Positions 1-64,000 of a DNA stretch of 64,000 nucleotides are shown one piece after another. The notes beneath the pieces are model-generated. The model had not been told where the DNA came from. It made no database searches and saw nothing but the letters and a program-made list of their open reading frames with translations. Location: positions 186,001-250,000 of the forward strand of contig NZ_JAAMFJ010000002.1 of NCBI RefSeq assembly GCF_018437235.1, read 5' to 3'. Positions within the stretch are counted from its first letter, which is position 1; each line of letters begins with the position of its first letter. The position numbers and the translations under genes are program-made. Source of the stretch: Fructobacillus papyrifericola. Lineage in GTDB: Bacteria > Bacillota > Bacilli > Lactobacillales > Lactobacillaceae.

Positions 1-343
1 ACAGTGCCTTCTCCACCGCCTTCATCGTATCATGATTGGGCTCAAGGTGGCCAATTCGATCACGGAGGCGCAGTTTATCGACCGTTCGCACCTGTTCGGT
101 CAACACAATTGAATCCTTCTTCATGATGCCCGCCGATTCTGGCAGTAAAACGTGGGTCGGCAACTTGGCCTTGGTGATCTTTGACGTAATGGCGGCCACA
201 ATGGTCGTCGGTGCGTTTTGGTTGCCCCGGTCGTTTTGAATGATCAAAACCGGTCGGACGCCACTTTGCTCAGAGCCAACGCCCTGCTTTAAGTCCGCAA
301 AGAAGACGTCGCCGCGGCGAACGTTTTCATAATCTGCTGTCAT
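1..343 (-). CDS. mazF: MazF/PemK-family mRNA interferase toxin (C-terminus cut by window edge)
   Basis: Type II toxin-antitoxin endoribonuclease of the MazF/PemK/EndoA family. The 114 visible codons start MTADYENVRRGDVFFADL and contain the family signatures GSEQSGVRPVLIIQND, with the conserved Arg, and VAAITSK, with the active-site Ser/Thr region. The family is usually 110-120 aa, so only a few residues lie beyond the window. The gene is last in a minus-strand acpS-alr-mazF group, the same neighbourhood as acpS/alr/ndoA in Bacillus. The start at 343 is preceded only by a weak AGG. Only 39 bases separate it from alr, which leaves no room for the usual upstream MazE antitoxin, so it looks like a solitary toxin or one paired with an antitoxin elsewhere. 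Confidence 0.9.
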   Translation of the reverse strand, partial: MTADYENVRRGDVFFADLKQGVGSEQSGVRPVLIIQNDRGNQNAPTTIVAAITSKITKAKLPTHVLLPESAGIMKKDSIVLTEQVRTVDKLRLRDRIGHLEPNHDTMKAVEKAL

Positions 344-382
344 GTTAATCCTCTTGTCTATGTACGGGCAAAGCCCTTATTT

Positions 383-1522
383 CTAATCAATGTTGACACG
401 GGGGACCCGGTCGGAAATCCCCGTCAGAATTTCGTGGGGAATCGTCTTAGCAAAGTCCGCCACTTCCTCAATGCTAATCTTTTCATCAGCATCTTGCCCA
501 ATAAAGGTCACCTCGGTGTTTACCGGCACTGGACCAGGTAAGGAAATGACGATTTGATCCATGGTCACACGGCCAAGGACCCGCTGTTTCGTGCCGTTTA
601 CGAGCACGGTCATGCCAGAAAGGCTACGCTTCCAACCATCGGCATAGCCGATGGGCACCGTGCCAACCCACTGGTCTTGTTTGGCCGTGTACGTGGCACC
701 ATAGGAAAGCGATTCGCCCTTCAACAAAGGATGAACGGCCCAAACACGGCCAACTAATTGACCAACTGCTTCCAATTCAACCGGCGATTCATAAGCGCCG
801 AATGCCGGATTGAAACCGTACAGAGCAGCCCCGACCCGAATCGTGTCAGTTGGAATCTGATCCGAATGAAAAAGCGCACTGCCGGAGTTGGCCAAGTGCC
901 AGTACTTTCTTGGAATGGCAAGGTCGGTCACCATGTGCATAAAGTCGGCCAGCTGTTGGTCATAGTAGGCCTGCTTCTTCTCATCCGCCGTAGCAAAATG
1001 CGTCATCACCCCGGCCAAGTCGAAGTGCTCGTCTTGACGAACAAAGTCTAACATGGACGACAGCTCGGCCTCCGTCTTAGCACCTACACGGCCCATGCCG
1101 GTGTCAACGGCCAGGTGGATGGCAAGCGGCCGCTTCGTTCCCTCTTCAACCAAAATTCCCTTGGCCTTCACCAACCAGTCAAAGGAACCGGCGATGGTCG
1201 CAAGCCCCTGCTCGGCCATTTCGCCTGCAAGTTCGTAGGGCTGTACGCCAAGCAGGAGAATAGCAACATCTTCTTCGGACATGGCCTTTCGAACCCGCAA
1301 GCCCTCTTCGACAGTCGCCACCGCAAAGTCCTTAACCTGGAGCTCCTTGTAGAGCGTTCGCGCTGCCCAGGTATCGCCATGGCCATAGGCATTGGCCTTG
1401 ATAACGGCAATTAAACGCTTTGCCCCGGCTGCCTGCATCGTTTTTCTTGCATTTGAAACCAAGGCTTCTTTTGAACGAAGAAAAGCCAGCCCACGGCGTT
1501 TTAGGGCTTCCTTTTTATCCAT
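383..1522 (-). CDS. alr: Alanine racemase
   Basis: PLP-dependent racemase giving D-alanine for peptidoglycan and, here, for the adjacent dlt system. The 379-aa protein has the family's usual length. The PLP-binding lysine is K42 in VIKANAYGHG, and the second catalytic base is the tyrosine of SYGATY near residue 273, followed by VPIGYADGW. Its ATG shares one base with the acpS stop codon (TAATG), so translation is probably coupled. The order acpS-alr-mazF supports one transcript. Confidence 0.97.
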   Translation of the reverse strand: MDKKEALKRRGLAFLRSKEALVSNARKTMQAAGAKRLIAVIKANAYGHGDTWAARTLYKELQVKDFAVATVEEGLRVRKAMSEEDVAILLLGVQPYELAGEMAEQGLATIAGSFDWLVKAKGILVEEGTKRPLAIHLAVDTGMGRVGAKTEAELSSMLDFVRQDEHFDLAGVMTHFATADEKKQAYYDQQLADFMHMVTDLAIPRKYWHLANSGSALFHSDQIPTDTIRVGAALYGFNPAFGAYESPVELEAVGQLVGRVWAVHPLLKGESLSYGATYTAKQDQWVGTVPIGYADGWKRSLSGMTVLVNGTKQRVLGRVTMDQIVISLPGPVPVNTEVTFIGQDADEKISIEEVADFAKTIPHEILTGISDRVPRVNID

Positions 1523-1923
1523 TAGCGTTTCTTCTCCCAGTGTTTCCTTTTCAACTTCTCATACCAGCTTAGTTCTTCAATCGTCACTACGGTCGAAACG
1601 TAATCACCAGAATGGGTGATGGCCACGGACAGGGTGCCTTTTTGCCCGCGTACCTGAATTGTCGGGCGTCCGGAAGGCGCGTTTAGAATTTCAATATCCT
1701 GCCAGGCGGCCTTTTTCCCGATTCCCGTTCCAAGCGCCTTGGAGTATGCCTCCTTAGCTGAAAAACGACCAGCAACAAACTCCAAATAGTGTTTACCCGT
1801 CCGTTTTGAAGCGGCTGCCCGTTCTTTTGCTGTTAAGATTGTCGACAAGAAATTGGGCCGACGATTGAGAACTGCCTCAATTCGGCTGATCGATTCCATG
1901 TCGTTTCCGATGCCAATAATCAT
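1522..1923 (-). CDS. acpS: Holo-[acyl-carrier-protein] synthase
   Basis: Transfers 4'-phosphopantetheine from CoA to the serine of acyl carrier proteins; the likely substrates in this window are AcpP (37799-38047) and possibly DltC (3289-3525). The 133-aa length fits AcpS. The N-terminal MIIGIGNDMESISRI holds the Mg-binding Asp, and FSAKEAYSKALGTG carries the second conserved acidic/Lys motif. An AAAGG lies only one base before the ATG. A TG-n-TAAAAT extended -10 ends six bases upstream of the ATG, so a leaderless or near-leaderless mRNA is possible. Read-through from dlt past the terminator at 1941-1981 is the alternative. Confidence 0.95.
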   Translation of the reverse strand: MIIGIGNDMESISRIEAVLNRRPNFLSTILTAKERAAASKRTGKHYLEFVAGRFSAKEAYSKALGTGIGKKAAWQDIEILNAPSGRPTIQVRGQKGTLSVAITHSGDYVSTVVTIEELSWYEKLKRKHWEKKR

Positions 1924-1940
1924 ACCTTTATTTTAACAAA

Positions 1941-1981
1941 AAAGCGTTGCAGGGGCGAATAAATCGCGCTGCAACGCTTTT
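1941..1981 (-). terminator. Terminator of the dlt operon
   Basis: A 12-bp perfect stem (1941-1952 with 1969-1980) and a 16-base loop, followed on the minus strand by a T-run. It separates dltD from acpS. Confidence 0.85.
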
Positions 1982-1989
1982 CTTATTGC

Positions 1990-3282
1990 TTATTGAAAGC
2001 TTGAAACCGATTGTTGACTTGGCTTCAAATTCTGCCAATCCTTTGACAAGAAGCGGTCGTTAATCTGGTAATCCTTCTTGTCGGCCTTTTCTGACAAGAA
2101 TGGGTTCAAATACTGATCCAAGGCCAACCAACCACGCCAACCGACGTGAATGGTGTCTTGCATGAAGTAGTCCTGCCCCCCGTCCTTTGAAAGATCAGCA
2201 ATGTTGTTAAAGCCTTGGCTTTGCAACTGGTACTTAATCTTCTGAACGGATTCTTGGTACATCGTATTGTTCAAACCAGTGTACTTTGCCCACCGTTGGT
2301 TAACCGGCGTGATGACAAACATCACGTCCGTGTGGTTCTTGGCAAAGTTATCCAGAACGGACTGGAAGTAAGCATACTCAACGGATTGGGTGTAATCATA
2401 ATCCTTTTGAGCGCCCTTCAAGGCCTTCTTTTCTGGCATCACACGGGTGGTGTAGAAGGAGTTTTTGATGTGGAAGGGGTTGTTTGACGTTCCCTTCATT
2501 CCTTCTTCATAACCGATCTTGTCCAAGGCACTCTTAGCATAGTTTTGAGGCAATGCTTTAGCGGCTGGCAAGACCCGGTTCTTGTAGTTTGACGTCTTTT
2601 CCAAACGGGAGAAAAGGGCGTCTTGACGAGAAAGTAGCCGGTGCTTGACCCGCAGTGTGGACAAGTTGGTTTCCGACAACTTGTCACCATTTGCCACCTT
2701 GGTTAGAAGGCGGTTGTAGTAGGCGTTGTTCTTAACAACGGAACGTTGCAGAACCTGTGAGGCCACAAACTTATCCGTTTCCGTTGGTTGGTTCTGATCA
2801 AGGTTCAATAACCAATCAACCACCTGAAGTGGTGAATAGAAAAGATCAAAACCAGCGTCCGAGCCCTTCTTAGTGAACCACTGTGGTGAAACCACGTAAA
2901 CGGCCTTCTTCGTCTTCAAAGTTCCCTGCATTTCCTGCATGTTCAAGAAGTGCACCAGAGAATCGGAACCAGCCTTCCCTAACATGAAGGGTTGGTAATC
3001 ACGGTGGTACTTCTCGGCCAAGACAGAGGGGTGCAAGGAGTCAATTCGAGAAAGTTCAGATGAACCGAAGAACGGTACGTAATTGACTTTTTTATCCGCA
3101 AAAGCGGCGTTTTTGACCGCTTCGCCCTTCACTAGCTGGCTAGAAAAGGAAACGGATGATTCTTGTAAACTCTTTTGACTGTAGTTCGTCAAAGAGAAGG
3201 GCAGAAGAAAGACCAGGGCTAACAACACAAAGGCCGCAAGCACAGGGCCGAAAATCTGCCAAAGCTTTTTCTTGTTCGACAT
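1990..3282 (-). CDS. dltD: D-alanyl-lipoteichoic acid biosynthesis protein DltD
   Basis: Membrane-anchored protein with an extracytoplasmic domain that completes D-Ala transfer to lipoteichoic acid. The 430-aa protein has one N-terminal membrane segment (about residues 11-33). The SGNH-like active-site Ser lies in FFGSSELSRIDSLHPS, and the downstream Asp/His pair is in DTIHVGWRGW. It is the last dlt gene, six bases after dltC, and is followed by a strong terminator. Confidence 0.96.
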   Translation of the reverse strand: MSNKKKLWQIFGPVLAAFVLLALVFLLPFSLTNYSQKSLQESSVSFSSQLVKGEAVKNAAFADKKVNYVPFFGSSELSRIDSLHPSVLAEKYHRDYQPFMLGKAGSDSLVHFLNMQEMQGTLKTKKAVYVVSPQWFTKKGSDAGFDLFYSPLQVVDWLLNLDQNQPTETDKFVASQVLQRSVVKNNAYYNRLLTKVANGDKLSETNLSTLRVKHRLLSRQDALFSRLEKTSNYKNRVLPAAKALPQNYAKSALDKIGYEEGMKGTSNNPFHIKNSFYTTRVMPEKKALKGAQKDYDYTQSVEYAYFQSVLDNFAKNHTDVMFVITPVNQRWAKYTGLNNTMYQESVQKIKYQLQSQGFNNIADLSKDGGQDYFMQDTIHVGWRGWLALDQYLNPFLSEKADKKDYQINDRFLSKDWQNLKPSQQSVSSFQ

Positions 3283-3288
3283 GAGGTT

Positions 3289-3525
3289 TTATCCCATCAG
3301 TGCAGTAACACTTGCCACGATTTTGTTCGTCGTATCCCAATCTTCACGAGCCAATTCAGAAACTGGCGCTTGGATGTTGAAACGTGATTCCAAAGCAAGC
3401 AGCATTTCAACCGTTGCCATTGAATCAAGCAAACCTGAATCAAAAAGGTTTTCATCCATTTGGTTGGACATGTCCTCACCAGTTACGTCTTGGATAATTT
3501 CTAATACACCTGCTTTTACATCCAT
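3289..3525 (-). CDS. dltC: D-alanine carrier protein DltC
   Basis: A 78-aa carrier protein, the usual DltC length. The phosphopantetheine attachment site is Ser35 in DSGLLDSMATVEML. DltA loads D-Ala onto it and DltB/DltX/DltD move it outward. A GAGGAAAT ribosome site precedes the ATG. It sits between dltB (40-base gap) and dltD (6-base gap). Confidence 0.97.
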   Translation of the reverse strand: MDVKAGVLEIIQDVTGEDMSNQMDENLFDSGLLDSMATVEMLLALESRFNIQAPVSELAREDWDTTNKIVASVTALMG

Positions 3526-3565
3526 TTTATATTTCCTCGCTATTCTATTCTTTAGTTACTTGTTT

Positions 3566-4783
3566 TTAACGGTGGAACCAGAAGGTATCTAGGAAGCCAC
3601 AGAAAACCAAGAAGGTTAACAAGACGAAGTGGAAGGTCAAAACGACGGCAAACCCTTCGGTAAACTTGTTGTGTGGCACCAGCCCCTTGTGCTTACGCTT
3701 AAAGCGAATCCAAGCATCGTTAACGGCCATTCCACTGGCGTGCATCAAACCATAGAGCACGTAATACCAGGTCAAACCGTGCCAAAGTCCCATCACCAAC
3801 ATATTAACAAAATAAGCAATGGTTGACACGGTGTTGCGGTTCTTAATCCACTTCTTCTTCAGCATTAAGAAAACGAAGCGCATGAAGACAAAGTCACGGA
3901 ACCAAAAAGACAATGACATGTGCCAACGGTTCCAGAACTCTTTGATGTTCTTTGAACCATATGGCTTGTTAAAGTTAATCGGTGACTCAATGCCCATGAC
4001 GTAAGAAATTGCCAGGGCAAAGAGTGAATAACCGGCAAAGTCAAAGAAGAGGTACATCCCGTAGGAATAAGCAACCGGAATCAGCCACCAAGACAAGATC
4101 ATGCCATGGTGAGCATCCGACATGGCCATGCTTTGGAAATATGGATAAACCATTTGACCAAAGTAGTAAGACAAAATAAATTTGTAAACAAATCCTAAAA
4201 ACAACTTCTTCGTTGCGTTGCCAAGCATGTCGATGTAGTGGCTACGTTCTGGCGCCACCGCCGCATCTTTTGCAAAACGCGAATAACGGTCGATTGGACC
4301 AGATGACAAAGTCGGCATGAAGAGCATGAAGCGCAAGAACATCACGGGATGGAAGTCCTTAACCGCGCCATCACGGGCTTCAATAATCATTCCGGTTGAA
4401 CGGAAAGTCAGGTAAGAAATACCCAAGAAACCGAGCAGGGACAGCTGGGCGTGGAAAATACCAGCGCCCGATAACCGGACCAAAACAATCGGCAAGATCG
4501 ACAGTGCCACTGTTCCATAAAAGACAAGGCCATTATTGTACTTTTTCCGGTAAGTAATGTAGCCCCAGGCCAAGCAGAACTGCCAAATCGAATAAAGGAT
4601 TAAGGCAATCCCCTGTCCGCTGTGGCCCTTATCATCAAAAATCAAGAAGATAAAGACCAAGGAAACTAGGATTTCATAAGTCACAAAGCGTTTCCCAAAG
4701 TAGAGACCAACCGCCAGTGGCACCAGGGCCAACAAGAGGTAAACAAAGTAGTTGGGATCTGCGTAGGGTTGTAAGTTAGGCAT
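3566..4783 (-). CDS. dltB: D-alanyl transfer protein DltB (MBOAT family)
   Basis: Multi-spanning MBOAT acyltransferase of 405 aa that takes D-Ala from DltC across or at the membrane. Two typical MBOAT His regions are visible: NRWHMSLSFWFRDFVF and LVMGLWHGLTWYYV, the second holding the conserved catalytic His. About ten hydrophobic segments span the protein. Its start overlaps the dltA stop by eight bases, which indicates translational coupling. Confidence 0.97.
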   Translation of the reverse strand: MPNLQPYADPNYFVYLLLALVPLAVGLYFGKRFVTYEILVSLVFIFLIFDDKGHSGQGIALILYSIWQFCLAWGYITYRKKYNNGLVFYGTVALSILPIVLVRLSGAGIFHAQLSLLGFLGISYLTFRSTGMIIEARDGAVKDFHPVMFLRFMLFMPTLSSGPIDRYSRFAKDAAVAPERSHYIDMLGNATKKLFLGFVYKFILSYYFGQMVYPYFQSMAMSDAHHGMILSWWLIPVAYSYGMYLFFDFAGYSLFALAISYVMGIESPINFNKPYGSKNIKEFWNRWHMSLSFWFRDFVFMRFVFLMLKKKWIKNRNTVSTIAYFVNMLVMGLWHGLTWYYVLYGLMHASGMAVNDAWIRFKRKHKGLVPHNKFTEGFAVVLTFHFVLLTFLVFCGFLDTFWFHR

Positions 4784-6305
4784 TGCCGTTCACCTCAGCA
4801 ATCAAGCCCTTCAAATCAATCTTTCCGTTTTGCGTCAGCGGCATCTTATCGCGGTAGATAAAGCGGGTTGGCATCATGTATGGCATGATGATGTCCTTCA
4901 AATCTTCGCGGATAGCGTTGGTCAAATCTAAAGGCTTTTCAAAGTCGTTTTCCTTCGGTACCACGATAGCAAGCATTTGCTTAACATCCCCGTTTTGGTC
5001 GTAACGAGGGACGGCAGCTGCTTGTTCAACCCACTGTGATTGCGTCAAGTGCTGGGCAACTTCTTCCAATTCGATTCGGAAACCGTGCAACTTGATCTGG
5101 AAATCCATGCGGCCCTTGTAGTGCAAGAGACCGTCGGCATCGGCGTAGCAGAGGTCACCGGTCTTGTAGCCAGGCTGACCATCAACTTCCAAGAAGGCAG
5201 CAGCCGTCTTTTCAGGGTTGTTCAAGTAGCCCTTTGAAACGGCGGGACCAGAAAGCACCAGCTCACCGGCTTCACCGGCTGGCAAAACATTACCTTCTTT
5301 ATCCATGATCGTGGCGACCATGTCTTCTTTCATATAACCGATTGGCAACTTGTCATACTTGGCCAAGACGGCATCCGTGATTTCCAAAGCAGAAACGGCA
5401 ACCGTTGCTTCGGTTGGACCGTACGTGTTGTAAATCTTTGCTTCAGGGAAGCGTTCGCGGAGCTTCTTTGAAGTGGCTGACGTCAGCACTTCACCACAGA
5501 AGAGGAAGGTCTTCAAACGGGGGTAGTTTTCGGCGTTAAAGTCCGGTGACAACAAGGCCACGTTGGCAAAGGAAGGCGTTGAAACCCAACGGTCCAATTC
5601 CATTGCTGGCAAAGCCGCAAAGAGTTGCTTAAAGTCGTCGGCAACTTGCTTTGGCAAGGCCTTCATCACACCACCAGTCAAGAGCGCACCCGCCCATGAC
5701 ATAACGGAAACGTCAAAGGAGAATGGCGTCTGGGCCAAGATGTTTTGCCCGTCCTTCAAGTCAAAGTCATCGCCGAGCATCCAATTAATGTAAGAAAGGG
5801 CGTTCTTGTGTGAAATCTGGACACCCTTTGGCTTACCAGTCGTACCGGAAGTAAAGATGATGTAATAGTTGTCATCACCCAAAACACCGTGGGTCACATC
5901 GTAAGACTTGCCAGCCGTAAAGGCCTTCTTCAATTCTTCGCCCTGATAGACGGGAACGGAAGAGATAGCCATTGGCAGTTCGTCCAAAGCGATTACTGCA
6001 GCCGGTTGACCAATTTCCAAGATGTTTTCGATACGATCGTTGGTTGAATCCTTGTCGACTGGGGCGTAAGCGTGGCCAGACTTAACGGCGGCCAAGAAGG
6101 CGGCGACCATTTCGAATTGGTGGCCACCAAAGACCATGATTGGTGCCTTTTCAGCAATCCCCTGTTCGTCCAAGAAGGCGGCCAAGGAATCAGAGTAAGC
6201 CTTCAATTCGCCGTAGGTGTGGGTAACACCCATTTCGTTGTATGCAACTTGGTCGGGATGTGCAACCGCGTATTGATCAATGTGTTGGTAAATATTTTCA
6301 ATCAT
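4776..6305 (-). CDS. dltA: D-alanine--D-alanyl carrier protein ligase
   Basis: Adenylate-forming enzyme of 509 aa that activates D-Ala with ATP and loads it on DltC. The ATP/AMP motif YIIFTSGTTGKPKG (near residue 150), the adenylation motif YNTYGPTEAT, and YKTGDL with a C-terminal NGKIDLK lysine are all present. AAGAGG precedes the ATG. It lies 11 bases after dltX, so dltX-A-B-C-D is one operon, making the envelope less negative by D-alanylation. Confidence 0.97.
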   Translation of the reverse strand: MIENIYQHIDQYAVAHPDQVAYNEMGVTHTYGELKAYSDSLAAFLDEQGIAEKAPIMVFGGHQFEMVAAFLAAVKSGHAYAPVDKDSTNDRIENILEIGQPAAVIALDELPMAISSVPVYQGEELKKAFTAGKSYDVTHGVLGDDNYYIIFTSGTTGKPKGVQISHKNALSYINWMLGDDFDLKDGQNILAQTPFSFDVSVMSWAGALLTGGVMKALPKQVADDFKQLFAALPAMELDRWVSTPSFANVALLSPDFNAENYPRLKTFLFCGEVLTSATSKKLRERFPEAKIYNTYGPTEATVAVSALEITDAVLAKYDKLPIGYMKEDMVATIMDKEGNVLPAGEAGELVLSGPAVSKGYLNNPEKTAAAFLEVDGQPGYKTGDLCYADADGLLHYKGRMDFQIKLHGFRIELEEVAQHLTQSQWVEQAAAVPRYDQNGDVKQMLAIVVPKENDFEKPLDLTNAIREDLKDIIMPYMMPTRFIYRDKMPLTQNGKIDLKGLIAEVNGNA

Positions 6306-6316
6306 CGAAAAACCTC

Positions 6317-6457
6317 TTAGAACTCGTTATAGATAAAGTGACCACCGGTTACACCAGAGTAACCGTATAAATAAATCAAGAACAACATGATTAGAAAATA
6401 GGCCAAGGTTTTCGCCACAAAGGTGACCCAGGGCCGTTTAATGAAGCGTTGAAACAT
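6317..6457 (-). CDS. dltX: DltX, small membrane peptide of the D-alanylation operon
   Basis: A 46-aa protein starting MFQRFIKRPWVTFVAK, with one membrane segment (about residues 17-33) and ending in FIYNEF, the hallmark C-terminal motif of DltX that acts with DltB/DltD at the outer membrane face. The in-frame ATG is at 6457. A GGGGGC stretch upstream is a poor ribosome site. It is first in the operon, 11 bases before dltA. Confidence 0.92.
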   Translation of the reverse strand: MFQRFIKRPWVTFVAKTLAYFLIMLFLIYLYGYSGVTGGHFIYNEF

Positions 6458-6494
6458 CGCGACATGCCCCCAAATTCTTTCCAATTAGTGTATA

Positions 6495-6518
6495 ATTAGC
6501 GGCAGATTGACCGCTAAT
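6495..6518 (-). promoter_or_regulatory. Stem-loop in the dlt 5' leader
   Basis: Perfect 8-bp inverted repeat ATTAGCGG/CCGCTAAT with an 8-base loop, between the dlt promoter and dltX. No T-run follows, so it is not a simple terminator. It could affect mRNA stability or be a protein site. Confidence 0.5.
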
Positions 6519-6539
6519 CTACATCAAAATACTTCGCCT

Positions 6540-6548
6540 ATTATAGCA
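6540..6548 (-). promoter_or_regulatory. dlt operon promoter (extended -10)
   Basis: Minus-strand TGCTATAAT, a perfect extended -10. No good -35 lies 16-18 bp upstream; that position is occupied by the palindrome at 6556-6573. Confidence 0.65.
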
Positions 6549-6555
6549 CAAATTC

Positions 6556-6573
6556 ACCAAGTGCATACTTGGT
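6556..6573. promoter_or_regulatory. Palindrome over the -35 region of dlt, possible operator
   Basis: ACCAAGT-GCAT-ACTTGGT, 7-bp perfect arms and a 4-bp spacer, in the divergent region between dltX and the EIIC-like gene. Its position over the dlt -35 suggests a regulator site. The regulator is unknown. Confidence 0.5.
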
Positions 6574-6603
6574 CAAAATTGGCTTGAAGTTAAGAAGGTA
6601 CTC

Positions 6604-7827
6604 ATGAAACACAATTTTCTAACAGGACTCGTCGACTTTGATACAAAGTGGACCGAAAAGTTACCGATTAAAACCCTTTTCGCCGCTTTCAAAAAAGTCG
6701 TCCCCCTCGTCATCATTAACGTCTACTTACACCTAATCGGAAAACTATTCTTCGATCCATCAGCCATCGTACCGGCTATTTTCCACATTCGTTTGAAGCT
6801 CATGTTCTTTGCACAAAACCTGATGCTTTTGACCTCGGCCTTTGACTACCTCATCTTGGCCTTCGTGGCCGCTTTGTGGACCAAGTACTACTTGGAAGCC
6901 AAACTAGACGACCTTGGCCTGGTCAAAGACGAGCTCTTGCCCGTCTTGGTCAACTTCGCCATCGCCTTGATTTACGGCTTGACGACTTACACCTACGCCA
7001 ATCAGTCGGCCATTTACCTGGTTTTCGTCCTGCTTTTGACCTACTTGGCCAACCTCTCCTTTGTTTACCTAACCAAGTGGACCAAGGGAAAGCTGGCCGA
7101 CTTTGGCTTTGCCTACCTCTTTTGGGCGGCCGTCATCTTAACCATTGTCATTGCCCTTTGTGCCTTTATTCCAAACCAAGTGAGCCAGTCTTCCTTTAAC
7201 GGCTTCTTCTCCATGGACTTTTTCTCCCACTGGTACGGCCTGGTTGTTGCCGCCATTGTCACCCCAATCGCCTTTGCCTTTGGCTTTGCTATTCCAACGG
7301 ACTTAACAACTGCAGCCACCGACCTCTCCCAGGTCAACGCCAATTTAAACGCCGTCTACCAAGCGGTCATGGCCGTTTTGCCCTATCCGCAAAACCCCTA
7401 TTCCGTTTTGACCACCTCGGCTTTGATTGGTGGTGTCGGATCGACTTTGGCCCTTTCCATCTGCCTGCTTTTCCTTAAAAGTCGGCCCAACCGTCGCTTA
7501 GGCCTCTGGTCCCTGGTTCCAGCCGTCTTTGATTCCAACAAAATTTTGGCCTTCGGCCTGCCCCTCTTTTTCCGGCCTTTAACGCTTGTCCCAATGGTTT
7601 TGACTTCAACCTACGGCACCGTTTTGACTTCTTTCTTCATTAAAGTCGGAATACTGCGACCAACGGTCTTTACCGTCCCCACGGGAACGCCGCACCTCCT
7701 GCTTTCCTTCTTTGCTTCGCAAACACCCTTAGATGCACTTTTGGTCACCTTCGTGATCATGCTCGGTGCCATCCTCATCTACTGGCCATTCGTTAAGCGA
7801 CTCGAACAGGAGGCTTTCAATGTTTAA
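6604..7827 (+). CDS. Degenerate PTS EIIC-like membrane protein (lactose/cellobiose type)
   Basis: 407 aa with about ten hydrophobic segments. The second half aligns by eye with lactose/cellobiose-family EIIC: GGVGSTLALSICLLFLKSR matches the GGSGST block, and VFDSNKILAFGLPLFFRP matches the substrate-binding block normally reading FNINEP-hydrophobic-FGLPIVLNP. The key Glu-Pro of NEP is replaced here by Lys313-Ile and the terminal Asn by Arg, so sugar phosphotransfer chemistry is probably lost. No EIIA or EIIB is nearby. The next gene, a surface hydrolase, starts inside this gene (8-base overlap), so the two are coupled. Likely a repurposed transporter or scaffold; substrate unknown. Confidence 0.75.
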   Translation: MKHNFLTGLVDFDTKWTEKLPIKTLFAAFKKVVPLVIINVYLHLIGKLFFDPSAIVPAIFHIRLKLMFFAQNLMLLTSAFDYLILAFVAALWTKYYLEAKLDDLGLVKDELLPVLVNFAIALIYGLTTYTYANQSAIYLVFVLLLTYLANLSFVYLTKWTKGKLADFGFAYLFWAAVILTIVIALCAFIPNQVSQSSFNGFFSMDFFSHWYGLVVAAIVTPIAFAFGFAIPTDLTTAATDLSQVNANLNAVYQAVMAVLPYPQNPYSVLTTSALIGGVGSTLALSICLLFLKSRPNRRLGLWSLVPAVFDSNKILAFGLPLFFRPLTLVPMVLTSTYGTVLTSFFIKVGILRPTVFTVPTGTPHLLLSFFASQTPLDALLVTFVIMLGAILIYWPFVKRLEQEAFNV

Positions 7828-8755
7828 ATCAGTTAAAAAGGTGCTTACCATACCAAAACGCACCATTCGGCTCTGGCACGGCGCCGCCCGCTCATCAAAG
7901 ATTGCCCTAACACTGACGATCCTTGCAGTGGCCGTCCTCGCCATCCTTGGTCGCATGTGGATGTTAACCGAGCACCAAAACGACCGGGCCATTCAAAAGT
8001 CACGGATGCAGCCCGTCATCTTCGTCCCCGGTTCATCAGCCACCATCCAGCGCTTCAACAGCCTCTTTACAACGTTGAATTCGGAAACCAAGGAATCTGG
8101 TACGCACTCCATTTTGAAGGTCCAAGTCAATTCCGATGGCTCGCTTTCTTACTCCGGTCACCTTTCTTCTTCAAACCGCCAGCCCTTTATTGTGGTTGGT
8201 TTTGAAAAGAACCAGGATAACTACCCAACCATCCAAGCAGACGCCCAGTCGCTTGGGACAGTCATGACCGAACTGCAGTCCAAGTACCACTTCCGTAACT
8301 TCTCGGCCGTTGGTCACTCTAACGGGGGCTTGATTTGGACCGACTATCTGGAGAACTACTATTCTTCCAACACCTTCCACATCAAGACCCTGATGACCCT
8401 GGGAACCCCCTTTAACTTCTCGGAATCCTCGACAACGAAGAAAACGACGATGTTAAGCGACTTTATCGACGGGTCCGACGAATTGCCATCCGATTTGACG
8501 GTCTATTCCGTGGCTGGATCGGACGACTACACGGATGATGGCACGGTCAACGTTCAGTCTGTCTTGTCCGGTAAGTACATCTTCCAGAAGAAAGTCGCCA
8601 AGTACACGCAGACAACGGTTTCCGGTGACAACGCCCAACACTCCAAGCTGCCCGAAAATCCCGAAGTCGTCAACTTGATTCGCGAATTAATTCTAGACAA
8701 CAAGGCCGGTCGTCCGGGTGAATCCGCCAACCGGGCGAAAAAAGCCACACCTTAA
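7820..8755 (+). CDS. Membrane-anchored alpha/beta hydrolase (DUF915-like)
   Basis: 311 aa from the ATG at 7820, chosen because AGGAGG sits seven bases upstream. An upstream in-frame start lacks a ribosome site. An N-terminal membrane segment (about residues 27-45) is followed by an extracytoplasmic alpha/beta hydrolase domain. The oxyanion region is PVIFVPGSSA and the nucleophile elbow is GHSNGG. A candidate acid lies in AGSDDYTDDG and the His in NAQHSKLPE. This pattern matches the DUF915 cell-surface hydrolases of lactobacilli. It overlaps the EIIC-like gene by eight bases; substrate unknown. Confidence 0.85.
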   Translation: MFKSVKKVLTIPKRTIRLWHGAARSSKIALTLTILAVAVLAILGRMWMLTEHQNDRAIQKSRMQPVIFVPGSSATIQRFNSLFTTLNSETKESGTHSILKVQVNSDGSLSYSGHLSSSNRQPFIVVGFEKNQDNYPTIQADAQSLGTVMTELQSKYHFRNFSAVGHSNGGLIWTDYLENYYSSNTFHIKTLMTLGTPFNFSESSTTKKTTMLSDFIDGSDELPSDLTVYSVAGSDDYTDDGTVNVQSVLSGKYIFQKKVAKYTQTTVSGDNAQHSKLPENPEVVNLIRELILDNKAGRPGESANRAKKATP

Positions 8756-8762
8756 TCACAAT

Positions 8763-8801
8763 GAAAAAAGCAGGGGAACGCTTGGTTCCCCTGCTTTTTT
8801 G
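8763..8801 (+). terminator. Terminator after the hydrolase gene
   Basis: 11-bp stem AGCAGGGGAAC/GTTCCCCTGCT, 5-base loop, then TTTTTT. Confidence 0.9.
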
Positions 8802-8920
8802 CGCCCTCCACGCTCATTCTAATCTAGCCTTTTGCTTCTCTTTTTAACAAGGCTTTCATCGCGCTTAATCTCACTTAGACCTTTATCATTTGATTTTTGC
8901 GGATATCGATTAAGACAACG

Positions 8921-8955
8921 AAAAAGTCCCGGACCAATTGGCCCGGGATTTTTCC
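8921..8955 (-). terminator. Isolated GC-rich terminator-like hairpin
   Basis: TCCCGG-x-CCAATTGG-x-CCGGGA forms a long near-palindrome flanked by A-run and T-run, so it can terminate in either direction. On the minus strand it lies about 20 bases past a promoter-like element (8979-8984). The stretch 8756-9138 holds no convincing gene; besides this and the terminator at 8763-8801 I see only AT-rich sequence. Confidence 0.6.
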
Positions 8956-8978
8956 GTTCTCTCATAAAGAATAATTCT

Positions 8979-8984
8979 ATTATA
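8979..8984 (-). promoter_or_regulatory. Orphan minus-strand promoter candidate
   Basis: -10 TATAAT with TTGTTT 17 bp upstream. It would make a transcript of about 50-60 nt ending in the hairpin at 8921-8955. Confidence 0.45.
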
Positions 8985-9138
8985 CATGAAATTGCCAATA
9001 CAAACAAGTGTTCTCAACTTAAAATTTTTAAACAAATCAACCTTTTTAGCCCCTCTATCTTGACTTTTTCAGATGATGATGAGAAATTTTATGTCTGAGA
9101 ATGATAAAAAAATAACAAAGAATCGATAGGAGACTTTT

Positions 9139-10212
9139 ATGAACATCGCAGATTCAATTCAAAAAGTCGTGACTAACGCCTCCATTATCGGTGCCATCGT
9201 TGCTACGATTGGTACGATTTTGCTTGGTTACTGGTTGCGCAAGACGGACCGTTTGAAGGAAGGGGCTGTTAAGTCCTTAACAACGGTAACGATGACGGTT
9301 GCTTTGCCACTTTTGGCCTTCACGTCATTTATGGCCGATTTGAACCAGAAGACACTAAACCAGGGCATGAGCGTCTTGGTTTGGGGAATTTTGATCTACA
9401 TCATCTTGATCGTGACGATGCCCTTCTTGTACGTGAAGTACGACAAGGACGAACGTGACGTCCTGGGTGTTTTGACGGCCTTTGGTTCAACGACCTTCTT
9501 CGGAATGCCAATCGTTGGGGCCGTTTACGGTGCCAAGGGAATCATGTACTCGTCCATCTTTAACATCGGTTACCGTATCTTCTTGTACTCATACGCTTAC
9601 ATCAAGATGTCCGGTCAGCAATTGAAGGGTGAACACATCAAGAAGATGTTCTTGAACCCAATCGTCATTGCGACTTTCCTTGGGTTGATCCTTTGGTTGG
9701 CCCAAAACGCCGCACCACAAGTTGTGGCTCACGTAACAAACGCCACGACTGGTAAGACGGTGGCTAAGAGCGTCGCCTTCTACCGGATCGATGCGACTTT
9801 GCCATGGTTGAACTCATGGTTCAAGACTTTGTCATCATTGGCCTCACCACTTGCTTGGTTGGCTATCGGTGCCAACTTGGCTCAGATGTCATTCGGCGAA
9901 GCCTTGAAGAACAAGACGGCTTGGTACTACTCCTTTAACAAAGTCGTCATCGTACCAGTCATCATGATTTTGCTCGTTGTTGTGACTTCTGCTGCCGGCA
10001 TCCTGCCCGTTGACCACATTGCCTTGGCAACCATGGTCATCATGATGGCAACGCCGGTTGCCACAGTGGCTGTTAACTACGCCATGGCCTTCAACCGCCA
10101 GTCATTGATGGCGTCAAACACGTCACTCATCTCAACCATCTTTGCAACGGTGGCCATCCCATTCTGGATCATCATCGTGCAACTCTTGGGCGACCTGTCA
10201 CTCTTTAAGTAA
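9139..10212 (+). CDS. AEC-family auxin/malate-type efflux carrier
   Basis: 357-aa permease of the auxin efflux carrier family, with two groups of about five hydrophobic segments around a central hydrophilic loop. The N-terminal bundle has the family region LPLLAFTSF, and the centre carries FGSTTFFGMPIVGAVYG, a typical AEC glycine/proline-rich stretch. In lactic acid bacteria members of this family include malate/citrate permeases such as MleP. Here the partner is a D-hydroxyacid dehydrogenase 41 bases downstream, so export or uptake of a 2-hydroxy or 2-keto acid is a reasonable inference. AGGAGA precedes the ATG. Confidence 0.85.
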   Translation: MNIADSIQKVVTNASIIGAIVATIGTILLGYWLRKTDRLKEGAVKSLTTVTMTVALPLLAFTSFMADLNQKTLNQGMSVLVWGILIYIILIVTMPFLYVKYDKDERDVLGVLTAFGSTTFFGMPIVGAVYGAKGIMYSSIFNIGYRIFLYSYAYIKMSGQQLKGEHIKKMFLNPIVIATFLGLILWLAQNAAPQVVAHVTNATTGKTVAKSVAFYRIDATLPWLNSWFKTLSSLASPLAWLAIGANLAQMSFGEALKNKTAWYYSFNKVVIVPVIMILLVVVTSAAGILPVDHIALATMVIMMATPVATVAVNYAMAFNRQSLMASNTSLISTIFATVAIPFWIIIVQLLGDLSLFK

Positions 10213-10253
10213 ACTATAAAATTTGACTCAGTAGAATCGCTAAGGAGGCCAAC

Positions 10254-11267
10254 ATGGCTTTTAAGATTATTTCTTTTGGAACTCGTGATAACGAAGTTCC
10301 CCACTTCGATGCCTTGAACAAAGAAGGCTTCGAAATGACCTACAAGTCCGAAAACCTGACCCATGACAACATCGACTTGGTCAAGGGCTTTGACGGTGTT
10401 TTGCTCCGTGCCAACAACGTGGCCGACAAGCAAAACCTGGACCAAATGGCTGAATGGGGCATCAAGTATGTCTTCACTCGGACGGTTGGTTACAACCACA
10501 TCGATTTGGACGCTGCCAAGGCAAACGGTCAAATCGTGGCCTACGTGCCAGCATATTCCCCATACGCCGTGGCCGACTTGGCCTTTGGCTTGGGTATCAT
10601 GCAAAACCGCAACTTGGCCGGGGCCGTTGCTTCATCAGAAGAAGGCGACTTCCGTCCAAACCCCGCTTCCTTCGTTCCTGAATTCCAATCCTTGACGGTT
10701 GGTATCTTGGGTACCGGTAAGATTGGTTTGGCCGAAGCTAAGCTTTGGAAGGGTGTTGGCGCCAAGGTGCTGGGTTACGACCCATACCCGAAGGATGGCA
10801 TCGAAGACATCCTGACATATGCATCCATGGAAGACTTGTTGAAGGAAGCCGACATCGTTTCCTTGCACGTGCCTTACTTCAAGGGTTCAAACGACCAGTT
10901 CTTCGCTGCTGACCAGCTGAAGCTGATGAAGTCATCGGCTGTCTTGGTTAACACGGCCCGTGCCGAAATTACGGATGAAGAAGCCATTATCGCAGCCGTT
11001 AAGGCCGGCGACATCAAGGGCTTTGCCACGGACGTGATTTCAAACGAACGTGCTTACTTCGGACAGGTCAAGCCAGAAGCCTTGCAGGAAAAGGGTTCCA
11101 TCATGGCCGAATTCCAGGCGCTCTATCCAAAGGTTGTGGTGACGCCACACATTGGTTCCTACACGGAAAACGCCTTGCACGACATGATTTCCATCTCATA
11201 CAAGAACTTTGAAAACGCCTTGAATGGTAACTTCGAAGAAAACTTCTTGGTTAAACCAGAAGCTTAA
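10254..11267 (+). CDS. D-2-hydroxyacid dehydrogenase (D-lactate dehydrogenase type)
   Basis: 337-aa cytoplasmic NAD-dependent enzyme reducing 2-keto acids such as pyruvate or branched 2-keto acids to D-hydroxy acids. The catalytic domain motif TRTVGYNHIDLDAA, the Rossmann GxGxxG as GTGKIG, the catalytic Arg in VNTARAEITDEE, the Glu region in FATDVISNE and the catalytic His in TPHIGSYTENA are all present. The length matches D-LDH/D-HicDH. It probably forms an operon with the AEC transporter. Distinguishing lactate from isocaproate specificity is not possible by eye. Confidence 0.93.
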   Translation: MAFKIISFGTRDNEVPHFDALNKEGFEMTYKSENLTHDNIDLVKGFDGVLLRANNVADKQNLDQMAEWGIKYVFTRTVGYNHIDLDAAKANGQIVAYVPAYSPYAVADLAFGLGIMQNRNLAGAVASSEEGDFRPNPASFVPEFQSLTVGILGTGKIGLAEAKLWKGVGAKVLGYDPYPKDGIEDILTYASMEDLLKEADIVSLHVPYFKGSNDQFFAADQLKLMKSSAVLVNTARAEITDEEAIIAAVKAGDIKGFATDVISNERAYFGQVKPEALQEKGSIMAEFQALYPKVVVTPHIGSYTENALHDMISISYKNFENALNGNFEENFLVKPEA

Positions 11268-11275
11268 AAAGTCAA

Positions 11276-11303
11276 AAAGGAGACCTTCTGGTCTCCTTTT
11301 TTA
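11276..11303 (+). terminator. Terminator after D-hydroxyacid dehydrogenase
   Basis: Stem AAAGGAGACC/GGTCTCCTTT, 4-base loop, T-run. Confidence 0.9.
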
Positions 11304-11342
11304 TTGTCATAAATAAATGAGAAGTCAGGGATTTAGCAAGTA

Positions 11343-11386
11343 AAAAAGGACCTCGCGTACACCAGTTATCACGAGGTCCTTTTTAT
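11343..11386 (-). terminator. Terminator of the MFS/DUF4811 operon
   Basis: Stem AAAAAGGACCTCG/CGAGGTCCTTTTT with a 16-base loop and A/T runs on both sides; it serves the convergent minus-strand operon. Confidence 0.8.
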
Positions 11387-11403
11387 AAATCAATAAAATC
11401 CAA

Positions 11404-11934
11404 TTACTTTTCCACAACCCGCCAAGTGTTTGGCACGATCAACGTGTGGCGAACAGAAACAATGTTGTCTTCATCCTTTTGCTTAAACAAGAACTTGTAG
11501 AAGTCAGACTTGTAGGTCCACTTAACGGTCTTCGTCTTCACTTCTGCAGTGGTGACGTTTCCCTTTTGATAAGTGGCCCGTTGCTTGACCGCTTCAACAA
11601 CCTTCTTGGTGTTTGGTACAAAGTGTGTGCTACCCTGTGCATCGGTTGCGGCATCCTTGTAAACCAAGACATAGTTATCAGAACCAATCTTCTTTACCGC
11701 AACGGCACTGACCGGTGACTGGGCAGGCAGGATTGAGTAAACCTGCTTGGTAGTCGTTGTGGTCGTCTTTTCCATTCCGTAGTGGCTGTTCATGTTGGCG
11801 GCAAGCATACCAGAAGCAGCAAGCGTCAAGATGGCAAAGAGGCCACCAAAGATCATCTTCAAGCTCTTCATTTTAAGGGCGAAGAGGGACACCATGGTCA
11901 GTACGGCAAGTAGCGCGATAATCCAAATTAACAT
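11404..11934 (-). CDS. DUF4811-like membrane protein
   Basis: 176-aa protein with two N-terminal membrane segments (about residues 2-20 and 28-47) and an extracellular basic C-terminal domain. DUF4811 proteins are usually found directly after a DHA2-type efflux gene in lactobacilli, and here the ATG shares one base with the MFS stop (TAATG). A role as an accessory to the efflux pump is inferred from this coupling; no enzymatic motif is visible. Confidence 0.75.
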   Translation of the reverse strand: MLIWIIALLAVLTMVSLFALKMKSLKMIFGGLFAILTLAASGMLAANMNSHYGMEKTTTTTTKQVYSILPAQSPVSAVAVKKIGSDNYVLVYKDAATDAQGSTHFVPNTKKVVEAVKQRATYQKGNVTTAEVKTKTVKWTYKSDFYKFLFKQKDEDNIVSVRHTLIVPNTWRVVEK

Positions 11935-13409
11935 TACTTGGCCTCCTTTTGGTTCTTAATGAAGAAAGTGATGACAAAGCCAATCACTGCAAAGGCCAAT
12001 GAGATGGCAAAGGCAGCTCGGAAACCATCAAGCGATGCGTTCAAGACTTTGCTTGCATAGGCAATTGGATCAGACAACTTCAACGCCTTACCTGGCGTTT
12101 GGTTGTTGATGATGTTTTGAACAACAGAAGTCATGAGGGCAACAACAATGGAGGTTGAAACCTGACGCAGCGTGTTGTTGGCAGCCGTTGCATCCGATGC
12201 CTTTTCATCAGGCAAAGCGGACATGGCAGCAGTCGTCAACGGCATCAAAGTCAAGGCCACACCAGCCATTCGGATGGCGTAGAGCACCGTCACGATGATG
12301 GTAGGCGTTTCGGCCGTCAAGAAGATGTAGGGTAGGGTTCCCACAAAGAGGAGACCGAAACCAACAAATGAGAGCAACTTGACACCGAACTTGTTGTACA
12401 AAACACCGGCAACTGGTGACAAGAAGCCCATGAAGAGCGCTCCCCACATCAAAGTCAAACCAGAGTGCAAGGCTGACATGCCCCGAACGTTTTGCAGGTA
12501 AGTTGGCAACATCATTTCAACACCGAACATGGCCATCATCGCCAAAATCAAGGCAATCGTTGGAATCGTAAATGACTTTACCTTGAAGACACGAACGTCC
12601 AAGAACGGTACGTCCAACTTCAATTGACGCCAGACAAAGACGAGCAGGAAGGCCACACCAACAATAATTGGCGCAATCACTTCACCAAAGTCACCCCAAC
12701 CAGCAGTGGCAACGTTCGTGAATCCCCAGAGGAAGAAGCCAAAGCCGACCGTTGAAAGCACGAGCGACAAGATATCGAGGCTAACTTCTTGGTTTGGCAC
12801 CACGTTTTTCATCATGATGGGTGCCAAGACCACGGCGATGGCCAAGATGATGGCCGGAATGACGAAGATGGACTGCCAGTGGGCTGACAAAGTCAAGCCA
12901 AGGAAGCTGTGGTCCTTATCCAGGATCCAACCGGTCAAGGTAGGGCCAATGGCTGGGGCCATTCCGACAACCAGCCCCATCATTCCCATGGCTGCCCCAC
13001 GTTCCTTTTGACCGTACATGTTGACAATCACGATTTGCAAAAGGGGCATCATGATTCCAACGGCAATGGCGGCCAAAATTCGTCCAGCCACGAAGATCCA
13101 CCATGAATCCGCGTTTTCAGGCGTGAACATTGAAATCAAGACACCGGCCAGCAGCATGATGTAAGCGACAACGTGCAGGGTCTTGGTCTTGACCTTTTTG
13201 GCTAAGTAGGCTGACAGTGGGACCATCATTCCGTTTGCGAGCAGGAACCAAGTGGTGGCTTGTTGGGCAGTTGAGAGATCAATGTCGAAGGCCTTCATCA
13301 AGGTTGGCAAAGCCGTTCCAAGAGAAGTCTGCATTAACGCACCGGCAATGGCCGCAATCAACATGACTGCCAAAACAAGCCCACGGTTATAGGTTGGTTT
13401 TGTTTCCAT
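11934..13409 (-). CDS. MFS multidrug efflux transporter, DHA2 (14-TMS) family
   Basis: 491 aa from METKPTYNRGLVLAV, chosen because GGAGAA lies upstream; an extended reading to 13574 has no ribosome site and crosses the promoter. About fourteen hydrophobic segments. The DHA2 motif-C-like GLVVGMAPAIGPTLTGWI in TM5 and the motif-A region YLAKKVKTK are visible, as in EmrB/QacA/LmrB pumps. It is divergent from a TetR gene, with palindromes between, so substrate-induced derepression is likely. Confidence 0.92.
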   Translation of the reverse strand: METKPTYNRGLVLAVMLIAAIAGALMQTSLGTALPTLMKAFDIDLSTAQQATTWFLLANGMMVPLSAYLAKKVKTKTLHVVAYIMLLAGVLISMFTPENADSWWIFVAGRILAAIAVGIMMPLLQIVIVNMYGQKERGAAMGMMGLVVGMAPAIGPTLTGWILDKDHSFLGLTLSAHWQSIFVIPAIILAIAVVLAPIMMKNVVPNQEVSLDILSLVLSTVGFGFFLWGFTNVATAGWGDFGEVIAPIIVGVAFLLVFVWRQLKLDVPFLDVRVFKVKSFTIPTIALILAMMAMFGVEMMLPTYLQNVRGMSALHSGLTLMWGALFMGFLSPVAGVLYNKFGVKLLSFVGFGLLFVGTLPYIFLTAETPTIIVTVLYAIRMAGVALTLMPLTTAAMSALPDEKASDATAANNTLRQVSTSIVVALMTSVVQNIINNQTPGKALKLSDPIAYASKVLNASLDGFRAAFAISLAFAVIGFVITFFIKNQKEAK

Positions 13410-13427
13410 AAGTATTCTCCTTAATAT

Positions 13428-13442
13428 GGTACATTTTGTACC
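13428..13442. promoter_or_regulatory. TetR-type operator, site 1
   Basis: Perfect inverted repeat GGTACA-TTT-TGTACC, just upstream of the MFS ribosome site. A weaker copy (10 of 15 positions) is on the minus strand around 13484-13497, and a third lies in the TetR promoter at 13511-13523. Confidence 0.7.
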
Positions 13443-13506
13443 ACTTAATAACAGAATATAGTTTACCAGGATTTTTAACTGTGTCAATATGTTCCACTTA
13501 AAAAAT

Positions 13507-13523
13507 ATCTGGTACAATGTATC
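13507..13523 (+). promoter_or_regulatory. tetR promoter overlapping operator site 2
   Basis: TGG-TACAAT reads as an extended -10, and GGTACA-A-TGTATC resembles operator site 1. Overlap of the two suggests autorepression. Confidence 0.5.
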
Positions 13524-13546
13524 TAAGAAGAACGAGGAGCATTGCC

Positions 13547-14092
13547 ATGAACTACGGTCAGCAAGAAAACGCACGTGTCAAAGAACAAATCGTTGACGGC
13601 CTTTTTAAGGAATTAGAAGAACACCCCTTTTCAGAAATCCGGATTGCTTCCTTAATTAAGACGGCCGGTGTTGGCCGGACTTCCTATTACCGAAACTTTG
13701 ATAGTAAGGAAGACATTTTAAATTACTATCTAGAAGAACTCGTTAACGAGCGACGACAGCAATCAAAACAGTTTTCCTGGACTCGAATAGACGTCCAATC
13801 GGATTTAACTGACATTTTCGTCTTTTTCCGCGGCCAAAAAGAGCGTTTTTTACTTCTCTTTAACAGTGGCCTTTCTGCCTATATCTTTAATTATTTTCGA
13901 GACACCGCTAACAACGGTCGAACGCCCGACGAACTCCCCTGGAACGAGCCCTACCTCATCCCCTTTTTCACCGGGGCCTTACCGTCCATACTTTTTGAAT
14001 GGTTGAAACGAGACGCACCAGAATCGCCCAGCGAGATGGCGAACATCGTGACCAACTTCTTACCCGACGCCTTCTTCGTTGATGAAAAATAA
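13547..14092 (+). CDS. TetR/AcrR-family transcriptional regulator
   Basis: 181 aa from the ATG at 13547, chosen because GAGGAG is eight bases upstream. The N-terminal helix-turn-helix reads IRIASLIKTAGVGRTSYYRNFDSKEDIL, a typical TetR DNA-binding region, and the C-terminal ligand domain resembles the TetR C-terminal domain found in DhaS-like regulators (FFTGALPSILFEW). It is divergent from the DHA2 pump with shared palindromes and very likely represses it. Confidence 0.9.
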   Translation: MNYGQQENARVKEQIVDGLFKELEEHPFSEIRIASLIKTAGVGRTSYYRNFDSKEDILNYYLEELVNERRQQSKQFSWTRIDVQSDLTDIFVFFRGQKERFLLLFNSGLSAYIFNYFRDTANNGRTPDELPWNEPYLIPFFTGALPSILFEWLKRDAPESPSEMANIVTNFLPDAFFVDEK

Positions 14093-14117
14093 AAGCGACC
14101 AAACGGTCGCTTTTTTA
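14091..14117. terminator. Bidirectional terminator between tetR and lysR
   Basis: AAAAGCGACC-AAAC-GGTCGCTTTT with A and T runs on both sides, serving both convergent genes. Confidence 0.9.
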
Positions 14118-14118
14118 C

Positions 14119-14988
14119 TTACATCAAATCTTTTTCATGTTCGATCATAAAGTCAATGAAGTGCTGACTAGCAATGGGCAGGGTCTCCTTATCCCGGTAG
14201 ACAACGGCGACCGGTCGTTTGACCGCTGGGACAACGGACTTTTCCACCACGTCAAAGTCGGTTCGTGTCCCAACCAATTCAGACAGAATGGCAATGCCAA
14301 GCCCCGCCTCCACCATGGCCATGATGGTGTAGTCATCTTGGATGCGGTAGCGGACGTCCGCCTTGGCCCCGGCTTTTTCAAAGGCGGCCAGTGGTTCGGA
14401 ATAGCCCCCTCCTTCGACCAGGATAAAGGGATCGTCTTGCATCTTTTCAATCGGCACCTTGTCCAGCTTAGCAAGCGGGTGCTTGCTTGGTAGGTAGGCC
14501 TTCATCTCGGTCTCGTGTAAGACGACTTTATTCAAACCATCCCCGTACTCCGAAGTCATTAAGCCAAAGTCGATTTCGCCCCGTTTTAACCAGTCGACAA
14601 TCATCCCAAAGTCTCCCTGCTGTAAGACAAATTCGATGTTTGGGTACTTTTCCTGAAAGGCCTTAAAAAGTGGGGGCAGCCAGTAACAAGAAACCGAGGT
14701 AATGGCCCCGATTCGAACCGTTCCGGTTTCAAGGCCCTTTAATGATGCGGCCCGTTCTTGCAGTGCCTGGTACTGGCGCAGGGCCTGCACAATGTAGGGG
14801 TAGATTTCTTCTCCCTCGGGCGTCAACGACACGCCCGTTCGCGAGCGCTTCAAAATCTGGATGCCGAATTCCTTTTCCAGGCCAGCCACCATTTGGGAGA
14901 CGGATGACTGGGTGTAACCAAGCACCTCGGCGGCCTTGGTAAAGGACTTTAATTGAATGATTGTTTCGAGAACGAGCAAACGGTTCAT
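14119..14988 (-). CDS. LysR-family transcriptional regulator
   Basis: 289 aa. The N-terminal winged helix-turn-helix is typical (SFTKAAEVLGYTQSSVSQMVAGLE), with LTPEGEEIYPYI after it, followed by a periplasmic-binding-like effector domain starting TVRIGAITSVS. It is divergent from an amino-acid permease with a T-N11-A palindrome in the 103-base intergenic region, so it probably regulates that permease and itself. The effector is unknown. Confidence 0.93.
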   Translation of the reverse strand: MNRLLVLETIIQLKSFTKAAEVLGYTQSSVSQMVAGLEKEFGIQILKRSRTGVSLTPEGEEIYPYIVQALRQYQALQERAASLKGLETGTVRIGAITSVSCYWLPPLFKAFQEKYPNIEFVLQQGDFGMIVDWLKRGEIDFGLMTSEYGDGLNKVVLHETEMKAYLPSKHPLAKLDKVPIEKMQDDPFILVEGGGYSEPLAAFEKAGAKADVRYRIQDDYTIMAMVEAGLGIAILSELVGTRTDFDVVEKSVVPAVKRPVAVVYRDKETLPIASQHFIDFMIEHEKDLM

Positions 14989-15037
14989 TGTATCGTTTTT
15001 CCTTATATATAGATTTCATTTATTAATTTTACTTATC

Positions 15038-15053
15038 ATAGTGTATCAACTAT
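15038..15053. promoter_or_regulatory. LysR-type binding site
   Basis: ATAGT-N6-ACTAT, containing the T-N11-A pattern of LysR regulators, between lysR and the permease. A further ATAGTATCAA lies just downstream. Confidence 0.6.
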
Positions 15054-15091
15054 GCTAGATAGTATCAATAAAGGAAGTTTGAGATTGACTT

Positions 15092-16492
15092 ATGGACATT
15101 TTCAAAAAGGAATCCGTCAGCTCCTACATGCAAGCTGACGCAAAGCTAAAGAAAACGCTCCGCACAAAGGACTTGATTGGCCTTGGAATCGGAGCCGTTA
15201 TCGGGACTGGAATTTTCATTCTGCCAGGTAACGAAGCCGCCACTCACGCCGGCCCAGCCGTTGCCATCGCCTTCTTGTTGGCCGCCCTGGTTTCCGGTTT
15301 GGTCGGCATGGCCTACGCTGAATTTTCGTCAGCCATGCCCGTTGCCGGCTCCGCCTACTCCTTCGGCTCAGTGGTCTACGGTGAAATCGTCGGTTGGATT
15401 TTGGGCTGGTCTTTAATCCTGGAGTACTTCTTAGCGGTTTCCGCGGAAGCCACCGGCTTTGCCGCCTACTTTAACAACAACCTGCTCTCGGCAGTTGGCA
15501 TCACCCTGCCAAAGGCTTTGCAGGCCGGGCCGATGGAAGGGGGCGTGATTAACATCACGGCCGTTCTCATCGTCTTGATTATCGCCGCCATCCTGATGAA
15601 GGGTTCCGCCCTTTCAACCAAGGTCGAAAACTTTGCCGTGGTTGTCAAAGTCGCCATCATCATTCTCTTCATCGTCGTTGGGGCCTTTTACATCAAGTCC
15701 GATAACTACACGCCATTCTACCCAGCCGAATTCCACAGCGGGCTCTTCGGTATGGGTGGTATCCTGACGGCAGCCGCTACGGTCTTCTTCGCCTTCATCG
15801 GCTTCGATGCCCTGGCTGCCAACTCAGCCGAAACCATCGATCCCGGTAAGAACGTCATCAAGGGAATCCTGGGGACGGTTGCCATCGCTGTTGTTATGTA
15901 CGTGACTTTTTCATTCGTCTTGACTGGAATCGTCAACTACAAGCAACTGGGTGTCGATGATCCAGCCGCCTTTGCCATGCAGGTCATCCACCTGTCCATG
16001 TTTAACAAGCTGATTACGGTCGGTGCCCTCTTTGGTATCTTTACCGCCATGACAACCATGTTCATCGGTGGATCCCGTCTGGTTTACGCACTGGGTCGTG
16101 ACGGCCTGCTGCCAAAGGCCATGGGAACGGTGTCAAAGAAGTACGGTGTGCCCGAAAAGGCCATCATCGTGGCTACGATTGTTCAAGCCGTCTTTGCCGG
16201 ACTGGTACCGCTGAGCGAACTAGCGTCACTGATTAACGCCGGTACACTGATTGCCTTTGCTTTCATCTCCTTTGGGATCATTAAGCTCCGCCGTCGCAAG
16301 GACATTAAAAACACGGGCTTCAAAATGCCTTGGTACCCATTCCTGCCAATTCTGGCCGGCTCCTGCTCGATTCTCTTCATCTTCATGCTGCCACGCGTGA
16401 CCCAGATTTCAGTTTCGATTTGGTTGGCCATCGGCTTCTTCGTCTACTTCACTTACAGTATTCGTCACGCGAAGTTACAGCAAAAGGATTAA
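15092..16492 (+). CDS. APC-family amino acid permease
   Basis: 466 aa, twelve hydrophobic segments. The first segment carries GLGIGAVIGTGIFILPG, the substrate-binding unwound helix of APC transporters, and AYAEFSSAMPVAGSAYSF and FFAFIGFDALAANSAET are typical of the cationic amino-acid transporter (YfnA/CAT-like) group. An in-frame stop just upstream fixes the ATG at 15092, although the nearest AAGGAA is unusually distant (about 16 bases). It is divergent from a LysR regulator and terminated at 16497-16529. Confidence 0.92.
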   Translation: MDIFKKESVSSYMQADAKLKKTLRTKDLIGLGIGAVIGTGIFILPGNEAATHAGPAVAIAFLLAALVSGLVGMAYAEFSSAMPVAGSAYSFGSVVYGEIVGWILGWSLILEYFLAVSAEATGFAAYFNNNLLSAVGITLPKALQAGPMEGGVINITAVLIVLIIAAILMKGSALSTKVENFAVVVKVAIIILFIVVGAFYIKSDNYTPFYPAEFHSGLFGMGGILTAAATVFFAFIGFDALAANSAETIDPGKNVIKGILGTVAIAVVMYVTFSFVLTGIVNYKQLGVDDPAAFAMQVIHLSMFNKLITVGALFGIFTAMTTMFIGGSRLVYALGRDGLLPKAMGTVSKKYGVPEKAIIVATIVQAVFAGLVPLSELASLINAGTLIAFAFISFGIIKLRRRKDIKNTGFKMPWYPFLPILAGSCSILFIFMLPRVTQISVSIWLAIGFFVYFTYSIRHAKLQQKD

Positions 16493-16496
16493 GCTT

Positions 16497-16529
16497 AAAA
16501 AGTCGTCTCCTTGCGGAGGCGACTTTTTC
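16497..16529 (+). terminator. Terminator after the amino acid permease
   Basis: AAAAAGTCG-CTCC stem pairing with GGAG-CGACTTTTT, TTGC loop and T-run. Confidence 0.9.
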
Positions 16530-16548
16530 ATTTGTCAAAAGATTAAAC

Positions 16549-16577
16549 TTGCATTAAAAAATGAGATGACATATAAT
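16549..16577 (+). promoter_or_regulatory. Promoter of the T-box leader
   Basis: -35 TTGCAT, 17-bp spacer, perfect -10 TATAAT; start expected near 16584. Confidence 0.85.
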
Positions 16578-16583
16578 AAATGA

Positions 16584-16840
16584 AAATTAAAACGTTGAAC
16601 AGGAGAGTAACTTCCAATCCATTCAAAGAGAGCTGACGGCTGCTGAAAAGTCAGTAATGGAACGAAAGCGAACCACACCTGCGAGTGTGCGTGTGAATCA
16701 AGTAGCCCGCATCGACTAGTTGCCGTTACCCAACTAAACGTGTAAACGTTTTGAGGTGTCAGGAGAAATCCTGTCACAACCATGAGGTGGGACCGCGAAC
16801 ATTCGCCCTCTAAGCATTGCTGCTTAGGGGGTTTTTTTAT
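16584..16840 (+). ncRNA. T-box riboswitch, probably tRNA-His responsive
   Basis: The conserved T-box AGGTGGGACCGCG is at 16785-16797, followed by a terminator at 16805-16838. Upstream lie a stem-I-like fold (GTAAC near 16607 with GTTAC near 16728; TCCATT/AATGGA enclosing AGAGAG and CTGAC/GTCAG) and a stem III-like hairpin at 16757-16778. The antiterminator bulge is TGGG, so its variable base is G and pairs with a C discriminator; in bacteria C73 is characteristic of tRNA-His. A CAC triplet followed by A is at 16674-16676 in the expected specifier region. Together these suggest induction by uncharged tRNA-His. The specifier is inferred, the T-box itself is clear. Confidence 0.85.
16805..16838 (+). 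terminator. T-box regulatory terminator
   Basis: CCCTCTAAGCA-TTGC-TGCTTAGGGGG followed by TTTTTTT. It is mutually exclusive with the T-box antiterminator. Confidence 0.9.
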
Positions 16841-16859
16841 TTGAAAAGGAGGACTAAAG

Positions 16860-16979
16860 ATGGCAGAAAAGAAGCAAATCCTGACCAGCCGCTTTGGCGG
16901 ACTAGAAAAGCATGGATGGTCCAACTTACATCATAGCCATCATTTATACTCCGACCTAGCATACAGTACTTTCAAATAA
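16860..16979 (+). CDS. 39-aa His-rich small ORF after the T-box
   Basis: An AAGGAGG ribosome site is well placed before the ATG. The product is 39 aa with five His, four of them as HHSHH at residues 24-28, and the sequence also has Tyr and Ser. It resembles no family I know. It lies between the T-box terminator and the solute-binding protein, 12 bases before the latter's ATG, with no terminator between, so any effect on the next gene would be by translational coupling. It could be a small protein, a histidine-sensing leader peptide or the remnant of a longer gene. Confidence 0.6.
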   Translation: MAEKKQILTSRFGGLEKHGWSNLHHSHHLYSDLAYSTFK

Positions 16980-16991
16980 GAAGAGGATTTC

Positions 16992-17822
16992 ATGAAAAAA
17001 AGCAATCGCAAGAAAACCATTATTAACGGGCTCTTTGCCTTAATCATTGTCGCCCTGGTGGCCGGTCTGACCTACACCTTCGCCGGACCGGGCAAGGGGG
17101 AAAACAAGGACCAATGGAAGAAGATTGAACAGAAGAAGACCATCACCATCGGACTTGATGACACCTTCGCCCCAATGGGCTTCCGTGATGCCAACGGGAA
17201 GATCGTCGGCTTTGATATTGACCTGGCAGACAAGGTCTTTGCAAACCTGGGCATCAAAGTCAACTGGCAACCCATCGACTGGTCCATGAAGGAAACCGAA
17301 TTAAAGACCGGTAAGATCGATGCCATCTGGAACGGCTACACCAAGACGGCAGAGCGTGCTAAAAAAGTCAACTTCTCGACTTCCTACCACAAGGCACCGA
17401 TCGCCCTGATTACCAAAAAGTCATCGGGCATCACCAAGTACTCGGACATGAAGGACAAGACCCTTGGCTTGCAAACGCAGTCCTCGGCAGAATCAGCGCT
17501 GGCTGACCAACCAAAAGTCTTAAAGCAGTACATCAAGAACCAGACGGCCGTGGGCTATGATACCTTCGATAAGGCCTTTACCGACTTGAACAACGACCGC
17601 ATCGACGGCATCTTGGTCGATGAAGACTACGCCCGCTACTTTATTAAGCAACAGGGAACGGCCGATAACTACAACATCATCACCGGTCAGTTCGACACCT
17701 CCGACTTTGTCGTTGGCTTCCGTAAGGGCGACAAGACCCTGCAAAAGAAGGTCAATGAGCAACTGGCCAAGTTGGAAAAGGACGGCTACATGAAGACCAT
17801 TGAAAACCGCTGGTTTGGCTAA
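16992..17822 (+). CDS. Amino-acid ABC transporter substrate-binding protein (probable histidine)
   Basis: 276-aa family 3 solute-binding protein. An N-terminal hydrophobic segment (about residues 11-31) acts as signal or anchor; no lipobox Cys is present. The mature domain begins ITIGLDDTFAPMGF and contains GFDIDLADKVFANLG and the ligand-site region WNGYTKTAERAKKVNFS. The T-box before it points to histidine, as in predicted HisXYZ-type importers of lactic acid bacteria, but no permease or ATPase follows; the next element is a terminator. It presumably shares membrane components encoded elsewhere. Confidence 0.9.
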   Translation: MKKSNRKKTIINGLFALIIVALVAGLTYTFAGPGKGENKDQWKKIEQKKTITIGLDDTFAPMGFRDANGKIVGFDIDLADKVFANLGIKVNWQPIDWSMKETELKTGKIDAIWNGYTKTAERAKKVNFSTSYHKAPIALITKKSSGITKYSDMKDKTLGLQTQSSAESALADQPKVLKQYIKNQTAVGYDTFDKAFTDLNNDRIDGILVDEDYARYFIKQQGTADNYNIITGQFDTSDFVVGFRKGDKTLQKKVNEQLAKLEKDGYMKTIENRWFG

Positions 17823-17852
17823 GACAGCAGCCGGCGAACAGATACGCAATTA

Positions 17853-17886
17853 AAAAGAGGTTCCTTTAGGGGGAACTTCTTTTTCT
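17853..17886 (+). terminator. Terminator after the substrate-binding protein
   Basis: AAAGAGGTTCC pairing with GGAACTTCTTT around a 7-base loop, then T-rich sequence. The remaining stretch to 18057 is AT-rich with no gene. Confidence 0.8.
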
Positions 17887-18057
17887 TTTGAATGGGTGGA
17901 CAGTCCTTAACAAAGAAAAAATCACTTTTCCTTATTAAAGAGCGTCGCCAAAGCATCCCCGGGGCCTAAAAATTTAATCTTCGTTTGAAACTCATTTAAT
18001 TTTAATATAGGCATTCCAATTTAAACTATATTTATCCTATTGAAGGAGGCAAGTTTG

Positions 18058-20232
18058 ATGAAAAAACTGTCTTTGAAAAAAATGGATTGGTACTTAATCG
18101 GCATTCTAGCCCTCGCCGCCTTCTTATACGGCTGGGGAATCTGGGACGCCGGTTCAGCCAACTCCTACTATACCGCCGCGATTACCTCCATGGTCCAATC
18201 CTGGCATAATTTCTGGTACGGGGCTTTTGATCCGGCCGGCTTTATCACCGTTGATAAGCCCCCAATCGCCCTCTGGTTCATGGCCCTTTCGGCAAAAGTC
18301 TTCGGCGTTCACGGCTGGTCGATCGTCCTTCCCTCCGTCTTGGCGGGAATCGGATCGGTCGCTCTGCTCTACAAGCTGATTACACCAAAGTTTGGCCCAT
18401 GGGCAGGCCGCTTGGCCGCCCTGGTCATGACGTTAACACCGACGGTCGTGGCTAACTCGCGGACCAACAACATGGATGCCATTCTGGTCTTCTTCTTGCT
18501 CTTAGCGGTCTACACCCTAACAAAGGCCGTTTCCAAAAAGAAGTTCTGGCTCGTCTTAATCGCCTTTGCCCTGGTCGGCATCGCCTTTAACATCAAAATG
18601 CTCCAGGCCTTCATGATCTTGCCTGCCATGCTCGTCTTCTACTGGGTGGCCATCAAGCTTCCCTGGAAGAAAAAAGTCCTCTGGCTCCTGGCAGCCATGG
18701 CCTCCCTTGGTATCTTTACCGTTGCTTACCCGGCAGCAGTTGACTCCGCTTCCTCAACGAGTCGTCCCTACATTGGTTCTTCTCAAACCAACTCCTTGAT
18801 GGAGTTGGCCTTTGGCTACAACGGAACCGAACGACTGCTGGGACAGACTTCTGGAACTGGTGGTACCTTTGGCGGCATGGGCAAGTCTTCGAAGAAGACT
18901 GCTGGCAACGGCGCTGCACCGGCCGGTACTAAGCCAGGCGGAACAAAGAACAACAGTAAGGCCGCACCAACGGGCACCGGCACCACTGGTAATGCTCCGA
19001 CTGGTAATGCGCCAACCGGCAATGCACCAACCGGTACTGCGCCAACTGGCCAAGGTCAAACGGGCGCTAAGAACGGTGCCCCAACGGGTACCAAGCCTTC
19101 CGGTTCAAAGAAGGGTGGCCCAAGCGGCACCAAGCCTAACGGTAAGATGGGTAACCCAGGCAAGGGCGGTAAAGGCGGCATGACCGGCGGTGGCAACTCA
19201 GCCTTCGCTATTGGTTCTGCCGGACCATTCCGCCTCTTCCAGTCCGATCTTGGCTCTCAAATCGGTTGGTTCCTACCATTCGCCTTCCTCGGAATGGGCG
19301 CTGGTTGGTGGGCCTTCCGTAAGAAGGGCGGCAAGTGGTACAGCATTTCAGAAGAACAGTCCGACGTCCTCCTCTGGGCCGGCTGGTTTGTCCCAGTCTA
19401 CGGATTCTTCTCCGTGGCCTCCTTCTTCCACCCTTACTACACCATCATGTTGGCACCGGCTATCGCAGCCTTGACGGCCATTGGTGCCGTTGCCATTGCG
19501 AAGATGGTCAAAGAAGGCGGAGAAAAGCAAGGAATGATTGCAAAGGCCTTGCTCGCCGTCACAATTGTCGCAACAACCGCTCTCCAGGCCTACTACGCTT
19601 GGTCCTACTACCCTCTGGCAAGCGTTATCATCGTCTTGCTTGGCCTAGCCGTTGCCGGCCTTTGGTTCGTGAACAAGATCATCGCAACCAAGCTAAAGAT
19701 TGTGCTCTCCATCATCGTGGTCGCCCTTCTCTCCGGATTCTGGGCCTTGACCCCAACGCTGTCCCACACGTCAGCAGCCATTCCAAACGCCAACCCATCC
19801 CTTCTTTCTTCGAAGGGCTCGTCCGACATGGGTGGTTCCGTTGATTCCGAATTGCTTGCCTATACCGAAAAGCACCAAGGATCAGCAAAGTACCTCTTTG
19901 CCACAACGGATTCCAACTCGGCTTCTGGCTACATCATCAAGTCAAAGAAGGCCGTCATGGCAATCGGTGGCTATAACGGTACGGATCCTACCATGACTTT
20001 GGCTCAATTCAAAAAGCTTGTCAAAAGTGGTCAACTCCGTTACTTCGTTATCGGCAACACCAAGGCATCGACGGGTGATATCTCAAAGATCCTTTCCTGG
20101 GTCAAGAAAAACGGCACCAAAGTCAGCTACAGCTCATCGAAGAGCAGCAGTCAATCAACTGGCATGCAAATGGGCGGCATGGGCGGTTCTGGCAACTCAA
20201 CCCTCTATGATCTCTCCTCTGCTGCTAAGTAA
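18058..20232 (+). CDS. GT39-type glycosyltransferase, YkcB-like (polyprenyl-P-sugar dependent)
   Basis: 724 aa from the ATG at 18058; GGAGG eight bases upstream decides this start over an upstream in-frame TTG that overlaps the ribosome site. The N-terminal half has about eight membrane segments with PMT/ArnT-type motifs: DKPPIALWFMALS in the first loop and NSRTNNMDAILVFFLLLAVY. Residues about 262-382 form a Gly/Thr/Pro/Lys-rich low-complexity loop with GNAPT repeats, followed by more membrane segments and an extracellular C-terminal domain with KSGQLRYFVIGN. The next gene is a DPM1-like GT2, so the pair resembles Bacillus ykcB-ykcC: GT2 makes the lipid-linked sugar and this protein transfers it outside the cell. 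The acceptor is unknown. Confidence 0.88.
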   Translation: MKKLSLKKMDWYLIGILALAAFLYGWGIWDAGSANSYYTAAITSMVQSWHNFWYGAFDPAGFITVDKPPIALWFMALSAKVFGVHGWSIVLPSVLAGIGSVALLYKLITPKFGPWAGRLAALVMTLTPTVVANSRTNNMDAILVFFLLLAVYTLTKAVSKKKFWLVLIAFALVGIAFNIKMLQAFMILPAMLVFYWVAIKLPWKKKVLWLLAAMASLGIFTVAYPAAVDSASSTSRPYIGSSQTNSLMELAFGYNGTERLLGQTSGTGGTFGGMGKSSKKTAGNGAAPAGTKPGGTKNNSKAAPTGTGTTGNAPTGNAPTGNAPTGTAPTGQGQTGAKNGAPTGTKPSGSKKGGPSGTKPNGKMGNPGKGGKGGMTGGGNSAFAIGSAGPFRLFQSDLGSQIGWFLPFAFLGMGAGWWAFRKKGGKWYSISEEQSDVLLWAGWFVPVYGFFSVASFFHPYYTIMLAPAIAALTAIGAVAIAKMVKEGGEKQGMIAKALLAVTIVATTALQAYYAWSYYPLASVIIVLLGLAVAGLWFVNKIIATKLKIVLSIIVVALLSGFWALTPTLSHTSAAIPNANPSLLSSKGSSDMGGSVDSELLAYTEKHQGSAKYLFATTDSNSASGYIIKSKKAVMAIGGYNGTDPTMTLAQFKKLVKSGQLRYFVIGNTKASTGDISKILSWVKKNGTKVSYSSSKSSSQSTGMQMGGMGGSGNSTLYDLSSAAK
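18988..19047 (+). repeat. 15-bp tandem repeat inside the GT39 gene
   Basis: Four imperfect copies of GGTAATGCGCCAACC encoding G-N-A-P-T type pentapeptides, within a longer Gly/Thr/Pro/Lys-rich stretch (about 18840-19200). In-frame unit length means copy-number change would not break the gene. Confidence 0.85.
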
Positions 20233-20256
20233 GAAAACCCTTGAAAGGAGTTCGTC

Positions 20257-21372
20257 ATGATTGCAGAAAGAAGACAAGCACCAAAGCTAGCACTCATCCT
20301 CCCCGCCTATAACGAAGAGGAAATGCTGGTACACACGCTTTCAAAACTCGAGCAAATCAAGGCCGATTTGATTCAAGAAAACAAGATCGCAACCGGCTCC
20401 TTCATCTTGATTGTCGATGATGGGTCAAAAGACCAGACCTTTTCGATCATGGAAGAGCAAGAACAGCTAAACGAAGACATTCTCACCGTCAAGCTGTCAC
20501 GCAACTACGGTCACCAACCGGCTCTAATTGCCGGCCTTCAAGAAGCAATCAAGTTGGCCGACATCACCATCACGCTCGATGCCGACTTGCAGGACAGTCC
20601 GGAAATCATCGGGCAAATGGTCGATCAGTATTTAGCAGGCAAGGAAATTGTCCACGCCGTTCGTTCTTCACGCGAAACGGATTCCTGGTTCAAAAAGAAC
20701 TCCGCCCTCGCCTTCTACCGCTTGGCCGGTTGGCTTGGCGTCGAACTGGTTCCCAACCACGCCGACTTTCGCCTCATGTCAAAAGTCGCGGTGGAAGCCC
20801 TGCTCGCCATGCCGGAAAAGAACCTCTTCCTCCGGGCCATGGTTCCCCTGCTCGGCTATCCGTCCGGTGAAGTTTACTACGAACGGGCCAAGCGCGAGGC
20901 CGGCACCTCCAAGTATCCACTAAAAAAGATGCTAAACTTCGCCATTGACGGCATCACTTCCTTTTCGGTCAAACCGATTAAGCTGCTGTTCAATCTTGGG
21001 CTAGTCGTTTCATCAATTGCTGGAATCGAAATTGCCTACACGATTATCGAGAAGTTAATTGGCAACCCCACTGCCGGCTGGTCCTCACTCATGATTTCCA
21101 TCTGGTTGCTGGGTGGACTGAACCTAATTGCCATTGGCGTCATTGGCACCTACATTGGTAAAGTCTTCACCGAAGTCAAGGCCCGCCCGCTCTTTCACAT
21201 TGAACGGGAAACCGGCGTACTAAGGGCAACCGGTCAAAGACAGGAAACAAACCGAACGGCCGAAAGACCCCGCTCGCTGACCGCTCGTCAGCAAGCCAGC
21301 TTTGAAAAGGAGAGCACCCCCGTCTCCTCCTTCTCCAGTCAATACCGACACAGTTTTTACCAACAAATGTAA
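20257..21372 (+). CDS. GT2 glycosyltransferase, YkcC/DPM1-like polyprenyl-phosphate sugar synthase
   Basis: 371 aa. The GT2 catalytic domain has LALILPAYNEEEML, the VDDGSKDQT nucleotide-binding Asp region and TLDADLQDSPE (DXD-like), followed by two C-terminal membrane segments (about residues 247-270 and 278-305) as in GtrB/DPM synthases, and a basic tail. It probably transfers a sugar from a nucleotide donor to undecaprenyl phosphate at the inner face. It is co-transcribed with the GT39 gene 24 bases upstream; AAAGGAG precedes the ATG. Confidence 0.92.
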   Translation: MIAERRQAPKLALILPAYNEEEMLVHTLSKLEQIKADLIQENKIATGSFILIVDDGSKDQTFSIMEEQEQLNEDILTVKLSRNYGHQPALIAGLQEAIKLADITITLDADLQDSPEIIGQMVDQYLAGKEIVHAVRSSRETDSWFKKNSALAFYRLAGWLGVELVPNHADFRLMSKVAVEALLAMPEKNLFLRAMVPLLGYPSGEVYYERAKREAGTSKYPLKKMLNFAIDGITSFSVKPIKLLFNLGLVVSSIAGIEIAYTIIEKLIGNPTAGWSSLMISIWLLGGLNLIAIGVIGTYIGKVFTEVKARPLFHIERETGVLRATGQRQETNRTAERPRSLTARQQASFEKESTPVSSFSSQYRHSFYQQM

Positions 21373-21381
21373 GCCATAAAG

Positions 21382-21417
21382 AAAAGCGGTACCCTCAATT
21401 GAGGGTACCGCTTTTTT
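21382..21417 (+). terminator. Terminator after the glycosyltransferase pair
   Basis: AAAAGCGGTACCCTC-AATT-GAGGGTACCGCTTTT, 15-bp stem with T-run; works in both directions. Confidence 0.92.
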
Positions 21418-21442
21418 AACGATTAAATAACTGGAAAACCGC

Positions 21443-22042
21443 TTATTCAACCATTGGTTTTTCAAGGTCTTTGTAGGCATAGGCCTGAATTTGTTGGCTG
21501 CAACGTTCCATGTAATCGAGACGCTTTTCTTGATCAACTACCCAGCGGGCACCGCCCATGATCATGGTTTTCACCAGCTTGATTCCAGAAAGGCCTAAAA
21601 TGTCCTTTCGCCAGCGGGAAACAACCCCACCATAACGCTTGTGGTAGTAGGCTGGATCATCGGCCGTCATGTATAAGGACGCCTCCTTGCCCTTCAAGAA
21701 GCCCTTCACTCGTAAAGGCCCCTTCCGTTCGTAGGCAAAGCCTGGCGTCAACGTCCGGTCCAACAACCCCTTCAAAACGGAAGGCTCCGCTCCCCACCAA
21801 ACGGGGAAGAAGAAACAGATGTGGTCGGCCCAGGCAATCTTCTGCTGGGCCTGTTCGATAAAGGCCCGGTCCTGCATGTGCAGACGGTAGCCATAACGGA
21901 GGACCGGATCAAAGTCGACCAGGGCTAAATCAATCACCTGAACGTTCATGCTGTCGTTGCGCAGCGTTTCATAACTGTGCAAGGCGTTGGCATGCGTAAA
22001 GGACTGATCATCCGGATGACCCTGAATAATTAAAATGTTCAT
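21443..22042 (-). CDS. NAD(P)H-dependent flavodoxin-fold oxidoreductase (quinone reductase family)
   Basis: 199 aa, flavodoxin-like fold of the NQO1/KefF/MdaB group. N-terminal MNILIIQGHPDDQSFTHA is the FMN phosphate site, and FFFPVWWGAEPSVLKGLLDR is the conserved flavin/quinone segment. Likely a cytosolic FMN-dependent reductase of quinones or electrophiles. It is a single minus-strand gene convergent with the glycosyltransferase pair. Confidence 0.88.
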   Translation of the reverse strand: MNILIIQGHPDDQSFTHANALHSYETLRNDSMNVQVIDLALVDFDPVLRYGYRLHMQDRAFIEQAQQKIAWADHICFFFPVWWGAEPSVLKGLLDRTLTPGFAYERKGPLRVKGFLKGKEASLYMTADDPAYYHKRYGGVVSRWRKDILGLSGIKLVKTMIMGGARWVVDQEKRLDYMERCSQQIQAYAYKDLEKPMVE

Positions 22043-22326
22043 GTGCTTGGCTCCCTTTCACTTGAGGAGCTGCTTGTGTATAAATGACGCCTGTAAGCAA
22101 CTCAAATAAAACAAACTATTACAATATAACACATAGTATTACGAATATGTCGCAGAAACAGAAAAAAGCATACCAAGGTTAAATTAAATTAAAATCAAAC
22201 ACGAAATCTGCTATATGCAAAAGCGGTTATAGTTTTGGCTGCTGGGCTTTTTTCTGCAAAACGTTGTATACTTATACATGCCAATTTTTCATACGAATTA
22301 AATTTACATATTTAAAGGAAAAGAAG

Positions 22327-22935
22327 ATGACTAAAAGCAAAAAAGTTTTCATTTACCGACTGGCCCTCGTTCTCATCGGCCTCGTTGGTGTGGCCATCAA
22401 CACGGAACTCAAGCCGGCCATGTTTCTCTACTACACGACCCTTTCAAACATTCTCTGCATCGCCTACTTTGCCTTCGCCCTTAGCCAGGCCGGCCGTGCC
22501 TTGAACCAGAACATCAAGGGGGCCGTTACCCTGGCCATCACGGTGACCATGGTCATTTACTGGGGCGTTCTCGCACCCTATTCCTTTCACATGACCTCTT
22601 TACTCGACTATGTCGGCACCTACCTGGTTCACCTGGTGGTACCCGTCATGACCATTCTCGATTGGTACTTCTTTGATCAAAAGGGCCGTTTTTCTTTCAA
22701 GGCACCGCTCTACTGGTTGCTCATTCCCCTGGTCTACTACGCCTTCACGGTTGTTGCGGCACAGTTTGGCATCGTTTATCCCGTTAACGGTCACCACTAT
22801 CCCTACTTCTTCATTGACGCCAACCTGATTGGCTGGGGAATGGTCGCCGTCTTCGTGATTGGTCTGACCCTCTTCTTCCTGCTCTTTGGCTATGCCTTCT
22901 ACTTCCTCGATAAGAAACTGAGCAAAAAATCCTAA
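22327..22935 (+). CDS. Six-TM membrane protein (Pr6Pr-like)
   Basis: 202 aa from the ATG at 22327, with AAAGGAAAAG upstream; a longer reading from 22264 lacks a ribosome site. Six hydrophobic segments, the conserved YYTTLSNILC near the second and DWYFFDQKG between the fourth and fifth, fit the Pr6Pr/AIG1-like family common in lactobacilli. No function is known. The 284-base gap before it (22043-22326) is AT-rich with a possible TATACT -10 near 22268 and no other gene. Confidence 0.65.
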   Translation: MTKSKKVFIYRLALVLIGLVGVAINTELKPAMFLYYTTLSNILCIAYFAFALSQAGRALNQNIKGAVTLAITVTMVIYWGVLAPYSFHMTSLLDYVGTYLVHLVVPVMTILDWYFFDQKGRFSFKAPLYWLLIPLVYYAFTVVAAQFGIVYPVNGHHYPYFFIDANLIGWGMVAVFVIGLTLFFLLFGYAFYFLDKKLSKKS

Positions 22936-22938
22936 ATT

Positions 22939-22977
22939 AAAAAGTCGTTGAACTGTGTTCAATGACTTTTTTCTTTT
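22939..22977. terminator. Bidirectional terminator
   Basis: AAAAGTC-GTTGAAC paired with GTTCAA-TGACTTTT around a TGT loop, between convergent genes. Confidence 0.85.
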
Positions 22978-24581
22978 TAAACATCTAGATGGAAATTGCC
23001 CTGCTTTTCAGGAACAAAGCCCTCGTGCTCCTTCAAAAAATCGGCAATCAAAGTCGTCAAGGGACACTTACCGCGCTCCAGGATCTTTCCCTTTGCAAAG
23101 ACGGGATTGCCCGCCCCGGTGGCCCGGTAGTTATTCACCGCGACCCGATACGTCCTTTTCAAGTCAAAGGGCTGCCCAGCAACATCCTCGACTCTGACCC
23201 GTTGGCCAAGCGGCTTCGTCAAGTCAAAGCGGTAATTCAAACCCGCCCAAAGGTCATAGTTATAGTCCTGCTTCTTCGGATAAGAATAGGACTTGTTAAC
23301 GCTAACCTGGCCGTTTTCAAGGTCAAAGTAGCCGGCATTGACCTCCAAGGCCTCCTTCACCTGAGCGCCGGTCAACGCAATGGTTACCAGGGTATTGGGG
23401 AAGGGGTAGTTACCCAGTAGCTGCCGCCGACTGACTTTTTTCAAAAAGCCGGGCATCTCATCGTTGAAAAGAGCAGTGGCTGCTAAATCGGCCCCAGTGG
23501 CCGCCAATTGGACCTGGTTGATTAAATCCACAAAACCATGCCCGGTCTGCCTAGCCTGAGCCACATCCGCCAAAGTCAGATCCACTCCTAACCGGCCAAC
23601 TTCTTCGTCCAACCATTCGTCCATGGCCACCTGCAACGCTGCCAGCTCGCTCACATAACGAGCACTCTCCGGCCAGTCGTCGGTTTTGACCAGCCGTGCT
23701 GCCGGCAGCTTGGCATCCCAGGCATCAGCAACCGCTTCATTCTCGCTAAAGTTGTCCGCCGCCTCTACCCCTTCTCCTTGATCATCCAATTCCACCGTCA
23801 ACTGACCAATCGCCTCTGCTCGGTAGCCAGGTTGGCTAACTGGAACACCGTCGTATACACCGGCAATCCAACGGTGCTGGTGACCGGTTACTAGGGCGGA
23901 GACACCAGGAATTTTCAGCAGCTCGTTACCCTGATTTTCACCCGTTTCGGCTTCTAGCAAGGCGTCAGTGCTTAGATTCCGGGAAAAGCCGCCGTGGTAG
24001 GCAATGACGACAGCATCCACCCTCTTGCTCAGTTTCTTCACCAGTTTCCGGGCGACTTTGACCGGATCGTCGAAGTAGAGTCCTTCAATGTTTGCCGGCT
24101 GCTCCCGATTGGGGACGTACTTGGTCGTCAGACCAATCACGGCCACCTTCTTGCCCTTCTTTTCGAAGATTCGATAGGCTTGGCCAATGAAGGGCTGGTT
24201 GCTGACGGCGTCTAAAACGTTGGCGTTTAACAAAGTCTCATCATGGGCCAGCAGCCCCTCTAGGTATTTGCGGCCATAGTTAAATTCGTGGTTCCCGAGA
24301 ACCCGGACATCGTAGCCAATTTCCTCAGGGATTTTCCTTAGGATGTCCGCCATTTCCGGTGCCTGCTTGGCCAAATAAGCACCAAGAGGCGATCCCTGTA
24401 TAAAATCGCCATTCTCGACTTTGATGACAAAGTCGCCTTCGGTCCGGGCCAAGCCCTCAATCACAGATAGGGCCGAGGCCGCTCTAAAAAGGCCGTAGGG
24501 CGCGGATGTTTGCTGATCAATGATGTTGTTGGCCCACCAGAAGGTGTGGCTATCAGAGGTTGATAAGACCTGTAATTTCAT
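22977..24581 (-). CDS. Metallophosphatase / 5'-nucleotidase (UshA/CpdB family, cytoplasmic)
   Basis: 534 aa with the two-domain architecture of bifunctional metallophosphatase/5'-nucleotidases. The metal-binding motifs are in order: STSDSH, VENGDFIQGS, LGNHEFNYG, AYHGG and TGHQHR. The C-terminal nucleotide-binding domain has LTGAQVKEALE and VAVNNYRATGAGN. There is no signal peptide, so it is intracellular like Bacillus YunD. It follows a phnC-E-E operon on the same strand but is separated from it by a terminator; a role in phosphate salvage from nucleotides or imported organophosphates is inferred. Confidence 0.92.
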   Translation of the reverse strand: MKLQVLSTSDSHTFWWANNIIDQQTSAPYGLFRAASALSVIEGLARTEGDFVIKVENGDFIQGSPLGAYLAKQAPEMADILRKIPEEIGYDVRVLGNHEFNYGRKYLEGLLAHDETLLNANVLDAVSNQPFIGQAYRIFEKKGKKVAVIGLTTKYVPNREQPANIEGLYFDDPVKVARKLVKKLSKRVDAVVIAYHGGFSRNLSTDALLEAETGENQGNELLKIPGVSALVTGHQHRWIAGVYDGVPVSQPGYRAEAIGQLTVELDDQGEGVEAADNFSENEAVADAWDAKLPAARLVKTDDWPESARYVSELAALQVAMDEWLDEEVGRLGVDLTLADVAQARQTGHGFVDLINQVQLAATGADLAATALFNDEMPGFLKKVSRRQLLGNYPFPNTLVTIALTGAQVKEALEVNAGYFDLENGQVSVNKSYSYPKKQDYNYDLWAGLNYRFDLTKPLGQRVRVEDVAGQPFDLKRTYRVAVNNYRATGAGNPVFAKGKILERGKCPLTTLIADFLKEHEGFVPEKQGNFHLDV

Positions 24582-24594
24582 GTGCTTCTCCAGT

Positions 24595-24631
24595 CAAAAA
24601 GCAGGTGGCCAGTTGGTCGCCTGCTTTTTTT
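24595..24631 (-). terminator. Terminator between phn genes and the nucleotidase
   Basis: 13-bp stem with G-U pairs around AGTT, A-run and T-run on the two sides. Confidence 0.85.
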
Positions 24632-24636
24632 AATCC

Positions 24637-25431
24637 TTATTTCAGCAAATGGCGACGGATGGTCCCGGACAACCAGTCAATGGCGGTCACCATCACGACG
24701 ATTCCAATCAAGATGATGCCGACCCGTGACCAGGAACGCGTTGAGAGCGCAAAAATCAGGGGTGCACCGACTCCGCCGGCCCCAACGATTCCAAGAATCG
24801 AAGCGGAACGGACCGCGATTTCAAAGCGGTAGAGGGTGAAGTTAATGAATTCCGGCAAAACCGATGGCAAAGTCGCCCAGGAAAGGGCGTCCAAAAGGTT
24901 CCCGCCGGCCGCCACAATCGCTTCTTCCGGGCCCCGGTCGATGTTTTCAATTGCCTCGGAAAAGAGCTTCCCCATCATGCCAATCGAGTGCAAGCCCATG
25001 GCCAAGACACCGGCAAAGGCGCCGGGACCAACGGCTTTAATGAACATAATCGCCAAGACCAGCTCCGGGAATACCCGAATCACGGTCAGGACGAACTTAC
25101 CGGACGTTGACCGAAGGGAAAACTTCTTGGTCGTGTGGGCCGCCCAAAAGGCGAAGGGAACGGCAATGAAGGAGGAAATAATCGTCCCCAGAAAGGCAAT
25201 CGCCAGCGTCTCCAAAAGAGCGGAGAGCAAATCCTCACCGTGGCCAGAATAGACATAGGACCAATCGGGATGGAAGAGTCCGGAGAAAATCGAGCCAAGA
25301 ATCTGGCCAGCAGAATCCTTAACGCCAGCAAACTGCAGGCCAGAAAAGGCCCAGACAATGACAATCAAGACGATTGCGGCAATCAGCCAGGGGCGACTTT
25401 GTTGGTAGAAAGAACGTTTTTTAACCATCAT
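24637..25431 (-). CDS. phnE: Phosphonate-type ABC transporter permease (second PhnE)
   Basis: 264 aa with about six membrane segments. The EAA loop reads EAIENIDRGPEEAIVAAGGNLLDALSWATLP, the interaction site with the ATPase, and the C-terminal VGAGGVGAPL is typical of PhnE. It overlaps the preceding permease by four bases, so the two form the heterodimeric membrane part of a PhnCDE-type importer for phosphonate, phosphite or related esters. The exact substrate cannot be read from the sequence. Confidence 0.9.
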   Translation of the reverse strand: MMVKKRSFYQQSRPWLIAAIVLIVIVWAFSGLQFAGVKDSAGQILGSIFSGLFHPDWSYVYSGHGEDLLSALLETLAIAFLGTIISSFIAVPFAFWAAHTTKKFSLRSTSGKFVLTVIRVFPELVLAIMFIKAVGPGAFAGVLAMGLHSIGMMGKLFSEAIENIDRGPEEAIVAAGGNLLDALSWATLPSVLPEFINFTLYRFEIAVRSASILGIVGAGGVGAPLIFALSTRSWSRVGIILIGIVVMVTAIDWLSGTIRRHLLK

Positions 25432-26213
25432 GACAAGGCCTCCCGGAGCTTATTCGACAGGGCATCAACGAAAACTACCACGACTAAAATGGCCAAAATA
25501 ACGATCGACGTCCGGTCATAGCGGAACATCTCAAGTGTCGTGTTCAAGTAAAGCCCAATTCCACCGGCTCCCAGATAGCCAAGAACGGCCGAAGAACGCA
25601 CGTTGATTTCCAATGTATAGAGGAAAAAGGACAGGTACTGGTTCAAAACCTGAGGAATCACGGCAAAGACCACGACCTGGCTTTGCTTACCACCAGCAGC
25701 ACGCATGGCTTCAATCGGCCCCTGATCGACCGTTTCAATGGCTTCGTACAGCAGCTTAAACATCATCCCAAAAGAGAAGACGGACAGAGCGCAAACACCA
25801 GACAGGGCACCGATTCCAACAACGGCCACAAAGAGTGCGGCTAGAAGCATTTCCGGGATTGAACGAATCAGGTTCATGATAAAGCGGATGATCCCGCGAA
25901 CAAAGCCGTTTTTAACAATGTTGGAAGCGGACAGCAGGGCAAAGGGAATGGCGGCCACACAGCCAATTAAAGTCCCGACAATGGCCATTTGAATGGTTTG
26001 CACCAGCGGTGTCAAAATGTCTGGCAAATAAGACCAGTCCGGATTGGCCATCTTCACCCAGAGATCAAAGAATTGATCGGCTGAAAAGTCCTGCCCAACC
26101 CCGGCCGCCTGTGCCGATAAAATCACGGCAAAGACCAGGAGCAAAAAGATTGTAAAACCGACTAAATGCCACTCTTTGACAAAGGGTCGTTTTGGAATGG
26201 ACTCTTTCATCAC
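25428..26213 (-). CDS. phnE: Phosphonate-type ABC transporter permease (first PhnE)
   Basis: 261 aa, paralogue of the downstream permease, with the EAA loop [32 protein letters not shown] and the [12 protein letters not shown]-terminal motif. Stop and start codons overlap on both sides (ATGA type), so phnC, this gene and the next permease are translationally coupled. Confidence 0.9.
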
Positions 26214-27007
26214 GCTTCCTCCGCATCGTCTGCCGCATCGCTGCTGTCATCCCCAGCTTCTCGGTAAATTTCCTTAAAGTCCCGCTTGTCGACTTCTGCA
26301 ATTGGCTTGTCGTAGACGATTTGACCGTTCTTCAAGCCAACGATTCGGCTGGCGTACTTCAGGGCTAGGCCAATCGAGTGGACGTTCAAGATGATCGTCA
26401 TCCCGTCTTCTTCATTCAGCTTCTTCAAGTCGTTCATGACGACTTTGGTCGTTTTTGGATCCAAGCCTGATACCGGTTCATCAGCCAAAATCACGGAAGG
26501 TTCCTGCATCAGCGCACGGGCGATACCGACACGTTGCTGCTGGCCACCGGAAAGGTCACGGGCCTTGACGTAGTACTTATCCAAGAGGTTGACCCGGTCC
26601 AGGTTGGCCGCAGCCAATTCCTGATCTTCTTTGGTAAAAAGGCCCAAGGCCCCCTTCCAGGCTGGGTAGTAGCCAACCCGGCCGGACATAACGTTTCGGT
26701 AAACCGAAGAGGTCTTCACGAGGTTGTAGTTTTGAAAAATCATGGCGGCCGAACGGCGGATTTTGTGGAGCTTGTCGCCACTGGCTTTGGTAATGTCTTG
26801 CCCGTCAATCAGGATTTGCCCTTCACTGACGTCATGCAAGCGGTTGATGGCCCGTAGCAAAGTCGACTTACCGGAACCTGACAGACCCACAATCATGACA
26901 AATTCGCCACGGTTAATCTTTAGGTTGATATCCTTCAAGCCGACTACCCCGTTTGGATAGACTTTTGAAACCTTCGTCAGTTCGATGTTTCCCTTATTTG
27001 CAGTCAT
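26210..27007 (-). CDS. phnC: Phosphonate-type ABC transporter ATP-binding protein
   Basis: 265 aa. Walker [11 protein letters not shown]-loop MIFQNYNL, signature [15 protein letters not shown], Walker B VILADEP and H-loop NVHSIGLA are intact. PhnC-like features are the long insertion after the Q-loop ([12 protein letters not shown]) and the acidic tail. No phnD binding-protein gene accompanies it in this window, which is unusual for this system. Confidence 0.93.
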
Positions 27008-27039
27008 ACTGTCCTCTTCACTAGTGATTGCGTCCGTCC

Positions 27040-27058
27040 AACGCTTAGTCGAAGCGTT
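27040..27058 (-). promoter_or_regulatory. Stem-loop in the phnC 5' leader
   Basis: AACGCTT-N5-AAGCGTT close to phnC. The rest of the intergenic stretch 27008-27316 is AT-rich with inverted copies of AACGATAAA (27099-27107) and TTTATCGTT (27147-27155), and the terminator at 27280-27306. No gene is seen. Confidence 0.45.
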
Positions 27059-27279
27059 AAATTCCGACCAGTCATCATTTTTTCAATTATTAACAGAAAA
27101 CGATAAAGAACATTCGTTTTTAATCGAATTAAACTATAAATATCATTTTATCGTTCGTCTTAATTAAATTATCGCTTATTTCCTGTCATTCAACAAGAAG
27201 CTTTGTTCCTTTTTTCAGCACTAGGCCCGAACGTTTTAATCAATAAAAAGAAAACAAAGCAAAATCCCGAACTTTGCAC

Positions 27280-27306
27280 AAAAAAACAGAACCCTTAGGT
27301 TCTGTC
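27280..27306 (-). terminator. Terminator of the 27317-27958 gene
   Basis: ACAGAACC-CTTA-GGTTCTGT followed on the minus strand by seven T. Confidence 0.85.
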
Positions 27307-27316
27307 TAACTTTCAA

Positions 27317-27958
27317 TCAATTCTTTTTCAATGGCACACCGTAGCGGGAAAGCAAGGAGGCTAAGTAGGCCGCCGGACTCTGTCCCAGCAATTCATTTTC
27401 CTGCTTTGACAGGGTCACGTTGGCAAAGTCCTGCTCTGCCATGCCATCAAAGTGAATGGCAAAGGTTTGGCTGTAATCCGATTCAAACTTTGTAAAGTAA
27501 GTGCTAATGTCTGAAAAAGAGGCTCGTAGATAGCCTGACTTTTGCTCACCATCTGTAACCAACAGCAGCTCCTGGCCGGCCTGATCGATCCAGAGACCAT
27601 CCCCAAGGTTTAAGGCCTTCTTTTCTTCAAAGTCAGCCTGCACCCGTTCCAGCGAGCGGCTGTGTACCTTGTTTGGCGCATGGGACGCAGTTTTCTGTGA
27701 GTCCTCGTTAACGTCCCGAGGCCCCGCAGTAGCTTGCTGAAAGGCCTGGTCAACCCTGTCCGTTCGCTGTCGACGGCGGTAGTAAGAAATCCCCCAGATG
27801 ATGGCAATGATAATCAAGATTGGGATGATGTGGGTGAAGAGGAAGAGCACAATCAGGAGTAGGAGTAGCCAAAAAAGAATCGTTGGCATCCAAGTCAAAA
27901 ACAAAAAGCAAAACGCAATGGCGAAAATGCAGAGAATAATTAATGAAAAGAGAAACAT
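27317..27958 (-). CDS. Membrane protein of unknown function
   Basis: 213 aa. Two very hydrophobic segments occupy about residues 1-55, followed by an Arg-rich stop-transfer YYRRRQR, a charged linker, and a soluble C-terminal domain of about 110 residues. I do not recognise the domain. It is a single gene with its own terminator; the two hydrophobic helices suggest the C-terminal domain is cytoplasmic. Confidence 0.75.
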   Translation of the reverse strand: MFLFSLIILCIFAIAFCFLFLTWMPTILFWLLLLLIVLFLFTHIIPILIIIAIIWGISYYRRRQRTDRVDQAFQQATAGPRDVNEDSQKTASHAPNKVHSRSLERVQADFEEKKALNLGDGLWIDQAGQELLLVTDGEQKSGYLRASFSDISTYFTKFESDYSQTFAIHFDGMAEQDFANVTLSKQENELLGQSPAAYLASLLSRYGVPLKKN

Positions 27959-28173
27959 TTACGACCGACCTTTCTTCTATTGCTGGATAGTGTACCACTT
28001 TTGACAGGCAATTAGGAAGCAATTTTTAAAAAGAAAACGGTGGTGGAATCGATTTATATCGATAAGGATAAAAGTGCTGTTACAGGAACGTAAGTTAGAT
28101 ATTTTTCAAACTATGCTAGTATGTTAATTATAGGGCTGATGAATAAAATTGGGAGCAATATAAAGGTACAGGA

Positions 28174-28869
28174 ATGAAAAAACTATACTACGCAACCGTA
28201 TTTACATTCGCTATCGTATCTGTTGCTTTAGCCGGACTAGATATTGGCGAACTAATATCAATCAACAAAGAACCCTATTTTTTAATTGATAAGTTCATCT
28301 TGTTATTCTTCTGGATTGATTACATCGCAAGATTAACCAGGTCAAAAAATAAGTGGCAGTTCGTTAAGTCAAACGTTTTCGACCTGTTAGCAATTATTCC
28401 CTTTGATTCGGTATTTTCGATGTTCCGAATCGCTCGAACAATTCGCCTTTTAAAGTTGTTGAAGTTTGTCCGTATTGTTGGATTCGCTGGACGATTCAAG
28501 CGAAACGTGGCTAAGTTCATCAATACAAACGGATTCATCTATCTAATGTCCTTTGCGGTTGTGCTTATCTTAATGTCGGCAGGTGTCTATTCATTGGCCG
28601 AAAATGTTTCATATGGTAACGCCTTATGGTGGGCCATCGTAACGGCTACAACAGTCGGATATGGCGACATATCGCCCACTACTGCAATTGGCCGCGGTGT
28701 TGCTATTGTATTGATGTTTGTTGGTATCGGATTGATTGGAACGATAACCAGTACCGTGACATCATTCTTCACACAGCAACAGGCAGACAAATCAGACGAA
28801 GAACTAAATAAAAAACTTACCGAGATTAACGACAAGCTGGATAGGCTGGAAAGGAAGTTAGAAAAATAA
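28174..28869 (+). CDS. Voltage-gated-type potassium channel
   Basis: 231 aa. Four voltage-sensor-like helices are followed by a pore domain. The S4-like segment reads RIARTIRLLKLLKFVR with spaced arginines, and the selectivity filter is TTVGYGD, as in K+ channels. The C-terminal 30 residues form a charged coiled coil (LNKKLTEINDKLDRLERK) that probably mediates tetramerisation. Codon use is more A/T-rich than in flanking genes, suggesting acquisition or different constraint. It is followed without gap by a small membrane protein. Confidence 0.92.
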   Translation: MKKLYYATVFTFAIVSVALAGLDIGELISINKEPYFLIDKFILLFFWIDYIARLTRSKNKWQFVKSNVFDLLAIIPFDSVFSMFRIARTIRLLKLLKFVRIVGFAGRFKRNVAKFINTNGFIYLMSFAVVLILMSAGVYSLAENVSYGNALWWAIVTATTVGYGDISPTTAIGRGVAIVLMFVGIGLIGTITSTVTSFFTQQQADKSDEELNKKLTEINDKLDRLERKLEK

Positions 28870-29123
28870 TGGTATTTATTGGATTTACAGCGATTTTTAT
28901 AATTTTGTTTTGGATAACTTGGAAACTTTGGACGGAATGGATTCCATGGTTAATTATTTTGTACATCGCCGCGTTAGTTATATCGTTTATCGCTGATGTG
29001 TTTGGCGTATTGTTCAGCGTACCTGGTCTCGTTATTATTGCGATTGGATTAGGTGTTGGAATTCCGCTTGGATTATACGTTCAAAAGAAACAAAACGAAA
29101 AGAAACAGAGTAATAACAGCTAA
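28869..29123 (+). CDS. Small two-to-three-TM membrane protein
   Basis: 84 aa, almost entirely hydrophobic, rich in Trp and Ile, with a Lys/Gln/Asn tail. Its ATG shares a base with the channel stop (TAATG), so it is co-translated with the channel and may be an accessory subunit. No family recognised. A/T-rich codons as in the channel gene. Confidence 0.75.
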   Translation: MVFIGFTAIFIILFWITWKLWTEWIPWLIILYIAALVISFIADVFGVLFSVPGLVIIAIGLGVGIPLGLYVQKKQNEKKQSNNS

Positions 29124-29143
29124 GCCATTAGGCTTTTTTATTT
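29122..29143 (+). terminator. Short terminator after the channel pair
   Basis: AAGCC-ATTA-GGCTT followed by TTTT. Confidence 0.6.
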
Positions 29144-29200
29144 TGTCATCAAATTCCAGAAGAATCATTTATCTTCATTTTCTTAACTTTTCTTGCTATA

Positions 29201-29248
29201 AAAAAAGGTCCAACAGCAGTACTTACAAATACTGTTGTTGGCCTTTTT
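29201..29248 (-). terminator. tmRNA terminator
   Basis: Long imperfect stem (AAGG-CAACAACAGTA with TACTGCTGTTG-CCTT) then seven T on the minus strand. Confidence 0.85.
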
Positions 29249-29256
29249 ACCTGCTA

Positions 29257-29610
29257 TGGACCCGAGGGGAGTCGAACCCCTGTCCAAACCGCCCGCCACG
29301 CTAGCGTCTACATTCATAGGGCAATCATTGTTACCGCAACCAGAGCAGCCATTGTCCAGAACTTGACTCTGGCTGGGATCGAATTGATTTAAGGAACCTG
29401 GCGCCGACATCGTCAGGCACCCGAGCTAACCATTTATAAGAGCAAGATCACCATGTTAGCCTAACGATCATGCCCACGTATCACTGGTTTTTAGGCAGCG
29501 ACAGCGTAAGAGTTATTGTTTTTTGCAGTTAAATAGTCTGCCCGCTTTACGCCCGGATGGCGGAATGCAGCTAGCGCTCGTAACAGCCTGTCGAATTCCA
29601 AGACGAGCCC
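29257..29610 (-). ncRNA. ssrA: tmRNA
   Basis: Trans-translation RNA that frees stalled ribosomes, about 354 nt. The 5' end GGGCUCG pairs with 3' CGGGUCC to make the acceptor stem; the T-arm contains GGTTCGACTCC and the 5' domain GGAATTCGACAGG. The resume reading frame encodes AKNNNSYAVAA followed by TAA, a hydrophobic AA-ending degradation tag. After the discriminator A the DNA reads TAG, so the CCA end is not encoded. Confidence 0.95.
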
Positions 29611-29621
29611 AAAATAAAAGC

Positions 29622-29643
29622 GCTAAGGAGTGGTCTCCTTAGC
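29622..29643 (-). terminator. Hairpin with U-rich tail before mature tmRNA
   Basis: GCTAAGGAG-ACCA-CTCCTTAGC then GCTTTTATTTT on the minus strand. It can terminate the fatty-acid operon, but it lies downstream of the tmRNA -10 and so also inside the tmRNA precursor. Confidence 0.65.
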
Positions 29644-29646
29644 ACT

Positions 29647-29655
29647 ATTATAGCA
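29647..29655 (-). promoter_or_regulatory. tmRNA promoter (extended -10)
   Basis: TGCTATAAT on the minus strand with TTTAGT 17 bp upstream of the hexamer, between accA and ssrA. Confidence 0.7.
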
Positions 29656-29688
29656 AAGTCACTACGCTTACTAAAGCGCAATCACGAA

Positions 29689-30486
29689 TTAGAATTTACG
29701 GTAACGGGCCCGCCGTGCTTCAACCAGTTCACGTCCAGACATTTTCTGCATGGCTTTAAACTCTTGGTCGAGCTTGTTTTTCATGCCCTCAAAGATCTTG
29801 GCGTGGTGCCGTCCTTCTGGAATTACCAGGTCAATAACCTGCTTTTCTAACAAGTCGGCAGGGGTAATCCCCATGATGCCGGCCGCTTCGTCCGCCCGCT
29901 TGGCATCCTTCCACAAAATGGAGGCGAAGCCTTCGGGTGACAAAATCGAATAGGTGGCGTTTTCAAACATCCAAACCTGGTCGGCCGTGGCCAAGGCCAA
30001 GGCACCACCAGAACCACCCTCACCATAGATGATGGCAATCATTGGCACGGTCAACTTCATTGATTCGAGAATCGATTGGGCAATCGCTTCACCCTGTCCC
30101 TGGGCCTCGGCTTCCATTCCTGGAAAGGCGCCGGGGGTGTTAATCAGGGTAATGATTGGGCGATTAAACTTGGCCGCCTGCTTCATCAAGCGTTGGGCCT
30201 TTCGGTAACCCCATGGCTGTGGTGACCCGTTGCGCTTGGACAACTTATCGTTGATGTCCGTTCCCTTATCGATGGCAATGACGGTTACGGCCTGGTCCTT
30301 CAAGCGACCAATTCCACCAATGACAGAAGCGTCATCGGCCGACAAACGGTCCCCATGCAATTCGATAAAGTCGGAAACCAAGCCGTTGATTAATTCACGG
30401 GCCATGAAGCGATCCTCACGCGACTTTTTCACGACCTCGGCTGGGTTCACATCCTTTTTAAAGATGGTTTTGACAAACTCAAACAT
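29689..30486 (-). CDS. accA: Acetyl-CoA carboxylase carboxyltransferase subunit alpha
   Basis: 265 aa from the ATG at 30486, preceded by GGGGGAGG inside accD; a longer reading lacks a ribosome site. With AccD it transfers CO2 from carboxybiotin-AccB to acetyl-CoA, giving malonyl-CoA. The crotonase-like core is visible in LINTPGAFPGMEAEAQGQGEAIA and IYGEGGSGGALALATAD. It is shorter than enteric AccA, as usual in lactobacilli. Last gene of the fatty-acid operon; overlaps accD by eight bases. Confidence 0.96.
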   Translation of the reverse strand: MFEFVKTIFKKDVNPAEVVKKSREDRFMARELINGLVSDFIELHGDRLSADDASVIGGIGRLKDQAVTVIAIDKGTDINDKLSKRNGSPQPWGYRKAQRLMKQAAKFNRPIITLINTPGAFPGMEAEAQGQGEAIAQSILESMKLTVPMIAIIYGEGGSGGALALATADQVWMFENATYSILSPEGFASILWKDAKRADEAAGIMGITPADLLEKQVIDLVIPEGRHHAKIFEGMKNKLDQEFKAMQKMSGRELVEARRARYRKF

Positions 30487-31327
30487 CGGCAACCTCCCCC
30501 TGGTGCAAGGCAACAAGTTGGCCAATCACCTTCGTCAGTTCCTGACGGGGCACAATCTTGTCAACAAAACCGTTTTCCAAGAGCGTTTCCACCCGCTGAA
30601 AGTCCTTTGGCAACTTTTCGTGAATCGTCGATTCAATCACACGAGCGCCGGCAAAGCCGACCAAGGCGTGTGGTTCGGCAAGGGTAATGTCCCCCTGCAT
30701 GGCAAAGGAAGCGGTAACGCCACCGGTCGTTGGGTCGGTCAAGACAACCAGGTACAACAAGCCGGCTTCTTGGTGGGCAGCGACTGCCCCAGAAACCTTG
30801 GCCATCTGCATGAGGGAGTTAATCCCCTCCTGCATTCTGGCACCACCAGAAGCGGTAAAGAGCACGACCGGTAAGCGGTGTGCGGTGGCGTATTCAAAGA
30901 GTCGGGTGATCTTTTCACCGGTCTTTGAACCAAGGGAACCCATCATGAAGTATGAATCCATGATACCCAATGCCACTGCCTGGCCGTCAATCTTGCCCGT
31001 TCCAGTCAAAACAGACTCGTTCATATCCGTTTGCTTCTTGGCCCGGTCGAGCTTGCCCTGGTAACCAGGAAAGTCCGTCTGATCAATGGTCAAATCCGCA
31101 TCAAACTCGGTAAAGTCCGTCGCGAAAAGGGCAACGCGTTCACGGGCTTGGAGGCGGAAACCATAGTCACAGTTTGGACAAACGCGAAAGTCCCCGAGCT
31201 GCTTGTTGTAAATCTGCGTGCCACAGTATGGGCAGGCCAAAAAGAGCCCGTCAGGAATCCGGTCGCGAACGGCGTCCGTGACTTTAATCTTATTATTTTC
31301 GGTTTTATTCGAAGAAAACAAATCCAT
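30479..31327 (-). CDS. accD: Acetyl-CoA carboxylase carboxyltransferase subunit beta
   Basis: 282 aa from ATG at 31327. An N-terminal zinc ribbon, CPYCGTQ and CPNCDYG, is followed by the carboxyltransferase core with LFTASGGARMQEGI and DPTTGGVTASFA. The start is the weak point: GAGAGGAG is about 18 bases upstream, and an alternative TTG at 31366 would add 13 residues. MDLFSSNK fits the family N-terminus better. It lies 56 bases after accC. Confidence 0.94.
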   Translation of the reverse strand: MDLFSSNKTENNKIKVTDAVRDRIPDGLFLACPYCGTQIYNKQLGDFRVCPNCDYGFRLQARERVALFATDFTEFDADLTIDQTDFPGYQGKLDRAKKQTDMNESVLTGTGKIDGQAVALGIMDSYFMMGSLGSKTGEKITRLFEYATAHRLPVVLFTASGGARMQEGINSLMQMAKVSGAVAAHQEAGLLYLVVLTDPTTGGVTASFAMQGDITLAEPHALVGFAGARVIESTIHEKLPKDFQRVETLLENGFVDKIVPRQELTKVIGQLVALHQGEVADV

Positions 31328-31383
31328 ATTGTTTGGGCCAAGCCCGCTCCTCTCATTTACTGGCAATCCTGCCTGAAAAGAAA

Positions 31384-32772
31384 TTATTCAGCAGCTTCTT
31401 CTTTTTCTGCCTGGGCTGCTTCCCACTTTGGCATGAAGACGTTTTCCAAGTACTTGGTTGTCACTTCGTCATTCAAGACCCCTTGGTCTTTCAGAATTTC
31501 TAACTGGAAATCCTGGGAAGTGGAGACACCGGAAACCGTGGTTTCTTCAATCATCCGTGACAACTTGGCGATGGCCTCTTCACGGGTATCATCGTGGGCA
31601 ATCAACTTGGCAATCATGGAATCGTAGAAGGGCTGAATCATGTCGCCTGAGTACAGGGCTGAGTCGATTCGTACCCCAGGTCCGCCGGTTGGCAAGAAGA
31701 CAAAGTCGACTTTTCCAGCAGATGGGGCGAAGTTGGCGTCGGAACGTTCAGCGGTCAAACGCATTTCAATGGCGTGGCCCTTAATCTGAACGTCTGCTTG
31801 CGTCAACGGCAGCTTTTCACCAGCCGCAACTAAGACCTGCAAGCGGACCAAGTCGAGGCCCGTGACCATTTCGGTCACGGGGTGCTCCACCTGAATACGG
31901 GTGTTCATTTCCATGAAGTAGAAGTTACCTTCTTGGTCCTGCAAGAACTCGATGGTTCCCGTGTTTTCGTAATCAATGGCGTTGACGGCCTTGGTCACGA
32001 CATCAATCATGTCAGCCCGGTTTTCAGGCGTCATTGATGAAGCCGGTGATTCTTCCATCACCTTTTGGTTACGACGCTGCAAGGAACAGTTTCGTTCCGG
32101 GAAACAAACGACGTTGCCGAATTGGTCACGGATAACCTGCATCTCGATGTGCCGGCAGTCGAGCATGACTTTTTCGATGTACATGTGGTGGTCGCCGTAG
32201 TTAATCTCAGCTTCGGCCTGGGCGTTTTCGAAGTTTTCCTTCAATTCCTCAGGCTTGTAAATGAAGCGCATTCCCTTACCACCACCACCAGCAGCGGCCT
32301 TCAACAAAACCGGGTAACCGATTTCATCGGCCACTTCCCGGGCCTCGTCGACCGTGTGAATGTAGCCAAGCGAACCAGGAATAACTGGCACGTCGGCCTT
32401 ACGCATTTCATTTCGGGCGTGTTCCTTGTTTCCCATCAAATCGATGGTTTCAGGACGGGGGCCAATCCACTTGATGCCAACATCGCCAACCATTTCGGCA
32501 AAGAGATCGTTTTCAGACAGGAAGCCATAACCGGGATGAATGGCTTCAGACCCGGTCAAAACGGCCGCTGAAATGACGTTCTTCATGTTGATGTAGGAAT
32601 CCTGTGGCTTGGGTCCCCCAACACAGATCGCTTCATCAGCGATTTGCACGTGGAGGGCGTTTTGATCAGCCGTTGAGTAAATGGCCACCGTTTGGATGCC
32701 CATTTCCTTCAAGGTGCGGATAATTCGAACCGCGACTTCACCACGGTTGGCTACCAATACTTTTTTGAACAT
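31384..32772 (-). CDS. accC: Biotin carboxylase, acetyl-CoA carboxylase subunit
   Basis: 462 aa from the ATG at 32772 with TTGGAG seven bases upstream; an in-frame TTG lies within that ribosome site. ATP-grasp enzyme carboxylating biotin on AccB. Motifs: LVANRGEVAVRIIRT, the glycine loop KAAAGGGGKGMRF, ERNCSLQRRNQKVMEE, EFLQDQEGNFYFMEMNTRIQVEHPVTE. It begins one base after the fabZ stop. Confidence 0.97.
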   Translation of the reverse strand: MFKKVLVANRGEVAVRIIRTLKEMGIQTVAIYSTADQNALHVQIADEAICVGGPKPQDSYINMKNVISAAVLTGSEAIHPGYGFLSENDLFAEMVGDVGIKWIGPRPETIDLMGNKEHARNEMRKADVPVIPGSLGYIHTVDEAREVADEIGYPVLLKAAAGGGGKGMRFIYKPEELKENFENAQAEAEINYGDHHMYIEKVMLDCRHIEMQVIRDQFGNVVCFPERNCSLQRRNQKVMEESPASSMTPENRADMIDVVTKAVNAIDYENTGTIEFLQDQEGNFYFMEMNTRIQVEHPVTEMVTGLDLVRLQVLVAAGEKLPLTQADVQIKGHAIEMRLTAERSDANFAPSAGKVDFVFLPTGGPGVRIDSALYSGDMIQPFYDSMIAKLIAHDDTREEAIAKLSRMIEETTVSGVSTSQDFQLEILKDQGVLNDEVTTKYLENVFMPKWEAAQAEKEEAAE

Positions 32773-32773
32773 T

Positions 32774-33205
32774 TTATTCTCCAATAATAAAGGTCAATTC
32801 GGCCGTCGTTGCCTTCTTTCCGTTTACCCAGGCAATGCCCTTACCGGACCCAACAGGGCCACGCAAGCGATCCAAGGTCACTTCGAGCTTGACCTGGTCA
32901 CCGGGGCGAACCATCTTACGGTAGCGGGCCTTCTTGATGCCACCAAAGTAAGCGGTCTTCCCCTTAAATTCAGGCATTGAAAGCAGGGCAACGGCACCAC
33001 ACTGAGCCAGTGCTTCAACTGTCAAAGCGCCTGGGAAAGTTGGGTTTCCAGGAAAGTGACCCTGGAAGATTTCTTCGTTGATTGAAATGTTCTTAATGGC
33101 GACACACTTTTCACCAGGAACGAGTTCTTCAACCGTGTCCAACATGAGCATTGGGTAACGGTGGGGTAGAATTTCTTGAATTTCTTGGGCGTTCATTAAA
33201 GACAT
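32774..33205 (-). CDS. fabZ: (3R)-hydroxyacyl-ACP dehydratase FabZ
   Basis: 143 aa hotdog-fold dehydratase. LPHRYPMLMLDTV, the catalytic His of FQGHFPGNPTFPG and the Glu of VEALAQ are present. HRYP marks it as the standard FabZ, unlike the NRYP paralogue at 39604-40047. AGGAGAG precedes the ATG. Between accB and this gene are 89 bases without a gene. Confidence 0.95.
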   Translation of the reverse strand: MSLMNAQEIQEILPHRYPMLMLDTVEELVPGEKCVAIKNISINEEIFQGHFPGNPTFPGALTVEALAQCGAVALLSMPEFKGKTAYFGGIKKARYRKMVRPGDQVKLEVTLDRLRGPVGSGKGIAWVNGKKATTAELTFIIGE

Positions 33206-33294
33206 TTTTACTCTCCTTTTGTCCCTATGTACGCCCCTTACTTCTTTGACAAAGCAGGGGGCCTGTACGGATTAAATCCGTTAATCAATTAATC

Positions 33295-33777
33295 TTAGTC
33301 CGTTGTCACACGGTAAAGTGGCTTGTCGTAATCGACCACTTCTTCGTTTTCAACCAGAATTTCGGCAATTGTACCGGAAACATCGGCCTTGATTTCCGTC
33401 ATCAACTTCATCGCTTCGATGATGGCAACCGTTTCACCCTTTTCGACGTGATCGCCCACGTTCTTAAAGTCGGGTTCGTCTGGCTTTGGCTTCAAGTAAA
33501 CCGTTCCAACCATTGGCGCCTTGATTTCCTTACCGGCGGCAGGAGCGGCTGGCGCAGCGGCTTCAGCAGGCGTTGTGGCAGCGGCTGGTGCGCTGGCGCT
33601 AGCAGCCTGAACGGGTGCACTTGCTTGAGCCGGTGCCGCAGCGGCAACTGGTGCCGCCACCTGCTCGTTTTTTGAGAGGTGCAGTGAAAAGTCACCATCT
33701 TGAATTGCAATGTCTCTCAGTGACGACTTTTCCAAGTCGGCCATCAATTCACGAATTTCTTTGACGTTCAAATTCAT
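33295..33777 (-). CDS. accB: Biotin carboxyl carrier protein
   Basis: 160 aa. A short N-terminal helix region, an Ala/Pro-rich flexible linker (about residues 41-82), and a biotinyl domain with biotinylated Lys124 in EAMKLM. It carries carboxybiotin between AccC and AccDA. AAGGGGAG ribosome site. Confidence 0.96.
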   Translation of the reverse strand: MNLNVKEIRELMADLEKSSLRDIAIQDGDFSLHLSKNEQVAAPVAAAAPAQASAPVQAASASAPAAATTPAEAAAPAAPAAGKEIKAPMVGTVYLKPKPDEPDFKNVGDHVEKGETVAIIEAMKLMTEIKADVSGTIAEILVENEEVVDYDKPLYRVTTD

Positions 33778-33790
33778 CGGTGCACTCCCC

Positions 33791-35041
33791 TTAAAACTTC
33801 TTGAAGATCACGGCAGCGTTGTGGCCACCGAATCCATAGTTGGCTGACATCACATATTCAGGCGCCACGTTTTGGTTTTCCTTGTTGACCAAGTTGACCT
33901 TCTTCGTGTGTTCGTCTGGCGTGTCAAAGCCAACGTTTTCTGGCAAGATACCACGGTCAATGGCACCGACAGAAACAACGGCTTCAACGGCACCAGCGGC
34001 ACCAAGCAAGTGACCCGTCATTCCCTTTGTTGAGGAAACAGGGACTGAATTTTCACCGAAGACAGAGGCAATGGCTTCGGCTTCACCAGAATCGTTTGCA
34101 CCAGTAGCAGTACCGTGGGCGTTGATGTAAGACATTTGTTCTGGCTTCATTTGGGCATCGTCCATGGCCTCTTCAAAGGCACGGATTACCCCTTCACCAT
34201 CGGGTGCTGGTGAGGTCATGTGGTAGGAATCGGCCGTTGCACCGTAACCAACGATTTCGGCCAAAATCTTAGCACCACGCGCCTGGGCGTGTTCCAAAGA
34301 TTCGATCACCAGGATTCCGGCTCCTTCACCCATGACGAAACCGTGACGGTTGGCGTCGAATGGCTTTGAAGCTTCCTTCGGATCCGTTTCCTTTGACAAA
34401 GCCGTCAAAGAAGCGAAGCCGGCGATTCCGATTTCGTTGATCGTGGCTTCGGCACCACCAGTCAACATGATGTCTTCCTTACCGGATTGCACGCGCCAGA
34501 AGGCTTCACCAATGGCGTTTGTGGCTGAGGCACAGGCCGTGACAATGGTCATGTTGGTTCCCTTGGCACCGAAGCGCAAGGAAACGTTACCAGAAACCAT
34601 GTTGGCAATTGATTCGGGAACGAACAATGGGGATACTCGTTGTGGGCCCTTTTCGTGCATCTTGATGATCTGTTCTTGAATGGTCGTCAAACCACCAATT
34701 CCGTTTCCCAAGATAACACCGAAGCGGTTCGGGTTTTTAACCTTTGACTTTTCGTCTGAATCTTCATCAGCCAAAAGTCCGGCCTGTTCCATCGCCTGAG
34801 TCGAAGCATCGATTGCGTATTGTGAGAACAAGTCCAACTTGCGGGCGTCACGCTTACCAACGCGGGCGGCGGGATCGAACCCGTCAACCTGTCCAGCAAC
34901 GGCAATTCCCGTTTCGGTTGGGTCAAACTTCGTGATTGGCTTGATACCACTTTGACCAGCAAAGATGGCGTCCAAGAACGCCTTCGTATCATTTCCGTTT
35001 GGTGCAATGGCACCCATTCCAGTAACTACAACTCGTGTCAT
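33791..35041 (-). CDS. fabF: Beta-ketoacyl-ACP synthase II
   Basis: 416 aa from the ATG at 35041 (AAAGGAAAC upstream; an upstream in-frame TTG is not needed). Thiolase-fold condensing enzyme. Active-site Cys in VTACASATNA, first His in INAHGTATGANDSGE, second in GMTGHLLGAAG, and GFGGHNAAVIF at the end. Elongates acyl chains with malonyl-ACP. Confidence 0.96.
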   Translation of the reverse strand: MTRVVVTGMGAIAPNGNDTKAFLDAIFAGQSGIKPITKFDPTETGIAVAGQVDGFDPAARVGKRDARKLDLFSQYAIDASTQAMEQAGLLADEDSDEKSKVKNPNRFGVILGNGIGGLTTIQEQIIKMHEKGPQRVSPLFVPESIANMVSGNVSLRFGAKGTNMTIVTACASATNAIGEAFWRVQSGKEDIMLTGGAEATINEIGIAGFASLTALSKETDPKEASKPFDANRHGFVMGEGAGILVIESLEHAQARGAKILAEIVGYGATADSYHMTSPAPDGEGVIRAFEEAMDDAQMKPEQMSYINAHGTATGANDSGEAEAIASVFGENSVPVSSTKGMTGHLLGAAGAVEAVVSVGAIDRGILPENVGFDTPDEHTKKVNLVNKENQNVAPEYVMSANYGFGGHNAAVIFKKF

Positions 35042-35079
35042 TTTGTTTCCTTTCAACTGCTCGTGTTTCCAAGTTAACC

Positions 35080-35808
35080 TTAGATGTAAAGGCCACCGTC
35101 AACCGTAATCGTTTGTCCGGTCACGTAATCGTTACCCGCCAAGAAGAGGGCAACGTCGGCAACGTCTTCCACGCTTCCAAAGCGGGAGAGTGGAATTTCC
35201 TTCAAGATTGCTTCCTTGGCTTGGTCGGACAAGGCGTCCGTCATGTCTGAAACAATCATCCCCGGCGCAATCGCGTTAACGCGAATGTTGCGACGGGCCC
35301 CTTCTTTCGCAAGGGACTTGGTCAAGCCAATCACACCAGCCTTTGAAGCGGCGTAGTTAGCCTGACCAACGTTGCCCATCTGGCCAACAACGGAGGCCAT
35401 GTTAATGATGACGCCGTGCTTTTGACGAATCATCTTCTTAAAGACCGGCTGCGTCACGTTGAAGGTTCCCGTCAGGTTCGTGTTCACCACGGCGGCAAAG
35501 TCTTCCAACTTCATCCCCATGGCCAACTGGTCCTTGGTAATTCCGGCGTTGTTAACCAGAATATCGATTCCTTCAAAGTCATCTTCCTTGTACAAAGCCT
35601 TCAAAGCAGCTTCGGCCGCTTCACCATCGGCAATGTCAAATTGCAAAGTCCGTGGCGTTTGCTTAAAGCTCTTGACCACTTCCTCCTTCAAGGGAGAACG
35701 GCCGTGCAAAATCAAGTTTGCACCGGCGTCATCAAAAGCGTGGGCAACGGCCAGGCCAATTCCTCGTGAGGAACCAGTGACCAAAACAGTCTTGTTTGTA
35801 AAGTCCAT
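35080..35808 (-). CDS. fabG: 3-oxoacyl-ACP reductase
   Basis: 242-aa short-chain dehydrogenase using NADPH. Cofactor motif VTGSSRGIGLAVA, NNAGITKD, catalytic Ser near MASVVGQMG and YAASKAG Tyr/Lys pair. It begins three bases after fabD. Confidence 0.96.
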   Translation of the reverse strand: MDFTNKTVLVTGSSRGIGLAVAHAFDDAGANLILHGRSPLKEEVVKSFKQTPRTLQFDIADGEAAEAALKALYKEDDFEGIDILVNNAGITKDQLAMGMKLEDFAAVVNTNLTGTFNVTQPVFKKMIRQKHGVIINMASVVGQMGNVGQANYAASKAGVIGLTKSLAKEGARRNIRVNAIAPGMIVSDMTDALSDQAKEAILKEIPLSRFGSVEDVADVALFLAGNDYVTGQTITVDGGLYI

Positions 35809-35811
35809 GAT

Positions 35812-36753
35812 TTATCCTTCTTCCTTCAATTCGGCCACGACTTTTTCAAGGGAGGCCCAATCCGTCACGGAATAACGGGCGATGTCCTTTGAAACAATCT
35901 TGCGGGCAAACTTTGACAAAGTTACGCCGGGGCCAATTTCGACCAGCGTATCAACCCCTTGTTCTTCCACCATATTCTTCAAGCAGTCGGCAAAGTAGGT
36001 TGGTGACACAATCTGCTTTTCCAAGGTGTGCTTGACCGTTTCCTTTGTAAAGGGCTCCTTGGTTGTGTTGGAATAGACGGGATAAGTTCCGTCCGCCACG
36101 TCTTCATCTGCCAAACGCTTAGCCATTTTATCGGCTGCATCTTTTAACAGTGGGGTGTGGAAGGCACCGGAAACGGGCAAGGGAACCATTTTCTTCACGC
36201 CGTCAACCGTCAAAACCTGAACGGCTTGATCAACCGCCAGGGCTTCACCACCAATGACCAACTGAGCAAAGGTGTTGAAGTTGGCTGCATAAACAGCCAA
36301 TCCTTCCCGTTGCATCTTCTCCACCGTGGCAACAATCATGTCCTGATTGTCATCCAAAACGGCGACCATCTTGCCGGGATTGGCATCCCCAACCTCCTGC
36401 ATGTAGGCGCCACGGTCCTTAACCAGGGCAATGGCCTGGTCAAAGGAGAGCATGCCAGAAGCAACCAGGGCTGGGTATTCCCCGAGGGAAAGTCCCAAAG
36501 CGGAAACGACGTCTTTTACGCCCGCTTCCAGCAGACAGGCTGCCAATGCTGCATCAAAGGCAACGATGGCGGGCTGGACCCACTTTGTTTGACTAATCAG
36601 TTCTTCGTTGTTGAACACGTCCACCAGGTCGTAGCCAAGAATGGCTGAGGCTCGGTCAATGTGCTTCTTAAAGGCGGGTAAATGATCGTAAAGGTCCTGG
36701 CCCATGCCAGCCTTCTGTGAACCCTGACCGTTAAATAGCAGTCCGATGCGCAT
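35812..36753 (-). CDS. fabD: Malonyl-CoA:ACP acyltransferase
   Basis: 313 aa. N-terminal FNGQGSQKAGMG, nucleophile elbow GLSLGEYPALV, and catalytic His in VSGAFHTPLL. Loads malonyl onto AcpP. Tightly packed with fabG and fabK. Confidence 0.96.
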   Translation of the reverse strand: MRIGLLFNGQGSQKAGMGQDLYDHLPAFKKHIDRASAILGYDLVDVFNNEELISQTKWVQPAIVAFDAALAACLLEAGVKDVVSALGLSLGEYPALVASGMLSFDQAIALVKDRGAYMQEVGDANPGKMVAVLDDNQDMIVATVEKMQREGLAVYAANFNTFAQLVIGGEALAVDQAVQVLTVDGVKKMVPLPVSGAFHTPLLKDAADKMAKRLADEDVADGTYPVYSNTTKEPFTKETVKHTLEKQIVSPTYFADCLKNMVEEQGVDTLVEIGPGVTLSKFARKIVSKDIARYSVTDWASLEKVVAELKEEG

Positions 36754-36776
36754 AGAAACTTCCTTACTTTACTGTT

Positions 36777-37733
36777 TTACTTTTCTAAACCGAGAATGTC
36801 AGCGGCTTCCGTCCAAACATCGTTCAAGATGTCTGCCACGGGCTTTTCTTCCTTAATCATTCCAGAAATCTGGCCGGCCATGAAGGCACCGCCATCCTTG
36901 TCACCCTGTTGTACGGCGGCACGGAGTGTTCCGGATTCCAGCTTTTCAACCGTTTCGTAATCAGGCGCTGGCTTTTGGGCCTCTTCGATTTCGCGCTTGA
37001 CGTATTCCTTGGCCATCTTGTTCTTCAAGACACGGGCACGGGAACCGGCAATGTTTCCGGTAACAATCGTATCGATATCGCGGGCCTTCAAAATCTTCTT
37101 CTTGAAGTTTTCGTGTACTTCGGATTCTGGTGAAGCCAGGAAACGGGTTCCCATCTGAACACCGGAAGCACCCAAGGCGAAGGCTGCGGCAGCACCGCGG
37201 CCGTCGGCGATTCCACCGGCAGCGATGACTGGGATGTTAACAGCGTCAACAACCTGTGGCACCAAGGCCATCGTCGTCATCTGTCCAATGTGTCCACCGG
37301 ATTCCATTCCTTCGGCGATTACGGCATCGACACCCTTTCGTTCCATCATCTTAGCCAATGAAACGGATGGCACAACAGGCATGACCACGATGCCGGCAGC
37401 GTGCAATTCGTCCAAGAATGGTGATGGGTCGCCGGCACCAGTGGCCACGACTTTGACACCTTCTTCTAAGATGACGTCGAACACTTCACGAATGTGACGG
37501 GACATCAACATGACGTTGACACCGAATGGCTTGTCCGTCAATTCCTTGGCACGACGAACTTCCTTGCGCACGTCTTCACCGTGCCAGTAGCCCGTTCCGA
37601 TGAAGCCGAGTCCACCGGCTTCGGAAATAGCGGCTGCCAAAGCACCGGTTCCGGCCCAAGTCATCCCACCTTCGACGATTGGATACTTCATGCCGAGCTT
37701 GTCAAAAATCTCGTTTCCCACTTTAACTGTCAT
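36777..37733 (-). CDS. fabK: Enoyl-ACP reductase II (FMN-dependent)
   Basis: 318-aa TIM-barrel flavoprotein of the nitronate monooxygenase/FabK family. KYPIVEGGMTWAGTGALAAAIS, EGMESGGHIG (catalytic His), VIAAGGIADGRG and GVQMGTRFLASPES phosphate site. No FabI is seen, so this is the operon's enoyl reductase; FabK enzymes are intrinsically insensitive to triclosan. Confidence 0.95.
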   Translation of the reverse strand: MTVKVGNEIFDKLGMKYPIVEGGMTWAGTGALAAAISEAGGLGFIGTGYWHGEDVRKEVRRAKELTDKPFGVNVMLMSRHIREVFDVILEEGVKVVATGAGDPSPFLDELHAAGIVVMPVVPSVSLAKMMERKGVDAVIAEGMESGGHIGQMTTMALVPQVVDAVNIPVIAAGGIADGRGAAAAFALGASGVQMGTRFLASPESEVHENFKKKILKARDIDTIVTGNIAGSRARVLKNKMAKEYVKREIEEAQKPAPDYETVEKLESGTLRAAVQQGDKDGGAFMAGQISGMIKEEKPVADILNDVWTEAADILGLEK

Positions 37734-37798
37734 AATTTCTGCCTTACCTTTAACTTTTATGTATGCGGCGACAAGCGCCGCCTAATAAGAAGTAGTGA

Positions 37799-38047
37799 TT
37801 ACTTCTTGTCAGTTTGTTCCTTGATCTTGTTAACCAAGTCAGCAACCGTTGATACTGATTCAGTATCTTCCAACTTGATGTCGAATTCGTCTTCAACTTG
37901 GTTCAAAACTTCGAACAAGTCCAATGAGTCGGCATCGATGTCGTCCGTCATGTTCGTCGTCATTGAAACTTCTGAGTCTTCCAAATCGAATTGGTCAACC
38001 AAGATGTCCTTTACCTTGTCAAAAATCTCTTCTTGTGTCATGAGCAC
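37799..38047 (-). CDS. acpP: Acyl carrier protein
   Basis: 82-aa acidic ACP. The phosphopantetheine Ser lies in the DADSLDLFE motif. Strong AGGAGA site upstream. It is preceded by a 109-base gap holding two inverted repeats and a hairpin after fabH, which may let acpP be expressed differently from its neighbours. Confidence 0.97.
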   Translation of the reverse strand: MLMTQEEIFDKVKDILVDQFDLEDSEVSMTTNMTDDIDADSLDLFEVLNQVEDEFDIKLEDTESVSTVADLVNKIKEQTDKK

Positions 38048-38063
38048 GTTCTCCTATAGGTTT

Positions 38064-38077
38064 CGTATTGCAATACG
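38064..38077 (-). promoter_or_regulatory. Palindrome in the acpP leader
   Basis: Perfect 14-bp CGTATTGCAATACG ending about 10 bases before the acpP ribosome site. A second imperfect stem (CGGTG..CACCG) lies just upstream near 38087-38107. Confidence 0.45.
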
Positions 38078-38131
38078 TTTGATTTTTACGGTGCAGCCTA
38101 CTACACCGCATTTTACTAATGTTATTAAAAC

Positions 38132-38149
38132 GCCCGGCACTAGCCGGGC
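38132..38149 (-). promoter_or_regulatory. GC-rich hairpin between fabH and acpP
   Basis: GCCCGGC-TAGT-GCCGGGC then GTTTTAAT on the minus strand; a weak terminator or RNA-processing hairpin inside the operon. Confidence 0.55.
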
Positions 38150-38156
38150 TAGCTGG

Positions 38157-39131
38157 TTAAAGCTGCCAGACTTGTGCACCGATGGCCAAGCCACCGCCAA
38201 AGCCAACGAAGGCGATTTTCATCCCCGGCTTAATTTGACCGGATTCCTGCAGCTCATCCAATAGGATGGCCGTGGATGCCGCTGAAGTATTCCCGTATTC
38301 CACCATGTTGGTTGGGAACTTTTCCATCGGCTGGCCAAAGTTCTTCGCCATCGATTCGATAATTCGGTGGTTGGCCTGGTGAGCCAAGTAAAAGTCGACG
38401 TCGTCGGCCTGCAAGTCCGCCTTGGCCAATGCCTTGTCTAAGACCTTTGGTACTTCGCGGGTGGCAAAGGAATAAACACCCCGGCCGTCCTGGTGGAAGT
38501 AGGGATCAAGTGGTGAAATTTCACCGGCAAAGGCGTTCTTGTTGGCAAAGCGGCCTGTCAAGATGGCCTCGCCGCGATCACCATAGGCCTGCAGTTCTTC
38601 TGAAAGCAGTCCCTTTTCCTCGTCGGTTGACTCAAGCAAGACGCCACCGGCACCGTCTCCGAAGAGAACGGAAACCGTCCGGTCCTTCCAATCAACCAAC
38701 TTGGACAAAACTTCGGCACCGATGAACATCCCCTTCTGGTAGCGACGAGAAGAAAGGAAGGAAGAGGCCACCGAGAGCCCGTAGACAAAGCCGGAACAAG
38801 CGGCGTTAATGTCAAAGGCAAAGGCCTTGTCGGCACCAATCTTTCCCTGCACAATCGCTGACGTGTGGGGAGACAGGGCATCCGGTGACATGGTGGAAAC
38901 AATGATGAAGTCCAAATCAGAAGCAGCCCAGCCGGCTTTTGCAAGCAGCTTTTCGGCAACGGCAGCGGCCAGGTCCGACGTGTTTTCATTTTCGACAACG
39001 TGTCGGTTATGTATCCCCGTTCGTGGGTAAATCCATTCGTCTGACGTATCCATCAGTTCAGCTAAATCATCGTTTGAAACGACCCGTTCCGGCACCTGCC
39101 GGGCGGTCGCGACAATCTTCATCTTTTCCAT
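38157..39131 (-). CDS. fabH: Beta-ketoacyl-ACP synthase III
   Basis: 324 aa if read from the ATG at 39131, six bases after AAAGGA; neighbouring ATGs at 39134 and 39122 are alternatives. Starts chain synthesis from acetyl-CoA and malonyl-ACP. Catalytic Cys in INAACSGFVYGL, His in FYLAHQANHRI and Asn in VEYGNTSAAS. A paralogue lies at 60991-61959. Confidence 0.95.
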   Translation of the reverse strand: MEKMKIVATARQVPERVVSNDDLAELMDTSDEWIYPRTGIHNRHVVENENTSDLAAAVAEKLLAKAGWAASDLDFIIVSTMSPDALSPHTSAIVQGKIGADKAFAFDINAACSGFVYGLSVASSFLSSRRYQKGMFIGAEVLSKLVDWKDRTVSVLFGDGAGGVLLESTDEEKGLLSEELQAYGDRGEAILTGRFANKNAFAGEISPLDPYFHQDGRGVYSFATREVPKVLDKALAKADLQADDVDFYLAHQANHRIIESMAKNFGQPMEKFPTNMVEYGNTSAASTAILLDELQESGQIKPGMKIAFVGFGGGLAIGAQVWQL

Positions 39132-39146
39132 CATCAATCCTTTTGC

Positions 39147-39617
39147 TTACTTGTCTAGCAAGTCCTGCAAGTATGTCTGCAGGTTGCCTAAGGCCTTTTC
39201 CAAAATGGCCGCGGCGTTATCGGTAAAGCCGTTAAACATCGCTTTGGTCATTTGCAGGTGAAAGGCCTGGTGGGCACGGTACAAGACCCGTCCCTTGTGG
39301 GTTAAACCGAGCTTAACCACCCGCCGATCCGACTTGGAACGGCGGCGTTCGACATAGCCCTTTTCAACCAAGCGGTCGATGGCCGTCGTCATCGCAGATG
39401 GCGACAGGTGCACCGCTTTGGCCAGTTGGGAAGCCGTCTTCTCCTCGTACATCGAAATCGCGTAGATCGTGTGTACGTCCTTAACCGTTAAAGCGGAAAA
39501 AGGACCGCTCTTCAACGCTCCTTCTTCCACCCAAACGACGTTGGCCAGGAGGTCAATCAGGGTTTGGTTGACCGTCTGAAAGTCGACGGCCGTACCCGTT
39601 TGCTCAGTCCTTTTCAT
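39147..39617 (-). CDS. fabT: MarR-family fatty-acid regulator FabT
   Basis: 156 aa from the ATG at 39617, which is inside the end of the preceding dehydratase gene (14-base overlap); a TTG at 39632 is the alternative. Winged helix: TASQLAKAVHLSPSAMTTAIDRLVEKGYVERRRSKSDRR, typical MarR. Position as second gene of the fatty-acid operon and a matching site at the operon promoter identify it as FabT, which represses the operon with acyl-ACP as corepressor. Confidence 0.9.
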   Translation of the reverse strand: MKRTEQTGTAVDFQTVNQTLIDLLANVVWVEEGALKSGPFSALTVKDVHTIYAISMYEEKTASQLAKAVHLSPSAMTTAIDRLVEKGYVERRRSKSDRRVVKLGLTHKGRVLYRAHQAFHLQMTKAMFNGFTDNAAAILEKALGNLQTYLQDLLDK

Positions 39618-40047
39618 CGGGAGCCACCACAAACATCAGCTCCGCCTTGGTTGCGACTTTTCCATCGACCTTTGCCACAACATCAACGGTTCCCATGTTT
39701 TCACGAACCTTGCCAAAGGTTGCGTGCAACTTCAACACGTCACCTGGAACAACCATCTTCTTAAACTTGGCATCGTTGATTCCCGTCATGTAGGCCGTCT
39801 TACCCTTAAACTGTGGCGAAGACAAAATCAAGATGGAGGCTGCCTGAGCCAATGATTCAATGATCAAGACACCGGGCATCACCGGGTTACCAGGGAAGTG
39901 TCCTTGGAAGAACTGTTCGTTGATTGTCACGTTCTTGACGGCAACGATTGATTCGTCCGGTACCATTTCCTCAACGTAATCCATGTAGAGGATTGGGTAA
40001 CGGTTTGGAATCAAGTCCATGATTTCCGTGGTAGTTAAGACTGGCAT
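39604..40047 (-). CDS. Hydroxyacyl-ACP dehydratase, FabZ/FabN type
   Basis: 147-aa hotdog-fold enzyme, first in the operon. The catalytic GHFPGNPVMPG and IIESLAQ are present, but the N-terminal motif reads IPNRYPILYMDYV instead of HRYP. As I recall, NRYP also occurs in enterococcal FabN, a dehydratase/isomerase that makes the cis double bond. Having two dehydratases in one operon suggests this one serves unsaturated fatty acid synthesis; that is inference, and a second plain FabZ cannot be excluded. Confidence 0.88.
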   Translation of the reverse strand: MPVLTTTEIMDLIPNRYPILYMDYVEEMVPDESIVAVKNVTINEQFFQGHFPGNPVMPGVLIIESLAQAASILILSSPQFKGKTAYMTGINDAKFKKMVVPGDVLKLHATFGKVRENMGTVDVVAKVDGKVATKAELMFVVAPDEKD

Positions 40048-40104
40048 TGTTGGTCCTTTCTAGGGTCTTGCGACCGGCTGTAAAGAATTTTTCAAGATAA
40101 AAAT

Positions 40105-40136
40105 AGTTTAACAATAAATACTTCGATAGTCAAACT
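40105..40136 (-). promoter_or_regulatory. Fatty-acid operon promoter with FabT box
   Basis: Minus strand: -35 TTGACT (40128-40133), 17-bp spacer, -10 TAAACT (40105-40110). The inverted repeat AGTTTGA-C-TATCGAAGT (40120-40136) covers the -35 and matches the FabT consensus of streptococci, roughly ANTTTGATTATCAAATT. Confidence 0.8.
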
Positions 40137-40150
40137 ATCTGGTCATCGCA

Positions 40151-40984
40151 CTATTTTCTTTCTAAAGAAGGGTATAAATCTAACATCACCAGCCGCTCTT
40201 TCCACTCCTTGAAAAAGTCCCCCTGGTCCCATTCGTGAATGCGCCTGGTCTTATAGCCCAAAGACACGTTGTAAAAAGTCGTCTCATTGACACGGTGAGC
40301 TGGCATCCGCCAGTGAACGTGGCCGGCTAAAACAAAGGGCACTCGAAGCTCCTGCAGCCTTCTCCCGAGGGCTGCAGAACCCAGGTAAGCCTTCAAAATC
40401 GTTAGGTCCGGCTTGGAAAAGGGAATTTGCTCGACCAGTGCTTGGTCGGTGGAAAAGTGGCTAATGACCAAAGGCTTTTGCCCCGCTTTTTGGGCTTCCA
40501 GGACGGCTTTTTCAATTTGCTTGGCTGAACGCTCAGCCTTTTCTCGATCGGGCAAGGCTTCGTCAATCCGCCGATCGTACCAAAAACGCTGCTTAAAGCG
40601 GTGAATCGTTTCATCGTCATGCCTGCCTTCATCAAAAGAATAATCGTACCAGCCGTTATTGCCAATAATCTCATAGGCGCCAAAGGAAAGGCTCTTATTA
40701 TGGAAGTAATTGGGATCAGCCAGATTTTCCAATGCCTCGTCACTGGTCCCATCGCCCATCTCGTGATTGCCGGCCAGGTAGTAAACCTTGGTGACCGGTT
40801 CGACCAAGTGGTTCAGTCTCCTGACAAAGTCGGCCGTTTCCGCCAGTTGGTTAAACGTATCGCCAGCCAGAACGTAAACGGCCACCTGCTGATTCAGCAG
40901 ATACTGGGCCATTTCATGCAAGGCACTGTTTCGATCAATCTTATTAATGTCTAAATGAAGGTCTGAAATGACGGCCAAGCGCAT
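40151..40984 (-). CDS. Calcineurin-like metallophosphoesterase
   Basis: 277 aa. The dimetal motifs run in order: ISDLHLD, YVLAGDTFN, YYLAGNHEMG, LVISHFS and LAGHVHWR. A cytosolic phosphoesterase of unknown substrate. AAAGGGGA ribosome site. A TGCTATACT extended -10 lies at 41010-41018. Transcribed toward the fatty-acid operon promoter with no clear terminator between. Confidence 0.9.
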   Translation of the reverse strand: MRLAVISDLHLDINKIDRNSALHEMAQYLLNQQVAVYVLAGDTFNQLAETADFVRRLNHLVEPVTKVYYLAGNHEMGDGTSDEALENLADPNYFHNKSLSFGAYEIIGNNGWYDYSFDEGRHDDETIHRFKQRFWYDRRIDEALPDREKAERSAKQIEKAVLEAQKAGQKPLVISHFSTDQALVEQIPFSKPDLTILKAYLGSAALGRRLQELRVPFVLAGHVHWRMPAHRVNETTFYNVSLGYKTRRIHEWDQGDFFKEWKERLVMLDLYPSLERK

Positions 40985-41009
40985 GCTGTTCCCCTTTCTT
41001 GCTGGGGCC

Positions 41010-41018
41010 AGTATAGCA
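41010..41018 (-). promoter_or_regulatory. Promoter of the metallophosphoesterase gene
   Basis: TGCTATACT extended -10, about 25 bases before the ATG. Confidence 0.6.
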
Positions 41019-41062
41019 TAGTTGAAAAGCCTTTACGCACCAGCAAAGCTCTTTTGTCTGCA

Positions 41063-41093
41063 CAAAAAAAGAACCGCCAAAGCGGTTCTTTTG
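41063..41093 (-). terminator. gap terminator
   Basis: AAAAGAACCGC-TTTG-GCGGTTCTTTT plus T-run on the minus strand. Confidence 0.9.
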
Positions 41094-41104
41094 GAAAGTT
41101 TTGA

Positions 41105-42118
41105 TTAACCGATGTGTGCAAAGTGCAACAACGTACGGATCATGTTTGAAGTGAAACCGTATTCGTTGTCATACCATGAAACAGTCTTAACCAATTGCTT
41201 GTCGCCTGCTTCGATGATTTGCGTTTGCGTTGCATCAAAAGTCGTTCCGTGTGTGTCGCCGATGATGTCAGATGAAACGATTTCATCTTCGTTGTAACCG
41301 AATGAATCAGAAGCAGCAGCCTTCATGGCAGCGTTGATTTCTTCAGCAGTAACCTTCTTTGACAAAACAGAAGTCAATTCAGTAACGGATCCGTCAACAA
41401 CAGAAACACGTTGTGCGTGTCCGTCAACCTTACCCTTCAATTCAGGAACAACAAGACCGATGGCCTTGGCAGCACCCGTTGAGTGAGGGATCGTGTTAAC
41501 TGAAGCCGTACGGTTTGAACGGAACTTCTTTGACTTTGGACCGTCCAAAATCATTTGCGTTGAAGTGAAGGCGTGAATCGTCGTCATCGTACCAATTTCA
41601 ACACCGAAGTTGTCAACCAATACCTTACCCATTGGTGCCAATGATTGAGTAGTACATGAACCAGCAGAAACGATCTTGTCTTCTGGCTTCAAGATGTCTT
41701 GGTTTACACCATAAACAACAGTTGGTACATCACCAGCTGGGGCAGTGATCAAGACCTTCTTAGCGCCGGCGTCCAAGTGAGCTTGCGCCTTTTCGGCTGA
41801 CGTGTAGAAACCAGTGGCTTCCATAACATATTCAACGCCGTCGTTCTTCACCCAAGGAATGTTCTTGGCATCGCGTTCTGAGTAAACCGTGTAGTGCTTA
41901 CCGTTAACGATGATACCCGTTTCATCAGCTGAAACTTCGGCATCCAAAGTTCCGTGCGTTGAGTCATACTTCAACAAGTATGCCAACATTGATGGGCTCG
42001 TCAAGTCGTTGATTGCGGCAACTTCAACATCAGCAGCTGTGTCACCCAATTCCATAATGCGGCGGAATGCCAAACGACCGATGCGTCCGAATCCGTTAAT
42101 ACCAATCTTCACAGTCAT
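41105..42118 (-). CDS. gap: Glyceraldehyde-3-phosphate dehydrogenase, type I
   Basis: 337 aa from the ATG at 42118, with GGAGG upstream; a longer reading would run back through the leader palindrome. NAD site [12 protein letters not shown], catalytic Cys in [12 protein letters not shown], and His in the [10 protein letters not shown] region. Note that the usual SNASCTT motif reads SAGSCTT here. Glycolytic enzyme, monocistronic, with strong promoter and terminator. Codons are strongly biased, as expected for high expression. Confidence 0.96.
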
Positions 42119-42142
42119 GTGTGTAGACCTCCAAATAATTTT

Positions 42143-42156
42143 TTGACCTAAGTCAA
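42143..42156. promoter_or_regulatory. Palindrome in the gap leader, possible operator
   Basis: TTGAC-CTAA-GTCAA, perfect 5-bp arms, just downstream of the gap -10 and upstream of the ribosome site, a position suited to repression. Confidence 0.5.
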
Positions 42157-42163
42157 CACAAAC

Positions 42164-42172
42164 ATTATAACA
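42164..42172 (-). promoter_or_regulatory. gap promoter (extended -10)
   Basis: TGTTATAAT on the minus strand. A TTGCAC lies 19 bp upstream of the hexamer. Confidence 0.7.
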
Positions 42173-42264
42173 CAACGCCCTCCTAGCAGTGCAAATCGTT
42201 TACTGTTTTTCTCACAAGAGAAACCGTACCATTTGGTTAACTTCGTCTATTAATTAAGGTAACA

Positions 42265-42273
42265 TGGTAAAAT
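42265..42273 (+). promoter_or_regulatory. Promoter candidate for the ECF S-component gene
   Basis: TGGTAAAAT extended -10, about 40 bases before the ATG; no clear -35. Confidence 0.45.
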
Positions 42274-42311
42274 AAAAGGAACGTTAACCCGCGCTTTTAG
42301 AGAGGAAGAAC

Positions 42312-42797
42312 ATGTCAAAGTGGACTAGTAAAAAAATCACGGTCGTTGCGGTCATCATTGCCTTAAACGTTGCCCTTTCTTATATCGTGCACATTCCGGT
42401 ACCAGCCACCTCCGGCTTTGTTAACTTGGTCGAGGCCGGCATCTTTGTTGCTGCGCTGCGACTGGGACCGGGGGCCGGCTTTGTTGTCGGGGCCTTCTCC
42501 GGAGCACTCTTGGACCTCTTTGCTGGCTACCCACAGTGGCTGCTCTTCTCCTTTGTCATCCATGGCATGGAGGGCTTCATTGCTGGTCTCGCCTCTCAAA
42601 AGAAGGTTTTTCCGACCACAGCCCTTCTTCTCCTTGCTTCCTTGATTATGGTTGTCGGGTACGTCTTTGCCGGTTTCTTCCTATATAATTGGGCGGCCGG
42701 TGTTGCTTCCATTCCGGGTAACGTTGGTCAGTGTCTCTTCGGCCTGATTGTCGCCCTCGTCTTGAACGAGGCCTTGCCAAAACAGGGCTGGTTGTAA
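42312..42797 (+). CDS. ECF transporter S component (vitamin/precursor uptake)
   Basis: 161 aa with five to six hydrophobic segments. The helix-1 AxxxA-like ALNVALSYIV and the pattern VPATSGFVNLVEAGIF, LRLGPGAGFVVGAFSGALLDLFAGYPQW are characteristic of substrate-capture S components that share an EcfAA'T module. No energising module is nearby, which fits a group II ECF system. The substrate (a pyrimidine, pantothenate-like or other vitamin) cannot be told from the sequence. GAGAGGAAG ribosome site. Confidence 0.85.
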   Translation: MSKWTSKKITVVAVIIALNVALSYIVHIPVPATSGFVNLVEAGIFVAALRLGPGAGFVVGAFSGALLDLFAGYPQWLLFSFVIHGMEGFIAGLASQKKVFPTTALLLLASLIMVVGYVFAGFFLYNWAAGVASIPGNVGQCLFGLIVALVLNEALPKQGWL

Positions 42798-42808
42798 AAG
42801 CAGCCCAT

Positions 42809-42836
42809 GCCAGTTCTACAGGAACTGGCTTTTTTC
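42809..42836 (+). terminator. Terminator after the S component
   Basis: GCCAGTTC/GAACTGGC stem with short loop and six T. Confidence 0.88.
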
Positions 42837-42851
42837 ATTTTCTTGACATTT

Positions 42852-42880
42852 TTTACATTCTTAATAAATGGTGGGATAAT
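42852..42880 (+). promoter_or_regulatory. Promoter of the flavoprotein gene
   Basis: -35 TTTACA, 17-bp spacer, -10 GATAAT. A nearby TTGACA at 42843 is too far from any -10. Confidence 0.7.
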
Positions 42881-42907
42881 GGACTCAAGTAGAAAAGGAG
42901 GAGTCTC

Positions 42908-44245
42908 ATGTCTCAAACATACGATTACGACGTTGTCTTCATCGGGGCCGGCCACGGTGCCTTTGACGGCGCCCCCGCATTAACGGCTGCCGGTAAGACC
43001 GTTGCCTTCATCGAAGAGGACCGCGTCGGTGGTACCTGCCCCAACTGGGGTTGCAACGCCAAAATTATTCTCGAGGCACCCACGAAGCTCCTTTCTGAAG
43101 CAAGACAGTCCAATGGTATTGTCGAAGGGCCGCTCAGCCTGGATTGGTCCAAGGCCATGCAGCGCAAGCAAGAAATCATCGACGGTTTCGCCCCTGCCAT
43201 CCAAAAGGGCATGGAAGCTGCCGGCATCCACTTCATCTTTGGCCACGCCAGCTTTGTCGATGCCCACACTCTGCAGGTTGGCGATAAGCAAATCACCGCT
43301 GACAAAGTCGTCATTGCAACCGGTCAGCACAGTCACCGATTGGACATTCCCGGCAAGGAATACCTCCACGATTCAAAGGATTTCTTGAGCATCCCCGAAG
43401 TGCCCGCTAAGATGGTCATCATCGGCGCTGGCTTCATCGGTTTGGAAGCCGCTTCAATCATGCAAACGGCCGGCTCCCAGGTCACGGTTATCCTACGCGA
43501 TCAGCAGGCATTACCCGCCTTTGACCGGCAATACTCGGATCAGCTGGTAAAGGAACTGGCGCGCCAGGGCGTTCTCTTCATTAAGAACACCCAAGTGGAA
43601 CGCGTGGAAGAAAACGGTTCTTCCTACTCAATCTCAACCAGCACCGGCTCCTTCCCGGCCAACTACATTCTCGATGCAACCGGCCGCGTGCCAAACACGC
43701 AGGGGCTCAATTTGGAAAAAGTCGGTATCGACTTTGACGGCAAGGGCATTGTGGTTAACGACTACTTGCAAACCACTCAGAAAAACATCTACGCAACTGG
43801 TGACGTGGTCAAGAAGCGTCAGCCAAAGCTTACGCCAACGGCAACCTTTGAATCCCAGTACGTGGTCAGCCACATCTTGGGCGAAGAAAAGGAGCCCATC
43901 AACTATCCAGCCATTGCACAAACGGTCTTCACCGCTCCCCGACTCGCTCAAGCCGGCGTGACGATCGAAGAAGCCAAGGCTAAGCCCGATCAGTACGACT
44001 TGGTCGAACAAGATATCATGGACGACTGGTACCGCTTGGTCGACTTTGAGACGCCCGGTCAGCGAACCTTGATTTACAACAAGGATAAGCAGCTAGTCGG
44101 GGTTATCGAACTTTCCGATAAGGCTGAAGACGTGGTCAACGCCCTCTTGCCTGCCATTGAATTCGGCTGCAAGAAAGAAGAGCTAAAGCGCTTGGTCACG
44201 ATTTTCCCATCCATCGGTTATTCCGCTTTGGATAACCTGGGCTAA
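42908..44245 (+). CDS. Class I pyridine nucleotide-disulfide oxidoreductase
   Basis: 445-aa FAD/NAD(P)H enzyme of the glutathione reductase/dihydrolipoamide dehydrogenase superfamily. FAD site VVFIGAGHGAF, redox-active disulfide GGTCPNWGCNAK, NAD(P) site VIIGAGFIGLEAAS, second FAD motif NIYATGDV. The C-terminal His-Pro-Thr...Glu catalytic dyad of the family is replaced by IFPSIGY, so it probably does not reduce a classic disulfide. It may act as a diaphorase or on a small thiol. Monocistronic with strong promoter and terminator. Confidence 0.9.
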   Translation: MSQTYDYDVVFIGAGHGAFDGAPALTAAGKTVAFIEEDRVGGTCPNWGCNAKIILEAPTKLLSEARQSNGIVEGPLSLDWSKAMQRKQEIIDGFAPAIQKGMEAAGIHFIFGHASFVDAHTLQVGDKQITADKVVIATGQHSHRLDIPGKEYLHDSKDFLSIPEVPAKMVIIGAGFIGLEAASIMQTAGSQVTVILRDQQALPAFDRQYSDQLVKELARQGVLFIKNTQVERVEENGSSYSISTSTGSFPANYILDATGRVPNTQGLNLEKVGIDFDGKGIVVNDYLQTTQKNIYATGDVVKKRQPKLTPTATFESQYVVSHILGEEKEPINYPAIAQTVFTAPRLAQAGVTIEEAKAKPDQYDLVEQDIMDDWYRLVDFETPGQRTLIYNKDKQLVGVIELSDKAEDVVNALLPAIEFGCKKEELKRLVTIFPSIGYSALDNLG

Positions 44246-44264
44246 TCAATCACCTTATCAACAA

Positions 44265-44299
44265 GAAAAAGGACTTCGTTTTAAACGAAGTCCTTTTTT
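44265..44299 (+). terminator. Terminator after the flavoprotein gene
   Basis: AAAAAGGACTTCG/CGAAGTCCTTTTT with TTTTAAA loop; also suits the convergent gene. Confidence 0.92.
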
Positions 44300-44322
44300 A
44301 ATGCCAGCAATTTAAAAGTCAA

Positions 44323-44997
44323 TCAGCCATTCACCAACCAGATAATCACTGGAATTGACACAATCGCGTTACTGATGGCGTGCTGGGCCATGCTTGCCGT
44401 CAATTTTTTCGTTTGTCGGTAGGTCAACGCAAGCAAGAAGGCTGATTTGAAATATAGAACAAAGACCAGCAGATTGTCCCAGGTAATGAAGAGCGTCTGC
44501 AAGTGCAGATAGGCAAAGATCAGAGCAGATACAAAGGCCATGCCCAACGTCAGCTTCTTCTTAGTGAAGGCATTCATGACATAACCCCTGAAAACCAATT
44601 CTTCAAAAATCGGTCCCCAGACCATAATAAAGGAAAACATCAAAACAAGTTCTGCAGCACTAAGGCCCTGAAGATGTTGTAAAATAGCCGCCTGATTGAC
44701 GCTGTGAACGTTCAAGCCCAAGTACAAGCCAATAAAACGGAGCAGCCGATAAAGAACAAATTGCAAGAAAAGGTTTCGTACAATGACAAAGCAGTCATGA
44801 CCGTTCAGCTTCACAAAGCGTTGCTGATCCGTCGCATTTTTGCGGACAAGCCAAACCGACAGAAAAATACCAAAACAGTAAAAGGCAGTAGCCAGCAACT
44901 GCATTGGAACCATATCGGCACTGGCTGCCGTGTACCCAACCCACTTGGCCAGGCAAACCAAGAGAATAAAAAGCGAAATCTTCCTTACAATTGCCAT
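44323..44997 (-). CDS. CPBP-family intramembrane glutamic protease
   Basis: 224 aa with about seven membrane segments. Abi/CAAX-protease motifs: EELVFRG (the EExxxR motif), the His in IFAYLHLQ and HAISNAIV (HxxxN). In lactobacilli such proteins are linked to bacteriocin self-immunity or envelope maintenance, but no bacteriocin gene is near. Single minus-strand gene 107 bases downstream of metG, whose terminator precedes it. Confidence 0.88.
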   Translation of the reverse strand: MAIVRKISLFILLVCLAKWVGYTAASADMVPMQLLATAFYCFGIFLSVWLVRKNATDQQRFVKLNGHDCFVIVRNLFLQFVLYRLLRFIGLYLGLNVHSVNQAAILQHLQGLSAAELVLMFSFIMVWGPIFEELVFRGYVMNAFTKKKLTLGMAFVSALIFAYLHLQTLFITWDNLLVFVLYFKSAFLLALTYRQTKKLTASMAQHAISNAIVSIPVIIWLVNG

Positions 44998-45055
44998 CTA
45001 GGCCACCTTTCGTTTTATTATCAGCAGCGACGTTGCAATGCTCAACCTTTTTTAC

Positions 45056-45092
45056 AAAAAGCCGGCCCACAAAAAATTGTAAGGCCGGCCTT
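45056..45092 (-). terminator. metG terminator
   Basis: GGCCGGC/GCCGGCC stem with a long A/T loop and T-run on the minus strand. Confidence 0.8.
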
Positions 45093-45104
45093 CAAATCAC
45101 GTTT

Positions 45105-47141
45105 TTATTCAATTCCCGATCCAGCTTCGATGCTGTCAGGCAAAATCGATACGGTTACGATGCCGTTCTTCTCAGCTGAAAGAACCATTCCTTCGGACAG
45201 CTCACCAGCCATCTTCCGGGGCTTCATGTTGGCCACAATCGCGACCGTCTTGCCAACCAAAACTTCTGGTTCTGGGTACCACTGACGAATTCCCGAAAGA
45301 ATCTGACGGGGCTTCTCTGAACCATCATCCAAGGTAAACTTGATCAACTTCTTCGACTTTGGCAACAGTTCGGCCGCCGTAATCTTGGCTGCCAAAATTT
45401 CAATCTTATCAAAGTCATCGTATTCGATTGCTGCCTTGTGTTCCACGGCTTCTTGCTTTTGCTGTTCAGCCTTCTTAGCCGCTTCCTTAACGGCACGGCC
45501 CTTGCCCTTGGTGTCCTTTGACACCAAACCGGCGATGAAGCCCACCTCTTCTTCCACGTCCAAACGTGGAAAGATTGGCTGACCCTTCTTGACGACTTTG
45601 GCACCGGCTGGCAAATCCGCCATGGCCAAGCCGTTCAAAGTCAAGCCGCCCTCTGGCAAAGTCAAGCCAAGCTGTTCAAAGATCGCCTTTGGCACGTCAA
45701 CCATGACCGGTTGGAGCATGGCCGCAACCACTCGCAAGCCGGCGGCCAAGTGGGCCATCACGGCTGACAGCGTCGCCTTGGCCTCGGCGTCTTCACCGGC
45801 CTTCTTGGCCAAAACCCATGGCTCCGTTTCATCGATGTACTTGTTGGCCCGACGAACGATGGCCCAAACGGATTCGAGGGCGTCAGCCGTGTGAACCCCA
45901 GCCATCTGTTCTTGGTAAGCGGCTAACTTTTCGGCTACCAACTCTTCAAAGTCGGCATCAAAGGCCGTCTTGTCCGAAACAAATTCTGGCAAAACGCCAC
46001 CCTCGTACTTGTTGATCATGGCAACCGTTCGGTTGAGCAAGTTACCCAAGTCGTTGGCCAAGTCGAAGTTCACGCGGGAAACGAAGTCTTCCGGTGAAAA
46101 GACCCCGTCGTTACCAAATGGCATGGCCCGCAAGAGGTAGTAGCGGACGGCATCCAAGCTGTAGCGTTCCGTCAAGTCTTCTGGGTAAATGACGTTTCCC
46201 TTCGACTTGGACATCTTGCCGTCCTTCATCACCAGCCAACCGTGGCCAATGATTTCCTTTGGCAATTCCAGGCCGAGGGCGTGGAGCATGATTGGCCAGT
46301 AAATAATGTGGAAACGAACGATTTCCTTTCCAACCAACTGAATGTTGGCTGGCCAGAACTTCTTGAAGAGGTCATCCTTATCGGTTCCGTAGCCCAAAGC
46401 CGTAATATAGTTGGCCAAGGCGTCAATCCAAACGTAAATGACGTGCTTTTCATCGCCGGGAACTGGAACCCCCCAGTCAAAGGAAGTTCGCGTAACGGCC
46501 AAATCTTCCAACCCTGGCAAGATGAAGTTTTGCAACATCTCGTTCATCCGGGATTCGGGCTGGACGAATTCCGGGTGGGCCTTGTAGTAGTCCACCAACC
46601 AGTCGGCGTACTTGGACATCTTGAAGAAGTAGGTCTCTTCTTGAATCTTTTCGACTTCGTGGCCGGATGGCGCCTTCCCACCAATCATCTTGCCGTCGTC
46701 ATCTCGGTAGACTTCGGCCAATTGTGATTCGGTAAAGTACTCTTCGTCAGAAACGGAATACCAACCTTCATACTGGCCCTTGTAGATATCACCCTGATCA
46801 AGCAACTGCTGGAAAATCTTTTGCACGGCTTTTTCGTGGTCAACGTCGGTCGTCCGAATAAACTTGTCATAGGAAATGTTCATCAACGACCAGAGGTCCT
46901 TGATGTCCTTGGCCATCTTATCCAAGTATTCCTTTTCAGTCGTGCCAGCAGCGGCGGCCTTCTTCTGAATCTTTTCACCGTGTTCGTCGGTACCGGTCAA
47001 GAAGAAGACGTCATCACCGAGCAAGCGGTGGTATCGCGCAGCCGCATCGGCCAAAACAGTCGTATAAGTGTTTCCCAATTGCAGCTTTCCGGATGGATAG
47101 TAAATGGGCGTTGTAATATAGAAGGTATTTTTTTCTGACAT
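45105..47141 (-). CDS. metG: Methionine--tRNA ligase
   Basis: 678 aa. Class I synthetase: N-terminal TTPIYYPSGKLQLGNTYTT in place of the HIGH region, TGTDEHGEKIQ, KMSKSKGN, an anticodon-binding helical domain, and a C-terminal OB-fold tRNA-binding domain (from about residue 575). The zinc-knuckle cysteines of the E. coli type are absent, so it is the zinc-free group. The first His of the HIGH motif is Gln here. No T-box precedes it. Confidence 0.96.
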   Translation of the reverse strand: MSEKNTFYITTPIYYPSGKLQLGNTYTTVLADAAARYHRLLGDDVFFLTGTDEHGEKIQKKAAAAGTTEKEYLDKMAKDIKDLWSLMNISYDKFIRTTDVDHEKAVQKIFQQLLDQGDIYKGQYEGWYSVSDEEYFTESQLAEVYRDDDGKMIGGKAPSGHEVEKIQEETYFFKMSKYADWLVDYYKAHPEFVQPESRMNEMLQNFILPGLEDLAVTRTSFDWGVPVPGDEKHVIYVWIDALANYITALGYGTDKDDLFKKFWPANIQLVGKEIVRFHIIYWPIMLHALGLELPKEIIGHGWLVMKDGKMSKSKGNVIYPEDLTERYSLDAVRYYLLRAMPFGNDGVFSPEDFVSRVNFDLANDLGNLLNRTVAMINKYEGGVLPEFVSDKTAFDADFEELVAEKLAAYQEQMAGVHTADALESVWAIVRRANKYIDETEPWVLAKKAGEDAEAKATLSAVMAHLAAGLRVVAAMLQPVMVDVPKAIFEQLGLTLPEGGLTLNGLAMADLPAGAKVVKKGQPIFPRLDVEEEVGFIAGLVSKDTKGKGRAVKEAAKKAEQQKQEAVEHKAAIEYDDFDKIEILAAKITAAELLPKSKKLIKFTLDDGSEKPRQILSGIRQWYPEPEVLVGKTVAIVANMKPRKMAGELSEGMVLSAEKNGIVTVSILPDSIEAGSGIE

Positions 47142-47182
47142 ATGAGTCCCTTTCCTGGCTAATGGTGCCTGTTCTGTCCACT

Positions 47183-47191
47183 ATTATAGCA
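47183..47191 (-). promoter_or_regulatory. metG promoter (extended -10)
   Basis: TGCTATAAT on the minus strand, about 40 bases before the ATG. Confidence 0.65.
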
Positions 47192-47276
47192 AAAAGGCCC
47201 CCTTCTAACCAGTCGTGACAGCAGTCAGTCAAAGAGAAAAAGTCCTAATAAACCATTTTTATACTTTTTTTCACGA

Positions 47277-47305
47277 AAGCCTCTTTTCTAATTAAAAAGG
47301 GCTTT
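47277..47305. other. Hairpin of unknown role between metG and the cysteine leader
   Basis: AAAGCC..GGCTTT with A/T-rich inner pairing, followed on the plus strand by TTTT. There is no gene upstream on either strand for it to terminate. Confidence 0.35.
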
Positions 47306-47356
47306 TTGCCAAGCAGACCAATTCTTTTGACTTTGTCTTGTTTTTCCGAAACTTTA

Positions 47357-47385
47357 TTGACAAAAAAATTACGCACCGGTACACT
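47357..47385 (+). promoter_or_regulatory. Promoter of the cysteine leader/ABC transporter operon
   Basis: -35 TTGACA (consensus), exactly 17 bp, -10 TACACT. Transcript start expected near 47392, 20 bases before the leader ATG. Confidence 0.85.
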
Positions 47386-47412
47386 AAAAACAGATTAAAA
47401 AGGAGAGTAACT

Positions 47413-47487
47413 ATGAACGCAAACACAATCAATGCCCAAATGAACATGATGACTCAAACGGTTTGCTGTTGTACACCGCTTATTTAG
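47413..47487 (+). CDS. 24-aa cysteine leader peptide
   Basis: An AAGGAGAG ribosome site seven bases before the ATG starts a 24-codon ORF ending V-C-C-C-T-P-L-I and a TAG stop. The three consecutive Cys codons (TGC TGT TGT, 47464-47472) lie five codons before the stop. The stop overlaps the first base of the GGGTGG antiterminator arm. Position, size, run of one amino acid and the following terminator are those of a classical attenuator leader peptide. No resemblance to a functional protein family. Confidence 0.85.
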   Translation: MNANTINAQMNMMTQTVCCCTPLI

Positions 47488-47565
47488 GGTGGCGTTTGTA
47501 GGTTAAAGACCACCCAATTCAAGTAGGGACCCTTTCTCTACTTGGGGGTGGTCTTTTCTTTTTGA
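47464..47565 (+). promoter_or_regulatory. Ribosome-mediated transcription attenuator responding to cysteine
   Basis: Arms: 1, around 47472-47479 (adjacent to the Cys codons); 2, GGGTGG at 47487-47492; 3, CCACCC at 47510-47515; 4, in GGGTGGTCTTT at 47546-47556. Pairing 2:3 is a perfect 6-bp antiterminator. Pairing 3:4 (AAAGACCACCC with GGGTGGTCTTT, 11 bp, plus inner CAAGTAG/CTACTTG) makes a terminator followed by TTTTCTTTTT. Arm 1 can pair imperfectly with arm 2. Ribosome stalling at the Cys codons would free arm 2 and allow read-through; a ribosome at the stop codon would cover arm 2 and allow termination. Confidence 0.8.
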
Positions 47566-47584
47566 GTAAATTAGGAGTACGAAA

Positions 47585-48379
47585 ATGAACAAAAAAATCG
47601 CAATTATTCTAGCAGGACTAATCGTTATCATCGGGGCTATCTTTGGAATCAGCAAGATGGCCTCATCACAAAAGGATGACACCACCATTAAGGCCGGTAC
47701 CTTTACCGTTGGTTTGGAAGGAACCTACGCGCCCTTCTCTTACCACGACGACAAGGGAAACTTGACCGGTTTCGAAGTTGAAATTGCCGAAGCCCTGGCT
47801 AAGAAAATGGACATGAAAGTCAACTTCGTCCAATCAAAGTGGGATTCCTTAATCGCCGGAATCAACGCTAAGCGTTACGACGCCGTCATCAACAACATCG
47901 GAATCACCGACGATCGGAAGAAGAACTACCGGATGTCAACGCCTTACCTTTACCCCAAAGCCGCTTTGATTCGTCGCACCGGTGATACGTCATTAAATAA
48001 GCTCTCCGATATCAAGGGGAAGACGATGGCCCAATCCGTAACGTCAAACTACGGAAAACGAGCCCAAGCGGAAGGTGCCAACATCAAGGCCGTTGCAGGT
48101 ATCATCGAGGCCATGAACCTGTTGACAACCAACCGTGCCGACGGTTCCTTAAACGATATGGGTGCCTTTGAAAACTGGAAGCAGTCAAACCCCGATGCCG
48201 ATGTCGAAGCCGTTGACGTCTCAAAGGACATGGGCTCAACACCTGACGGTGTCTTGATGAACAAGGATAACAAGAAGCTTCAAGAAAAGGTCAACAAGGC
48301 CATGAAGGAAATTCGCGAAGACGGTACCTTGACCAAGCTGTCAAAGAAGTACTTCAACAAGGACTTGACCAAGGAATAA
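47585..48379 (+). CDS. Amino-acid ABC transporter substrate-binding protein (probable cystine/cysteine)
   Basis: 264-aa family 3 solute-binding protein. N-terminal hydrophobic segment about residues 5-22, no lipobox Cys. The mature domain starts FTVGLEGTYAPFSYHDDKGNLTGFEVEIAEALAK, with KRYDAVINNIGITDDRKKNY at the ligand site. The G-x-E-G-T-Y-A-P-F start and following motifs resemble TcyA/FliY-type cystine binders. Preceded by the cysteine attenuator, followed by permease and ATPase of the same importer. AGGAG site. The protein contains no cysteine. Confidence 0.92.
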   Translation: MNKKIAIILAGLIVIIGAIFGISKMASSQKDDTTIKAGTFTVGLEGTYAPFSYHDDKGNLTGFEVEIAEALAKKMDMKVNFVQSKWDSLIAGINAKRYDAVINNIGITDDRKKNYRMSTPYLYPKAALIRRTGDTSLNKLSDIKGKTMAQSVTSNYGKRAQAEGANIKAVAGIIEAMNLLTTNRADGSLNDMGAFENWKQSNPDADVEAVDVSKDMGSTPDGVLMNKDNKKLQEKVNKAMKEIREDGTLTKLSKKYFNKDLTKE

Positions 48380-48408
48380 GCGCAAGCAAATTATAATAGG
48401 AAGAAAGT

Positions 48409-49107
48409 ATGACAGACTTTTTCAACCTGGCAGTTAAATACCTGCCCGAACTTTTCATTGCAGCAATCAAATACACCATTCCACTGACAGCGATTTCCTT
48501 CTTTTTCGGATTGATCTTCGCCTCTTTGACCGCCCTGATTCGCGTGTCAAAGCTTCCGCAAAACGAATGGGCGGCCGCCTTTTTACAAATCGTGAAGTGG
48601 TTGGCCAACGCCTACGTCTGGTTCTTCCGCTCCACGCCGTTAATCGTTCAACTCTTTATCGTCTTCTACGGTTTACCAAACGCCCACATCGCCTTCTTCC
48701 AGTCGGCCTGGGTATCGGCCATCACGGTCTTCTCCTTGAATACCGGGGCCTACGCGTCGGAGACGATCCGCGCATCGATTTCTTCTGTTCCAGAAGTCCA
48801 AAAGCAGGCGGCCGAATCGCTTGGCATGACCCGTGCACAAGTCTATTTGAACGTCGTCTTGCCACAGGCGGCGCGGATTTCCATTCCGCCCCTATCAAAC
48901 TCTTTGATTGGCCTGTTAAAGGACACTTCCCTGGCTTCCGTCATCACCATCGTGGAAATTTTTTACCTGTCCCAGCAAATCGCTGCGGCCAACTATAAGG
49001 TTTTGTCGATGTACATTCTGGTTGCCTTGGTCTACGCCTTCTTCACGTCAATTCTGTCAATCGGTCAGCACTACCTAGAAAAGTACACATCGAGGTTTGC
49101 CCAATGA
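48409..49107 (+). CDS. Amino-acid ABC transporter permease (probable cystine/cysteine)
   Basis: 232 aa with about five membrane segments, His/Glu/Gln/Arg (HisM/GlnP) family. N-terminal PLTAISFFFGLIFASL, FFRSTPLIVQLFIVFYGLP and the EAA loop SVPEVQKQAAESLGMTRAQVYLNVVLPQA. Overlaps the ATPase start by four bases. TcyB-like by context. Contains no cysteine. Confidence 0.93.
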   Translation: MTDFFNLAVKYLPELFIAAIKYTIPLTAISFFFGLIFASLTALIRVSKLPQNEWAAAFLQIVKWLANAYVWFFRSTPLIVQLFIVFYGLPNAHIAFFQSAWVSAITVFSLNTGAYASETIRASISSVPEVQKQAAESLGMTRAQVYLNVVLPQAARISIPPLSNSLIGLLKDTSLASVITIVEIFYLSQQIAAANYKVLSMYILVALVYAFFTSILSIGQHYLEKYTSRFAQ

Positions 49108-49838
49108 TTCAAGTAAAAAATCTCAGTAAGCACTACCCTGACAAAGTCGCCTTAGACGACATCTCGGTTGACTTTCCCGCCGAAGAAACGACGGCCATCG
49201 TCGGTCCTTCGGGATCTGGTAAGTCAACACTCTTGCAGGCCTTAAACCTCCTGGAGCGGCCCGATCAAGGAATTCTGACCATTGATGACATCAGCCTCGA
49301 TTTGGCAAAGCCTTTGACCAGCAGCCAAATCCTTCAGATTCGGCAAAAGACGGCCATGGTCTTTCAAGAAAAGGCCCTCTTCACTCACTTGAACGTGATG
49401 AAGAACCTGACCGAAGGCCCAATCAAGGTCCAAAAGAAGTCCAAGCAGGAAGCCGAAGCAAAGGCCCAGGCGTTGCTTGAACAGTTTGACATGACGGAAT
49501 TGGCCAACCGCTACCCCTACCAACTTTCAGGCGGGCAGCAACAGCGCGTGGCCATTCTGCGTGCTTTGGCCATGGAACCCAAGTACTTGCTCTTAGATGA
49601 GCCAACCTCAGCCCTGGATCCGGAATTGGAAGCACAAGTTCTCCGTGTCTTGAAGGACTTGGCCAAAAAGGACGTGTCCATGATTATCGTCACGCACAAC
49701 ATGGCTTTTGCCGAACAGGTGGCCGACCAGATCATCTTTGTTGATAACGGTTCGATTGGCTATGCTGGACCAACCGATGGCTTCTTTCATTCGAAGGAAG
49801 CTCGCATTAAGCAATTCTTAGGAGCAATGTCCTTCTAA
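49104..49838 (+). CDS. Amino-acid ABC transporter ATP-binding protein (probable cystine/cysteine)
   Basis: 244 aa. Walker [11 protein letters not shown]-loop [11 protein letters not shown], signature [15 protein letters not shown], Walker [13 protein letters not shown]-loop VTHNMAFA. Completes a three-gene importer in the order binding protein-permease-ATPase. Its stop shares a base with the nuclease start (TAATG). Contains no cysteine. Confidence 0.95.
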
Positions 49839-50737
49839 TGGCAAAACGACAAACGAATCAAAAACGATTTACCCAAACCGCCACAATGGTTCTCGCTCTC
49901 GTGGCGGTTTTTGCCTTTCAAGCCGTCAAAAATGAAGGGGTGCATAAGCAAGGACCAAGCGAACAAAAACAGTCAAAGGTCCTACAGTCAGCGAAGAAGG
50001 CCAACCGTTCGGCCAATGTCACGGCAACATCTGCTTCTGATCAAGACCTCTTAAACATCAAGTGGGACGGCACCCTGGATGGCGACATTGTTCACTTGAA
50101 CAATAACCAGGCGACTTTTTCAGACGAGGAGTTGAAACAAAGCTTTCCAGGCAATAAGAGCAAGCTCAATCCAGTTGACGGCCTAGCGCTTTCCAACCTA
50201 GACAGCCTCGGTCGTTCCGGCCAAGCCAACTTTGTCGCTTCCAAGAAGGCCATGGACAAAGTCACTAAACGACCAAGCCAGATTCCAAAGAGCGTCCGCC
50301 CCTCTGGCTGGAACCAAAACGACCACTTCAACGGAACGTTCTGGGTCGGCGGCAGCCACAACAACCCCAAAGTCAGCCTGGGTGGCAGCAAGCAGGCCCT
50401 GTGGAACAAGTCCCACATTGTCGGCTATCAGTTCTTTGGCATGGCCACGATGGTCACTGAAAACATGACCACTGGCACTCGTGTCGAAAACGCCTATCCT
50501 GGCCAGCTGGTGCCAGAAGACGACATTCTTTATGCGTTAAAGGAGCACCCAAACATCACCATTCGTGGTCAGGTCACACCGGTTTATTCCGGTAACGAAC
50601 TAGTGCCACGCGGGGTCCACTACATGGCCAAATCGGTCGAGGACAACGGGGCAACGCTGAACTTGAACTACTGGATCTTCAACGTTCAACCAGGCATCAC
50701 CATCAATTATCAAACCGGTGCAGCAACCGTCGATTAA
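49838..50737 (+). CDS. Secreted/anchored DNA/RNA non-specific endonuclease
   Basis: 299 aa. N-terminal membrane/signal segment (about residues 12-28), a linker rich in Lys/Ser/Gln, then an EndA-like nuclease domain with catalytic His in LWNKSHIVGYQFFG, TGTRVENAYPG and QVTPVYSGNELVPRGVHYMA. The family normally carries N-[RK]-S-H. It probably degrades extracellular nucleic acids. Surprisingly it is translationally coupled to the transporter ATPase and so would be under the same cysteine attenuator. No cysteine in the sequence. Confidence 0.88.
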   Translation: MAKRQTNQKRFTQTATMVLALVAVFAFQAVKNEGVHKQGPSEQKQSKVLQSAKKANRSANVTATSASDQDLLNIKWDGTLDGDIVHLNNNQATFSDEELKQSFPGNKSKLNPVDGLALSNLDSLGRSGQANFVASKKAMDKVTKRPSQIPKSVRPSGWNQNDHFNGTFWVGGSHNNPKVSLGGSKQALWNKSHIVGYQFFGMATMVTENMTTGTRVENAYPGQLVPEDDILYALKEHPNITIRGQVTPVYSGNELVPRGVHYMAKSVEDNGATLNLNYWIFNVQPGITINYQTGAATVD

Positions 50738-50742
50738 AAGGC

Positions 50743-50778
50743 AAAAGTCGGGCAGGATTTCTCCTGCCCGACTTTTTA
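50743..50778 (+). terminator. Terminator of the transporter-nuclease operon
   Basis: AAAAGTCGGGCAGGA-TTTC-TCCTGCCCGACTTTT, 15-bp stem with T-run. Confidence 0.93.
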
Positions 50779-50784
50779 TGTACA

Positions 50785-50813
50785 AAAAAAGAAGCGATAT
50801 TCTCGCTTCTTTT
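50785..50813 (-). terminator. tRNA-Leu terminator
   Basis: AAAAGAAGCGA/TCGCTTCTTTT then TTT on the minus strand. Confidence 0.88.
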
Positions 50814-50818
50814 ACGGA

Positions 50819-50902
50819 TGCCCTCGGTGGGAGTCGAACCCACACGGTGTTGCCACCACTGGATTTTGAGTCCAGCGCGTCTGCCAATTCCGCCACAAGG
50901 GC
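50819..50902 (-). tRNA. tRNA-Leu (CAA)
   Basis: 84 nt with a long variable arm (class II). Acceptor GCCCTTG/CGAGGGC, discriminator A, T-loop GGTTCGACTCC, anticodon loop CTCAAAA giving anticodon CAA for UUG codons. CCA is not encoded (TCC follows). Confidence 0.95.
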
Positions 50903-50924
50903 ATTGCGTTTTCACAACTATATT

Positions 50925-50953
50925 AGTTTATCAAGGCCAAGGTCAGCTGTCAA
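50925..50953 (-). promoter_or_regulatory. tRNA-Leu promoter
   Basis: Consensus TTGACA -35, 17-bp spacer, TAAACT -10 on the minus strand. Confidence 0.8.
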
Positions 50954-50955
50954 TA

Positions 50956-50972
50956 AAAAAGACGCTTTTTCT
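50956..50972 (-). terminator. Weak arsR terminator
   Basis: AAAAAG-CGT-CTTTTT followed by T; low stem stability. Confidence 0.4.
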
Positions 50973-50980
50973 TCCCTTTT

Positions 50981-51310
50981 TTATTCCTTTTCCCGCTTCA
51001 ACCAATCTTCGTGACTCTCATGGTTGACCACGTGCTCCACGTGCTTTTCCGCATTGGTCAAAAGATCAATAATGTGCGAGTCCGTGAGGTGGTAGTAGAC
51101 GGTCCGGCCGACTTTTTCAACGGCCACAACTTGTTCTTCACGAAGCTTTTGTAGCTGGTGGGAGACAGCGGACTGTTCCATTTGAAGGGCCTCAATCAGT
51201 TCGGAAACGGAATAGGGCTTCTCTTCTAAACGCATCAAGATCGCCAAACGCTTTTCGGAGGAAAGCAATTTGAAGATATGGCTTAGTTCACGTTGAATTT
51301 CTTCTTTCAT
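50981..51310 (-). CDS. ArsR/SmtB-family metal sensor, CzrA-like (Zn/Co)
   Basis: 109 aa. Winged helix SVSELIEALQMEQSAVSHQLQKLREE. The C-terminal helix has Asp77-x-His79-x10-His90-x2-His93, the alpha-5 zinc site of CzrA/SmtB sensors, and a further His-rich tail. It most likely derepresses a zinc exporter on metal binding; the CDF gene at 53725-54741 is the natural target. A perfect TATAAT lies exactly six bases before the ATG and no ribosome site is present, so the mRNA is probably leaderless. Confidence 0.92.
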   Translation of the reverse strand: MKEEIQRELSHIFKLLSSEKRLAILMRLEEKPYSVSELIEALQMEQSAVSHQLQKLREEQVVAVEKVGRTVYYHLTDSHIIDLLTNAEKHVEHVVNHESHEDWLKREKE

Positions 51311-51316
51311 ATAACT

Positions 51317-51325
51317 ATTATAGCA
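51317..51325 (-). promoter_or_regulatory. arsR promoter (extended -10, leaderless)
   Basis: TGCTATAAT with its last base seven positions before the A of the ATG, placing the transcript start at the start codon. Confidence 0.65.
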
Positions 51326-51359
51326 GGGAATTTTTATTTTCGATTCTTTTAAGCAAATA

Positions 51360-51390
51360 AAAAAGCAGCTGAATTTCTTCAGCTGCTTTT
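51360..51390 (-). terminator. mntH-uspA operon terminator
   Basis: AAAAGCAGCTGAA/TTCAGCTGCTTTT with T-run on the minus strand. Confidence 0.9.
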
Positions 51391-51397
51391 CCTACTC

Positions 51398-51859
51398 TTA
51401 GTTTTGAACGATCAAAACAGAGATCTTTGCGTTACGCGCGATGTATGAAGCTTGCGATCCGATTGAACCCCAGAAGCCTTCGCGTGAGTGAGCACCAACA
51501 ACGATCAAGTCGGCCTTCACTTGAGGGGCAATGTCTTCAACCAATGCTTCACCAGCCTTAACGCTGTCAGCAAAGACGGTTTCAACTTGGTTAACCCCTT
51601 GTTCCTCAGCATAAGCCTTGTACTTAGCCAAGTTTTCTTCGATTTCTGCACGCTTTTCCTTGATGACATCAAGGTGCAATGCAGAGATCGCTGACAAGTC
51701 ACCCATTTCCAAGATTGAGGCGATGATCAACTGTGCGTCGTCTTCGCGTGCTTGGTGAATAGCGTTTGCCAAAGCGTTGTATCCTTGTTCGGATTCGTCA
51801 ACGCCAACCAAAACAGTCTTGAACTGCTTAGGCGTAATGTTTAATTTCAATTCAGCCAT
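51398..51859 (-). CDS. Universal stress protein, UspA family
   Basis: 153 aa from the ATG at 51859, with GGAGG upstream (inside the end of mntH region); a longer reading lacks this. N-terminal KTVLVGVDESEQGYNAL and C-terminal DLIVVGAHSREGFWGSIGSQASYIARNAKISVLIV are the Usp fold ends. The nucleotide loop deviates from G-x2-G-x9-G-S/T, so ATP binding is uncertain. Follows mntH by 16 bases, a pairing common in lactobacilli. Confidence 0.9.
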   Translation of the reverse strand: MAELKLNITPKQFKTVLVGVDESEQGYNALANAIHQAREDDAQLIIASILEMGDLSAISALHLDVIKEKRAEIEENLAKYKAYAEEQGVNQVETVFADSVKAGEALVEDIAPQVKADLIVVGAHSREGFWGSIGSQASYIARNAKISVLIVQN

Positions 51860-51875
51860 GATAGCCTCCTTCTTC

Positions 51876-53258
51876 TTATCCAGCAAACATGTTCCATACA
51901 AGGAAGACGTTGATAGCAGTCAAAGCAACGAATGACAACCATCCAGCCCACTTAACCCAAGCTGAGTTAGCGTAAGGACCCATGATCTTCTTAGATGACG
52001 TGAAGTAAATCAATGGCGCCATTGAGAATGGCAAGGCGATTGACAAGAAGACCTGCGTTGATTCGATCAAGGCATCCATTTGTGCTTCGTTACCACCGTA
52101 AATAATGGCGATGATCAAAACCGGCGTGATGGCGATACCACGGGTAATCACACGACGGAGCCACATTGGAATACGGAAGTGCAAGAAACCTTCCATGATG
52201 ATTTCACCAGTCAAGGTTCCAGTGATGGTTGAGTTCTGACCAGAAGCCAAGAGGGCAACGGCGAACAAAGTTGACAAGACAGGAGAAGCGATGGCTCCAG
52301 CGATGTTCTTATCGTTCAAGGCATCGTACAATTGGTGGAATCCTGACAATTCTTGGGCGTGGCCGAAGAACAAAGCGGCACCAACAATCAACAACATTGA
52401 GTTGATGAAGAAGGCCAAAGTCAATTGGATGTTTGAATCCCAAGTCATCAAGCGAACGGCTTCCTTCAATTCTTCAGGATTGTCGTGGTTGACTTGACGA
52501 GTTTGTGAAATTGATGAGTGCAAGTAAAGGTTGTGCGGCATAACCGTGGCACCAATGATACCAGCAGTCAAGAACAATGGGTTGTCCAAACCTTCAGCAG
52601 CCTTCAATGACATAGTTTGTGGACGAGGTACGTAGTTACCAAGTACAGCAGCCCAGTCTGGCTTTGACAAGATTGTTAAGTAAACAAAGACAACCAAGAT
52701 GGTTACGATCAACGTCATAACGATTGCTTCGATCTTACGGAATCCAAACTTCATCAAGAGAAGCAGGATAATAACATCGAAGGCAGTCAAGAAGACCGTG
52801 ACCAGAAGTGGCCAACCGAACAGCAATGAAAGGGCAATGGCACCACCAACAACTTCGGCGATATCCGTTGCGATCAAGGCTAATTCGGTCATGATCCAAA
52901 GTGCGTAACGACCAAACTTGTTTGTACGGTTACCCGTTGCTTGGGCCAAATCTTCTTGCTTAACGATTCCAAGCTTACCAGCCATGTACTGCAAAAGCAT
53001 GGCAATCAATGATGAAATCAAAATGATTGAAAGCAACAAGTAGTGGTATCCAGCACCACCGGCGATTGACGTAACCCAGTTACCTGGATCCATATAACCA
53101 ACGGCAACCAAGGCCCCTGGTCCTGAGAATGCGAAGAGTCGACGCCAGAATGAGGCGTTCTTTGGCACTTCGATACTGCCGTTCACTTCTTCAAGTGACT
53201 TACCACCCGTGTGCTCAATCAATGAGCGGTGGCTCTTTTCGTTCATGGAATTGTCCAT
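51876..53258 (-). CDS. mntH: Manganese transporter MntH (Nramp family)
   Basis: 460 aa from the ATG at 53258 (AAAGGAGA upstream); an upstream ATG at 53294 has no ribosome site. Proton-coupled Mn2+/Fe2+ importer with eleven membrane segments. Metal-binding motifs DPGN in VGYMDPGNWVTS (TM1) and MPHNLYLHSS (TM6) are intact. In lactic acid bacteria high Mn2+ import replaces superoxide dismutase. A palindrome overlapping its promoter suggests MntR control. Confidence 0.96.
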   Translation of the reverse strand: MDNSMNEKSHRSLIEHTGGKSLEEVNGSIEVPKNASFWRRLFAFSGPGALVAVGYMDPGNWVTSIAGGAGYHYLLLSIILISSLIAMLLQYMAGKLGIVKQEDLAQATGNRTNKFGRYALWIMTELALIATDIAEVVGGAIALSLLFGWPLLVTVFLTAFDVIILLLLMKFGFRKIEAIVMTLIVTILVVFVYLTILSKPDWAAVLGNYVPRPQTMSLKAAEGLDNPLFLTAGIIGATVMPHNLYLHSSISQTRQVNHDNPEELKEAVRLMTWDSNIQLTLAFFINSMLLIVGAALFFGHAQELSGFHQLYDALNDKNIAGAIASPVLSTLFAVALLASGQNSTITGTLTGEIIMEGFLHFRIPMWLRRVITRGIAITPVLIIAIIYGGNEAQMDALIESTQVFLSIALPFSMAPLIYFTSSKKIMGPYANSAWVKWAGWLSFVALTAINVFLVWNMFAG

Positions 53259-53487
53259 AATTGTCTCCTTTGGATTTCTCCTCAGGAAGGCCATTGAAAA
53301 CGCTTCTAAAAAATGTTTAACAGCAAAAAAGACCGGAAGATCCCCTTGCCGTTGATAAAAGCATTCTAAAGTAGCTAGAAGGCTTGTTATTCATCTGTTT
53401 AAAATCGCTAAATAATTTTCATAAAGGATTTCATTCAACTTGGTTGTTGAAAGCTTATGAAAGCTACTTAACTCAATGACTTTTCCT
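53259..53487 (-). other. Long mntH 5' leader
   Basis: About 225 nt between the probable mntH start site and the gene. AT-rich, with local inverted repeats (for example TTCAAC/GTTGAA) but no recognised riboswitch motif; I do not see the yybP-ykoY manganese consensus. Confidence 0.4.
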
Positions 53488-53528
53488 AAGTCTAGACTTA
53501 ATATTACACGAGGAATAGCAGAGGTCAA
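53488..53528 (-). promoter_or_regulatory. mntH promoter with MntR-like operator
   Basis: Minus strand: TTGACC at 53523-53528 and TAATAT at 53502-53507, spaced about 15 bp, followed immediately by the perfect 14-bp palindrome TAAGTCTAGACTTA (53488-53501). Position over the start site fits a DtxR/MntR-type repressor. Confidence 0.55.
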
Positions 53529-53573
53529 GCGAAATTTTCGTAATTTTTTAAACAGCTTTGTCTAATATCTTTC

Positions 53574-53609
53574 AAAAAAGGCCTGGGATTAAGTCCCAGG
53601 CCCCTTTTA
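53574..53609 (-). terminator. Terminator of the CDF gene
   Basis: GGCCTGGGA-stem-TCCCAGGCC with TTTTTT on the minus strand, between the CDF gene and the mntH promoter. Confidence 0.88.
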
Positions 53610-53654
53610 TGATTTAATCTTAATTTAATTTTCTTTTGAAAACCAGTCCTTTAG

Positions 53655-53671
53655 ATAAGAATAATTCTTAT
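53655..53671. promoter_or_regulatory. Fur-family-like 7-1-7 inverted repeat
   Basis: ATAAGAAT-A-ATTCTTAT. The core TAAGAAT-A-ATTCTTA has the 7-1-7 form of Fur/PerR/Zur boxes. It lies downstream of the CDF stop and about 130 bp upstream of the mntH -35. Confidence 0.4.
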
Positions 53672-53724
53672 TTATATCGCTTTTTTAAAGAAATTAAAGG
53701 GAACTTCTTTTCAGAAAAACAATT

Positions 53725-54741
53725 CTAAATAACGTTACAGTTGGCTTCTTTTTGCTGTCCTTCAATCTGAATGGTCACGTGACTAATGCCAAAGTCGTCC
53801 TTCAATTCGTTTTCGATTTTGTTCAACAAGGAAAGTCCGTGATCTTTTTCAAGCGCTTCCTTTTGCAATGATAAGTGCACCGTCAGCGCCACCTCGGTCG
53901 TTGACAAAGGCCAGATGTGCAAGTCGTGAAGGCCAAAAACCCCCTCTTTTTCAAGCAAGTAATCGTAGATAGCATCCGCATCGACTTCGTCTGGCACCCC
54001 GTTAATGGCTAAGTTGACCGTTTCTTTCATGACCGGCCAAGCCGTTACTAAGATAATCAGACCAATCAAGAGCGAAACGATTGGATCAATCAACTGCCAG
54101 CCCGTCATTTTAATCAGCCAACCGGCCAAAATCACACCAATCGACACGCCGGCGTCCGACAGTAGGTGGATGTAGGCCGTCTTGGCGTTCAAGTCCTGGT
54201 CATGGCCGCCGTGGCTGTGTCCGTGTTCATCCGGCACCCCGGAAGCCTTGAAGAGCATGGCCGTTGACACGTTCACCACGATTCCGATGGCCGCCACAAT
54301 GGTAATCATAATCCCATTTGTGTGAATGTTTCCGGGATTCAGCAAGTCGCCCATTCCCTCAACAAAGATTGTCCCCACCGCAAACAAAAGCAAGACGGTG
54401 TTAAAGATTGATGCCAGAATGGAAACGTTGTGCCAACCGTAGGTTTTACTGCGGGTGGCCTTAATTCCGAAGACCAAAACGGCCAACCAGGCAATGACCA
54501 GGGCCAAAACATCCGATAAATTGTGAAAGGCGTCGGCGAAAAGAGCCGTCGAGTGCGCAAGTTTAGCGAAGACCAATTCAGACAAAACGAAAATCAAGTT
54601 CAACGAAATCCCGATTAAATAGGGCTTTTGGGATGGCTGGGCGGATTTCCCAGCATGATGGTGCCCGTGATTTTCCTGTTGGTGAACCGGTTCTTCTTGC
54701 AAGTGACCATGCAGCTGCTGGTCCCCTTGATTCATTGACAT
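53725..54741 (-). CDS. Cation diffusion facilitator (CzcD-like) Zn/Co/Cd exporter
   Basis: 338 aa. His-rich N-terminus (residues 11-30 with HGH and HGHHH), six membrane segments, the metal sites HSTALFADAFHNLSDV (TM2; HxxxD) and HLLSDAGVS (TM5), a His-rich loop EHGHSHGGHDQD, and a cytoplasmic C-terminal domain with LHDLHIWPLS. Exports zinc or cobalt in exchange for protons. GGAGG site. Likely regulated by the CzrA-like sensor nearby. Confidence 0.93.
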   Translation of the reverse strand: MSMNQGDQQLHGHLQEEPVHQQENHGHHHAGKSAQPSQKPYLIGISLNLIFVLSELVFAKLAHSTALFADAFHNLSDVLALVIAWLAVLVFGIKATRSKTYGWHNVSILASIFNTVLLLFAVGTIFVEGMGDLLNPGNIHTNGIMITIVAAIGIVVNVSTAMLFKASGVPDEHGHSHGGHDQDLNAKTAYIHLLSDAGVSIGVILAGWLIKMTGWQLIDPIVSLLIGLIILVTAWPVMKETVNLAINGVPDEVDADAIYDYLLEKEGVFGLHDLHIWPLSTTEVALTVHLSLQKEALEKDHGLSLLNKIENELKDDFGISHVTIQIEGQQKEANCNVI

Positions 54742-54780
54742 AAATACTTCCTCCTTTTTGTATCATACCGTTTTTTCCAA

Positions 54781-54800
54781 TAAAAAAAAGCCTTTCGGCT
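54781..54800 (-). terminator. Terminator of the sirtuin gene
   Basis: AAGCC-GAAA-GGCTT then eight T; the stem starts inside the stop codon region. Confidence 0.75.
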
Positions 54801-55510
54801 TAGTTTTTTAATTCGGTAAAAAATTGACTGGCGTCCCCAATCACCTGTTGCACCCCGGCCATGGCTGGCAAGGGCGTCAAATTAACGGCGTATATTAGGC
54901 AATCTCTTTTGGCATAATTCAGCAGGCCAGCAAAGGGATAGACTTTAAAAGAGGTGCCAACGAGACAGATTAAATCGGCCGCCTTCACCCAATCGACCGC
55001 CTCTTCCACCCGGAAGGGCACTTCACCATAGAAGGTGATTCGCGGACGAATTAAAGCCCCATCTTCTCGGTAAAGCGACTGCTGATAAGCTGGCAAAGTC
55101 GCCTTTTGTCCATCCTTTGGGCTGTACAGGTCGTAGAGGGAGCCGTGAAAACGAATCAACTCCTGGTCGGACAAACCGGCTTGTACGTCCAAATCATCAA
55201 TGTTTTGGGTAATGACCTTGGCCCGGTTTTCTTTGACAAAGGCCGCCATTTTTTCATGGATGACGTTTGGCTTAGCTTGCGGAAAATAAAGGTTTTCCTG
55301 CATAAAGGCGTACTGGATTTCTGGAATCTGCTCAAAGGCCTGATCGGAGAGCAAATACTCTGGTGCATAAGCCAGGTTTTGATAGACCCCGTTTTTGGAT
55401 CGGTAATCGGGTATGCCAGAGGCAGTCGAGACCCCAGCGCCAGTCAAAAAGACGATCGATTTCGCCCGGTCAAAGTCCTCTTGAATCTGCTTGCTTACCA
55501 TGTGCTTCAT
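54800..55510 (-). CDS. Sir2-family NAD-dependent deacylase lacking the zinc ribbon
   Basis: 236 aa from the ATG at 55510, six bases after GGAGG. NAD motif FLTGAGVSTASGIPDYRS, TQNIDDL, and catalytic His in RFHGSLYDLY. The zinc-binding C-x2-C pairs expected after LYDLY are gone: YSPKDGQ and YREDGALIRP occupy those places. Otherwise a complete sirtuin core (FYGEVPF, GTSFKVYPFAGL). May deacetylate or deacylate lysines without zinc. Confidence 0.9.
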   Translation of the reverse strand: MKHMVSKQIQEDFDRAKSIVFLTGAGVSTASGIPDYRSKNGVYQNLAYAPEYLLSDQAFEQIPEIQYAFMQENLYFPQAKPNVIHEKMAAFVKENRAKVITQNIDDLDVQAGLSDQELIRFHGSLYDLYSPKDGQKATLPAYQQSLYREDGALIRPRITFYGEVPFRVEEAVDWVKAADLICLVGTSFKVYPFAGLLNYAKRDCLIYAVNLTPLPAMAGVQQVIGDASQFFTELKN

Positions 55511-55534
55511 CACTTACCTCCAGTCAAAAAAGAA

Positions 55535-56506
55535 TTAGCGACGCAAAATGTAGGGCAAGGCCAACTTTTCAAGCAATTCCCTCACAGAAAGGGCGTAAAG
55601 TTCCGTAAAGAACTTTGGTCGGTCCGCCGGATTTGTAGGCGGTGCAATCACAAAGGTGTTTTGCTGATCCTGCTTTCCAAGGCCAACGTAGGCCTTTTCC
55701 TTTGAGGCAAAGTCGGTCATTTCAGAATGGAAGATTTCAAAGAGATTCTTAACGGGACCGTTTAATTGTCGTTCGGACAAAACCGGTGCCAAGGTCACGT
55801 ACTGCTTAGCATTGACCGTTGGCAGGTCGACTTCTTCAAGCAGTTCGTCGAGTCCGGCAAAGACGCGGACAATCGTCTTTCGAATGTTGCGCGATTCTTT
55901 TAAGTCCGCTTCGACAATGATATCCGAGAGGGCCTTGGCAGCCGCACTGGCCTTTGGGTAGAGGGCGTGGTAGCGTTCATCTGCCTGCTTGGCCTCGTCC
56001 TTCAACCCGTTTTCTTTGGCAACGGCGTTAAAAATTTGCGCATCCACCAAGGAGAGCAGGCGGAACAGGTGTTGTCCATCGATTGCGTCCTCTTCAGCCG
56101 TCAACTCATCTTCAATCCCTGCTTGAAAGGCCTTAGCAGTGTCCTTTGTTAAGAAGCCCTGCTTGGCCATTTCACGAAAGGTAATGCCATGCATGACCAT
56201 CTTGTGCAAACGACTGGCAATCGTGACCAGTTGCTGGTCCAGTTCCTCATCTTCAAAGGTTAGTCCAAAGAAGATCTGCGGAACGATGCCGTTCAAAGAC
56301 AAGAGTAGCTGGAGCAGTTCGTTTCCGATTAAAAAGTCGGCTTCGGTCTGATCAGGAATTTCAATCAACAAACGATCCGCCAAAAAGGACTGCTTACTTT
56401 GGTCCATTCGCAAGCGACCGCTTTCTTCCTCACCCGTTCGCACCATCACGGTTCCGGGATAGGTCTGGTTAACTTGTTCTAATAGTGCATTCAATTTAGG
56501 CGTCAT
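55535..56506 (-). CDS. Conserved protein of unknown function (possibly IpaB/EvcA-labelled family)
   Basis: 323 aa, no membrane segment, acidic and helix-rich. MTPKLNALLEQVNQTYPGTVMV at the start and TVNAKQYVTLAPVLSERQLNG late. I recall similar proteins in lactobacilli carrying the uninformative label IpaB/EvcA family, with low confidence. It overlaps the HMG-CoA reductase gene by 11 bases, so it is produced with it; a link to the mevalonate pathway is only contextual. Confidence 0.7.
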   Translation of the reverse strand: MTPKLNALLEQVNQTYPGTVMVRTGEEESGRLRMDQSKQSFLADRLLIEIPDQTEADFLIGNELLQLLLSLNGIVPQIFFGLTFEDEELDQQLVTIASRLHKMVMHGITFREMAKQGFLTKDTAKAFQAGIEDELTAEEDAIDGQHLFRLLSLVDAQIFNAVAKENGLKDEAKQADERYHALYPKASAAAKALSDIIVEADLKESRNIRKTIVRVFAGLDELLEEVDLPTVNAKQYVTLAPVLSERQLNGPVKNLFEIFHSEMTDFASKEKAYVGLGKQDQQNTFVIAPPTNPADRPKFFTELYALSVRELLEKLALPYILRR

Positions 56507-57725
56507 GACTACGTAGTTCTCCTAAGATTTTTTCTGCTTCGTGTTGGTCAATCCGGTTTTTCTTTGAAAGTTGCTCGGCAACAAGGACGATTTCCCCCGC
56601 CACTGCCCCAGCTTGGATGGCCAGGGTACGGGCCTGCATCCGCATGTGTCCAGCCTGAATACCCGGGCCAGCAACGGCCTTTAAGGCAGCTAGGTTATTC
56701 GCTAGGCCGGTGGCCAGGACGACTTTTTTCAGCGTGTCCAGATCGGGATTCCCCAGCAATTCGAGGTTTCTTTGGGCCATTGGCAAAGCCGCGATCGCCC
56801 CACCCAGTAGGCCGATGTTTAAGGGCATGGTCAAGCGGCCAAGCAGCTGTTTGCGGTCGGCACTGAGTCGCCATTCAGACAGGGACTGGTAACGGCCAGT
56901 TCGGGCTGCGTAGGCATGGCCAGCGGCCTCAACGGCCCGGTAATCGTTTCCAGTTGCCAGGACAACGGCCGATAGTCCGTTAAAGATCCCCTTGTTTTCC
57001 GTCACGGCCCGATCAGCATCAACTTTGCCAAAGTCGGACAGCGCCACAATCTTTTCTGCAGCCCGCAAACCGCCCAAGGCTTCGATAGGTACGCCCGCTT
57101 CCACGGAGACGAGGGCATCTTGGCCACTGTTAGTCAAAATGGCGCCCACAATGAAGGGCGCAAAGTCTTCCAATTCCTTCTTCAGCGCCTCTAGAATGGT
57201 GTTGACCGCATTCGCCCCCATTGCCAAACCCGTTTGAACGGTAATGGCCAGCTTGCTGTGCCGATCATCGAGCACTTCGAAAGCCAGCGCCTTCAAGCCG
57301 TCACCACGGGCCGCCATGCTGGGCTTAGCCTGCTTGGCAACTTCAATAAGCCGCTCTTCCTTATCCTTAATAAATGTCGCTAGCACCGCTTGGTCGACAT
57401 CCAAAAAAAGAATTTCGCCCCCTAACAGCGCTTGGCTTTTTCCCTTTCCTTGAAAGCCGTCAGCCAGTCCGACTAAGCGAGCACCGTTGCTAGCAGCCGC
57501 CACCACGGAGGGCTCTTCAGTGACCATTGGCACCGAAAAAGACTGGCCATCCAAAATCAAACTAGGCAAAACCCCTTCCGGCAACTTGAAATCGGCAATG
57601 TAATTTTCAATCAGTTCCGGCATTTCAGTAGACTGCCGTTCTTGATAAAAGGTCTGCAATGACGCTTTCAAGGCTAAACGGTCCAAGCGTCCTGCCGGCG
57701 TCTCCTGGTAAAATTTCTTTGTCAT
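56496..57725 (-). CDS. mvaA: Hydroxymethylglutaryl-CoA reductase, class II
   Basis: 409-aa enzyme making mevalonate for isoprenoids. TEEPSVVAAASNGA with catalytic Glu, VQTGLAMGANAVNT nucleotide-binding segment, TENKGIFNG with catalytic Lys, and an AGHMRMQARTLAIQAG C-terminal block with the catalytic His. Typical class II length. Starts inside the ppx stop (four-base overlap). Confidence 0.96.
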   Translation of the reverse strand: MTKKFYQETPAGRLDRLALKASLQTFYQERQSTEMPELIENYIADFKLPEGVLPSLILDGQSFSVPMVTEEPSVVAAASNGARLVGLADGFQGKGKSQALLGGEILFLDVDQAVLATFIKDKEERLIEVAKQAKPSMAARGDGLKALAFEVLDDRHSKLAITVQTGLAMGANAVNTILEALKKELEDFAPFIVGAILTNSGQDALVSVEAGVPIEALGGLRAAEKIVALSDFGKVDADRAVTENKGIFNGLSAVVLATGNDYRAVEAAGHAYAARTGRYQSLSEWRLSADRKQLLGRLTMPLNIGLLGGAIAALPMAQRNLELLGNPDLDTLKKVVLATGLANNLAALKAVAGPGIQAGHMRMQARTLAIQAGAVAGEIVLVAEQLSKKNRIDQHEAEKILGELRSHDA

Positions 57726-58666
57726 GAACGCTTAAATTCCTCTTGAATCAATTCAAAAATAAGCCCCTCACGAACACCTGATTCGGAAAAAATCACCCTC
57801 GGTGACTGCAGCGCTCGAACCAAGTTCAAGACGGGTAAGAGACCAGAAATAATGATGTCGGCCCGGTTCTTTTCAAGACCGGCCAAATGTTCCCGCTCCT
57901 GACGGTCCATCTGGGCAATTTCAGAAAAGATTTGTTCAACCCGAGAAGAGGATAAAAAGAGACCGTGTAGTGTCTTTTGCCCCTGCTTTGTCCAGCCCTT
58001 CTTTTCTGCCATCTTAGCAAGCGAGCGGTTGGCGCCCCCCAATAAAATAACGGGTTGTTCCTGATTGTTTGCGATAAAGGGTAACTGCTCGTAAGCTTCG
58101 GTAATCTGTTGACAGGCCCCCTCGATATCTTTTTTCTGGACTTTATCAGCCAAACCGTACTTTTCAGACAGGTTGACTGCGCCAAAGGGCAAGGAAACTT
58201 CGGCTTCTGCCTGCTTGTTCTTGTAGGGAATAAGTTCGACGGAAGCCCCGCCCGTATCCAAAATCACGGCCGATTGCACGCTCGGCAAAGAAGAAAGCAC
58301 GCCCAAAAAATCATAGTGGGCTTCTTCTTCACCGGTCAAAACGCGAAGCTTTACGCCCACGGTCTCTTGAACCCGCTTTAAAAAGTCCGCCTGGTTCTTG
58401 GCCGTTCGTACCGCAGCGGTTGTGATTCCGTAAATAGCATCCACGGAATACGGACGGATTCGTCCCATATAATCTTTCAAAACAGCCAGCGTTTTTTCAA
58501 TCTGCTCCTCTTGCAAGAGCAGGGAATCGCCCATCCCTTTTGAAAGTCGGGTGTCTTCCTTCACCCGGTAAAGTTCCCGGTACGAGCCGTCGCTCTTCAG
58601 TTTTTCAACGACTAGGCGAGCCGAATTGCTGCCCAAATCAATGATTGCAATTGTCTTTTCACGCAT
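57722..58666 (-). CDS. Exopolyphosphatase / Ppx-GppA family phosphatase
   Basis: 314 aa from the ATG at 58666 (TGAGG upstream; an ATG at 58678 is the alternative). Actin-like ASKHA fold: IAIIDLGSNSARLVV (phosphate 1), LTGEEEAHYDFLGV, AVILDTGGASVEL (phosphate 2), PFGAVNLSEKY and VILLGGANRSLAKM. Degrades polyphosphate or pppGpp. Coupled to mvaA by overlap. Confidence 0.92.
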   Translation of the reverse strand: MREKTIAIIDLGSNSARLVVEKLKSDGSYRELYRVKEDTRLSKGMGDSLLLQEEQIEKTLAVLKDYMGRIRPYSVDAIYGITTAAVRTAKNQADFLKRVQETVGVKLRVLTGEEEAHYDFLGVLSSLPSVQSAVILDTGGASVELIPYKNKQAEAEVSLPFGAVNLSEKYGLADKVQKKDIEGACQQITEAYEQLPFIANNQEQPVILLGGANRSLAKMAEKKGWTKQGQKTLHGLFLSSSRVEQIFSEIAQMDRQEREHLAGLEKNRADIIISGLLPVLNLVRALQSPRVIFSESGVREGLIFELIQEEFKRS

Positions 58667-58694
58667 GGGATGCCTCATTTAGGGATTATGGTCC

Positions 58695-58703
58695 AGTATA
58701 ACA
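58695..58703 (-). promoter_or_regulatory. ppx-mvaA operon promoter
   Basis: TGTTATACT extended -10 on the minus strand, about 30 bases before the start codon. Confidence 0.55.
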
Positions 58704-58720
58704 TGGAATCAGGGGCAAAT

Positions 58721-58754
58721 AAAAAAGCATTGAACCGCAGTCCAATGCTTTTTT
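58721..58754 (-). terminator. Terminator of the LCP gene
   Basis: AAAAGCATTG/CAATGCTTTT stem, 10-base loop, T-run on the minus strand. Confidence 0.88.
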
Positions 58755-58756
58755 CA

Positions 58757-59917
58757 TTACTCTTCAAGGGTTTCGCCAATTTGCGATAAGTAAGTTCTGG
58801 CAATGCTGTATCCAGAACTTGGTACATCGCCACCAAACTGCGAACCAGTCTCCTTTTCGGCTAAGCCAAGCTGCGAACGAATCTTATCCGTAATGCGTTG
58901 CTTTTCTGAGGTCTTAACGGCCTGGTAAGAAACACCTGCAGACATGACGCCCGTTCCCTGCATGTGGTCAGAATCTTGATTCTTCGCTGCTGAACGGTAC
59001 TTCTGAGCAATCTTGACGATGTTGTTGAATGAAAGATCAGTTTGCGCGTACTTCGACAAGGACTTGACGAAGGAAGCGTTCAGAAGCGTTTCGGCGTTGA
59101 CAGACTTCTTAATCAGGGCCTGCATGACCAAACGCTGCCGCTGCTGACGACCGTAGTCACCCTGCGGATCATCATAACGCATCCGGGAGAAGGCCAAGGC
59201 GGCATCACCCGTCAACTTTGTCTTTGAAGTTGACCAAGTTGCACCATTATCATCCGAGTACTCCCACTTTGTCGATCCCTTGTGGAAACGATAAAGGTTT
59301 GGACCATAATCATGGGCCGTGTCTTGACTGTACTGGAAGTCCATTGGTGATTCAACGGAAACACCACCGACTTTGTTAACTAGGGTCGTCAATCCCTTCA
59401 TGTTGACCAGAGCATAGGAATCAACCGGCACGTTCAAGTAGTTCTGAACGGCCTGCATCGTCGCCCCAACGCCACCAAAGGCGTAAGCGGCGTTCAGCTT
59501 CTGTGGGAAGGAATCCTCGTAACCAGGAATAGCGGTCACGATATCACGTGGAATGGAAACCATGGTGATCTTATCGGTCTTTGGGTTCACCGTCACAAGC
59601 ATCATAGAATCGGTCAGTCCCGTTCGGTCACGATTCAATTCCCCAACGTCGGTACCCAACACCAAAATGGAGAAGGGCTTACCACGGGCAATCAGGTTGG
59701 ATACGTTACGAGTCTTGTTGATCTTGGCCGACTTTTGAATGTCGTCAATCGATCCCTTGTACTGAGCGTAAAGGTACGTTCCCCATCCAGCAATCGCTAA
59801 AACGATTATGACAAAAATGGAGAGCAACCACTTGCGTAGACGACTCTTCTTCTTGTTTTTCTGTCGAACACCATCGTAGCGGGCCTTGCGCGAAAATTGA
59901 TTTGGATCTTGTTGCAT
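58757..59917 (-). CDS. LytR-CpsA-Psr family cell-wall glycopolymer transferase
   Basis: 386 aa. Cytoplasmic basic N-terminus (KNKKKSRLRK), one membrane segment (about residues 29-51), then the extracellular LCP domain: ILVLGTDVGELNRDRTGLTDSMMLVTVNP, VSIPRDIVTAIPGY, KLNAAYAFGG, and SRMRYDDPQGDYGRQQRQR. The conserved Arg and Asp residues for polyprenyl-pyrophosphate binding are present. Attaches teichoic acid or polysaccharide to peptidoglycan. Confidence 0.94.
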   Translation of the reverse strand: MQQDPNQFSRKARYDGVRQKNKKKSRLRKWLLSIFVIIVLAIAGWGTYLYAQYKGSIDDIQKSAKINKTRNVSNLIARGKPFSILVLGTDVGELNRDRTGLTDSMMLVTVNPKTDKITMVSIPRDIVTAIPGYEDSFPQKLNAAYAFGGVGATMQAVQNYLNVPVDSYALVNMKGLTTLVNKVGGVSVESPMDFQYSQDTAHDYGPNLYRFHKGSTKWEYSDDNGATWSTSKTKLTGDAALAFSRMRYDDPQGDYGRQQRQRLVMQALIKKSVNAETLLNASFVKSLSKYAQTDLSFNNIVKIAQKYRSAAKNQDSDHMQGTGVMSAGVSYQAVKTSEKQRITDKIRSQLGLAEKETGSQFGGDVPSSGYSIARTYLSQIGETLEE

Positions 59918-59970
59918 GTAACTGTGCTCCGTCTTCTAACGAATTTTTAGATTTTCTCTTAACTTTTTCC

Positions 59971-59979
59971 ATTCTATCA
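59971..59979 (-). promoter_or_regulatory. LCP gene promoter
   Basis: TGATAGAAT extended -10 on the minus strand, about 55 bases before the ATG. Confidence 0.5.
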
Positions 59980-60060
59980 CAGAGCATGTTAAACATAAGT
60001 TAAAACGTTGATTTAATACCTATCTTAGGAAAAGCTTTACCTTTGAAAGCAAATGTAAAG

Positions 60061-60092
60061 AAAAAAAGACGACCAGCCAAAGCTAGTCGTCT
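60061..60092 (-). terminator. Terminator of the LysM-CAP gene
   Basis: AGACGAC-AGC stem with GCT-GTCGTCT around AAAG/CTTT, then seven T on the minus strand. Confidence 0.85.
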
Positions 60093-60109
60093 CGGAAATT
60101 TTAATTAAA

Positions 60110-60838
60110 TTAGCCAGCGATACCAACGATCGTGTCACCAACGATGGCGAAGCCAACGCGGGTGAATGAAGCGTTCATCAACCAGTTACGGTGTGCAGGT
60201 GCGGCAACCATACCAGTTTCGTTGTACCAAGCGTCAACAACAGCTGATGGTGACCAGTCGATGGCAACAACTTCAGGTCCGGCAACTTGTTGGAAGTGAC
60301 CAGTTGGCAATCCACCGTTTGCTTCGGCGTTAGCGGCACGTGAAGCGGCAGTTGCTGCCAATGAAGCGTCGTATGATACAGGTGCCAAACCGGCAGCGGC
60401 ACGCTTAGCGTTCATGGCGTTGATGATCGTTTGAACAGAACCGTTTGCACCAGCTGAGTACGTTGAGTAGTCAACAGATGACGTTGTAGCAGCTTGTGCT
60501 TGCGTGTTCGTGTTCGTCGTAGCAGCAGTGTTAGCATCATCAGTTGAAGCCGTTGCCGTTACGTTTTCATCAGTTGAAGCTTGTACATCAGAAGATGCAC
60601 TTGCACCAGCGATTCCATCAGTTGAAATCGTGTTACCAGCGATAATCAAGTCAGCGTTGGCAATGTTGTTCTTAGCAACCAATTCTTCAACCGTTACGTT
60701 GTTGTCAGCTGCGATTTGTGAAAGCGTGTCGCCTTCTTGAATCGTGATTTCGTTGGCAGATGCATGAGCACCGGCTGCAGCAAAGGCAGTAGCAGAAGCT
60801 AATGCGGCCAAGATCGTCTTAGTTACGTTATTCTTCAT
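60110..60838 (-). CDS. Secreted LysM and CAP/SCP domain surface protein
   Basis: 242 aa from the ATG at 60838 with GGAGAG upstream. Signal peptide with probable cleavage after AHASA (about residue 27), one LysM domain (about residues 29-72; EGDTLSQIAADNNV), a Ser/Thr/Ala/Gln-rich linker (about 75-120), and a C-terminal CAP domain (INAMNAKRAAAGL ... GHFQQ ... PAHRNWLMN). LysM binds peptidoglycan; CAP function in bacteria is unclear. Strong codon bias suggests high expression. Preceded by a possible WalR site. Confidence 0.9.
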   Translation of the reverse strand: MKNNVTKTILAALASATAFAAAGAHASANEITIQEGDTLSQIAADNNVTVEELVAKNNIANADLIIAGNTISTDGIAGASASSDVQASTDENVTATASTDDANTAATTNTNTQAQAATTSSVDYSTYSAGANGSVQTIINAMNAKRAAAGLAPVSYDASLAATAASRAANAEANGGLPTGHFQQVAGPEVVAIDWSPSAVVDAWYNETGMVAAPAHRNWLMNASFTRVGFAIVGDTIVGIAG

Positions 60839-60951
60839 GAGAGACTCTCCATATGTTTTACTTATTTTTGGATATTTCACGACATCCATAGGATGCGCTC
60901 AATCTATATGCCTATTTTAGACGTCCTGCATTACTGCAGAATATCCCATAG

Positions 60952-60968
60952 GTTACGTTTATATTACA
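60952..60968 (-). promoter_or_regulatory. Possible WalR (YycF) box
   Basis: Minus strand TGTAAT-N5-CGTAAC, one mismatch from the direct repeat TGTWAH-N5-TGTWAH bound by WalR, upstream of a wall-binding protein gene. Confidence 0.45.
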
Positions 60969-60990
60969 ATAAATCAACTGTTTTTGCAAA

Positions 60991-61959
60991 TTAACGACCA
61001 AGCAACAGTGAACCGTAGGTGAAACCGGCACCAAAGCCTGTTAACAGCACCTTCTTTCCGGTCAGATCAAGGGAAGTATTCAACTGATCATAGGCCATGG
61101 CGATTCCTGCCGATGAGGCGTTTCCATAGACCTCAACATTGGTCACGAACTTATCCATGGACTGTCCCAGGGTGTCCGCCACACTTTCAATCATCCGCAA
61201 GTTGGCCTGGTGCAAGACAAAGTAGTCGATATCATCTACGGTCAGGCCTTCCTTTTTTAAGAAAGACTGAATGTGGGCCGGAATTTTAGTCGTCACTTCG
61301 TTATAGACCGAACGACCTTCTTGGGCAAAAGCATCAATCTTTGGATAGTTATCCGCAGCTAGCTTTGCCAGTGGCGAAATTCGACCGGAGTGGACGACTT
61401 TTTCATCACCGACCGTATGCATCTCTTCTGCAAGCAGCTCAGGATCTTTGCTTGGAGCAAGCACGACTGCGCCAGCCCCGTCGCCAAAGAAGACCGTCGA
61501 TGTTCGATCGGAAAAGTCCATCATCTTCGAATTGACTTCAGCCGAAATTACCAAGCCGTACTTGTAGGCACCGGTCTTGATGAACTTGTCTGCCGTGGCC
61601 AGGCCAAAAACAAAGCCGGCACAGGCCGTTGACAAGTCAAAGGCCCAGGCTTGATCAGCCCCCAAGTTGCGCTGCACTATGGCAGCCGTTGAAGGCGCCA
61701 AACCGTCCGGCGTAAAAGTCGTCACAATGATAAAGCCGACTTCTTCCACTGCAATGCCTGCCCGGTCGATTGCCTGCTTAGCCGCCTCGGTCGCCAAGTC
61801 GGACGTGTTTTCCCCACGCAAAGACACACGGCGGGACTTGATGCCCGTGTGGGCAACAATCCACTCATCTGAAGTGTCCACGACTTTGGCAAGGTCGTCA
61901 TTGGTTACGATGTCTTTGGGCACGTAATGGCCCGTGGCCAGTATCTTACTTCCAGTCAT
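60991..61959 (-). CDS. Second beta-ketoacyl-ACP synthase III (FabH paralogue)
   Basis: 322 aa from ATG at 61959 (AGGG six bases upstream; ATG at 61965 possible). Full FabH triad: Cys in STACAGFVFGL, His in VLHQANLRMI, Asn in VYGNASSAG. It shares the general pattern of the operon FabH but is clearly divergent. Single gene away from the fatty-acid operon, so it may use a different primer or respond to other control. Confidence 0.92.
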   Translation of the reverse strand: MTGSKILATGHYVPKDIVTNDDLAKVVDTSDEWIVAHTGIKSRRVSLRGENTSDLATEAAKQAIDRAGIAVEEVGFIIVTTFTPDGLAPSTAAIVQRNLGADQAWAFDLSTACAGFVFGLATADKFIKTGAYKYGLVISAEVNSKMMDFSDRTSTVFFGDGAGAVVLAPSKDPELLAEEMHTVGDEKVVHSGRISPLAKLAADNYPKIDAFAQEGRSVYNEVTTKIPAHIQSFLKKEGLTVDDIDYFVLHQANLRMIESVADTLGQSMDKFVTNVEVYGNASSAGIAMAYDQLNTSLDLTGKKVLLTGFGAGFTYGSLLLGR

Positions 61960-62051
61960 AATCATCCCTGTTTTTTATTTGAGCAAAAAAACGTCGAGAG
62001 ACAATCTTTTCCTGCTCAAGATAAACCTAACAAATCTATACTAAATTAACA

Positions 62052-62081
62052 TAAAAACCCCAGCAGTTGCTGGGATTTTTT
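62052..62081 (-). terminator. valS terminator
   Basis: CCCAGCA-ACT-TGCTGGG type stem followed by TTTTT on the minus strand. Confidence 0.85.
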
Positions 62082-62103
62082 ATTTCTTCAATTATCAGTC
62101 GCT

Positions 62104-64000
62104 TTAAGCCCTTTTCAAATCAGCCAAACGCTTCTTTGTTGACTCGGCCTTTTCCTGCCAGTCGGCCAACTTTCCCTTTTCCTTGGCCACAACGGCTTCA
62201 GGAGCAGAAGAAACGAACTTTTCATTTGAAAGCTTGCCTTGACCACGCTTGACTTCCTTTTCAAACTTGGCTAATTCGCCTTCCAAACGTTCGATTTCAG
62301 CAGCGATGTCAATTAGTCCGGCAAGTGGCACGTAGACTTCAGCACCCGTAATGACCTGCGACATGGCCAAGTCAGGAACCTCAACGTCCTCTGCAATCGT
62401 CAGCGACTTTGGCTTGACGAAGCGTTGAATGTAGTCGGCGTTATCATTGAAGATAGCGACCAAGTTCGCATCCTTAACCTTAATCATGACATCGATTTCC
62501 TTGGACATTGGTGCCTTGGCTTCGGCGCGAATCGTTCGAACGGCCACAATCAAATCCTGCAAGGACTTGAAGGATGCAGCAGCCTCTTCGTTTTCCAGTT
62601 CCTTCTTATAAACTGGGTAGGCTTGAATGCCGAGGTGGGCATCCTTACCGGCCTGTTGCGGCATTTCCTGCCAGATGGCTTCGGCCATGAATGGCATGAT
62701 TGGTTGGAGGAGACGCAGGGTCTGGTCCAAAACATAAGCCAAGGTCTCTTGGACGGCCGTCTTGTCGCCATCCCCGTTCAAGGACTCCTTGGTCATTTCG
62801 ATGTACCAGTCGGCAAAGTCGGACCAGATGAAGTTGTACAGGTCACGACCAGCTTCCCCGAATTCAAACTTGTCGAAGTTGTCCGTAACTTCCTTGACCG
62901 TCTTGTTCAAACGATCCAGGATCCACTTGTCAGCCAAAGAAAGCTTAGCTTTATCCGGAATGCGGGCGACGGTGTCTTCTTCCAAGTTCATGATAACGTA
63001 ACGGGAAGCGTTCCAAATCTTGTTGATGAAGTTCCAGGCCGCATCCATCTTTTCATAAGTAAAGCGGACGTCTTGACCAGGCGTTGAACCGGTTGCCAGG
63101 AACCAGCGCAAGGCATCGGCACCGTACTTTTCGATGACGTCCATTGGGTCAACACCATTTCCAAGGGACTTGGACATCTTGCAGCCCTCCCCATCACGAA
63201 TCAACCCGTGAATCAAGACGTTCTTAAATGGTCGTTCGCCAGTGAATTCCTTTCCCTGGAACATCATCCGGGCAACCCAGAAGAAGATGATGTCATAACC
63301 GGTAACCAAAGTGTTGGTTGGATAGTAGCGGGCAAAGTCCTCGTCCAAGTTGTTTGGCCAACCCATCGTTGAAAATGGCCAGAGGGCAGAGGAGAACCAA
63401 GTGTCCAAAACATCTTCATCACGAACCCAGTCTTCACCAGGGGCTTCTTCACCGACGTAAATTTCTTCTTGGTCCGTGCCCTTGTTCTTGTACCAGGCAG
63501 GGATTTGGTGGCCCCACCAGAGCTGACGGGAAATGACCCAGTCACGGATGTTTTCCATCCAACGGGTGAAGGTGTCTTCAAAACGACCTGGCACGAAGTT
63601 GACTTTTTCATCTTCGTTTTGCTGCATGGCCAAGATTTGCTTAGCCAATGGCTCCATCTTAACGAACCACTGCGTTGATAGGCGGGATTCGATAGCCACA
63701 CCCGTTCGTTCGGAGTGGCCAACGGAGTGCACGTAAGGGACAACCTTCAGCATTTCGCCAGCGGCTTCGATGTCTGCAACCATGGCCTTGCGGGCTTCGA
63801 AACGGTCCAAGCCTTCGTACTTGCCCGCATTTTCGTTCATGTGGGCGTCTTCGGTCATCGTGTTGATGCGTTCCAAGTTGTGACGGTTACCGACTTGGAA
63901 ATCGTTTGAATCGTGGGCTGGCGTAATCTTCACCATTCCCGTACCAAAGTCCTTTTCAACGTATTCGTCAGCGATGATTGGAATTTCGCGACCAACAAGT
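62104..64000 (-). CDS. valS: Valine--tRNA ligase (N-terminus beyond window)
   Basis: About 632 C-terminal residues of an expected 880-890. Visible parts: end of the editing domain with [37 protein letters not shown] class I core, KMSKSLGNG signature, an anticodon-binding domain and the C-terminal coiled coil ([21 protein letters not shown]). The gene runs past the right edge, so its start and any T-box lie outside. Confidence 0.97.

Follow-up and report, generated by a model that had tools for sequence, protein, structure and literature searches.

A putative cysteine-codon leader-peptide attenuator upstream of a cystine-type ABC importer in Fructobacillus and related Lactobacillaceae

A short open reading frame with a run of cysteine codons, followed by an antiterminator arm and an intrinsic terminator, precedes a cystine-type ABC importer operon in Fructobacillus papyrifericola and very probably acts as a cysteine-specific, ribosome-mediated transcription attenuator of the trp type that responds to charged tRNA-Cys and controls the importer. 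The leader itself is real and more than a product of chance, and the attenuator reading draws on its sequence, on its conservation, on the coevolution of its pairing arms and on its gene context. An initial annotation had proposed a trp/his-type layout, and this proposal is supported by a conserved Cys codon and by coevolving arms in relatives. Coordinates (Table 1) refer to the window, which is the whole 64,000-nt stretch of DNA that was analysed.

Table 1. Features of the leader and the importer operon within the window
Feature	Position	Strand	Basis
Promoter: TTGACA (47357–47362), 17-nt spacer, TACACT (47380–47385)	47357–47385	+	10/12 consensus
Shine–Dalgarno site of leader ORF, AAGGAGAG	47400–47407	+	Direct sequence reading
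Leader ORF MNANTINAQMNMMTQTVCCCTPLI, ATG at 47413, 24 codons, stop TAG at 47485–47487	47413–47487	+	Sequence reading, conservation
Hairpin P1 (CGGU..ACCG) around Cys codons; possible role in pausing, as protector or as first terminator	47459–47478	+	Folds, swaps
Control codons TGC TGT TGT (Cys18–Cys20)	47464–47472	+	Sequence, codon counts, conservation
T-rich stretch behind P1	47480–47485	+	TTATTT in the window; TTTTTT in 10/10 other rows of alignment A3
Antiterminator 5' arm GGGTGG, overlapping the leader stop codon	47487–47492	+	Sequence, folds, partner swaps
Intrinsic terminator: outer stem 47505–47515/47546–47556, inner stem, T-run to 47563	47505–47563	+	Sequence, folding
Common arm CCACCC, 3' in the antiterminator and 5' in the terminator	47510–47515	+	Sequence, partner swaps
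Shine–Dalgarno AGGAG of the importer's first gene	47573–47577	+	Sequence
Substrate-binding protein (SBP), SBP_bac_3 (family 3), cystine-type by best model	47585–48379	+	Below cut-off
ABC permease, best model cystine ABC transporter permease	48409–49107	+	Below cut-off
ABC ATPase, best model L-cystine TcyN	49104–49838	+	Below cut-off
DNA/RNA non-specific endonuclease; its start overlaps the stop of the ATPase gene	49838–50737	+	Kept in 10/10 named Fructobacillus loci

Every coordinate given by the initial annotation agrees with direct reading of the sequence, including those of the consensus promoter and of the 24-codon frame that follows a Shine–Dalgarno (SD) site and ends V-C-C-C-T-P-L-I-stop. 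By its layout the frame should be translatable, as an SD site and an ATG at short spacing lie downstream of a promoter whose TTGACA is unchanged in all 11 aligned Fructobacillus leaders. The claimed pairings are also present: GGGTGG is perfectly complementary to CCACCC, and the 11-bp terminator stem formed by AAAGACCACCC (47505–47515) with GGGTGGTCTTT (47546–47556) is perfectly paired and precedes a T-run. Predicted folding of the leader RNA is 4.75 SD more stable than that of dinucleotide shuffles over 47395–47568 and 4.14 SD more stable over 47475–47568, with none of 200 shuffles as good in either case. Cysteine accounts for only 45 of 16,847 codons (0.27%) in the window when its 47 non-overlapping open reading frames of at least 200 codons are taken as genes, and a Cys-Cys pair is unique to this leader among the 23 SD-led ATG frames of 8–40 codons on both strands.

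The mechanism that we infer would begin with transcription from the promoter, a ribosome starting on the leader behind RNA polymerase. When Cys-tRNA-Cys is scarce, this ribosome would stall at TGC TGT TGT and leave the RNA past its leading edge free, so that GGGTGG could pair with CCACCC, no terminator would form and the importer genes would be transcribed. When Cys-tRNA-Cys is ample, the ribosome would attain the stop codon that overlaps GGGTGG and mask that arm; CCACCC would then pair with the later GGGTGG and transcription would end. P1, a third hairpin missing from the initial annotation, would form when the leader is untranslated, and in the other genera described below it would then sequester the antiterminator arm in the manner of the 1:2 hairpin of the trp leader.

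The trp/his-type attenuators of enteric bacteria operate by ribosome-mediated transcription attenuation, and the present leader resembles them in its short frame with control codons, in its alternative hairpins (antiterminator, terminator and, in P1, a candidate protector) and in a stop codon set so that a terminating ribosome would mask the antiterminator arm. It differs in that Cys takes the place of Trp or His, often as one control codon, in that an importer rather than a biosynthetic operon lies downstream, and in that the control codons of Fructobacillus lie inside P1, which has a U-tract behind it.

A scan of named genomes gave 10 relatives of the window, all Fructobacillus, which places the window in that genus. 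The leader was found in all 13 Fructobacillus genomes searched, which comprise that of the window, those of the named loci L001–L010, G100 (L025/L100) and G001 (L029). Related leaders precede the orthologous gene in 16 genomes of four other genera, here g39 (2 of 2 genomes), g6 (2 of 2), g16 (7 of 19) and g18 (5 of 28). The seven g16 bearers are those with an SBP of 69% identity or more to the g16 query; four further g16 genomes have a remote SBP only and no leader (L136–L139), and eight have no match. Among more distant homologues the leader was not found in 12 upstream regions (L088–L099), where an SD-led Cys frame in L097 was set aside as it appears to lie within coding sequence, nor was such a leader seen by eye in L039–L046. 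Seven SBP paralogues of the window's own genome (L012–L018) were scanned in one orientation only.

Twenty-nine leaders, 13 from Fructobacillus and 16 from the other genera, were picked for having the layout, and all 29 carry a Cys codon in frame after an SD-led ATG. The key position is Cys-Cys-Cys in seven, Cys-Cys in one and a single Cys codon in 21. Conservation of the Cys run, a check proposed in the initial annotation, thus holds for the codon and not for the run of three, which is missing from 22 of the 29. Seven Fructobacillus peptides end in VCCC[ATP]PL[FI]-stop, and in this clade the leader is 24 codons long in 7/7 despite differing N-terminal halves; five others have a single key Cys at the corresponding place (VKCYLPLF-stop, VMCQLPFF-stop, VMCTLPFF-stop), with a second Cys near the start of the peptide in L009. 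The peptide of G001, MFVSQSATTCC-stop, is divergent and stops directly after its Cys-Cys. Outside Fructobacillus the Cys is codon 11 in 14 leaders and codon 13 in two, and in 26 of 26 listed leaders the Cys codon is TGC or TGT. From these sequences, control by a single key Cys codon appears sufficient and a Cys run unneeded.

The Fructobacillus peptides share more than their cysteine, as 12 of the 13 end in V-x-C-x-x-P-[LF]-[FI]-stop. Such a pattern might be expected of an arrest-peptide switch of the TnaC or ErmCL type, in which the nascent peptide would sense free cysteine or another small molecule within the ribosome tunnel and stall the ribosome, the same hairpins serving as read-out. The pattern can be partly explained otherwise, however, because its codons take part in P1 pairing: bases 1–2 of the Val codon belong to a GGU whose partner, ACC, contains bases 1–2 of the Pro codon, and the last codons of the peptide form the U-tract. 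Arrest peptides depend for their function on peptide sequence, whereas across genera conservation is limited to Met1 and Cys, the remaining residues and the stop position being variable in the 16 non-Fructobacillus leaders. Sensing of the codon through tRNA-Cys is therefore favoured, and an arrest peptide seems improbable here.

The terminator and the antiterminator are mutually exclusive by one common arm in every lineage, and the letters of the arms differ. As read by us from folds and swap windows, the antiterminator arms are GGGUGG:CCACCC and GGGUGG:CCGCCC in Fructobacillus, GGGCG:CGCCC in g6, GGCGC:GCGCC or GGCGC:GCGCU in g16 and g39, and UGCUC:GGGCA and UGCUUGUG:CACAAGCA in g18. The arms are misaligned between genera in alignment A2, and partner swaps were therefore used instead of a count of pairs. 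With swap windows chosen after the folds had been viewed, only 9 of 40,320 permutations of eight groups, the identity included, pair the antiterminator arms as well as or better than the true arrangement; this set holds 27 of the 29 leaders and leaves out L007, which is near-identical to L006, and L130, whose terminator is damaged. The arms of each lineage thus pair better within that lineage than after swapping, which bears out the arm complementarity that the initial annotation had asked of relatives. The swap is weaker leader by leader: 6 of 27 leaders pair better with their own partner than with any foreign one, and foreign partners are equally good in 10 of 23 cases for L008, 9 of 25 for L032 and for L033, and 9 of 26 for L029. 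Within Fructobacillus alone, the covariation of the antiterminator falls short of significance, with 189 of 500 shuffles scoring as high, and L009 and L025 break one pair each. The Fructobacillus terminator is paired in 66 of 66 cells, with one A-U to G-C double change. L130 (genome G251) retains an intact leader frame and has lost the 5' arm of its terminator, and is therefore predicted to be a derepressed natural mutant.

The counterparts of P1 coevolve across genera as well, with 6 of 5,040 group permutations, the identity included, equal or better among 26 of the 29 leaders (L007, L029 and L130 left out). Within Fructobacillus none of 500 shuffles attains the covariation score or the paired percentage of P1, and 99 of 500 attain its number of doubly changed pairs; the GGU:ACC pairing is invariant in 11 rows. 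P1 overlaps the antiterminator arm region in 16/16 non-Fructobacillus leaders, and does not overlap GGGTGG in Fructobacillus. As the Cys codons lie within the Fructobacillus P1 and a U-tract comes next, we infer that this hairpin may serve as a pause or as an extra, first terminator. In the window P1 is weak, at a predicted -6.0 kcal/mol, and is followed by TTATTT. A simple terminator pattern is matched by P1 of L006 and L008, in a scan that failed to detect the main terminator of L006. The window P1 does not match this pattern, and the view that all Fructobacillus P1 hairpins are clear terminators was abandoned. In L030–L038, L130–L135 and L140–L142, UAUUUUGACG or a similar U-run followed by G lies directly after P1, a stretch that resembles the consensus pause site of RNA polymerase and that pairs inside a long antiterminator in several folds of non-Fructobacillus leaders.

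A ribosome with a given codon in its A site covers about 12–13 nt downstream from the first base of that codon. With this edge assumed at +13, and with positions counted in nt from the Cys codon, the 5' strand of P1 begins at +6 to +9 in 16/16 non-Fructobacillus leaders, that is, under a stalled ribosome. RNA folded from +13 forms the antiterminator in 24 of 25 leaders with a readable fold, 12 of them outside Fructobacillus; L030–L032 were left out and L130, lacking a terminator, gives no fold. The one exception, L009, was folded over a shortened stretch. Across 11 Fructobacillus leaders, GGG is found at +20 or +23 and the stop codon at +18 or +21, and a ribosome at the stop would therefore mask the arm. 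By its geometry, the stop codon is placed where masking of the antiterminator arm would result. Constancy of the stop position, another point raised in the initial annotation, is borne out in so far as the stop overlaps the arm in these 11 leaders, and is not seen overall: in the 16 leaders of other genera the stop is at +21 in 10 and at +27 to +54 in six. The GGCGC of g16 and g39 starts at +10, and about 3 nt of this arm would therefore lie under a ribosome ending at +13.

These results also bear on another account of the locus, a plain intrinsic terminator with constitutive partial read-through at which the leader peptide sets only the basal level of expression. The terminator is indeed the best-supported element of the leader, but such an account has no explanation for the retained Cys codon, for the coevolution of the antiterminator and of P1, or for the conserved spacing, and it is very unlikely.

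Firmicutes often employ CymR-type repressors or T-boxes, and it might thus be supposed that the sensor at this locus is a cysteine-responsive repressor or a small-molecule riboswitch and that the mini-ORF is incidental. In support, the genome has 16 T-box matches at E <= 0.001, three of them over the cut-off. At the leader, however, no Rfam family attains its threshold; the Cys is kept as a codon behind SD and ATG in 29/29 leaders, and arms that change between lineages still match. A separate sensor of this kind is accordingly very unlikely. At E <= 1, six loci gave two sub-threshold Rfam matches only, a Trp_leader match at 478–593 in L030, away from the leader, and a SNORA77 match in L035 that overlies the terminator. 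The T-box covariance model (RF00230) has no match at the leader, and its sole over-threshold match in the window is at 16586–16813. That T-box leader (117.7 bits) lies upstream of another amino-acid SBP gene near 17037–17831. If the cystine importer is under attenuator control, the question arises of why, in a genome with 16 T-box matches, it uses a leader peptide instead.

The target had been called an ABC amino-acid importer, and this can be narrowed: three subunits are encoded, and the best NCBIfam models of all three are cystine ABC components, each match falling under its equivalog cut-off. The SBP has its best sequence match among solved structures in Neisseria 2yln/3zsf, which we take to be an L-cystine receptor. 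Cystine is the putative substrate, assigned by similarity below equivalog cut-offs. The leader sits between a divergent metG upstream and this operon, and the order metG, leader, SBP, permease, ATPase, nuclease is kept in 10/10 named Fructobacillus loci. In the g6 and g16 loci examined metG likewise adjoins the operon; the g39 and g18 loci examined do not include it. The endonuclease would share the importer's control, and an endonuclease gene is also near the importer in L135.

A 17-base core motif, allowing one mismatch, gave matches in 20 of 397 genomes, of which nine (L060–L063, L070–L074) are the leader and 11 (L064–L069, L075–L079) were judged from their surroundings to be chance. The Fructobacillus pattern, at up to three mismatches, matched in 13/13 genomes, with the leader itself among the matches in 12; the leader of G001 was found by reading L029. 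A further 18 matches listed for this pattern, with two to three mismatches, were taken as chance without being read. Model R1 had matches in 163 of 397 genomes at E <= 0.01, and among the matches listed 16 reach 59 bits, all at this locus and 15 of them training sequences; three of the weaker matches, L183, L184 and L188 (at most 44.3 bits), look like ordinary terminators. In 395 genomes of the order, R1 at E <= 1e-6 gave four matches, namely three known leaders and L183, and nothing new. Model R2, run on the 397 genomes, gave 12 strong matches, all in Fructobacillus and 11 of them training sequences, and missed G001. Neither model has a strong match away from this locus, and because these searches used stricter filters, an absence of further copies means an absence of strong ones only.

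Several attenuators described elsewhere offer points of comparison. By the title of the paper that reports them, polycysteine leaderless short ORFs of mycobacteria are cysteine-responsive operon attenuators (Canestrari et al. 2020, cited in PMC13236596 and PMC9094748), and to this extent they are alike in being Cys-codon short ORFs. The likeness is drawn from these mentions and concerns the ORFs; the mycobacterial frames are leaderless and belong to Actinobacteria, whereas the present ones are SD-led, belong to Lactobacillaceae and carry one to three Cys codons, with no three-Cys run in 22/29. The uORFC-8-2 motif upstream of cysS in Rhodobacterales also combines Cys codons with a terminator and is predicted to be a ribosome-mediated attenuator (PMC8632094); as described there, it has two tandem Cys codons, usually at positions 14–15, and differs in its alpha-proteobacterial hosts and in preceding a Cys-tRNA synthetase gene. 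Leader-peptide attenuators are found in Firmicutes too, as in the Rli60 ilv leader of Listeria, tested by mutations of its start codon, RBS and terminator (PMC5864092), and the His leader peptides of bacilli (PMC2965389). The former concerns branched-chain amino acids and the latter His, and the parts of these two papers available to us name no Cys-codon leader.

The initial annotation knew of no established description of this device in lactic acid bacteria, and our literature search, with many subscription papers outside its reach, likewise found no Cys leader peptide in Lactobacillales. Cys-codon attenuators have been published for mycobacteria and predicted for Rhodobacterales, and for the Lactobacillales version no published description was found. 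If the present reading is true, it places cysteine ribosome-mediated attenuation in lactic acid bacteria and implies that one rare codon may be enough as a control signal. The device would be remodelled between genera while its sensor codon stays constant, and would thus offer a natural series on how attenuator architecture changes.

A second form may exist in g18. The remaining 23 g18 genomes include 15 with a Cys-terminated short ORF ahead of a more distant importer gene (examples are MSLGMRC-stop, MNFRMRC-stop, MKTLMNRC-stop and ...GCCC-stop); two have the Cys near and not at the end of the ORF, and six have neither form. Loci with the Cys-terminal form include L143–L145, L149, L150, L152, L156, L157 and L160. 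As a lead only, suggested by folding models, these mini-ORFs might act by translational attenuation under the same signal, with stalling freeing the importer's ribosome-binding site. There is some reason, though short of an even chance, to suppose that Cys leaders are an old and fast-remodelled control of cystine uptake here in Lactobacillaceae, with one Cys-tRNA sensor and three outputs: single-Cys transcription attenuation in four genera, a protector turned first terminator inside the ORF in Fructobacillus, and translational attenuation in g18. The Cys-terminal g18 mini-ORFs have no clear terminator, and in several the SD region of the importer is paired with RNA from beyond the stop. Fifteen g18 leaders were folded with the RNA up to Cys+13 omitted, and the predicted accessibility of the importer SD showed little or no gain in L047, L159, L162 and L155. 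It rose from 0.18 to 0.91 in L157, from 0.33 to 0.92 in L160, and from 0.58 to 0.97 in L144 and L145, where a fold starting at the stop already gives 0.70–0.71.
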